From an uncultured Lachnospiraceae bacterium (GTDB lineage Bacteria; Bacillota; Clostridia; Lachnospirales; Lachnospiraceae), in assembly GCA_900317475.1 (NCBI GenBank), contig ONGY01000007.1, forward strand, positions 1-33,464: a stretch of DNA of 33,464 bases, given 5' to 3'. The position numbers and the translations under genes were made by a program. Below the pieces are notes generated by a model that worked only from the letters and a program-made list of their open reading frames with translations, was not told the origin of the DNA and ran no database searches. Within the stretch, counting starts at the first letter, position 1. Each line of letters begins with the position of its first letter. Positions 1 through 33,464 of the stretch are shown here, one piece after another.

Positions 1-27
1 CGATCCGGACGGCCGCAGAGAAAAGGG

Positions 28-33
28 TATAAT
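28..33 (+). promoter_or_regulatory. possible -10 element of argC
   Basis: A perfect TATAAT lies 48 bases before the argC start. No good -35 hexamer is visible 17 bases upstream, and the window begins too close to judge further. The argC ribosome binding site AGGAG follows at about 69-73, seven bases from the ATG. Confidence 0.35.
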
Positions 34-80
34 ACATATCAGCCGGGGCGGACAAAAATTCCCGGAGGCAGGAGAGCAGG

Positions 81-949
81 ATGAAGACAAAGGTTTATAT
101 TGACGGACAGAGCGGAACGACCGGTCTTGAAATCTACGAACGGATCGGAAAGCGGGAGGATCTCGAGCTCCTGCGGATCGATGAAGATAAGCGGCATGAT
201 CCTGCCGAGCGGAAGAAATTTCTCAATGCCGCAGACATTGTGTTCCTGTGCCTTCCGGACGCGGGTGCGGTAGAAGCGGTTTCTATGATCGAGAACCCGG
301 AGGTGCGCGTCATTGATGCGTCGACAGCGCACAGGACGGCAGAGGGCTGGACCTATGGATTCCCGGAGCTCTCCAAAGAGCAGAGAAGGGCCATTCGGGA
401 CGCATGGGAATTCTCCCGGCAGACTATCCTGTGACCTGCTTTTCGCTCACCGGTTATTCGGGAGGCGGACGGAAGATGATCGCGGAGTACCAGAGCGAGG
501 ACCGCAGTGAGCTTCTCTCTTCCCCGGGAATCTACGGACTTACGCTTCATCACAAGCATGTTCCAGAAATGCAGAAAATGACAGGCCTGCTGCATGCCCC
601 TGTTTTTCTTCCGGTCGTCGATGATTATTATCGCGGCATGGCGACGACGATCATGCTGCAGAACCGGCTTTTAAACGGAAATCCGACGGCAGAGCAGATC
701 TGTCAGAAGCTTCAGGATTATTATAAAGACGAGCATTTTGTCTCCGTCGTCCCCTTCGGCGAAAATGACCCGAAGCTTTATGCAAATGCGCTGGCAGGTA
801 CGAATTACCTGAAGATTGTTGTCTGCGGCACAGAAGAGCAGACGACCGTAACAGCGCTTTTCGACAATCTCGGCAAAGGCGCATCCGGCGCGGCTGTTCA
901 GAACATGAACATCTGTCTGGGGCTTCCGGAAACAACCGGGTTGGAGTAA
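81..949 (+). pseudogene. argC: N-acetyl-gamma-glutamyl-phosphate reductase (type 2 ArgC), internally deleted and frameshifted
   Basis: ArgC reduces N-acetylglutamyl phosphate to the semialdehyde with NADPH, in cytoplasmic arginine synthesis. The first frame (81-434) carries the N-terminal nucleotide-binding half: GQSGTTG near residue 10, [16 protein letters not shown] and WTYGFPELS. The second frame (from about 404 to 949) resumes at [11 protein letters not shown], then SLTGYSGGG, HHKH and the C-terminal NLGKGASGAA. In intact relatives, about 20-24 residues including the PGC(H/Y)ATG active-site cysteine lie between these parts. That block is absent here and the frame is off, so roughly 64-73 bases are missing (length 1 modulo 3). 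The product as read would stop at the TGA at 432-434 and be inactive. Either the gene is a true pseudogene or the assembly lost a short segment. The family assignment is confident; which of these explanations holds is not. Confidence 0.85.
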
Positions 950-1028
950 GAGACTCCCTGCCGGATGAATTATGCCGGGGATGACTCCTGGATAAGCAGA
1001 GCTTATACTCAGCATTGAATTGTAGTAT

Positions 1029-1057
1029 TTTACTTATGGTCAAAATCCGATTATACT
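1029..1057 (+). promoter_or_regulatory. sigma-A-type promoter for the aminotransferase gene
   Basis: The hexamers TTTACT (1029-1034) and TATACT (1052-1057) are separated by 17 bases. They lie in the 203-base gap upstream of the aminotransferase, leaving a leader of about 90 bases. The match is good but not perfect, and I found no other structure in that gap with a clear function. Confidence 0.45.
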
Positions 1058-1152
1058 TTGGAACGGTGCAGTATTAAGACCGGGGCTGGCCGCAAAGATG
1101 CGGCACACAGTTTAGGAAGGACCCTTTTACTATACGAGGAGGAAGAATATCC

Positions 1153-2478
1153 ATGAGCAGCAGGAAACCGTATGCGCAGATGTCGAAAGCGGAACTGTCT
1201 TCGGAATATCAGCAGTTGCGTCAGATCTACCGCAAGTATCAGGGAATGGAACTGAATTTGAACATGGCGAGAGGAAAGCCCTGCCGTGAGCAGCTCGATC
1301 TCTCGATGGGCCTCATGGATGCACTGACATCGGATGCGGATCTTTCCTGTGAGGATGGAACGGACTGCCGCAACTATGGTGTTCTTGACGGCATAGCAGA
1401 GTGCAAGAAACTCATGGGAGATATGATGGAGAATAACCCGGAGAACATTATTGTCTACGGGAACTCCTCACTCAATGTCATGTACGACACGGTCTCCAGA
1501 GCTTATACGCACGGTATCATGGGCAACACGCCGTGGTGCCGCCTCGATAAGGTGAAATTTCTCTGCCCGGTTCCGGGGTATGACCGTCATTTCGGCATCA
1601 CCGAATATTTCGGGATTGATATGATCCCGGTTCCGATGTATCCCACCGGTCCGGATATGGACATGGTAGAGAAGCTCGTCGCGGAGGATGAAGCCATCAA
1701 GGGAATCTGGTGTGTCCCGAAGTATTCCAATCCGCAGGGATACAGCTACTCGGACGAGACCGTCCGCCGCTTCGCAAGACTCCGCCCGAAGGCACCGGAT
1801 TTCCGTATTTTCTGGGATAATGCATACTGCGTGCATCATCTCTATGATGATCCGTCAAAACAGACACACATCATCGAGATTCTCAATGAGTGCAAGCTTG
1901 CGGGTCATCCGGATATGGTCTACAAATTTGCATCGACCTCCAAGATCACTTTCCCCGGCAGCGGAATCAGCGCGCTCGCAACCTCGGAGAACAACCTCGT
2001 CGATATCAAGAATCAGCTGAAGCATCAGACGATCGGCCACGACAAGGTCAATCAGCTGCGCCATGTGCGCTTCTTCAGCAACGGATACACGATTGAGGAG
2101 CACATGAAGAAGCACGCGGCGATTCTCCGTCCGAAGTTCGAAGCGGTCGAGAGAATTTTCGAGGAGGAGCTCGGAGGACTGGGGATTGCAACCTGGACCA
2201 AGCCGCTCGGCGGATACTTCATCAGTTTTGACGGAACCAAGGGAACCGCAAAGGAGATTGTCGACAAAGCGAAGAAAGCAGGTGTTACGCTGACACCGGC
2301 GGGAGCTACCTGGCCTTACCACAAGGACCCGGCGGATTCGAATATCCGCATTGCACCGTCCTATCCGCCGCTGGAGGACCTCGAGACCGCGGCAAAGCTT
2401 TTCACTGTCTGTGTCCGTATGGTAACGGCAAAACACATGCTCGATGCGCTTGAAAATGCCGGTGCGGAAGAGGACTGA
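1153..2478 (+). CDS. aspartate aminotransferase, subgroup Ic (PLP-dependent)
   Basis: The 441-residue protein is a fold-type I PLP aminotransferase of the family annotated as Asp_aminotransf / subgroup Ic, which interconverts aspartate and oxaloacetate with glutamate and 2-oxoglutarate. Visible active-site parts are N193 in SNPQG, D222 and Y225 in FWDNAYC, and the Schiff-base lysine K264 in FASTSK. The C-terminal part ends with the substrate-arginine region (NIRIAPSYPP). Its length is normal for the subgroup. The start is supported by GAGGAGG ten bases upstream. It has its own promoter and terminator, so it is probably monocistronic. Aspartate supply would feed both neighbours argG (citrulline + aspartate) and pyrB (carbamoyl phosphate + aspartate); that link is inference from position. 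Confidence 0.88.
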   Translation: MSSRKPYAQMSKAELSSEYQQLRQIYRKYQGMELNLNMARGKPCREQLDLSMGLMDALTSDADLSCEDGTDCRNYGVLDGIAECKKLMGDMMENNPENIIVYGNSSLNVMYDTVSRAYTHGIMGNTPWCRLDKVKFLCPVPGYDRHFGITEYFGIDMIPVPMYPTGPDMDMVEKLVAEDEAIKGIWCVPKYSNPQGYSYSDETVRRFARLRPKAPDFRIFWDNAYCVHHLYDDPSKQTHIIEILNECKLAGHPDMVYKFASTSKITFPGSGISALATSENNLVDIKNQLKHQTIGHDKVNQLRHVRFFSNGYTIEEHMKKHAAILRPKFEAVERIFEEELGGLGIATWTKPLGGYFISFDGTKGTAKEIVDKAKKAGVTLTPAGATWPYHKDPADSNIRIAPSYPPLEDLETAAKLFTVCVRMVTAKHMLDALENAGAEED

Positions 2479-2504
2479 AAGGCCCTGAACATGATATGAT
2501 GAAA

Positions 2505-2537
2505 GAGCCGTCTGCGGGTCTGCAGACGGCTCATTTT
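2505..2537 (+). terminator. rho-independent terminator after the aminotransferase gene
   Basis: A perfect 11-bp stem (GAGCCGTCTGC at 2505-2515 with its complement at 2522-2532) closes a six-base loop and is followed by ATTTT. It ends the aminotransferase transcript just before the 90-bp repeats. Confidence 0.85.
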
Positions 2538-2540
2538 GAA

Positions 2541-2720
2541 GAAGCAACGAGCGGGGAGCCATGATGCAAGCTTGCTTGCGAATCATGGCTGCGCGCGAGT
2601 GCACACATCGAGTGCGCAGCACGAGATGAAGAAGCAACGAGCGGGGAGCCATGATGCAAGCTTGCTTGCGGATCATGGCTGCGCGCGAGTGCACACATCG
2701 AGTGCGCAGCACGAGATGAA
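2541..2720. repeat. two tandem 90-bp hairpin-rich repeats
   Basis: Copy 1 (2541-2630) and copy 2 (2631-2720) differ at one base (2581 A, 2671 G). Each unit holds two inverted repeats. The first pairs AGCCATGAT with ATCATGGCT and, inside it, GCAAGC with GCTTGC around a TT loop (copy 1: 2557-2590). The second pairs GCTGCGC with GCGCAGC (copy 1: 2588-2620). The array starts right behind the terminator stem and ends 11 bases before the ribosome binding site of the next gene. The 90-base period keeps reading frames open on both strands, but no coding evidence exists. It resembles the dispersed, structured intergenic repeats of Lachnospiraceae genomes; whether it recurs elsewhere in this genome cannot be seen here. 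Confidence 0.9.
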
Positions 2721-2741
2721 GAAATAACAAGAGGGAGTTTT

Positions 2742-4238
2742 ATGGCAAACAGGGTCTTCAGCTTCTCGGGTCAGGGTGCGGCTGTGCCGCCTGCGGAAGA
2801 GAAGAAAGAAAAGGTTGTCACGTATACAGTTTTTGATTCGGACAGCGCGAAGGCGGATGAGAGTCATCCGATTCTCGTGCTTGAGGACACGGCAGGAATC
2901 TGCGGAAGCCGTGTGACGGGAATTTTCAGTGCCCCCGGCGACCGGACGGTGTTCCGGTTTGGAACGGGATCGGCGGATATCCTGAAGGTGGACAGCCGTT
3001 TTACTGCCCTCCTTTCCTGGATCGGAAAGAATGCGATCACAGTGCGCCTTACCGGGGTGAACACCGCAGGCGGCTATGCGGTAACGGAAATCAATGAAGT
3101 GGATTCCGGATCGGAAAATAAGCTCTCGGCGGAGGACGGTTTTCTCCAGTACGTGATCAGCCGTCTCCTTGAGACGAAGGCATCGGAAGAGACCGGGAAG
3201 GATGAGGACGACGTAGAAGACAGCGATGAGATGAAGCTCACGAGTCTGCAGAGTATGTCCGATTACCTGGAGTGCGCGAAGACAACGCTTCCTTCCAACA
3301 TCCGCAAGTGGGCAAGGCGGAATCTTTCCATCGCAAAGTCGGCCGAGGTCACGATGGAGGAGAGAAGGCATGCACAGCATGCACTTTCCATCATGCTCAA
3401 TGTCCGCTGGAAGGATTCTTATTTCGGCTCCATTGATCCGAAGGAAGCACGCCGTATTCTTGATGAAGAGCTGTACGGGATGGACAGGGTAAAACAGCGC
3501 ATCATCGAAACCATCATTCAGATCAATCGAACGCACACCCTGCCGGCATACGGACTTCTCCTGGTAGGGCCAGCCGGTACCGGCAAGTCGCAGATCGCCT
3601 ATGCGGTCGCGAGGATCCTGGGGCTTCCGTGGACGTCTCTTGATATGAGCTCGATTCATGATCCGGAGCAGCTCACGGGGAGCTCAAGAGTATACGCAAA
3701 CGCGAAGCCGGGAAGCATTATGGAGGCATTCTCCCTTGCAGGAGAGTCGAATCTTGTATTCATCATCAACGAGCTCGACAAGGCAGATTCCAAGAGTGCA
3801 AACGGGAATCCGGCAGATGCACTGCTGACGCTGCTCGACAATCTCGGTTTTACCGATAACTACATGGAGTGCACGATTCCGACTGCCGGAGTATATCCGA
3901 TCGCAACGGCCAATGACAAGAGCAGGATCAGTGATCCGCTTCTCACCCGTTTTGCGGTCATCGACATTCCGGATTACACGCCGGAGGAGAAAAAGACAAT
4001 TTTCCTCCGCTATTCGCTCCCGCGTGTTCTGAAGCGAATGGGCATGCGTGAGGATGAGTGCATCGTGACGGAGGACGCGGCCGATGCGGTGGTTGAGATT
4101 TATCGGAATACACCCGGCGTGCGCGATATGGAGCAGGCAGCCGAGCACATTGCGGCGAATGCCCTTTACCGCATTGAGTCCGGAAATGAGACGGGTGTGA
4201 CGTACGACGCGGCGGCCGTACATGCACTGGAAATGTAA
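2742..4238 (+). CDS. Lon-like AAA+ ATPase lacking the protease domain
   Basis: The 498-residue protein has an unrecognised N-terminal region (about 1-240, partly beta-rich with an acidic stretch near 150-165), followed by an AAA+ module most like that of Lon. Walker A is GPAGTGKS at 276-283 (K282). The Walker B segment reads FIINELDKAD, with N343 where the family has Asp and the catalytic Glu kept as E344. The Lon-type NPADALLTLLD segment, sensor 1 ATAND, the arginine-finger region LLTRF and sensor 2 GVRDMEQ follow. The protein ends right after the AAA+ lid, so there is no Ser-Lys protease domain and no Lon substrate domain. It is therefore probably a remodelling or chaperone ATPase, not a protease. 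GAGGGAG four bases before the ATG fixes the start. The coiled-coil gene follows 35 bases downstream. Confidence 0.82.
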   Translation: MANRVFSFSGQGAAVPPAEEKKEKVVTYTVFDSDSAKADESHPILVLEDTAGICGSRVTGIFSAPGDRTVFRFGTGSADILKVDSRFTALLSWIGKNAITVRLTGVNTAGGYAVTEINEVDSGSENKLSAEDGFLQYVISRLLETKASEETGKDEDDVEDSDEMKLTSLQSMSDYLECAKTTLPSNIRKWARRNLSIAKSAEVTMEERRHAQHALSIMLNVRWKDSYFGSIDPKEARRILDEELYGMDRVKQRIIETIIQINRTHTLPAYGLLLVGPAGTGKSQIAYAVARILGLPWTSLDMSSIHDPEQLTGSSRVYANAKPGSIMEAFSLAGESNLVFIINELDKADSKSANGNPADALLTLLDNLGFTDNYMECTIPTAGVYPIATANDKSRISDPLLTRFAVIDIPDYTPEEKKTIFLRYSLPRVLKRMGMREDECIVTEDAADAVVEIYRNTPGVRDMEQAAEHIAANALYRIESGNETGVTYDAAAVHALEM

Positions 4239-4273
4239 TCTGCAGAAGGCCCGCAGGGCAGGAGTGATGAGGT

Positions 4274-5572
4274 ATGGGACTTTTTCATCGCGGCAGGAAA
4301 AACAGAAAAGAAGAGACGGATGAATCCGTAAAAACGAACGGGAATGCGCTGCAGGATTCTGCAGACGGAGCAGAAGCGGAAGAAAAGACAGAAAGCGAAA
4401 AGAAGGGAGAAGATTCTCTCTCCGCGGAAGAACTGGAAAAGAAGGCGCAGCAGGTGAATCTCGGCCGTATGAACCGGCTCGAGCTTATCGACACCATTTA
4501 TGCTCTCGCACTGGAGAATCACTCTCTGAGGCAGGAGATCGGGAAGCTCTCCTGCGAAGGAAGAGATCAGCAAAATCCGGAGGCCGGAACGGAAAGATCT
4601 GTGACTTCAGGCGGCTTCGATGTCCGGGGAGAGGACACGGAAAAGGGCCCGGCATACCGCCCGGAAGAGGATAAGGACGGCGGCGAAGGTGTTTCGGCGG
4701 GAGAGTCTGCTGATTCGCTTCCGAAAGAAGAGAAGGCGGAGAGAGCGGCGTTTGAGAAGAGCGCTGCAGGGGAAAGCCAGTCCGGCCGGAGAGGCGGGAC
4801 TGATTTCGGAAGTGCCGGTGTGACGGACGAGGATGAGTTCGAGGACGAATTCGACGATACCGCAAGGCAGGACATTCTTGCAGCTATCGCAGGCGCAGAG
4901 GCTGCTGCTGCAGCAAAGAGGGATGCAGCAGGTTTTGACGCTGCAAAAACCCGGGCGGATGCGAAAAAAGAGGCGGATAAGACAATCGCCGAAGCTTCCG
5001 GAAAGGCGGAGGAGATTCTGAAAAATGCGGGGAAGCAGGCTGCACAGAAGCTCTCCGATGCGGACGATGAGTCGAGGGAACGTCTGCTGAAGGCGGATGC
5101 GGAGGCAAAGGAGAAAGTAAGCGAGGCGGCCCGCGAGCTCGAGGAAATCCATGGGCAGAGTGAAGAGGCGGAGAAAAAACTGTCCTTGATCCGGGCCGAT
5201 ATTGCGAAGGCGTCCGCAGAACTGGAAGACAGAAAGAATGCAACGAATGCGGATGCGGAGATGAAATTGGCTGCGGCTGAGCAGAAAATGCGCGAGGCTG
5301 AGGAAAAAGCAAAGGCCGCGGATGATCTGAATGCGAAGGCGGAGAAGGAATACAGCGACGCGCGGGAGCGGCATGAGTATGCCAAGAAAGAATTCGAAGC
5401 CGTTAGGATGAAGCAGAAAGAACTCGAGGAGAGGGAAAAAAGCCTTACGGAAAAAGAGGCGCAGGAATCGGATCTTTCTGTGGAAGAGGTCTTTGACGAA
5501 AAGCTCCGTGAACTTGTGGATATGGCCAAGAAACATCCGGAGCTGAAGAAGAAGCTTGGAAGAAGGAACTGA
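4274..5572 (+). CDS. long charged coiled-coil protein, function unknown
   Basis: The 432-residue protein has no signal peptide or membrane segment. A basic start (residues 1-15) leads into an acidic low-complexity stretch. Next comes a short conserved-looking block near 56-95 (LGRMNRLELIDTIYALALEN), the kind of motif seen in Firmicutes proteins that sit beside AAA+ and sortase genes. After another disordered acidic part (95-195), residues about 200-405 are a continuous Ala/Glu/Lys coiled coil. The C-terminus (EVFDEKLRELVDMAKKHPEL) looks like a small folded cap. A long minus-strand open frame over the same bases is a composition artefact. Likely partners are the ATPase upstream and the tail-anchored protein downstream. 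The function is unknown; a scaffold or adaptor is my guess from shape only. Confidence 0.7.
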   Translation: MGLFHRGRKNRKEETDESVKTNGNALQDSADGAEAEEKTESEKKGEDSLSAEELEKKAQQVNLGRMNRLELIDTIYALALENHSLRQEIGKLSCEGRDQQNPEAGTERSVTSGGFDVRGEDTEKGPAYRPEEDKDGGEGVSAGESADSLPKEEKAERAAFEKSAAGESQSGRRGGTDFGSAGVTDEDEFEDEFDDTARQDILAAIAGAEAAAAAKRDAAGFDAAKTRADAKKEADKTIAEASGKAEEILKNAGKQAAQKLSDADDESRERLLKADAEAKEKVSEAARELEEIHGQSEEAEKKLSLIRADIAKASAELEDRKNATNADAEMKLAAAEQKMREAEEKAKAADDLNAKAEKEYSDARERHEYAKKEFEAVRMKQKELEEREKSLTEKEAQESDLSVEEVFDEKLRELVDMAKKHPELKKKLGRRN

Positions 5573-5641
5573 CGGCGGAGATGGGAAGCCGGAGGATGAG
5601 ACTTTTAAGCGGCTTCCGAAAGAATAAGACAGGGTAAGGCA

Positions 5642-5965
5642 ATGGATACAGACAATCAGGAAATAAATTCCAAAACGGATGAAGAGAATAAAGATTCCAT
5701 GAAAACAGATTCCGGGGGAACAGCTGCAGAGAAAACAGCTGCAGAGAAAACGGATTCAGAGAAAGCCGAGATTCCGTCTCTGGAGGCAATAGAGGCGGAA
5801 CGGAACCGTCTTTCCGAAAAGGCAGAAAAAAGGGCAGTCACGATCATGACGATTCTCATCGTCATCCTGGCCGCGGCTGCCGTCATTCTCATTCTGCTTC
5901 TTTTGGGTGTCTTTCACATCCATGGGGCAGAGAGTGTCTCTGCTGTTTTCTCAGGGAAACCGTAA
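5642..5965 (+). CDS. small tail-anchored membrane protein, function unknown
   Basis: The 107-residue protein has an acidic, Glu/Lys-rich N-terminal half, including a short duplicated AAEKT unit near residues 28-38. A single hydrophobic segment at about 65-90 (ILIVILAAAAVILILLLLGV) is followed by a short tail. This layout predicts a cytoplasmic N-terminus and a C-terminal anchor. GGTAAGG lies just before the ATG. It follows the coiled-coil gene by 69 bases on the same strand with no terminator between, so it is probably the third gene of the AAA+ cassette. I do not recognise the family. Confidence 0.65.
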   Translation: MDTDNQEINSKTDEENKDSMKTDSGGTAAEKTAAEKTDSEKAEIPSLEAIEAERNRLSEKAEKRAVTIMTILIVILAAAAVILILLLLGVFHIHGAESVSAVFSGKP

Positions 5966-6072
5966 TGAGCAGAAGAAAAGCTCTCTGCTGCAGAGGGTAA
6001 TATTCTGTATTGGAATGAAAGACGGATACTCGATCGATCAGATTCATCAGATTTCAGATTGATCCGATGCAA

Positions 6073-6516
6073 TCAGAAAACTTCTCCGTCGTTTTCTTCA
6101 TATTTCACGTCGCAGTACTTGCAGCGGTAAATCTCACGCTTTTCGTCTGCAAGGTAGAAGATATGCGGAAGTTCCCGCTCGGTTGAGGTGATGCAGCGGG
6201 GATTGTGGCAGTGCAGCACATTCGTGATTTCCTTCGGAAGCTGCAGCTTTCTTTTTTCGACAATTTCCCCGTCCTTGATGACGTTCACGGTGATGTTATG
6301 GTCGATGAACGCGAGGACATCGAGGTCCAGCGTGTCAATCGGGCACTCCACCTTCAGAATATCCTTTTTCCCCATCTTGCCGCTGCGGGCATTTTTTATG
6401 ATCGCAACGCCGCAGTCCAGCCTGTCGAGGCCGAGGTGCTTGTAGATGTACATTGCCCTCCCGGCCGGAATGTGATCGAGAACAAATCCTTCCTCTATTT
6501 TTCCAACATTCAGCAT
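6073..6516 (-). CDS. pyrI: aspartate carbamoyltransferase regulatory chain
   Basis: PyrI is the allosteric, zinc-binding subunit that pairs with PyrB in class B aspartate transcarbamoylase and carries nucleotide effectors. The 147-residue length is normal. The N-terminal allosteric domain has IEEGFVLDHIPAGRA at residues 6-20. The C-terminal zinc site shows its four cysteines in CHNPRC and CKYC. It starts 33 bases after the pyrB stop on the same strand, so the two are co-transcribed. A 107-base convergent gap separates its end from the tail-anchored gene; I see only weak inverted repeats there and no clear terminator. Confidence 0.95.
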   Translation of the reverse strand: MLNVGKIEEGFVLDHIPAGRAMYIYKHLGLDRLDCGVAIIKNARSGKMGKKDILKVECPIDTLDLDVLAFIDHNITVNVIKDGEIVEKRKLQLPKEITNVLHCHNPRCITSTERELPHIFYLADEKREIYRCKYCDVKYEENDGEVF

Positions 6517-6549
6517 ACTGTTTTCTCCATGTCTTTCAGGACGCCCTCT

Positions 6550-7479
6550 TCAGGCAAAGCTCTTAAGATCGACGAGTCCCATCAGTGTAAGGATGACGGC
6601 CTCGCGCACGAGCACACCGTAGTGAACCTGAAGGAAATAGGCCGCCCTCGGGTCATCATCGATTTCCGGCGCGATCTCATTGACGCGCGGCAGCGGGTGC
6701 AGGATATAGCAGTCCTTCTTTGCCGATGCGAGTTTTTTCTCATCGAGTACGTAGAAGTCCTTCAGTCTTACGTAGTCTTCCTCGTTGAAGAATCTCTCCC
6801 GCTGGACTCTTGTCATATAGAGGATATCGAGCTTTGGAATTGCATCCTCGAGACGCGTGACTTCATCATAGGAAATGCCTCTGTCGCGGAGAAGATCTGT
6901 GACATAGTCGGGCATACGAAGCTCCGGCGGGGAAATGAAGATAAAACGAACGTTGTCATAGCGGCTCATCGACTCTACGAGAGAATGGACGGTGCGGCCG
7001 AACTTGAGGTCACCGCACAGACCAATGGTCATGTTCGTGAGCCTTCCCTTGAGACGCCGGATGGTCTGCATGTCGAGCAGTGTCTGCGTGGGATGCTGAT
7101 GGCCGCCGTCGCCGGCGTTGATGACCGGAATGGAAGAGTAATGGGCGGCCACAAGGGCAGCACCTTCCTTGGGGTGACGGATGACAGCAATATCTGCAAA
7201 ACAGGAAATAACACGAATGGTGTCGGCGACGGTTTCACCTTTCGTTGCAGATGAGACATTTCCGGACGGGAAACCGATGATTTTTCCGCCGAGATTGAGC
7301 ATGGCGGTTTCGTGAGACAGGCGCGTGCGGGTGCTGGGCTCATAGAAGAGCGTTGCCATCTTCTTGCCGTCGCACATGTGAGAGTACTTCTCAGGGTGAA
7401 CCTCGATATCGTCCGCAAGCCTGAAAAGCTCTTCCGTCTCGGAGACAGAGAAATCCTGCGGTGTCAGTAGGTGACGCAT
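6550..7479 (-). CDS. pyrB: aspartate carbamoyltransferase catalytic chain
   Basis: PyrB joins carbamoyl phosphate and aspartate, the first committed step of pyrimidine synthesis. The signature YEPSTRTR, the HPTQTLLD motif and HPLPRVNEI are all present, and the 309-residue length is typical. The frame is open a further 17 codons upstream, but the start at 7479 ([10 protein letters not shown]) is chosen because AAAGGAG lies six bases before it and the family begins there. Two minus-strand TATAAT boxes lie upstream (7529-7534 and 7600-7605). PyrI follows directly. It shares aspartate and carbamoyl phosphate with the arginine pathway encoded around it. Confidence 0.95.
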
Positions 7480-7528
7480 GGTAACTCCTTTCCTTGAAGC
7501 AAACTGGTACACTTGGTTCTGGCGAATC

Positions 7529-7534
7529 ATTATA
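7529..7534 (-). promoter_or_regulatory. candidate -10 box for pyrBI
   Basis: TATAAT on the minus strand lies 49 bases before the pyrB ATG. The hexamer 17 bases further upstream (CAGATA) is a poor -35. A second TATAAT at 7600-7605 also lacks a good partner. One of the two probably serves pyrBI; I cannot tell which, and I see no convincing pyrimidine attenuator. Confidence 0.4.
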
Positions 7535-7651
7535 GCAGGAAAGACCGTCCGTATCTGTCTGAAATTTTAATTGAAATGACAGGATATTTTGAAGAATTGA
7601 TTATACTGCCTGCGGCTGCCCAGGAGTCCATGGAAATTCATACAGCTCTGT

Positions 7652-8158
7652 TCACATCTCATCGCAGTCGATCCCATGCGCTTCGAGAAAGCGGGACATG
7701 GTTTTGTCCCAGATTCTTTCGGCAGTTTTATCGGGTGTGAATGTTTTATAGGCAACGCCGGTGATGATGCCTGCGCTCTTTCCGTCGTAGCGGACAGAGA
7801 TCTTAAGAGAGGAGATGTCCTTTGCGTCCTCCTCGCTGCCGCCGCCCGATGTGATGGTTTTCGTGAGATATTCCGGCTTTAAAGAGAGAACGAAATCCAT
7901 GGATGCCGGCGCCTTCCTGCCCCTGATGAGACTGCGGAGAAACGCCCTCTCCCCGCTCCATGCGGCGGTCGCATAGGGACGAACCGAAGGGTCGTTCCAT
8001 TCACTTTCATCGTAGAAATCACGGTTCAGCGAACCGTCAAAACTCCAAGTGGCATTGGTCCGCACGGCGGCCGACTCAAGGAGGAAAGAGTCGAAGAGCT
8101 CCGATGAGAAGAGCCTTGCCATGAATGGCCCGAGCTGTTTTACTCTGAATTCCTGCAT
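7652..8158 (-). CDS. DUF5721-type protein, function unknown
   Basis: This 168-residue soluble protein matches my memory of the DUF5721 family, common in Lachnospiraceae. Characteristic parts are the N-terminal segment with FDSFLLESA, the FDGSLNRDFYD segment near 40-50, and the C-terminal ISVRYDG / TPDKTAERIWD / FLEAHGI. No enzyme motif, membrane segment or signal peptide is seen. It starts 41 bases after the broken regulator gene on the same strand. The ribosome binding site is weak. Its function is unknown; the neighbours give no clear hint. Confidence 0.65.
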   Translation of the reverse strand: MQEFRVKQLGPFMARLFSSELFDSFLLESAAVRTNATWSFDGSLNRDFYDESEWNDPSVRPYATAAWSGERAFLRSLIRGRKAPASMDFVLSLKPEYLTKTITSGGGSEEDAKDISSLKISVRYDGKSAGIITGVAYKTFTPDKTAERIWDKTMSRFLEAHGIDCDEM

Positions 8159-8199
8159 AATCCGATTCCGTCCTTTCGCCTGATGCTGCCCCGGCTGTT

Positions 8200-8825
8200 T
8201 TATCCTTCTTTCATTTCCTTTTTGATCTGCATCATTTCCTTTGTGCAGGCAGGTGAACAGAAGCCGCCGGAGCCGTCATCCATGTGATAGCGGAATCCGG
8301 ACGCATCCTTCATATGGTTCAGGTTGATGAATTTTTTTGCGCTGAGATAATAGAACTGATCAAAATCCTCGACGAAGCGGAAGAGCGTATCGACGGTCTC
8401 GGCGCAGAAAATCTGGCTGTGCTCCGGAAGAGTCGAGAAAACCCGGCAGTTGTGGTCGTCGATCGCAACGGCGTAGCGGATCTCATCGGGGTCGAGGTGA
8501 TAGGTTTCATCGTCGGTGATGCCGCGGATCTCCACAAGCTCCGGTCTGTCCTTGCAGAGAGGAATGATTTCCGTAAACAGATCACTCAGATCTTTGGTGA
8601 GGACAGGCTTCGTGAGAAAACGCAGATGATCCCCTCCGGCGAATCCGTCATGTCTATGAAAAACATGTTGTAAAGCGTCGGAAACGGAAGCACAGCGTCA
8701 AAACTCCCCATGGAGTCGATATAATACCCTTCATCGTCCGTGGTGCGGCGTTTGCCTTCCCGGCCAATGATGCGCTCGGACTGATGACGGTCGGCGATAT
8801 TGTCCTCAACAATTGCGATATGCAT
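8200..8825 (-). pseudogene. LytTR-type response regulator with an internal deletion and frameshift
   Basis: The first frame, starting at 8825, encodes the first half of a receiver domain: MHIAIVEDN with the acidic pair E7-D8, and the phosphoacceptor region FFIDM (D58). It reads DSPEG and then goes out of frame. The second frame, entered at about 8631, continues with RFLTKPV, which contains the conserved receiver lysine. It then runs through an effector domain that looks like LytTR (VEIRG...YLSAKKFINLNHM...DDGSGG) to a stop at 8200. Only about 16 residues separate D58 from the lysine instead of about 45-50, so roughly 30 residues (near 100 bases, 1 modulo 3) are missing, including strand beta-4. 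The gene is non-functional as read, unless the deletion is a sequence error. No partner kinase is adjacent. Confidence 0.75.
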
Positions 8826-8919
8826 GATACGTTCCCCTGCCTGATGCTCCCGGCAAATCTGGTCCCTGCGGTTTTTGCGCCGTCCGGGTTTTCTCTCCCG
8901 CATCTTTGCCGTATCCGAT

Positions 8920-9210
8920 TCAGCGAATGCTCACGTTAAAATGCGTGCAGAAGAGTGCAAGAAACGCGATCTGCAGTGCAAGAATGAGCGGCATGAATAT
9001 ACGGAATTTCCATTTGCGGGTTTTATGATGAAAGCCGAGCATTCCGCAGATACATCCGATGCTTCCGCCAATCAGGGCAAGAAGGAAGAGGACGGCCTCC
9101 GGAATGCGGAACTCGTGATTTTCTGCCTTGTGTTTGTCGATGCCGAACAGAAGCCACGCGGCAAAATTCATGATCACGAGATAGCCGAGAATAAACTGAA
9201 TCGTTGTCAT
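8920..9210 (-). CDS. DUF1294 family small membrane protein
   Basis: The 96-residue protein has the DUF1294 pattern: an N-terminal membrane segment (about 4-22), FGIDKHKA, an amphipathic RIPE motif, LLALIGGSIG, HHKTRKWKF and a last hydrophobic segment (about 72-90). The function of this family is not established. The ATG at 9208-9210 is preceded seven bases away by AGAGGG. That site lies entirely inside a 17-bp perfect hairpin, described separately, so translation may be controlled. It is 119 bases downstream of argG. Confidence 0.85.
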   Translation of the reverse strand: MTTIQFILGYLVIMNFAAWLLFGIDKHKAENHEFRIPEAVLFLLALIGGSIGCICGMLGFHHKTRKWKFRIFMPLILALQIAFLALFCTHFNVSIR

Positions 9211-9211
9211 A

Positions 9212-9250
9212 ACAATACCCTCTGAGAGAGAACCTCTCAGAGGGTATTGT
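9212..9250 (-). promoter_or_regulatory. 17-bp perfect hairpin covering the DUF1294 ribosome binding site
   Basis: Arms 9212-9228 and 9234-9250 are perfectly complementary around a five-base loop. Read on the minus strand, the second arm contains AGAGGG, the only Shine-Dalgarno-like sequence before the DUF1294 ATG, which begins two bases past the stem. There is no run of T on either side, so a simple rho-independent terminator is not supported for either strand. A translational switch or RNA stabiliser is a reasonable reading. Confidence 0.75.
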
Positions 9251-9329
9251 AGTGAAAATCGGCCGCACAGGCAAGAAAACTTACTTTTTCACAGGAAGGG
9301 CATCTCCGCGCTTTCAAGGGAGAATTTTA

Positions 9330-10586
9330 TTACTTTTCCTTTGCCGGGGAGCACTTCTCTTTTGCCTTGACTTCCATCATCTTCATGGCCCGTACTTTCT
9401 CCGGAAGGCCGAAGAGAGTGATGAATCCGGAAGCATCCTTGTGGTCGTAGAGATCGCCGGTCGTGAAGGAGGCAAGGCTCTCATTGTACATCGAGTAGAC
9501 CGCTGTGGTGCCTGCCTTGATGATGTTGCCCTTGTAGAGAATAAGGTTCACGGTGCCGGTCTCATACTCGTTGACTTTCTCGAAGAATGCCTGGTCCGCC
9601 TCACGGAGAGGGGAGAACCATTTGCCTTCATAGACGAGGCCTGCAAAGTCACTGGAAAGGCGCTTCTTTTCTTCATAGGTCTTGCGGTCGAGGATCAGTT
9701 CCTCCAGCTGCTGATGCGCCTCATAGAGAATGGTTCCGCCGGGAGTCTCGTAGACGCCGCGGCTCTTCATTCCGACAACACGGTTTTCGACGATATCGAT
9801 GATGCCGATTCCGTTCTCGCCGCCGAGCTTGTTGAGTGCCCGGATGATGTCCGAGAGCTTCATCTTCTCGCCGTTCAGAGCGACCGGAACGCCGTGTTCA
9901 AAGTCGATGGAAATCTTTGTCTCCTTATCCGGGGCCTTCTGCGGCGGCGTGGTGAGCACGAGAAGGTGATCGTAGTCCGGCTCGTTGGCCGGGTTCTCAA
10001 GCTCGAGGCCTTCATGGCTGATGTGCCAGAGGTTGCGGTCACGGCTGTAGGCGTTGTCCTCGGAAGAGAACGGAAGCGAAATTCCGTGCTGGCGGATATA
10101 GTTGATTTCATCCTCACGGGACTGCATCGTCCACTTCGGATCACGCCAGGGAGCGATGATCTTGATATCCGGAGCAAGGGCCTTGATGCCGAGCTCGAAG
10201 CGGAGCTGGTCATTGCCCTTGCCAGTAGCACCATGGCAGATGGCAACCGCGTTCTCCTTGCGGGCGACTTCGACAAGCTTCTTTGCGATCAGCGGGCGCG
10301 CCATCGAAGTGCCGAGGAGATATTTGTCTTCATATACAGCGTGTGCCTGAATGCAGGGGGCAATGTATTCATCTGCGAATTCATCGACACAGTCGAGCTC
10401 ATAGAGCTTGGAGGCGCCGGAAGCGGCGGCTCTTTCATCGAGATTGGTGAGTTCGGATTCCTGACCTACGTTGACGCAGCAGGCGATGACGTCGTAGCCG
10501 TACGTCTCCTTCAGCCAGGGAATGATCGCGGTCGTATCAAGACCGCCGGAATATGCGAGAACAACTTTTTCCTTTATGTCTGCCAT
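9330..10586 (-). CDS. argG: argininosuccinate synthase
   Basis: ArgG condenses citrulline and aspartate with ATP to argininosuccinate. The 418-residue protein begins with the PP-loop ATP-pyrophosphatase motif AYSGGLDTT (about residues 10-18), followed by the family's typical YLLGTSMARP, CHGATGKGNDQLRFE and YETPGGTIL segments. The frame is open 55 codons further upstream, but the start at 10586 (MADIKEK) has GGAGG eight bases before it and matches the family. Its own promoter and a structured leader are visible upstream. It is divergent from the GNAT-argJ genes, which fits shared arginine control. argH is not in the window. Confidence 0.96.
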   Translation of the reverse strand: MADIKEKVVLAYSGGLDTTAIIPWLKETYGYDVIACCVNVGQESELTNLDERAAASGASKLYELDCVDEFADEYIAPCIQAHAVYEDKYLLGTSMARPLIAKKLVEVARKENAVAICHGATGKGNDQLRFELGIKALAPDIKIIAPWRDPKWTMQSREDEINYIRQHGISLPFSSEDNAYSRDRNLWHISHEGLELENPANEPDYDHLLVLTTPPQKAPDKETKISIDFEHGVPVALNGEKMKLSDIIRALNKLGGENGIGIIDIVENRVVGMKSRGVYETPGGTILYEAHQQLEELILDRKTYEEKKRLSSDFAGLVYEGKWFSPLREADQAFFEKVNEYETGTVNLILYKGNIIKAGTTAVYSMYNESLASFTTGDLYDHKDASGFITLFGLPEKVRAMKMMEVKAKEKCSPAKEK

Positions 10587-10624
10587 GAGATGAACCTCCG
10601 TCCGGATGTAAGATTTATTAATAT

Positions 10625-10660
10625 GGAACACCGTCAGAATTTCTGACGGCAATGTGTTCC
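10625..10660 (-). promoter_or_regulatory. stem-loop in the argG leader
   Basis: GGAACA (10625-10630) pairs with TGTTCC (10655-10660). Inside it, CCGTCAGA pairs with TCTGACGG (10631-10649) around a tiny loop. It lies between the argG promoter and the ribosome binding site. What follows on the minus strand is AT-rich but is not a clean T run, so attenuation is possible but unproven. Confidence 0.5.
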
Positions 10661-10674
10661 TTACTGACGAAATG

Positions 10675-10703
10675 AATATACACCCCTGTTTATGCACTTG
10701 CAA
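10675..10703 (-). promoter_or_regulatory. argG promoter with a palindrome over the -35 box
   Basis: On the minus strand TTGCAA (10698-10703) and TATATT (10675-10680) are spaced by exactly 17 bases, a good sigma-A promoter. The -35 sits in the centre of a 12-base perfect palindrome, CACTTGCAAGTG (10695-10706), and the -10 overlaps an ArgR-like half site (ATGAATAT). Both are suitable places for repression. Confidence 0.6.
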
Positions 10704-10775
10704 GTGAAAAAATATACATTTTTCGGGCACAATAACTTCATTTAAATTCATTTTTGCATAAAAATGAAATAATTA

Positions 10776-10804
10776 TTGAATATTATTCAGATCGGTAGTA
10801 CAGT
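10776..10804 (+). promoter_or_regulatory. promoter of the GNAT/argJ side with an ArgR-like operator
   Basis: TTGAAT (10776-10781) and TACAGT (10799-10804) are spaced by 17 bases. The palindrome TGAATATTATTCA (10777-10789) overlaps the -35. The ArgR/AhrC ARG-box consensus is TGAAT-4 A/T-ATTCA; here the middle is three bases, so it is a near match. A weaker box-like sequence (TGCATAAAAATGAA) lies at 10755-10768. Together with the argG promoter this makes the 410-base gap a divergent control region. Confidence 0.5.
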
Positions 10805-10996
10805 ACGGTAGTATATTTGGAACTGCATCCAATGAAAGACGGAAACTGCTCCGAACAAACGGAAAATGCTTCCCAGAAACGATTGTCCCGCAGCAGCCGG
10901 AAACGGAATCCATAAGAAAACCGGTGCCGGGGCAGAACAGAAAAGCAGACAGATCTGCAGGCAAAGCTGCAGGGCAAAGCCGGGGATTGTATTATT

Positions 10997-11572
10997 ATGA
11001 AGAATGTTACCTGCCCGGAGACAGCTCCGGAGACGCTGACGGCGGACGAAAAATGGAAAAGAGCGGAAATTCACCGGGCAGAAATTATCTCTGAGGAAGA
11101 AAAAAAGGTGCCGGGTTCGGTCCGGTTTTATCCGATGTCCATTGATGATTATGAGGAAGTCTACCGGCTCTGGAAACAGATCCGGGGCTTCGGAATCCGC
11201 TCGATTGACGATTCCAGGGCCGGGGTGGACAGGTTTCTGCGGCGCAATCCGGGTCTTTCCGTAGTCGCTGAAAACGAGCGGGGAGAGATTGTCGGGGCGA
11301 TTCTCTGCGGTGAGGACGGACGCACGGGATGCCTGTATCATGTGTGTGTGCGGAGCGATTACCGCAAGGAAGGCATCGGATCGGCGATGGTCGCGCGGTG
11401 CATGTACGCGCTCAAGGAGCGCGGAATCAATAAGATCAGTCTGATTGCCTTTACGGACAATGACATCGGAAATGCTTTCTGGAACCGCATCGGATGGACG
11501 AAGCGGAGTGATGTCAACAGCTATGACTTCATCCTCAACGACGAGAACATCACGCGTTTTGTCGGAAAGTGA
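10997..11572 (+). CDS. GNAT family N-acetyltransferase
   Basis: The 191-residue frame contains a complete GNAT domain from about residue 43: FYPMSIDDYEEVYRLW, the beta-bulge region LYHVCVRSDYR, the acetyl-CoA loop RKEGIGSAM, and the C-terminal NAFWNRIGW. The first 40 or so residues (Glu/Lys-rich) are not part of the fold, and the ATG at 10997 has only a poor ribosome site. A GTG near 11108, preceded by AGGAAG, would give a compact protein starting at VPGSVRFYP and may be the true start. Placement before argJ and after an ArgR-like promoter suggests it could make N-acetylglutamate, like short ArgA enzymes, but the substrate cannot be read from sequence. Confidence 0.8.
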   Translation: MKNVTCPETAPETLTADEKWKRAEIHRAEIISEEEKKVPGSVRFYPMSIDDYEEVYRLWKQIRGFGIRSIDDSRAGVDRFLRRNPGLSVVAENERGEIVGAILCGEDGRTGCLYHVCVRSDYRKEGIGSAMVARCMYALKERGINKISLIAFTDNDIGNAFWNRIGWTKRSDVNSYDFILNDENITRFVGK

Positions 11573-11696
11573 TATTTGCAGTACAATCCTCCATACAAAG
11601 CATGCAGAGGTCAATAAAGAGTAAAATAAAGAAGCAGGGACAGAAAGTGTTCCATACGTACGGGTATAAAGGATTCCATAAAGAAGGACAGATATT

Positions 11697-13076
11697 ATGA
11701 GTGCAATAGAAATGACTGCCGGCGGCGTGACCGCTGCGAAGGGTTTTTTTGCTGCAGCGGCAGCAGCAAAAATTAAGTATCAGGGACGCACGGATATGGC
11801 CATGATTTACAGCAAGGCTCCGTGCACGGCGGCCGGCACCTTCACCTCGAATGTTGTAAAGGCATCCCCTGTCCTTTGGGACCGTGACATCGTAAAGAAC
11901 GGTGGGAGCGTGCAGGCGGTCGTAGTGAATTCCGGCATTGCAAATGCCTGCACCGGAAGGGAAGGCCTTTCCATGTGCGCCGCGGAGGCAGAGGAAGCCG
12001 CCGGTGTTCTCGGAATCGGGGAGAAGCAGGTGCTGCTCGGCTCGACCGGTGTCATCGGCATGCCCATTCCGATGGACAGGGTGAAGGCGGGCATTGAAGA
12101 GCTCGCATCCGGGATCGGGACCGGAAAAGGAAACGCATTTTCCCCGAGAGAGGAAGCAGCCGGCGCGGATGCCGGAACAGCGGCTGCACGGGCCATCATG
12201 ACAACTGACACCATTGCCAAGGAATGTGCATGCACCTTCCGTCTGTCGGACGGGACGAAGATCACGATGGGCGGCATGAGCAAGGGGTCAGGCATGATTC
12301 ACCCCAATATGTGCACCATGCTCTGCTTCATCACGACAGATGCCGCCATATCCGGAGAGTGTCTTGACCTCGCAGTTCACAGGGCAGTAAATAACAGCTT
12401 CAACATGATTTCCGTCGACGGAGATACGTCCACGAACGACACCTGTGTCGTGATGGCAAACGGACTGGCCGGCAACAGGGAGATCACCGGGGACGGAGAG
12501 GACTTTCAGACGTTTTCCGAAGCTCTCCGGATGCTGACGGAACGGCTCGCCAAAACGATGGCGGGTGACGGTGAAGGGGCATCGAAGATCATCGAAATGC
12601 GTGTCCTTCATGCGGATACAGAGGAGAATGCGAAGATTCTCGCAAAATCCGTCGTGTGCTCGAGTCTCACGAAGGCCGCTATTTTCGGCCGGGATGCAAA
12701 CTGGGGGCGCATTCTCTGTGCGCTCGGTTATTCCGGTGTGAGCTTTGATCCGGACAAGGTAGATCTTTATTTTATCGGCACCGGTGACGGCAGCAGTAAA
12801 TCAGACAACAAGGCGGATTATCTTCCGGATGAGGCGATGATCAGCGGACCGTGCGGGAGTTTTGACGGAGACGGGAAGAACCCTGGATACCGGAAGATGC
12901 TTATCTTTTCGAACGGACGCGCAGCGGATTACAGCGAGGAAGAAGCCACGGCCCTTCTTTCGGGAAAGGCAGTGACCATCGCGGCGGATATGCATGAGGG
13001 AAATGCAGAGGCGGCAGCATGGGGCTGTGATCTCACGTATGATTATGTAAAAATCAATGCGGATTACCGCTCTTAA
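11697..13076 (+). CDS. argJ: glutamate N-acetyltransferase / amino-acid acetyltransferase
   Basis: ArgJ transfers acetyl from N-acetylornithine to glutamate, recycling the acetyl group, and in some organisms also makes acetylglutamate from acetyl-CoA. The 459-residue precursor cleaves itself before the nucleophilic threonine; here the site is MIHPNMC/TMLCF with T207, with Cys206 in place of the usual Ala. Other family marks are TSNVVKASPV, NSGIANACTG, GSTGVIG, KGSG, SVDGDTSTND and FGRDANWGRI. The length is somewhat above the usual 400-410, with extra residues near 145-160 (the AFSPREEAAGADAGT segment) and in the C-terminal third. AAGGA eight or nine bases upstream supports the start. A terminator hairpin lies 53 bases past its stop. 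Confidence 0.95.
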   Translation: MSAIEMTAGGVTAAKGFFAAAAAAKIKYQGRTDMAMIYSKAPCTAAGTFTSNVVKASPVLWDRDIVKNGGSVQAVVVNSGIANACTGREGLSMCAAEAEEAAGVLGIGEKQVLLGSTGVIGMPIPMDRVKAGIEELASGIGTGKGNAFSPREEAAGADAGTAAARAIMTTDTIAKECACTFRLSDGTKITMGGMSKGSGMIHPNMCTMLCFITTDAAISGECLDLAVHRAVNNSFNMISVDGDTSTNDTCVVMANGLAGNREITGDGEDFQTFSEALRMLTERLAKTMAGDGEGASKIIEMRVLHADTEENAKILAKSVVCSSLTKAAIFGRDANWGRILCALGYSGVSFDPDKVDLYFIGTGDGSSKSDNKADYLPDEAMISGPCGSFDGDGKNPGYRKMLIFSNGRAADYSEEEATALLSGKAVTIAADMHEGNAEAAAWGCDLTYDYVKINADYRS

Positions 13077-13128
13077 ATGAATCAGCGCAGATTTGACTTA
13101 AGCCGGATAAAACGTATCAATCGGATAT

Positions 13129-13160
13129 ACCGGAATTCTTCAGGAATTCCGGTTATTTTC
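13129..13160 (+). terminator. rho-independent terminator of argJ
   Basis: ACCGGAATTC (13129-13138) pairs perfectly with GAATTCCGGT (13144-13153) around a five-base loop, followed by TTATTTTCG. It falls inside the longest reading of the next frame, which argues that the next gene starts downstream of it. Confidence 0.7.
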
Positions 13161-13235
13161 GATATTTCCCCGGATGTATTCAGACAGATTGGATCTATCC
13201 CTGAGCATTATCCGGGAGCAGCCCGGGCCGCAGGT

Positions 13236-14672
13236 ATGGCAGCAAAAAAGAAACACGCAAAACTGCATAATGCATTTGCTTCCCCGCTTCTTTGGGGAGC
13301 AGTCGGGTTCCTGTGCTATCTTCCGTACTTTCTCGCGTTTTATCCGGGAGTGACAACGCCGGATTCCATCTGGCAGATCAGACAGGCACTGCACCTTGTG
13401 CCGTACAACAGTCAGCACCCGTTTCTGCACACGCTCTTCATCGAACTTTGCATGAGGATCGGGGGAGGGGATGTGAACCGCGGGAATGCGGTCTATTCGC
13501 TCCTGCAGATGGGATTCTTATGCGTGTGCTATCAGGCTGTGCTCACGATGCTGCGCAAGGAACTTGCTCCGCGGTGGTTTCTCGTGCTGTGCTGGATGTT
13601 CTTCTTTCTGTGCCCGTACTGCGCAGTTTACTCGATCACGATGTGGAAGGATGTTCCGTTCGGAGCCGCGGTTCTTGTACTGTTCGTCTATGTGTGGCAC
13701 CGCTGCCGCCGTCAGGCTGTGTGGACGCCGGGAGCGCGGATTCTTTTCTTTGTTCTCTCTCTTCTTGTGAGTCTGCTGCGGTCGAACGGATTCATCGCAT
13801 GGTGCATTTTCATCCTTGTTTTTGCACTGGCAGACTGGAGACGATTCCGCCGTCTTCTTGTGCCTTCCGTTCTCGTCATTCTGTGCACGATCCTCTGGAA
13901 TGGGCCGATTCAGAACGCCTGTGGGGTGGAAAAGGCGGATTTCACGGAGGCGCTTTCGATCCCGCTGCAGCAGGTGACCTACACTGTCATCGAAGACGAG
14001 AAGGACGAAGAGCATGAGCTTATCACGGAGGATGAATATGCGGTTCTTTCCGAAGTGATGGATGTGGCGAAGGCCGCGGATATGCACGATACCTGGCTCG
14101 CCGACGCCACGAAGGATCTCGTGCGGCAGAGCGGGGGCGGAGAGAAGATTAAGGCGCATCCGTTCCGGTATGCCGCGGTCTACCTGCGGATCGGGCTCCG
14201 GAATCCGAAATGCTATAGGAAGGCCTGGTATGACCAGACCTACGGCTACTATATGCCGACGCTTGGGACAAAGGCCGGATATTCTTCCGAGGTACAGGAA
14301 AATGACATCGGACTTGTGCGGACGTACCATCTTCCGTATGCAGCGGTCATTTTCATGTATAATATATTGAACAATTTTACGCAGGTGTATACGTATGCCT
14401 GGTGTGCGGCTTACAACTTTTATCTGCTTGCCGCATCCATGATTGTCCTGACAGTCCGTGCGCACCGGTATGTGCGCAGGGGACATGCCCGGACGGGTAC
14501 AGCGGCGCTGTCACTTGGAACTGCGTATGTCTATATGCTGCCGCTCGGCGTTCTCATAACGGTTCTGCTTTCGACGCCGGTCGCGAATGATCTGCGTTAT
14601 GTATGGGCACTGTTTCTTTCATGGCTTCCGGGGATTTACATGGCAGCGGCTCCGCCGGCAGGCAGAAAATAA
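13236..14672 (+). CDS. polytopic membrane protein of the DUF6020 type
   Basis: From the ATG at 13236 the protein has 478 residues and about ten or more hydrophobic segments. The first extracytoplasmic loop reads [18 protein letters not shown] and then [10 protein letters not shown], and a later loop has [11 protein letters not shown]. These are marks of DUF6020-like proteins, distant relatives of GT-C membrane glycosyltransferases. A large soluble loop (about residues 230-350) precedes the last membrane segments. The frame is open back to 13077, directly after the argJ stop, but that stretch overlaps the argJ terminator and looks unconserved; neither start has a strong ribosome site. argB follows after 34 bases. 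A role in surface polysaccharide or teichoic acid modification is inference. Confidence 0.68.
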
Positions 14673-14706
14673 ATCCATGGGAAAGCAGACAGGAGAGGAT
14701 CTTCAG

Positions 14707-15597
14707 ATGGAAACAACAGTTGACGAGGCACAGAGAAAGGCGGAGGTGCTGATTGAGGCGCTTCCCTACATTCAGAAATACAACCGCAAGATCATCGTCG
14801 TAAAGTATGGCGGGTCCGCGATGAAGGACCCGGAGCTGCAGAAGAATGTCATCAAAGATGTCACTTTGCTGAAACTCGTCGGATTTCACCCCATCATCGT
14901 CCATGGCGGCGGCAAGGCCATCAGCAGGTGGGTCGAGAAAACCGGCGGAGAGCCGAAGTTTGTGAACGGACTCCGCGTGACGGATGAATCCACGATGGAG
15001 ATCGCCGAGATGGTGCTCGGCCGGGTGAACAAGCAGCTCGTCTCGATGATTGAACAGCTCGGCATCCGGGCTGTCGGCATCTCCGGCAAGGACGGAGATC
15101 TGCTGCATGTGCACCGGAAATATTCGGACGGGCAGGACATCGGCTATGTCGGCGAGATTGACTGCGTGAATCCGAAGGTGCTCCATGATCTGATGGAGTC
15201 CGACTATCTGCCGGTTGTGTGCCCGGTGGGCTTTGACGATGAGTTCCGCTCCTACAACATCAATGCGGATGATGCCGCCTGTGCAATTGCGAAGGCGGTC
15301 GGCGCCTACAAGCTTGTCTTTCTCACGGATGTCGAGGGCGTCTACCGTGATTTTAATGACAAGTCGACCTTCATCTCGCGCATGTCTGTCTTGGAGGCGG
15401 ATTCGCTGATCCGGGACGGCGCGATCGGAGGAGGCATGCTTCCGAAACTGGAGAACTGCACGGACGCGGTCCGGGCAGGCGTCTCCCGGGTTCATATCCT
15501 CGACGGCCGGATTCCGCACAGTATGCTGCTGGAAATCTTCACCGATAAAGGTATCGGAACCATGTTCTATCCGGATGAGGACAGGGACACTTTATAA
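14707..15597 (+). CDS. argB: acetylglutamate kinase
   Basis: ArgB phosphorylates N-acetylglutamate, the second and usually feedback-controlled step of arginine synthesis. The 296-residue protein has the amino-acid kinase marks KYGGSAM (about 32-38), HGGGKAIS (about 64-71), GLRVTD, the [12 protein letters not shown] segment and FLTDVEGVY, and GGGMLPKL near the C-terminus. The frame is open upstream, but [11 protein letters not shown] at 14707 matches the family start and has AGGAGAGG before it. The stop overlaps the ATG of the next gene (TAATG), which implies translational coupling with a membrane glycosyltransferase, an unusual partner. Confidence 0.95.
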
Positions 15598-16979
15598 TGG
15601 ACAAAACAGCGGGCAGAAAGAAAATGGCCGGCAGGGCCGGAGGTTCTGCACGGAAAGATGCGGGGCTTCTTACCATTGCAGGGGCAGGAATTCTGCTCCG
15701 TTTTTTCTATTGCCTTTTTTCCACAATTTACGAACGGCAGTACGATATCGGTGAGATCGACCTTGCGGCGGGCCACACGGTTTCAGGCGGGCATCTTGCC
15801 TATATACAGTATGTTTATGAGAGCGGGCATCTGCCCTGCATGGACTTTGATCCGACGAGTGTCTATCAGTTCAACCACCCGCCGCTTCATTACGCCGTGT
15901 CGGCGCTCTGGCTTCGGTTTGCATCGCTCTTTATCGGCAATACGGCAGTGCTCGAGGAGAGTATTCAGATCATTCCGTTTATCTCGTCGGTTCTTACGCT
16001 TGTTTTTCTTATCCGAATTCTTGGGCTTCTGCCGATGGACCGCCGGGGAGAGCGGCTGGCTGCAGCAGTTTTTGCGTTTCATCCCGCACTCATCCTGCTT
16101 TCCGGAAGCGTCAACAACGACGGCGGAGGACTGCTGTTTACGGTACTCATTCTCTATGAGACCATGCGGTGGTGCCGTGCGCAGGAGTGGAGGACGATCG
16201 TATTTCTTGCTCTGTGGTTCGGCCTCGGGGTGATGACAAAGCAGAATGTGGCCGAGATGGCGCTGCCGGTCGGCGCGGCTTTCCTTTACATTTTTGCAAA
16301 GCAGGCTGGAAGACGCAGAAAGATTGTCAGTCAGTGGGCGGTTTTTCTTCTGATCGCATGCCCGCTTTCGCTCTGGTTTTATCTCTATAATTACGTGCGC
16401 TGGAGAGTACCCCTCGTCTGGGTCTACACTCTGCCGGAGGATTCCTGGCAGTATGTGGGAAACGTTCCTGCGGTGTATCGGTTCCTGCTCCCGGATTGTT
16501 CTGAGCTCGTCTCGAATCTGCGGCAGGGCAGGATCGGCTGCGGCTATAATACCTGGATTCAGATCTTCCGCACCTCCGTCCTCGGGGAGTGGGATATGGC
16601 CGGGGCCGGCCGCACCGTCAAAATTCTGGCGCTCCTTTTGATGGCGGCCGGCGCGCTGCCCGCCGTCATTTCCTTCATCGCTATGCTGGATGCCCTCCTC
16701 GTGCGGGGCGTGCATTACGGCGTCCGCAGATACGACCGCATCCTGCTTCTTCTCACGTATGCGGTGACGATGTTGTTTTATCTTAAGTTTGTTTATGATT
16801 ATCCGCAGCAGTGCAGTATGAATTTCCGCTATATCACGGTCACACTGGTGCCGACCGCGGCGGGGGCGGGAATTGTGTACGGGTCCATGAAGAAACCGCT
16901 CCGGGTCTTTGCGGCCCTTCTTACGGCAGTTTTTGCGTTTCTGTCGGTTCTGATGACCGCAGTCTGGTGCGCAATGTAG
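15597..16979 (+). CDS. GT-C fold membrane glycosyltransferase-like protein
   Basis: The 460-residue protein has a basic N-terminus, then about ten to twelve hydrophobic segments. The first large outer loop contains acidic residues (GEIDL) and the sequence FDPTSVYQFNHPPLHYAVSALW, the layout of ArnT/PMT-like GT-C enzymes, which use polyprenyl-phosphate sugars on the outer face. SGSVNNDGGGLLF and GVMTKQN are further family-like segments. Its start codon shares a base with the argB stop. The acceptor and donor cannot be read from sequence. The YfhO-like gene downstream suggests a common glycopolymer pathway. Confidence 0.72.
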   Translation: MDKTAGRKKMAGRAGGSARKDAGLLTIAGAGILLRFFYCLFSTIYERQYDIGEIDLAAGHTVSGGHLAYIQYVYESGHLPCMDFDPTSVYQFNHPPLHYAVSALWLRFASLFIGNTAVLEESIQIIPFISSVLTLVFLIRILGLLPMDRRGERLAAAVFAFHPALILLSGSVNNDGGGLLFTVLILYETMRWCRAQEWRTIVFLALWFGLGVMTKQNVAEMALPVGAAFLYIFAKQAGRRRKIVSQWAVFLLIACPLSLWFYLYNYVRWRVPLVWVYTLPEDSWQYVGNVPAVYRFLLPDCSELVSNLRQGRIGCGYNTWIQIFRTSVLGEWDMAGAGRTVKILALLLMAAGALPAVISFIAMLDALLVRGVHYGVRRYDRILLLLTYAVTMLFYLKFVYDYPQQCSMNFRYITVTLVPTAAGAGIVYGSMKKPLRVFAALLTAVFAFLSVLMTAVWCAM

Positions 16980-17011
16980 GAATCCAGGGATTATAAATAA
17001 TCCCTGGATTC
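16980..17011. repeat. perfect 15-bp inverted repeat after the GT-C gene
   Basis: GAATCCAGGGATTAT (16980-16994) and its complement (16997-17011) are separated by AA. It follows the GT-C stop by one base. No T run follows (CTATCCCG), so it is a stable stem, possibly a weak terminator or a 3'-end stabiliser, between the GT-C and YfhO-GH20 genes. Confidence 0.75.
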
Positions 17012-17056
17012 TATCCCGACAATAATTCCGGAAGTTGGATCCGAAGGAGATTGAGC

Positions 17057-20000
17057 TTGGAAAAGAAAAAAAGAGGCCTGAAATGCAGAATTCCTCTCGA
17101 AGCAGCCGTATTCACGGCGGCTCTTTCCTGTCTGCTCTTTGGCCTCTTTGGGTTCTGGCCGTTTGGAAAAGGGTCTGTAATCGTGGAGGACCTTTTCTCC
17201 CAGTACACGCCTCTCCTGTATCATTTCTTCGATTGTGTGACGGGCAAAGAGAATCTTTTCGGCGATATCCGCATTGCCGGCGGATTGAACCTCTATGCGG
17301 ATACGATCAATGAAATTCTCAACCCGTTCAATTACGTGCTGCTCCTTTTCGGGAGAGAGAACATTTACCTTTCGGTAAACCTCCTTCTTCTTCTGTATAT
17401 GACGGCGGCCTCCGCCTCGGCGGCACTGTTCCTGAAAGAAACCTTTCCGGATTCGGACCCTGTCATCCTTTCGCTCTCCTGCGCCTACGGGCTGTCGGGA
17501 TACGTCTTTTATAATTATCAGATCATCAAATGGGAATATCTTGTCGTTCTTTTCCCGCTGTTCCTTATCGCCCTGCGGCGGATGGAAAAGAAGGGGAGAG
17601 GCGCGCTGTACTCTGTTCTGCTCGCTTATCAGATCGCGCTCAGCATCCAGCTCGGATTTGAAACCTGCCTATTTGTCTTCTTCGGATACGGATTCTATCT
17701 TCATATTCTTGTCCCGCAGCAGGAGAAAAAAGAACGCTTCCGCCGCCTGGTTTTCTATTCGCTCCTGGGAGTGGCTCTATCGGCGGCAGTCCTGATCCCG
17801 AATATCTGCACCCTTCTTACTTCCGCCCGCTCCGGGTATACGGCATCGTACATCGGCGTCATGCAGCAGCACGGCCTCGACGATCTTTTCGAGCGGATTT
17901 TCAATATCTTCCACCCGGCGGTTTTCGCCCTGATGCTCTGCCTTCTCCCCGGGAGAATCGAGCACAGCAGGAGAAGGGGGCGGAAGAGCGCAAAAACTTC
18001 CGGATCGGTCCGCAGGCAGAGAAAAACATGGGAAGCAGAAACCGCTGCGTATACAGCTGCGGCAGAAAAGACAGCGGCAGAAGGAACTGCGGCGGCAGAG
18101 TCAGCGGAAAGGAAACCTGCAGCGGCAGAGAATGCGTCAGATACGACTGCGGCGGATAATGGGATCATGGACGCCGGTCCGACGACCGCAGGCGGGAATA
18201 AAGAGGTACGGTTTTTCCGTGCATGGGTCCTCTTTCTTTTTCTTACAGTCCTTCTGCAGCCGGCCAATCTCATCTGGCATCTCGGATCCTATCGCTGCTT
18301 TCCGGTCCGTTATGCCTATATGGTGCTTCTCAGCGCAGAGTGCCTGTGTGCGGCTCTGTACCGGGAAAAGTCTGCGCACGGGAGCAGAGATGCCGGAGCG
18401 CACGGACAAATCCGAAAGGGATTATTCTGTATCTTTGGAACTGCGCTGCTTCTTGCAGGCATCGCTCTGTCAGTCCGCTGGCAGGAGAGGATTTCCAATG
18501 CGTTTTCAACGCTCGCCATCAGTCTCACATGCCGGACGGAAACATGCATGGTGGCCGGAATCCTGGCGCTCCTTACGGCCGGCTCATTCCTGATCACGAA
18601 GGGTGCCTTCCCTTTTCTTTCCGCTTCCTGCGGAAAGAAAAGGTTTCTTTCCGCCTCTTGCGGAAAGAAAAGGCTTCTTTCCGCTTCCTGCGGAAAGAAA
18701 AGGTTTCTTTCCGCTTCTTGCGGAAAGAAAAGGTTTCTTTCCGGCTCGCGCGGAAAGAAAGTTTTTGCGGTGCTTCTCACCATTCCGGCGCTGGCTTCCG
18801 GGCTTTGTTACGGACTTTTCTTCTTCCTCCCGGAGTCGAATCAGGTCCGGCAGATGAATGAAGAGGCCTATGAGGAGCTTTCCGGCTGGAATAAAGATGC
18901 GGTGAAGAGCGGCAGGGAGGAAGGCCCTCTTTACACCGGCAGTCGGATTTTCATGCGGACGGATGCGAAAGAAAACATGCCGCGCGATTTTGCGCTGGTG
19001 AGCTGTGCCTCGACGCTCACCGCGTATCTCCCGACTCTCTCGGACCGGACGCAGCGTTTTCTTAAAAACTTCGGTTATTACACGTACTGGGTTGCGACGG
19101 ATGAGACCGGCGGCACGGTTATTTCGGACTTTGTCCTGAATGAACCGCTTCTTTTCAAAGCATCGGCGGGAGACCTTGCCATTTCGGAAGACTCGGCGGT
19201 CACACGGCAGCAAAAACTTTCTCAGATCCTCACGGGACAGGAAGACGCGGCAGAGGTAATAGAGGGGAGCGAGGTAAGTTTTGACGGGGAATATGAAATT
19301 CATACGGACGGGAAGAAGCATCTGTACCTCGAGACGGAAACACCATCCGAAGATTTCACCGTCTTTGTGAACGGAGAAAAGCTCTCCTACGACGGTGACA
19401 GCGCGGCAGAGGCACCTTCTGTGTTGATCGATCTTGGCATCTTTGAGGACAGCGATGTTACGGTGCGGATCCGCGGAGATGGGGGTGCAGCACCGTCGGA
19501 GGATAATGTTTCGTTTCTTGCCGTGGATGAGAGCATCTGGAAGAAGGCTTTCGAAGAGATCCTGTACGGGGAGAATGCAGAGGACGGCGCGAATGCCCGT
19601 GTACTGAGCGATGCGGAGATAAGCGACGATGAGTCGAGGTCTCTTCTCAACATCCGGATCGATGACGCCGGAGACGGAGACACGGTCGTGCTTCCGATCG
19701 TGGAGACATACGGTTATCACGTGACGCTGAACGGGAAAACGGTAAAACCCGCGGAGGTCCTCGGCGGGCTCATGGGAATCCGCACAGAAAAAGGCCTTAA
19801 TACAATCCGCATTGTGTTTATTCCGGACGGACTGAACGCCGGGATTCTTGTTTCGGCGGCCGCACTGACGGTGCTGATTGTTCTATGCGTCCGCCGCAGA
19901 AAGAAAAAGAATGCGGCAGTGAAAAGCGGCCGGGGAGAGAAAGATCCGGGAGAGATTCTCTGGCTCTTTGGAATTCTCGTCGTGTATGTCATTCCGTGCA

Positions 20001-22324
20001 TCGGGCTTGTCTTTTTCATGGGGCATAAGGCACTTTCGCAGGCGACACAGAACGGAAGCAGTGTAACAGCGCAGACCCAGGATGTGACGGTCCTTGACAC
20101 GGAGTCCACAGAGGACGGTGTCCGCGTCGATATCGCCGGCGAAAATCTGATGCTTCTTCCGGGCGTGCACATTTCTGCGGACAGCACGGAGAACAACAAG
20201 CTTTTGGCCAAATACGTGAATGATGGGATCCGGGATGATGATACGCTCCGGTGGTCTTCGGAAAACGACCGAGAGAAGTGCGATCACTATGTGGAGGCAA
20301 AGTTCCCGGAGACGGAGACATTCGGAGTCGTCCGCATTTACTGGGAGCGCTGCAATGCCTCGAAGTACGCCATTGAAGTCTCCGATGACGGAAAAACATG
20401 GCAGACGGCAGTATCCTTTGACACCCCTCCGGTATCGAAGGAGGACGAAATCCGTTTTGACACTCCTGTGACGGGACGGTATCTGAGACTGCATGTGACG
20501 GATGTACTGCGGAACGAAGCGGATGCCACGCTCTACTATCAGAATGTATCGGTTCTTGAGATGGAAGTGTATTCCGGCGTAGAGGACTCTTTCGCGGTAA
20601 GAAATCCGGAGGTTTCCGCCGGCACGGAGCGTATACTGGAAACGCCGTCGGTTCCGGACGGATACCGGCTTGAATTCGCGGGCGCGGATCTTGAGTCCAT
20701 CATTGACAGCCGCGGCCGGATTGCGGACACAATCGCGGATGTAGAAGTCGAAGTCGGATATCGTCTGATCAGCGGAAGCGTGGCGACGGATCTTCCTGGC
20801 ATGAAGATCACAATCCCTGCCTCGGCTGTCGCGGGAGAGAACGCAGCGGCAGAAGAAGGCGCAGAGGAAGCAGATGAGAAAACAACGCTTCCGGACGGGG
20901 TGAGTGTCCGCGAATGGAGACCGTCCGGCGGGGGCTTTGTCCTTTCTGATGCGGTGAAACTCGTTCTTCCTTCTTCGCAGAGCGGAGATCTTTCAGGAAA
21001 TGCTGACATTTTTGCAGAAGAGCTGAAAGAGGCCGGATTCACGGTGGAGAGAGCATCTGCTCTGCCGGAAGAAAATCCGGAAGAGCAGGAGTCAAAGGTT
21101 TCATTGATTGCACTGCAGCTTGCGGATGAGGATGGAACCACGCCGTTTGAATGCTTTGCCTCGGTCTCCGGGGAGGAAGGATACAGCATCGATCTTGCCT
21201 CGGACGGGAAGGGCATCTATCTTACGGCGGGCTCGGTCCAGGGACTCCGCTGGGCAGAAATAACGCTCGAAAAAATATTGCAGGGAGCCGGGGACGGGAA
21301 CATTCCTGCCGGATGCATCCGCGATTATCCCAGATATTCGGTCCGCGGGTTCGGCATCGATGTCGGCAGACGGGAAATCTCATTGGATTTTCTGAAAAAA
21401 CTGGTCATCGCTCTCTCCGGCGCGAAGATGAATGAGCTGCAGGTGCATCTCAACGACAACGAGACTATTGCACAGAGCGGTTATGACGGGACCGTCGAAG
21501 GAGCGCTTTCCCTGCAGTCGGGCTTCCGGCTTGCCTCCGATATACGGAACAAGGACGGGGAGAGCATCACATCAGAGGATTTCTTCTATACAAAGGAAGA
21601 GTTTGCAGATTTCATCAGCTGGGCTGCGGATTACGGCGTCCGGATCGTTCCGGAAATCGACACGCCGGCACATTCCCTTGCGTTCACAAAGGTATTTCCG
21701 GAGCTGATTCTGGGCGATGAGGCGGGGAGCGCCGATGAACTTGATCTCTCAGACCCGGAGGCGGCAGAGCTTGGAAAGGAAATCTGGACGGAATACGTCG
21801 GTGACGGAAAAACCTTTGCGGATGCAAAGACTGTCGGAATCGGGATGGATGAGTATTACGGCAGCGGAAGCGACTATGTTGACTACTTCAACACCATCGC
21901 GAATACGGTATCCGGGCTCGATCCGGACATGACCGTCCGGGCATGGGGAAGTTTTGACTGGTACGGCGCGGATCCCCAGTCTGTATCGACCGATGTGCAG
22001 ATGCAGGTGTGGCAGTTTGTCTGGCAGAATCCGGAAGAACTGTATGAAGACGGCTTTTCCGTCATCAATTCCATGAGCTCGCATCTGTATATCATTCCGG
22101 GCGGCGGATACGACCGGCTTGATATGGATTATCTTAAGGACACGTGGGAGCCGAATGTTTTCGAACAGGACGGCACCGTGATCACGATTCCCGCGTATTC
22201 GAGCCGCATGCCCGGCGCAGTGTATATGATGTGGAACGAAAAAACTGGGACGGACATATCGGAGGACGGGCTCTATGAGCGCTTCAGTGAGCCGCTCGGA
22301 GTGCTGTCCGGCAAGCTCTGGTGA
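17057..22324 (+). CDS. YfhO-like membrane protein fused to discoidin (F5/8C) and GH20 hexosaminidase domains
   Basis: TTG at 17057 is chosen as start because AAGGAG lies seven bases before it; a TTG two codons earlier is too close. Of 1755 residues, about 1-590 form a YfhO-type polytopic region with the family's first loop VEDLFSQYTPLLYHF. An extracytoplasmic domain (about 595-925) follows. Next come two membrane segments (about 928-948 and 966-988) with a strongly basic loop between, which puts the C-terminus outside. Then comes an F5/8 type C domain (about 1055-1180), a linker, a GH20b-like domain (about 1296-1420) and a GH20 barrel (about 1425-1755). The barrel shows RGFGIDVGRR, IVPEIDTPAHS and the catalytic pair D1598-E1599 in GIGMDEYYG. 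GH20 enzymes remove beta-linked N-acetylhexosamine; YfhO proteins act in lipoteichoic acid glycosylation in Bacillus and Listeria. A Glu/Ala-rich insert (about 318-381) and a tandem 10-residue repeat (520-569) are odd. Confidence 0.85.
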   Translation: MEKKKRGLKCRIPLEAAVFTAALSCLLFGLFGFWPFGKGSVIVEDLFSQYTPLLYHFFDCVTGKENLFGDIRIAGGLNLYADTINEILNPFNYVLLLFGRENIYLSVNLLLLLYMTAASASAALFLKETFPDSDPVILSLSCAYGLSGYVFYNYQIIKWEYLVVLFPLFLIALRRMEKKGRGALYSVLLAYQIALSIQLGFETCLFVFFGYGFYLHILVPQQEKKERFRRLVFYSLLGVALSAAVLIPNICTLLTSARSGYTASYIGVMQQHGLDDLFERIFNIFHPAVFALMLCLLPGRIEHSRRRGRKSAKTSGSVRRQRKTWEAETAAYTAAAEKTAAEGTAAAESAERKPAAAENASDTTAADNGIMDAGPTTAGGNKEVRFFRAWVLFLFLTVLLQPANLIWHLGSYRCFPVRYAYMVLLSAECLCAALYREKSAHGSRDAGAHGQIRKGLFCIFGTALLLAGIALSVRWQERISNAFSTLAISLTCRTETCMVAGILALLTAGSFLITKGAFPFLSASCGKKRFLSASCGKKRLLSASCGKKRFLSASCGKKRFLSGSRGKKVFAVLLTIPALASGLCYGLFFFLPESNQVRQMNEEAYEELSGWNKDAVKSGREEGPLYTGSRIFMRTDAKENMPRDFALVSCASTLTAYLPTLSDRTQRFLKNFGYYTYWVATDETGGTVISDFVLNEPLLFKASAGDLAISEDSAVTRQQKLSQILTGQEDAAEVIEGSEVSFDGEYEIHTDGKKHLYLETETPSEDFTVFVNGEKLSYDGDSAAEAPSVLIDLGIFEDSDVTVRIRGDGGAAPSEDNVSFLAVDESIWKKAFEEILYGENAEDGANARVLSDAEISDDESRSLLNIRIDDAGDGDTVVLPIVETYGYHVTLNGKTVKPAEVLGGLMGIRTEKGLNTIRIVFIPDGLNAGILVSAAALTVLIVLCVRRRKKKNAAVKSGRGEKDPGEILWLFGILVVYVIPCIGLVFFMGHKALSQATQNGSSVTAQTQDVTVLDTESTEDGVRVDIAGENLMLLPGVHISADSTENNKLLAKYVNDGIRDDDTLRWSSENDREKCDHYVEAKFPETETFGVVRIYWERCNASKYAIEVSDDGKTWQTAVSFDTPPVSKEDEIRFDTPVTGRYLRLHVTDVLRNEADATLYYQNVSVLEMEVYSGVEDSFAVRNPEVSAGTERILETPSVPDGYRLEFAGADLESIIDSRGRIADTIADVEVEVGYRLISGSVATDLPGMKITIPASAVAGENAAAEEGAEEADEKTTLPDGVSVREWRPSGGGFVLSDAVKLVLPSSQSGDLSGNADIFAEELKEAGFTVERASALPEENPEEQESKVSLIALQLADEDGTTPFECFASVSGEEGYSIDLASDGKGIYLTAGSVQGLRWAEITLEKILQGAGDGNIPAGCIRDYPRYSVRGFGIDVGRREISLDFLKKLVIALSGAKMNELQVHLNDNETIAQSGYDGTVEGALSLQSGFRLASDIRNKDGESITSEDFFYTKEEFADFISWAADYGVRIVPEIDTPAHSLAFTKVFPELILGDEAGSADELDLSDPEAAELGKEIWTEYVGDGKTFADAKTVGIGMDEYYGSGSDYVDYFNTIANTVSGLDPDMTVRAWGSFDWYGADPQSVSTDVQMQVWQFVWQNPEELYEDGFSVINSMSSHLYIIPGGGYDRLDMDYLKDTWEPNVFEQDGTVITIPAYSSRMPGAVYMMWNEKTGTDISEDGLYERFSEPLGVLSGKLW
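18614..18763 (+). repeat. five tandem 30-bp units inside the YfhO-GH20 gene
   Basis: Units start at 18614, 18644, 18674, 18704 and 18734. Each encodes a variant of FLSASCGKKR (the last is FLSGSRGKKV). Within each unit TTTCTTTCCGC is complementary to GCGGAAAGAAA, so each copy can form a hairpin. Differences among the first four units are synonymous except one F to L. The array adds a strongly positive loop between two membrane segments, in line with a cytoplasmic position. Confidence 0.95.
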
Positions 22325-22501
22325 CAGAGAAGATTCGGGGCAGGAACGCCGCCGGAACGGCAGAGCGCCCGCAAAGGTCCGGCCGTTCTGGTGACAGAAC
22401 CGTTCGGGGAGAGTACAATCGGAGAAAGCAGATTTCACAGCAGGCCTGAGGAAATTTCTCCGGAATTCATACGGCCTTTTTTCCGGCCGGAAAGGAAGAC
22501 T

Positions 22502-23707
22502 ATGGCAGCGACATTAGAAGAAGAGAAAAAGATGATCGATGAGGCGGAGCGGGATCTCCTTCATACGTACAACCGTTATCAGGTCGTGCTCGACCGCGGC
22601 GACGGAATGTATCTTTATGATGTCACCGGGAAGAAATATCTTGATTTTATGGCCGGCATCGCCGTTTTTGCGTTCGGATACAACAACAAAGAATACAATG
22701 ACGCACTCAAGGCGCAGATTGATAAGATCATCCACACCTCGAATTATTTCTACAATGAGCCGTGCATCCGCGCGGCAAAGCGCCTGAAGGAAATTTCCGG
22801 AATGGACCGCGTGTTCTTCACAAACTCCGGCGCGGAATCGAACGAGGGGGCGCTCAAGGCCGCGATGAAGTATGCATGGCTGAAGGACAAGGATGAAAAT
22901 CACAATATCGTGGCTCTCGAAAATTCCTTCCACGGGCGCACATACGGCGCACTCGCCGTCACCGGGAATGCACATTACCGCGAGCCGTTCGGACAGATGG
23001 TCTGCGATGTCCGCTTCGGGAAGATGAACGATTTCGAATCCGTAAAGGAGAAGTGCGACGCAAAAACTGCGGCGATTATCCTTGAGGTCGTGCAGGGGGA
23101 GGGCGGCCTTATCCCGGCGAACAAGGAATTCCTGGAGAGCCTCCGCGCATTCTGCACAGAGAGAGATATTCTCCTTATTTTCGACGAGGTTCAGTGCGGC
23201 ATGGGCCGCACCGGCTATATGTACGCATGGCAGAAATTCGGCGTAAAGCCGGACATTATGACGACGGCCAAAGCGCTTGGATGCGGAGTTCCGGTCGGCG
23301 CCTTTCTCATGACGGAGCATGTCGCGGAGCATTCTCTTACAGCCGGCGATCATGGAACGACCTACGGAGGCAATCCGTTTGCCTGTGCCGCCATCAACAA
23401 GGTACTGGATCTTTATGAGAGCACACATCTGGTGGAACATGTCCGCGATGTGGCGCCGTATCTGGAAAAGACACTGGACGGACTGAAAGATCGTTTTGAC
23501 TGTATCACGGAGCGCCGCGGGTCCGGCCTGATGCAGGGACTGGTGTTTGACCGCCCGGTCCGCGGCATCATCGACCGTGCGATGGAGAACGGCCTTATTC
23601 TCATCAATGCCGGCCCGAATATTCTCCGTTTCGTGCCGCCGCTTATTGTGACGGAAAAGGAGATCGACGAGATGGCGGAAATTCTATCGGCAGCCATCGA
23701 AGCGTAA
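22502..23707 (+). CDS. argD: acetylornithine aminotransferase
   Basis: ArgD makes N-acetylornithine from the semialdehyde with glutamate and PLP. The 401-residue protein is a class III aminotransferase: FTNSGAESNEGALK, NSFHGRTYGAL, the LIFDEVQCGMGRTG segment and the PLP lysine K257 in TTAKALGCGVPVG, then HGTTYGGNPFACA. The start at 22502 has AAAGGA five or six bases upstream; the frame is open earlier but unconserved. The 177-base gap before it contains an imperfect duplication of a CTGGTGACAGA-type sequence (about 22315-22345 and 22388-22415) and a short stem, without a clear terminator. It is the last arginine gene in this run; a substrate-binding protein gene follows 18 bases later. Confidence 0.93.
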   Translation: MAATLEEEKKMIDEAERDLLHTYNRYQVVLDRGDGMYLYDVTGKKYLDFMAGIAVFAFGYNNKEYNDALKAQIDKIIHTSNYFYNEPCIRAAKRLKEISGMDRVFFTNSGAESNEGALKAAMKYAWLKDKDENHNIVALENSFHGRTYGALAVTGNAHYREPFGQMVCDVRFGKMNDFESVKEKCDAKTAAIILEVVQGEGGLIPANKEFLESLRAFCTERDILLIFDEVQCGMGRTGYMYAWQKFGVKPDIMTTAKALGCGVPVGAFLMTEHVAEHSLTAGDHGTTYGGNPFACAAINKVLDLYESTHLVEHVRDVAPYLEKTLDGLKDRFDCITERRGSGLMQGLVFDRPVRGIIDRAMENGLILINAGPNILRFVPPLIVTEKEIDEMAEILSAAIEA

Positions 23708-23725
23708 GAAAGCGGACAGATTCTC

Positions 23726-25240
23726 ATGAGTTTACGGACAAAAATTATTTCGGTGGCGCTGATTGCCGCCCTTCTTGCAGGTCTTATCTGGGCTGCCGGT
23801 CCCGGGCATGCGCTTGACACAGCTCAGGAGCAGACCAGTTCTCTTTTCTCGCGGAGCAAGGAGACACTGTACCTATGGTACAGTGATGATGCTCTCACGG
23901 ATTACCTCAACGAGATCGCGGTCGCCTATAACAGCGAAAACCGGGATTACCGCATTGAACCGGAGTATAAGGACGGAACGGACTTCCTGCAGGCTGTAAA
24001 TACAGCGTCCGTGCAGGCGGAGTCGGATATGCCGGATCTTTACATCATCGCAGACAATTCCCTCGGAAGAGCTTATCGCGCGGGACTTGCCGCGGAAGTC
24101 AGCAATTCGTCAGTTTTTGAAAACACACTTTTTTACCCGCAGACTGCGATTAATTCGGTGACGTATCAGGGCAGGAGGGTCGCCTATCCGTTTTATTTTG
24201 AGACGGCGGCGCTGCTGTACAACGCGGACTACCTTCAGAGCTTTGCCGACAAGGCAGGAAAGTCGCTGGAGGAGACGGTTCCCAGTACGATCCAGGATAT
24301 TATTGATTTTGCGGGCAATTATGATGCACCGGAAGGCGTGACGAGTGTTTTCAGCTGGGATGTAGGCGATATTTTCTATAACTATTATTTCATCGGGGAA
24401 AGCTCCGATCTCGGCGGCGAGTGCGGGGATGACCGGGACAAGATCGACATCTACAATGCAGACACCATCTCTGCGCTGCAGGTTTTTCAGCAGCTGAACC
24501 AGTACTTCTCACTCGATACGGATGAGAACAGCTACAGCGATATTCTGGACGACTTCGCACAGGGGAAAAGTGTTTTCACGGTGGCGACGACGGATGCACT
24601 GAAGACGCTGTCGGAGAAAATCTCTTCATCGGCGGGCGGAGACGAAACGGAGAGCGCGGCTTCTGACACAGAAGGGGAGGCTTCTTCGGATGCTTCCTCG
24701 GAGTCTTCTTCGGAGACTTCTGCAGAGTCGTCCGATGCAGGAGATTCCGGGCAGCAGGATGCAGCAGGCACGCTTCAGAATTACGGAGCAGTACCGCTCC
24801 CGGACATCACGGATACACTCGGAACGCGCGGCATCGCTGTCACAAACTGCCTTGTCATCAACGGCTATTCTGAAAAGCAGGAGGGAGCGGAGGATTTTGC
24901 CGCGTTCCTCAATGAGGACCAGAGCTCGGATTTCTTTGACCGGACAGGTTACCTGCTCTGCCGGAACGGAGTCACCTACAGTGATTCTCACGCAGACGGT
25001 TTTGTCTCGGCATACCAGAGTTCGGAATGTGAGTCAAAAATCAGCGGAACCGGAAATTTCTGGATACTGCTGGAGAATACCATGGAAAATGTCTGGAACG
25101 GAGCGGACCCGAACGAATCCCTGAAGAGCCTCGATGAACAGCTCATGATTCAGCTCACCGGGGATGAATCTTACACGGTGGAGGCAATCGACAGCCCGGA
25201 ACCGATCATGCTCTCGAACGGACAGGACGACGGCAATTGA
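23726..25240 (+). CDS. extracellular substrate-binding protein, family 1 type, membrane-anchored
   Basis: The 504-residue protein has an N-terminal hydrophobic export segment (about 7-24, ISVALIAALLAGLIWAA) without a lipobox cysteine. It is followed by a periplasmic-binding fold of the family 1 (sugar/oligomer) type: ETLYLWYSDDALTDYLNEIAVAYN at the start, FETAALLYNADYL in the middle, and TRGIAVTNCLVINGYS, AAFLNEDQSSDFFDRTGYL later. A Ser/Glu/Ala/Asp-rich insertion (about 300-345) breaks the fold. No permease or ATPase gene is adjacent, so it may serve an unlinked transporter or have a sensory or structural role. It follows argD by 18 bases, and the ribosome site is weak. Its ligand is unknown. 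Confidence 0.72.
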   Translation: MSLRTKIISVALIAALLAGLIWAAGPGHALDTAQEQTSSLFSRSKETLYLWYSDDALTDYLNEIAVAYNSENRDYRIEPEYKDGTDFLQAVNTASVQAESDMPDLYIIADNSLGRAYRAGLAAEVSNSSVFENTLFYPQTAINSVTYQGRRVAYPFYFETAALLYNADYLQSFADKAGKSLEETVPSTIQDIIDFAGNYDAPEGVTSVFSWDVGDIFYNYYFIGESSDLGGECGDDRDKIDIYNADTISALQVFQQLNQYFSLDTDENSYSDILDDFAQGKSVFTVATTDALKTLSEKISSSAGGDETESAASDTEGEASSDASSESSSETSAESSDAGDSGQQDAAGTLQNYGAVPLPDITDTLGTRGIAVTNCLVINGYSEKQEGAEDFAAFLNEDQSSDFFDRTGYLLCRNGVTYSDSHADGFVSAYQSSECESKISGTGNFWILLENTMENVWNGADPNESLKSLDEQLMIQLTGDESYTVEAIDSPEPIMLSNGQDDGN

Positions 25241-25265
25241 CTTTCGTTCTTTCCCTGCATAAAAT
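25237..25265 (+). promoter_or_regulatory. strong sigma-A promoter of comEA
   Basis: TTGACT (25237-25242) and TAAAAT (25260-25265) are spaced by exactly 17 bases, overlapping the stop codon of the upstream gene. It makes comEA the start of a new transcription unit. Confidence 0.75.
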
Positions 25266-25308
25266 AGACTCATCGCACGGCGGGGCACTCCTGAGCGGAG
25301 GCTGTGCA

Positions 25309-26229
25309 ATGAAGAAAGAAACTACGATCGGACGATCGAAAGTGATGCAATTTCTCAAGGACAGATCCGGATGGCTGGGTCTGTCCTTTGTTGTTATCGC
25401 AGTTTGTATTATCGGAGCTGTGTGCAGTGCGCGGAGCGGCGTGGAAGTCGAAAGCTCCGGTGTTTACCGCAGCGGGGAGGATATCCTGGGAGAGAAAGAA
25501 ACGCTTCCTGCAGGAGATGTGCAGGGAGAGAAAGAGGATCTGACGGCAGCTTTCTCTTCGGAGCCCTCTGAGGCGGCCGGCGGCGTATCCGCCGGGGTCT
25601 CCTCATCTGCTCCCGAAGAAGGCTCCTCTGGTGCCGGGAAAACAGCTCCTTTGATCTGCGTCTTTGTGAGCGGGGCTGTGGAAAAGGAAGGCGTCTACAG
25701 GCTTCCGGAAGGTGCGCGGGTCTATCAGGCCGTTGAAGCAGCCGGCGGTTTCAGGGCGGACGCGGACACATCCTATGTGAATCTTGCGCTGATTCTCGGG
25801 GATGAAGATGTCATCCGCATCCCTGCAAAAGAAGAGAGCGGTGCAGATGCGGAGGGCAGCAGCACAGCAGAAGGAAGCAGCGGGGGAAAAGAAGAAAACA
25901 GCCAATCCTCCGGGAAATTGTCCGGTTCGGGGAAGAGTACGGAGGGCGTGAACACAGAAAGTTTCGGCGTGATTCACAGGGGAGACTCCGGAACCGGGAC
26001 CAAAGGAGACACGAAAGGAGGTTCCGGCAGCGGAGGATTGATCAATATCAACACGGCATCGCGTGAGGAGCTCATGACACTTCCCGGCATCGGAGAGAGC
26101 AAGGCGGATGCAATTCTGGAATACCGGAAGACGAACGGCGGATTCGGGACGAAAGAAGAGATCATGAACATAACCGGCATTAAAGAGGGAGTCTACAGTA
26201 AGATCGAGGATAAGATCACGGCAGAGTGA
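25309..26229 (+). CDS. comEA: ComEA-type DNA-binding competence protein
   Basis: ComEA binds incoming double-stranded DNA at the outer face of the membrane and hands it to the ComEC channel. The 306-residue protein has an N-terminal anchor (about 22-42), a disordered Ser/Glu-rich linker, a SLBB domain (about 118-170, VFVSGAVEKEGVYRLPEGARVYQAVEAAGG), a Gly/Ser linker, and the C-terminal helix-hairpin-helix pair (about 243-306, ININTASREELMTLPGIGESKA and then FGTKEEIMNITGI). The start at 25309 is set by GGAGG seven bases upstream. Both linkers are longer than in typical ComEA proteins. Its usual partner comEC is 3.8 kb downstream, with a two-component system in between. Confidence 0.92.
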   Translation: MKKETTIGRSKVMQFLKDRSGWLGLSFVVIAVCIIGAVCSARSGVEVESSGVYRSGEDILGEKETLPAGDVQGEKEDLTAAFSSEPSEAAGGVSAGVSSSAPEEGSSGAGKTAPLICVFVSGAVEKEGVYRLPEGARVYQAVEAAGGFRADADTSYVNLALILGDEDVIRIPAKEESGADAEGSSTAEGSSGGKEENSQSSGKLSGSGKSTEGVNTESFGVIHRGDSGTGTKGDTKGGSGSGGLININTASREELMTLPGIGESKADAILEYRKTNGGFGTKEEIMNITGIKEGVYSKIEDKITAE

Positions 26230-26292
26230 GAAAGGCTGCACGCCCTGTAATATTTTCTTAACATTTAGCGGCCATTCCTATCCATGATGGGG

Positions 26293-26298
26293 TATAAT
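26293..26298 (+). promoter_or_regulatory. -10 box of the two-component operon
   Basis: TATAAT stands 49 bases before the regulator gene. There is no good -35 at 17 bases; a TTAACA at 26258-26263 is 29 bases away. This layout suits an activator-dependent promoter, possibly autoregulated by a PhoB/PhoP-like regulator, but that is a guess. Confidence 0.45.
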
Positions 26299-26347
26299 GA
26301 TCTGAGAAAGAAAATGCAGAGCGGCTGTGGTACTGAACGAGGACGGA

Positions 26348-27049
26348 ATGGCTAAAATACTGGTTGTTGATGACGAGAAACTGATTGTGAAGGGACTGCG
26401 GTTCAGCCTGATGCAGGATGGCTATCAGGTGGACACGGCATACGATGGAGAAGAGGCCCTCGCGAAGGCGAAGGGAAATGACTACGATATTATTCTTCTC
26501 GACGTCATGCTTCCCAAAATGGATGGTTTTGAGGTCTGTCAGCAAATCCGCGAGTTCTCGAATGTTCCGATCATCATGCTGACCGCGAAGAGCGAGGACA
26601 TGGACAAGATTCTCGGTCTGGATTATGGCGCAGATGATTACATCACGAAGCCGTTCAATGTCCTCGAGGTCAAGGCGCGCATCAAGGCCATTATGCGCCG
26701 GACATCCGCGTCCAGGAAGGAAGCAGGACAGCCGGAAGCGCCGAAATCCAATGTGATCGAGAGCAGAGAGCTGCGGCTTGACTGTGATAACCGCCGGCTT
26801 TCCATCTCCGGCCGGGAAATCAATCTGACTTCGAAGGAATTTGAGCTTCTCGAACTGCTTGTCCGTCATCCGGGCAAGGTCTATGGCAGAGAAGAACTTC
26901 TCACCGCCATCTGGGGACAGGATTTTCTCGGAGATGTGCGCACGGTCGATGTACATGTGCGGCGGCTCCGCGAGAAAATTGAGCCGAACCCGTCTGAGCC
27001 GAAGTATGTTCAGACAAAATGGGGCATCGGTTATTATTATCAGGAATGA
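26348..27049 (+). CDS. OmpR/PhoB-family response regulator
   Basis: This 233-residue DNA-binding response regulator has a complete receiver: VVDDE at 6-10, phosphoacceptor D52 in ILLDVMLPKMDG, the LTAK threonine and K101 in TKPFN. A linker leads to an OmpR-type winged helix (about 138-233) with LTSKEFELLELLVRHPGKVYGREELL and RTVDVHVRRLREKIE. The start at 26348 has GAGGA just upstream, and the shorter reading matches the family. It is followed by its kinase and a GerMN lipoprotein, the same order as MtrA-MtrB-LpqB in actinobacteria. PhoP/WalR-like regulators in Firmicutes are the nearest functional class; targets are unknown. Confidence 0.9.
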   Translation: MAKILVVDDEKLIVKGLRFSLMQDGYQVDTAYDGEEALAKAKGNDYDIILLDVMLPKMDGFEVCQQIREFSNVPIIMLTAKSEDMDKILGLDYGADDYITKPFNVLEVKARIKAIMRRTSASRKEAGQPEAPKSNVIESRELRLDCDNRRLSISGREINLTSKEFELLELLVRHPGKVYGREELLTAIWGQDFLGDVRTVDVHVRRLREKIEPNPSEPKYVQTKWGIGYYYQE

Positions 27050-27075
27050 GTCCTGTACGATACAGGGAGGCGGAT

Positions 27076-27111
27076 ATGCGGTTTCCGTCTTTCATCGGCG
27101 TCTTCGTTTAA
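27076..27111 (+). other. possible 11-codon leader ORF before the kinase gene
   Basis: ATG at 27076 opens an 11-residue frame (MRFPSFIGVFV) ending in TAA at 27109-27111. It has a strong GGGAGG five bases upstream. The kinase ATG at 27148 has no clear site of its own, so reinitiation is possible. A small stem (GCCCT/AGGGC, 27114-27128) lies between. There is no evidence of expression. Confidence 0.3.
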
Positions 27112-27147
27112 CAGCCCTTCTTCAGGGCAGAATCTGAATCTGTTTAC

Positions 27148-29046
27148 ATGTGGAAAAAGCTGAAACTTTGGTATCGCCGTTCGAAGATTCTGCGGAGTCT
27201 TCGGACGAGGATTTTTATTATCATATTTTTGAGCGGTCTTATTCCCTGTCTTCTGGTGCAGTACGGAATTCTGGCCGCATACCGGTCAAGAGCCGTCTCC
27301 CTGCGCACATCGGAAGTGCGCACGCAGATGCGCGTCATTGCAAATCATCTCATCACATACGGCTACATCAATGATCCTTCTTCCTATTCTGTCAATGCGG
27401 AATTATCTCTTTTCTCTACGCTGAATGACGGCAGAGTCCTTGTAATCGACAACAATCTGAAAGTCATCAAGGATACTTATGGAATTGCAGAGGGAAAAAC
27501 CATCGTAACGCCTGAGGTTGTGAAATGCCTTCAGCAGGGTTCGGCCGGCGCTTCCTCCAATTATGACAAGACAATCGGCTATATCGAGATGTATACACCG
27601 ATTGTGGAGACTGCAGCGCTCGAGTCGTTTGATGTTTCGTCCTCTGAAAGCTCTCAGAACGAGACCGTCCGCGGTGTCCTGCTGACGTCTGTCTCGACGG
27701 ATTCCATCGAACAGACGAGGAAAATCCTGAGCCAGCAGGCCGTGCTGATCGAGGCACTGGTTCTTCTTGTACTCTTTGTCATCGCATTTTTTGTTTCCGA
27801 CCGGCTGGTCAAGCCATTCGACCGCCTGACGCAGCATATCGGGGAAGTCCGCGAAGGCATTTCAAACGAAACTGTACAGGAACCGGCCTATTATGAGACG
27901 GAGCAGATTGTCGGCGCGTTCAACAGGGTTCTGGCGAGGCTGAATGCCCTCGATGAGAGCCGCAATGAATTTGTCTCGAATGTCTCGCATGAACTGAAGA
28001 CTCCGATGGCCTCCATGAAGGTTCTGGCGGATTCTCTGCTCTCCGAGACGGATGTCCCGCCGGAGATGTACCGGGAGTTCCTCGAAGATATCGACTCCGA
28101 GATCGACCGCGAAAACAAGATCGTCGGCGATCTGCTGGACCTTGCAAAGATGGAAAACAAGGCCGTTCATATGAATATCACATCAGTCGACATCGGGGAG
28201 CTCACGGAGACGATCTGCAAGCGGATCCGGCCTCTGGCAAAGAAGCGGGGCATCGAGATCACCCTGGTGGTCGAGCGGCCGGTGAAGGCAGAGGTGGATG
28301 AGGTCAAGATATCACTGGCTCTCACAAACCTGATTGAAAATGCCGTCAAGTACAATAAGGATAACGGAAAGGTCAAGGTTGCCGTTGATGCGGACCACCA
28401 GAATTTCACTGTCTCCGTATCGGACACCGGTGTCGGTATTCCGGAGCAGGATCTCGATAAAATCTATGACCGGTTTTACCGTGTTGACAAGTCGAGATCG
28501 AGAGAGGTGGGCGGAACAGGCCTTGGCCTTGCGATTACGAAGAATGCAGTTGTTCTGCACCGCGGTTCAATCAGCGTGAAGAGCAAGCTTGGTGAAGGGT
28601 CTGCTTTCACAATGCGGATTCCGCTCACGTATATCACGGAGCCCGGCCAGTCGAAGATGACAATCGTGAAGAAGAAAAATCCTTCCGAGAACGCCCGGAA
28701 TGCACAGCTGGAGAAGAGCCTTAAGAAGACGGAGGACGAAATCCGCCGCAAACAGGCGAGCCTGCGCCGCACGGAGGCAAGAATCGAGCGGAGAAAGAAA
28801 TTCCTTCATCTCTTCACCCTGCCGGGAATGTTGGAGGAAAAGAAAGAAGACAAGACCCGTGTGCCGGGTGAACTGACCGCTATGGAGAAGCTTGCCGAGA
28901 CGAAGACAATTGATACGGCAGCGGTCAATGCGGCAATCCGTGAAATGGAAGAAAAGAGCGGGCAGGAAACGACGGAGAAGGACAGACCGGATGCCGCAGG
29001 AGATGTTCACGAAGAGAAGCAGAATGAAAAAACAAATGAAGCATAA
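27148..29046 (+). CDS. membrane sensor histidine kinase with a long C-terminal tail
   Basis: The 632-residue kinase has membrane segments at about 22-45 and 198-218 flanking an extracytoplasmic sensor domain (about 46-197, with LFSTLNDGRVLVIDNNLKVI, cache-like). A HAMP linker (about 219-270) and the dimerisation helix with H281 in NVSHELKTP follow. The ATPase domain is complete: NLIENAVKY, DTGVGIP, FYRVD and GGTGLGLAI, ending near 497. A further 135 residues form a Lys/Arg/Glu-rich coiled coil (about 510-555) and an acidic tail, which is not usual for these kinases. It presumably phosphorylates the regulator just upstream. The lipoprotein gene begins inside its last codons. Confidence 0.9.
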   Translation: MWKKLKLWYRRSKILRSLRTRIFIIIFLSGLIPCLLVQYGILAAYRSRAVSLRTSEVRTQMRVIANHLITYGYINDPSSYSVNAELSLFSTLNDGRVLVIDNNLKVIKDTYGIAEGKTIVTPEVVKCLQQGSAGASSNYDKTIGYIEMYTPIVETAALESFDVSSSESSQNETVRGVLLTSVSTDSIEQTRKILSQQAVLIEALVLLVLFVIAFFVSDRLVKPFDRLTQHIGEVREGISNETVQEPAYYETEQIVGAFNRVLARLNALDESRNEFVSNVSHELKTPMASMKVLADSLLSETDVPPEMYREFLEDIDSEIDRENKIVGDLLDLAKMENKAVHMNITSVDIGELTETICKRIRPLAKKRGIEITLVVERPVKAEVDEVKISLALTNLIENAVKYNKDNGKVKVAVDADHQNFTVSVSDTGVGIPEQDLDKIYDRFYRVDKSRSREVGGTGLGLAITKNAVVLHRGSISVKSKLGEGSAFTMRIPLTYITEPGQSKMTIVKKKNPSENARNAQLEKSLKKTEDEIRRKQASLRRTEARIERRKKFLHLFTLPGMLEEKKEDKTRVPGELTAMEKLAETKTIDTAAVNAAIREMEEKSGQETTEKDRPDAAGDVHEEKQNEKTNEA

Positions 29047-29998
29047 CAAAAGATGGACAGGTCTTATAGCTGTATTATTATTGACCGTTCTGGTATTCTG
29101 CCTTTCTGCATGCGGCTCGGCTGAGAACAGTTCTGATTCCGGAACCGGAGAGAGCGGGGAAGAGAATACCTATAAGATTTATTACCTCGACAAATCCGGA
29201 ACAGGGGTTACCAGTGTGGATTATCAGCCGGTTTCATCGGATTCGGAGGCACTCATCGAAGAGTTCCTCGAGCGTCTTTCTACCTCCGATTCTATTGATT
29301 ACACCGCTCCGATCAGTAATTTCGAAGTACTGGGGACCAGCATCGACAATGGCATTGTCACCATAGATTTCTCCAAGGCCTATGAGGAATTGAGCGTTAC
29401 GAGCGAGGCGCTTACCAGAGCAGCCATCGTATCCACGATTTGTGAAGTGCCCGGCGTATCCGGAGTTGCAGTAACGATAGAGGGAAGCCCTCTGACGGGA
29501 GAGGACGGCCTTGCTGTCGGGGCAGAGACTAGTTCGGATTTCATCCTCAATCTCGGCAAGGACATCAACTCGTACGAGAAGGACCGGATCAAGCTTTATT
29601 TTGCCAATGAGAAGGGCGATCATCTGATCTGTGTCTATCGCACGGTCATCTATAACAGCAATATTTCGAAGGACAAGCTGATCGTGGAAGAGCTGCTCAA
29701 GGGACCTAACGGAGACGGCGTTTATCCGACGATTAATCCGGAGACTGCCATTATCAATGTCACGTCCCGCGACGGTGTCTGCTATGTGAATTTCGATAAA
29801 AGTTTCATGACAGAGCCGTATTCGGTTACGGCCGAAGTTGCAGTCTATTCCATTGTTGATTCGCTGACAGAGCTTCCTTTTGTCAGCAGAGTCCAGATTT
29901 CCATTGACGGCGACACAACACAGTCGTTTCTTGAACAGATCCCGCTCACGACTGTCTTCGACCGGAATTTAAGTCTCGTCGAGGACGGGGAATCGTGA
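29024..29998 (+). CDS. GerMN-domain lipoprotein
   Basis: The 324-residue protein has a lipoprotein signal peptide with lipobox LSAC (C30) and a Ser/Gly-rich spacer. Two GerMN domains follow. The first is at about 45-170 (YKIYYLDKSG to VAVTIEGSPL) and the second at about 185-300 (IKLYFANEKGDHL, VEELLKGPN, VNFDKSF, VQISIDGD). GerMN domains occur in spore germination protein GerM and in LpqB, the lipoprotein of the actinobacterial MtrAB system. The start at 29024 overlaps the end of the kinase gene by 23 bases, so the three genes form one unit. A role as an extracytoplasmic modulator of the kinase or of the envelope is inferred by analogy with LpqB. Confidence 0.85.
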   Translation: MKKQMKHNKRWTGLIAVLLLTVLVFCLSACGSAENSSDSGTGESGEENTYKIYYLDKSGTGVTSVDYQPVSSDSEALIEEFLERLSTSDSIDYTAPISNFEVLGTSIDNGIVTIDFSKAYEELSVTSEALTRAAIVSTICEVPGVSGVAVTIEGSPLTGEDGLAVGAETSSDFILNLGKDINSYEKDRIKLYFANEKGDHLICVYRTVIYNSNISKDKLIVEELLKGPNGDGVYPTINPETAIINVTSRDGVCYVNFDKSFMTEPYSVTAEVAVYSIVDSLTELPFVSRVQISIDGDTTQSFLEQIPLTTVFDRNLSLVEDGES

Positions 29999-30017
29999 CC
30001 GGCCGGAAGGCACATCT

Positions 30018-32303
30018 TTGAGAAGACCCCTCTTTGTTTTTCTTCTCGCGTTTACAGGTTCTGTGCTTCTTTTCCTTCTTCTGTTTCCGCCCGGATATCC
30101 CTCCTATGAATCCTTTGACGGGGAGGTGAAAGTCCTGTCCGGCAGGGTTGCGTCCAAGGAATATAAGAGGAAAGAAGACGGTACACTGTCTCTTCGCGTC
30201 ACTCTCAAACAAGTTCAAAGCGCCCGCGGCGACAGCTTTCCATCCGTTCCTGACGGAGCTCTTGCCATTTTTACGTCCAAGGCCGGGAAAAGTCCGCAAA
30301 GGCTGAGTACGGAAAAACAGGAAACGGAAAAGCAGGCCGCAGACGAGAAAACTGCTGATGAGCAGTATCTTGAAGCACTGGATGACTCTATGCCCATCGG
30401 GTGCAGGGTCTGTCTGTCCGGGAAAATCCGGAATTTTTCCCCCGGAACAAATCCGGGGGAGTTCGACAGCCGCCTTTATTATCGGACGCTCGGAATCAAC
30501 CTGCGGCTCGACAATGCAGCACTCAGGCTTGTCTCAGGCCGGGCATCGCCGCTGCAGAATACGCTGTATCTTCTCAAAAGGCGCCTCTCCGGAGTTCTCG
30601 ACAGGAGCCTTCCGGAAGAGGATGCCGGGATTATGAAAGCCATGCTTCTCGGAGAGAAAGGGTTTCTCTCGGAGGAGCTGAAAAGTCTCTACCGCGAGAG
30701 CGGCATCCTTCATGTCCTTGCGATCTCCGGCCTTCACATAAGCCTTTTCGGCATGGGGCTCTACCGGCTTCTGCGGAGAGCACGCCTGTCTCTTCTTCCG
30801 TCGGCGGCCTTGTCTGCTGGTTTCATCCTTCTTTACAGCTGCATGGTAAATCTCTCCGGATCCGGCGTGCGCGCTGTCATCATGTTCTTCCTTTTTCTCG
30901 GAGCGAAAGTTCTTTACCGCACGTACGATCTTCTCACCGCGGCTGCCATCGCCGGCGCAATTCTTGCGGCTTCCGATCCGCTGCTTCTTCTGACAAGCGG
31001 TTTCCAGTTTTCCTTCGGTGCGGTTCTCGGCATCGGAATTATTCTTCCGCAGGTAAAATCACCGGTGCTCCGCGCGGCAGCGGTGCCCGCCGCGACCCTT
31101 CCTGTCTGCCTCTTTACTTACGGCTCGTTTCCTCTCTGGTCGCTTCTTCTCAATCTTGCGGTTGTGCCGCTCATGTCCGCGGTAATGACAAGCGGAGCCG
31201 TCCTGGTTCTCGCCGGAGTCCTCATCCCGGCATCCGGGACGATCTTCAGTCTCCCGGTCCGACTGCTTCTTTATTTCTACCGGACTGCCTGCGTCCTCAC
31301 GTCAAAACTCCCGGGTCACCGCCTTGTTATCGGGCAGCCGGTGCACTGGCAGACGGCGCTCTATATCATCCTTCTTCTTGCAATGGTCTTTGCTTCCGAG
31401 AAGAATCCGGGACTGCCGGAGTGGAAAAAGGCTTCTTTTATCCTTGCTGCCGTTTTTCTTCTCTGCTTCCGCCCGCATCAGGGTCTCACTCTTTCCTTCA
31501 TGGACGTGGGACAGGGGGATGGGATTCTCATCCAGGCGGACGGAACAAATATTCTGATTGACGGAGGCAGCTCTTCGAGAAGCGATGTCGGAAAGTACGT
31601 GATAGAGCCGTTATTAAAGGCGAAGGGAGCGGGAAGAATTGATGCTGCCATTCTGACGCATGAGGATGCCGACCACTGCAATGGTCTTATTTACCTCCTT
31701 GAAAGCGGCACTGACATTCGGGAACTGATCGTCGCTTATCAGGGGAATGCTTCGGAGGAAGAATGGGGAGAAAATATGCTTACGATCCTTGCTCTGGCAG
31801 AGGAGAGATCGATTCCCGTGACTTTCCTGCGGCGCGGGGAGACGCTGCAGAAGGGAAAACTCACGATGTACTGCCTTCATCCGGAATCTTCCGATGCCTA
31901 TGCGGGAGACATCAACCAGGGATCTCTGACGTTTCTCCTCACCTATGAAAACTTCACGGCACTTCTCACCGGGGATCTCGAGGAGGACGGCGAGAGGCAG
32001 TGTCTTTCTTACTGCCGGCAGCGGAAGAAAGAAGGAAGCTTACCGGATATTTCCTCTGTCACGGTACTGAAGTGCGGACATCACGGGAGCAGATTTGCAT
32101 CATCCTCGTCATGGCTTGCGGAGTGGAGCCCAAAGACAGCAGTTCTCTCTGTCGGGAAGAATAACCGGTACGGGCACCCGGCGCCGGAAACAACGGAGCG
32201 GCTCGAGAAGCAGGGATGCCTGATTTTTGACACCCGAAAGTCCGGGGAGATCGAATTTATCACGAACGGACGAAAGACACGGGTGAAAGAGTTTTTACGG
32301 TGA
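30018..32303 (+). CDS. comEC: ComEC/Rec2 DNA uptake channel with metallo-beta-lactamase domain
   Basis: ComEC is the membrane channel for single-stranded DNA in transformation. The 761-residue protein starts at TTG (30018), supported by GGAAGG seven bases before it. It has an N-terminal membrane and DUF4131 region (about 5-175, with FSPGTNPGEFDSRLYYRTLGI). The competence membrane domain (about 190-490) contains LHVLAISGLHISLFGMGLYR and SGSGVRAVIMF-like segments. A C-terminal metallo-beta-lactamase domain (about 490-761) has DVGQGDGILIQ, THEDADHCNG, LKCGHHGSR and NRYGHP. All key metal ligands appear present. It is 19 bases after the GerMN gene and likely in the same transcript; with comEA it suggests capacity for natural transformation, though other com genes lie outside the window. 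Confidence 0.94.
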   Translation: MRRPLFVFLLAFTGSVLLFLLLFPPGYPSYESFDGEVKVLSGRVASKEYKRKEDGTLSLRVTLKQVQSARGDSFPSVPDGALAIFTSKAGKSPQRLSTEKQETEKQAADEKTADEQYLEALDDSMPIGCRVCLSGKIRNFSPGTNPGEFDSRLYYRTLGINLRLDNAALRLVSGRASPLQNTLYLLKRRLSGVLDRSLPEEDAGIMKAMLLGEKGFLSEELKSLYRESGILHVLAISGLHISLFGMGLYRLLRRARLSLLPSAALSAGFILLYSCMVNLSGSGVRAVIMFFLFLGAKVLYRTYDLLTAAAIAGAILAASDPLLLLTSGFQFSFGAVLGIGIILPQVKSPVLRAAAVPAATLPVCLFTYGSFPLWSLLLNLAVVPLMSAVMTSGAVLVLAGVLIPASGTIFSLPVRLLLYFYRTACVLTSKLPGHRLVIGQPVHWQTALYIILLLAMVFASEKNPGLPEWKKASFILAAVFLLCFRPHQGLTLSFMDVGQGDGILIQADGTNILIDGGSSSRSDVGKYVIEPLLKAKGAGRIDAAILTHEDADHCNGLIYLLESGTDIRELIVAYQGNASEEEWGENMLTILALAEERSIPVTFLRRGETLQKGKLTMYCLHPESSDAYAGDINQGSLTFLLTYENFTALLTGDLEEDGERQCLSYCRQRKKEGSLPDISSVTVLKCGHHGSRFASSSSWLAEWSPKTAVLSVGKNNRYGHPAPETTERLEKQGCLIFDTRKSGEIEFITNGRKTRVKEFLR

Positions 32304-32325
32304 TGATGACCGATGCCGGATGGCG

Positions 32326-32331
32326 TATAAT
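32326..32331 (+). promoter_or_regulatory. possible -10 box of holA
   Basis: TATAAT lies 57 bases before the holA start, just past the comEC stop. No convincing -35 is seen. A short direct repeat of AAGGATCTT follows in the leader (about 32350-32368). Confidence 0.35.
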
Positions 32332-32388
32332 TGAAAAGAATGGAAAAAGAAGGATCTTAAGGATCTTTCGGGATCATGAGGAGAGTGC

Positions 32389-33464
32389 ATGCCGGGAAAT
32401 TACGGATATAAAAAGAAAAGCAGCGGCCCGTCATTCAGAACGGTCCAGAGTGCGTTTAACAGCCGCCTGAAAGAGGGAGCTTTCACGCATTTTTATATTT
32501 TCTACGGCTCGCAGTCCTATCTCCGCAATCAGAACCGGGACAAGGTGCGCGATGCACTGCTGTCAGAGGACCCCTCGGCCGGGAGCGGGAGCTCCATGAA
32601 TTATACGGTTTTCCGGGGCAAAAACTTTGATGCAAGGCAGGTGATCGAAATCGCCGACACACTTCCCTTCTTTGCAGAGCGGCGCGTCATTCTTTTTGAG
32701 AATACCGGCATTCTGCAGGACAGTGCCATGAGTTCCGCTGCGGATGAATTGACCGATTATCTTCCCCGCTGCCCGCAGACAACTTTTCTTGTCTTCAGTG
32801 AGGCCAGTGTCGATTCCAGGAGAAGGCTTTACAAGAGCCTCACGGCGAAGAAGGAGGACTGCACTGCAATCTGCGTTGACGAGATCGATACGGACTCCAT
32901 CCGCCTCTGGGCTGCAAAGCGCTTCGCCGACGGCGGCTGCCGGATCGGGAACGGTGTGCTGGACCTTTTTCTTCAGTACACCGGTGAGGACATGCTGCAT
33001 GTGGAGTCCGAAATTGACAAGCTCTGCGCGTATGTGGGAGCACAGGGCACGGTCACGGCACAGGATGTCAAAGCCATCGTTACGCCGGTTCTTTCGACCC
33101 GCATTTTTGAGATGACGGATGCGATCGCCGCAAGAGACCGGAGGATGGCAGTGAATATCTATATGGACCTTCTGCGGCTTAACACGGCTCCTCAGCAGAT
33201 ACTTGCGATTATGACATCGCAGTACCGGAGTCTCATGCAGGTGCGGGAACTGGACGATAAGCATATGGATTATGAGGCGATTGCACGGGAAACGGGTATG
33301 AATAAGTGGGCAGTGAAAAATTATTATCAGCCTGCATGCCGAAAGTATTCGTCCCTGGAGGAAATCCGCGATGCATTCGAACGCTGCGTCAGAGCTTCCG
33401 ACGAGTACAAACGCGGTCTCATCACGGATGAGATGGCGGTTGAAATTCTGGTCGCAGCAGGGTA
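32389..33464 (+). CDS. holA: DNA polymerase III delta subunit (3' end outside the window)
   Basis: HolA is the clamp-loader subunit that opens the sliding clamp. The frame from the ATG at 32389 (AGGAG six bases upstream) stays open to the window edge, giving 358 residues of a usual 330-360 or so, so only a few codons are missing. Family marks are HFYIFYGSQSYL near the start, FFAERRVILFENTG, the segment DMLHVESEIDKLCAYVG, VLSTRIFEMTDAIAARD and the C-terminal QQILAIMTSQYRSLMQV. An N-terminal extension of about 30 residues (Lys/Ser-rich) precedes the usual start. Position after comEC is the common arrangement in Firmicutes. Confidence 0.93.
   Translation, partial: MPGNYGYKKKSSGPSFRTVQSAFNSRLKEGAFTHFYIFYGSQSYLRNQNRDKVRDALLSEDPSAGSGSSMNYTVFRGKNFDARQVIEIADTLPFFAERRVILFENTGILQDSAMSSAADELTDYLPRCPQTTFLVFSEASVDSRRRLYKSLTAKKEDCTAICVDEIDTDSIRLWAAKRFADGGCRIGNGVLDLFLQYTGEDMLHVESEIDKLCAYVGAQGTVTAQDVKAIVTPVLSTRIFEMTDAIAARDRRMAVNIYMDLLRLNTAPQQILAIMTSQYRSLMQVRELDDKHMDYEAIARETGMNKWAVKNYYQPACRKYSSLEEIRDAFERCVRASDEYKRGLITDEMAVEILVAAG

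Follow-up and report, generated by a model that had tools for sequence, protein, structure and literature searches.

A YfhO-type membrane protein, an F5/8C domain, and a GH20 domain encoded in one chain in a Lachnospiraceae genome and by adjacent genes in related genera

We analyzed a stretch of 33,464 nucleotides from an uncultured Lachnospiraceae bacterium (the window; contig ONGY01000007.1 of assembly GCA_900317475.1). It carries a gene that encodes a YfhO-type membrane protein, an F5/8C (discoidin) domain, and a GH20 glycoside hydrolase in a single open frame, preceded by a gene for a PMT_2-type glycosyltransferase (Table 1). This three-domain chain had been proposed from the letters alone in a first-pass annotation, and a domain search over the protein confirmed it, all domains scoring above their Pfam cut-offs: YfhO (PF09586) with 176.7 bits versus 28.5, F5_F8_type_C with 56.9 versus 28.2, Glyco_hydro_20b (PF02838) with 49 versus 26.1, and Glyco_hydro_20 (PF00728) with 71.2 versus 22.3. 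The TTG start chosen in that annotation fits, because a Shine-Dalgarno-like stretch precedes it at a distance of 7 nt. Each of these domains is ordinary; the new element is a proposed YfhO/PMT_2 glycosylation cassette that includes its own membrane-tethered GH20, which in the genus of the window is fused.

Table 1. Features of the fusion gene and of its upstream partner in the window; sides of the membrane are predicted.
Feature	Coordinates	Strand	Remarks
PMT_2-type glycosyltransferase gene	15597..16979	+	conserved partner upstream of YfhO; Pfam
Shine-Dalgarno-like GAAGGAG	17043..17049	+	7 nt 5' of TTG 17057; read from the sequence
YfhO::F5/8C::GH20 fusion gene	17057..22324	+	1755 aa plus stop, TTG start; open throughout 1755 codons
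YfhO domain	17114..19855	+	profile positions 5 to 835 of 835, in pieces
Asp45, first extracellular loop	17189..17191	+	candidate GT-C catalytic residue (presumed role)
30-bp tandem array, 4.9 copies	18614..18760	+	LSASCGKKRF-like repeats, basic cytoplasmic loop of the fusion
Large extracellular YfhO domain	18827..19831	+	residues 591-925
TM14, canonical last YfhO helix	19832..19891	+	residues 926-945
Basic cytoplasmic loop TM14-TM15	19892..19954	+	9 K/R in 21 residues
TM15, extra helix turning the C terminus outside	19955..20020	+	residues 967-988
F5/8C (discoidin) domain	20171..20503	+	residues 1039-1149; Pfam
GH20b domain	20906..21328	+	residues 1284-1424; Pfam
GH20 catalytic barrel	21335..22321	+	residues 1427-1755; Pfam and alignment with solved enzymes
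Catalytic pair Asp1598-Glu1599	21848..21853	+	conserved in 41/41 aligned sequences, window included

The Pfam GH20 model covered positions 1 to 119 of 348 in the fusion, that is, its first third only. The C-terminal part of the protein aligns to its final residue with the solved GH20 enzymes 6jqf/7ezt (E about 1e-70), and in three of the seven linked orthologs that were scanned the profile spans positions 1 to 323, 1 to 324, and 1 to 339; both observations point to a whole barrel in the fusion. The catalytic D-E pair, read as intact in the first-pass annotation, is indeed shared by every aligned sequence, and R1430, H1539, W1630, W1652, Y1678, and W1726 are likewise invariant in the same 41 sequences. 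The roles of D1598, E1599, and these six residues are presumably those known from GH20 biochemistry. Enzymes of the GH20 family are beta-specific and act on terminal beta-GlcNAc. A predicted model of residues 1021 to 1755, made with three relatives, had a mean pLDDT of 43.9, too low for a fold search. The unfused GH20 proteins start with an N-terminal hydrophobic anchor (12 of 12 inspected, with start codons picked by hand), and in at least two of them the anchor holds a lipobox-like cysteine. The fusion is devoid of this anchor, and TM15 leads straight into its F5/8C part.

In the YfhO half, the aspartate of the first extracellular loop is conserved in all 19 aligned YfhO proteins, window included, a set from which two YfhO loci of the window's own genome were left out for want of an alignment. 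The YfhO profile (PF09586) was matched by all 13 members of set A3, while a search of solved chains with this profile, up to an E value of 1, returned no match. Hydropathy alone gave 11 or 14 membrane segments in the fusion, depending on the threshold; a count of 15 was obtained by placing a weak TM3 (mean 0.98) and a TM5/TM6 hairpin by hand. In the 15-segment model, lysine and arginine make up 11 to 55% of the inner loops versus 6 to 15% of the outer loops of at least 13 residues, a charge pattern that fits 15 membrane segments with the N terminus inside and GH20 outside. The outside location of GH20, which the first-pass annotation had deduced from the basic loop between the last two segments, agrees with this pattern independently of the total segment count, since the TM14-TM15 loop is so strongly basic that the GH20 part is expected on the opposite side. 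At the site of the tandem array of the window fusion, the same-genus genome G006 has a different low-complexity stretch.

TM15 lies beyond the Pfam model and is present in 12 of 12 unfused YfhO orthologs inspected. One YfhO paralog from the window's own genome was read; its last helix is the canonical one, followed by a basic tail. Since the unfused YfhO already ends in TM15, a join would have been possible with GH20 kept outside, and we infer that TM15 allowed the fusion without placing GH20 in the cytoplasm. A GH20 that is outward and membrane-tethered, as the charge pattern indicates, and that belongs to a family acting on beta-GlcNAc ends would also suit wall turnover, in which the enzyme would clip terminal beta-GlcNAc from peptidoglycan or from pieces of the wall, to be recycled close to the membrane. 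We consider this quite improbable: it leaves PMT_2 and YfhO unexplained, and no muropeptide recycling gene was recognized among the scanned neighbors, which are a minority of all neighbors.

The case that the first-pass annotation had named against itself, two separate genes joined by assembly, was examined in the same genus. In G006, the join is found at two loci. One contig (C211) covers query residues 613 to 1755 in one frame; another (C91) covers residues 5 to 1429, also in one frame, before the contig ends; residues 1412 to 1755 lie at the end of a third (C105), the C91 and C105 pieces being probably parts of the same gene. Because the join recurs at these two loci of a second genome, an assembly artefact is ruled out. 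Overall, 2 of the 37 genomes examined in the genus, of which many are incomplete, carried the fusion, and this count speaks against the cassette discussed below. A comparison of the two G006 copies gave dN/dS values (Nei-Gojobori) of 0.135 in the outer YfhO domain, 0.324 in TM14-TM15 plus linker, 0.224 in F5/8C, 0.202 in GH20b, and 0.113 in the barrel. Values of 0.11 to 0.32 across all compared segments suggest purifying selection on both halves of the fusion.

A match to residues 965 to 1755 at E<=1e-15 was found in 20 of 397 genomes of the family (334 genera), the window's own genome included. Three of these genomes (G063, G167, and G377) have YfhO and F5/8C-GH20 as two genes, with YfhO immediately 5' of F5/8C-GH20. 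When their genera were searched at E<=1e-20, the two genes proved to be adjacent, co-directional, and unfused in 11 genomes of these three other genera. In the genus of G377, they are adjacent in 8 of 13 genomes; neither gene was found in three, the two lie on different contigs in G472, and in G476 (68% complete) a partial GH20 at the end of a contig is all that was found. In the genus of G167, they are adjacent in 2 of 13 genomes, and the remaining 11 possess a GH20 but not this YfhO subfamily; the genus of G063 consists of one genome. The candidate stop and start codons overlap by 4 nt (ATGA) in G377, G475, and G477 and by a single nucleotide in G473, and at the other linked loci the gap between YfhO and GH20 ranges from a few to 95 nt, varying with the start chosen.

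A maximum-likelihood tree built from 39 GH20 sequences places the 11 linked and 2 fused sequences, together with that of G472, in one clade (support 100/100), with the fused pair nested among the linked GH20s (97/96); 25 solo GH20 sequences stand apart. Two partial sequences out of the 41 aligned (the second G006 copy and G476) were left out of the tree, as were the solo g132 genomes G460, G464, and G466, other solo matches of the 397-genome search, and second copies. The N-terminal part of YfhO (residues 1 to 330) matched 4 of the 397 family genomes at E<=1e-35, each with this GH20 beside it or fused to it; in 391 genomes of the class, the YfhO part had two further matches at E<=1e-25, both outside the family and with 28% identity. 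Wherever this YfhO subfamily occurred in the genomes examined, the GH20 clade was thus present as well (14 of 14 genomes). A class-wide GH20 search (E<=1e-40) matched 7 of the 391 genomes, 4 of them outside the family, with 32 to 36% identity and frames of 1330 to 1746 aa. A search of genome contigs found three Bacteroidia loci with GH20 (about 31%) and a single short match to F5/8C, no match was found in the viral contigs searched, and 306 plasmid records matched, none of which covers 80% of the query.

A survey of the architecture in the family, suggested along with the first-pass annotation, therefore backed the link between the halves: the genes are linked, the GH20s share a clade, and the halves co-occur. 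Chance neighborhood is ruled out by the GH20 clade, the YfhO-GH20 co-occurrence, and the overlapping candidate stop and start codons. Judged from the sequences, the two halves are tied by common descent and co-occurrence.

The sister-clade GH20s of the same family are stand-alone proteins, most of them with one N-terminal hydrophobic segment and all without this YfhO. This speaks against a cassette, since such a GH20 can do without YfhO, and it favors foraging, in which the GH20 would act at the cell surface as an ordinary beta-N-acetylhexosaminidase on glycans from host or diet, with YfhO as its mere anchor and no joint function. The closest solved relative, an Akkermansia enzyme reported to be active on mucin (PMC9673926), points the same way, as does a second, separate GH20 of 490 aa in the window genome, beside ROK and GH3 genes (L045, G000:C136), which is likely an ordinary HexNAc-use cluster. 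A plain anchor, however, does not explain why a YfhO subfamily with a conserved loop-1 aspartate accompanies only this GH20 clade, nor the common PMT_2 partner, and the unfused GH20s come with a hydrophobic segment of their own. We hold foraging, akin to the recycling of host or self glycans raised in the first-pass annotation, to be less likely than not, though a serious rival; further evidence bearing on it lies in the gene neighborhoods.

An ortholog of the PMT_2 protein with 50 to 63% identity was found in 13 of the 14 genomes that have the YfhO ortholog, window included, and none was detected in G477; in the other 24 of the 38 genomes searched, nothing exceeded 32% identity. PMT_2 lies directly upstream of YfhO-GH20 in 8 of the 11 linked genomes (G063, G377 [by coordinates], G462, G470, G471, G473, G474, and G475). 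In G469, three ORFs, one of them part of an MBOAT acyltransferase (L109 10593-13152), separate PMT_2 from YfhO, and in G167 the two genes are at two contig ends. A PMT_2 fragment lies directly 5' of the fusion in G006. In G472, the PMT_2-YfhO pair is kept without GH20 alongside (L114, L115); the GH20 of this genome, of the same clade, is found beside ORFs that by eye resemble dnaK and dnaJ. Both the unlinked GH20 of G472 and the lack of a detected PMT_2 in G477 speak against the cassette. The distances of the PMT_2, YfhO, and GH20 proteins correlate with r of 0.88 to 0.91 in 11 of the 14 genomes (not G006, G377, and G477), which would also be expected for any co-inherited genes. GtrA-family proteins are encoded in all 14 cassette genomes, on contigs other than that of the cassette.

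According to the first-pass annotation, two other GT-C-like membrane proteins neighbor the fusion. By family, this stands for PMT_2 but not for the product of 13077-14672, which belongs to DUF6020, a Pfam family of unknown function. DUF6020, argJ, argB, and argD were rejected as cassette members, having no tblastn match at E<=1e-8 in the 23 loci compared, of which those of G006 sit on short contigs. The arginine genes near the window copy are therefore a local feature. In the window, argJ, argB, and argD are interleaved with DUF6020, PMT_2, and the fusion (11697-23707), and argF- and argG-like ORFs lie upstream of this block on the minus strand. A MalE-like solute-binding-protein gene (23726-25237) follows argD in the window and lies directly 3' of both fusion copies in G006 (L039, L041). 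It was matched in 16 of 20 genomes examined and was likewise rejected as a cassette member, being on the cassette contig only in the window and G006.

This gene, by its position after both G006 fusion copies, and an oligopeptide-type ABC transporter block two genes past one of them would agree with foraging, yet in the remaining 12 of the 14 cassette genomes the relatives of the solute-binding-protein gene are on other contigs, and a Pfam scan of 20 window ORFs detected no sugar permease. A sulfatase near the G470 cassette, another beside the partial GH20 of G476, and a BNR-repeat protein directly before PMT_2 in G471 also count in favor of foraging, as these would suit glycan degradation too. 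In favor of the cassette, some linked loci have genes around them that make or modify glycans: NeuB and a cytidylyltransferase near the locus of G471, the MBOAT part in G469, and an acyltransferase after the loci of G167 and G462. The neighbors of the solo GH20s are not consistently glycan genes, which counts against it.

Elsewhere in the window, a perfect 15-bp hairpin without a T run lies between the PMT_2 stop codon and the ribosome site of the fusion (16979-17012; z -4.5 for the region 16970-17062). A third hairpin half-site with one mismatch is found at 16547-16560 on the minus strand, making 3 matches versus 0.04 expected, and the hairpin is possibly regulatory. An argC-like gene (81-946) is split between the frames 81-431 and 404-946, both of which hold a portion of the semialdehyde dehydrogenase domains, and is either a broken gene or a sequence error. 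A 90-bp tandem repeat of 2.1 copies (98% matches) occupies 2537-2723. An Rfam scan of the window returned 0 matches.

In the known systems of this kind, a GT-A enzyme makes an undecaprenyl-phosphate sugar, a flippase, often of the GtrA type, moves it across, and a GT-C enzyme of the YfhO or PMT_2 type transfers the sugar outside (PMC8035078, PMC5836110). The GT-C transferase of such a multi-component system is matched in the window, by family only, by the YfhO and PMT_2 profiles. With the CsbB-GtcA-YfhO three- or multi-component transmembrane glycosylation systems of B. subtilis, S. aureus, and L. monocytogenes, the window cassette shares the YfhO Pfam domain, the conserved loop-1 aspartate, a large outer domain before the canonical last helix, and GtrA-type proteins, which in the cassette genomes are encoded apart from it; PMT_2 enzymes are listed as another GT-C type (PMC8035078). 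Unlike those systems, it adds TM15, a fused or linked GH20, and PMT_2 and YfhO side by side, and no GT-A gene was recognized beside its PMT_2 and YfhO.

The N-terminal part of the fusion also matches the NCBIfam models of S. mutans PgfM2 (82.3 bits) and PgfM1 (49.8 bits), far under the curated cut-offs of 1500 and 1400, respectively. As described in the abstract of PMC5856776, the S. mutans operon, which serves protein glycosylation, is pgfS-pgfM1-pgfE-pgfM2, with no hydrolase named, whereas the window cassette has GH20. The GH20 part shares its barrel, the catalytic D-E pair, and an alignment up to the chain end with the Am2136-type beta-N-acetylhexosaminidases (6jqf, 7ezt), but the window clade differs from these in its membrane tether (YfhO or an N-terminal anchor), its F5/8C domain, and its glycosyltransferase partners. 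Glycoside hydrolases encoded with glycan-making genes are familiar from exopolysaccharide export operons, in which PgaB, PelA, and PslG act on the polymer under export. Those are not YfhO/PMT_2 systems, and we know of no fusion to a YfhO/PMT_2-type glycosyltransferase among them. In the open-access literature searched, no paper joined YfhO with a hexosaminidase, and none dealt with "YfhO domain" together with a glycosyltransferase and a glycoside hydrolase.

On balance, we slightly favor the view that the fusion represents, joined into one, the two final genes of a PMT_2-YfhO-GH20 cassette that builds and trims a surface glycan. A cytoplasmic GT-A enzyme and a GtrA-type flippase would supply undecaprenyl-phosphate sugars, which PMT_2 and YfhO would transfer to an acceptor on the outer face, either a wall- or lipid-linked polymer or a secreted protein. 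The tethered GH20, aided by F5/8C binding, would remove terminal beta-GlcNAc or GalNAc from that same glycan, and this trimming would set the final form of the glycan or let it be reset. The fusion would fix writer and trimmer in a 1:1 ratio and at the membrane.

The GlcNAc that YfhO adds to lipoteichoic acid in B. subtilis and S. aureus is alpha-linked, although the literature searched yielded no statement of this linkage. If the YfhO of the window does the same, a beta-specific GH20 cannot remove the sugar it adds, and a "writer plus eraser" acting on the same bond, as raised in the first-pass annotation, is possible only if the YfhO of the window makes a beta linkage. GH20 might equally well trim a partner sugar, the acceptor, or a lipid donor. 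A narrower version, a single-chain surface-glycan editor whose YfhO half adds a HexNAc-containing modification that its GH20 half would take off or reset on that same polymer, appears unlikely.

Action on the donor would amount to clean-up, in which GH20 would hydrolyze unused beta-linked undecaprenyl-phosphate-HexNAc on the outer face, releasing the carrier whenever acceptor runs low. We regard this as very improbable: we know of no GH20 that cleaves a lipid-phosphate sugar, and F5/8C would be left unexplained. The fusion would put GH20 at the donor site, as donor clean-up would have it, and such a function would fit the reports of harm from trapped UndP-GlcNAc in the absence of YfhO and of a putative hydrolase acting on it, UshA having been argued to free the carrier from UndP-sugars in B. 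subtilis (PMC11898649).

The building and trimming of a surface glycan bears on a question that a 2021 review of these systems leaves open, namely the active removal of such sugars (PMC8035078); this review uses "hydrolase" once, for wall hydrolases, and contains neither "glycosidase" nor "hexosaminidase." If the fusion does act as an editor, it would represent a dedicated route by which a completed polymer of the cell surface loses sugars again. An outward beta-N-acetylhexosaminidase that is either fused to a YfhO or encoded immediately after it offers a concrete and testable candidate for such a route, and the unfused relatives provide natural two-protein controls. The fusion also illustrates how a topologically ready C terminus, that of TM15, permits such a join.
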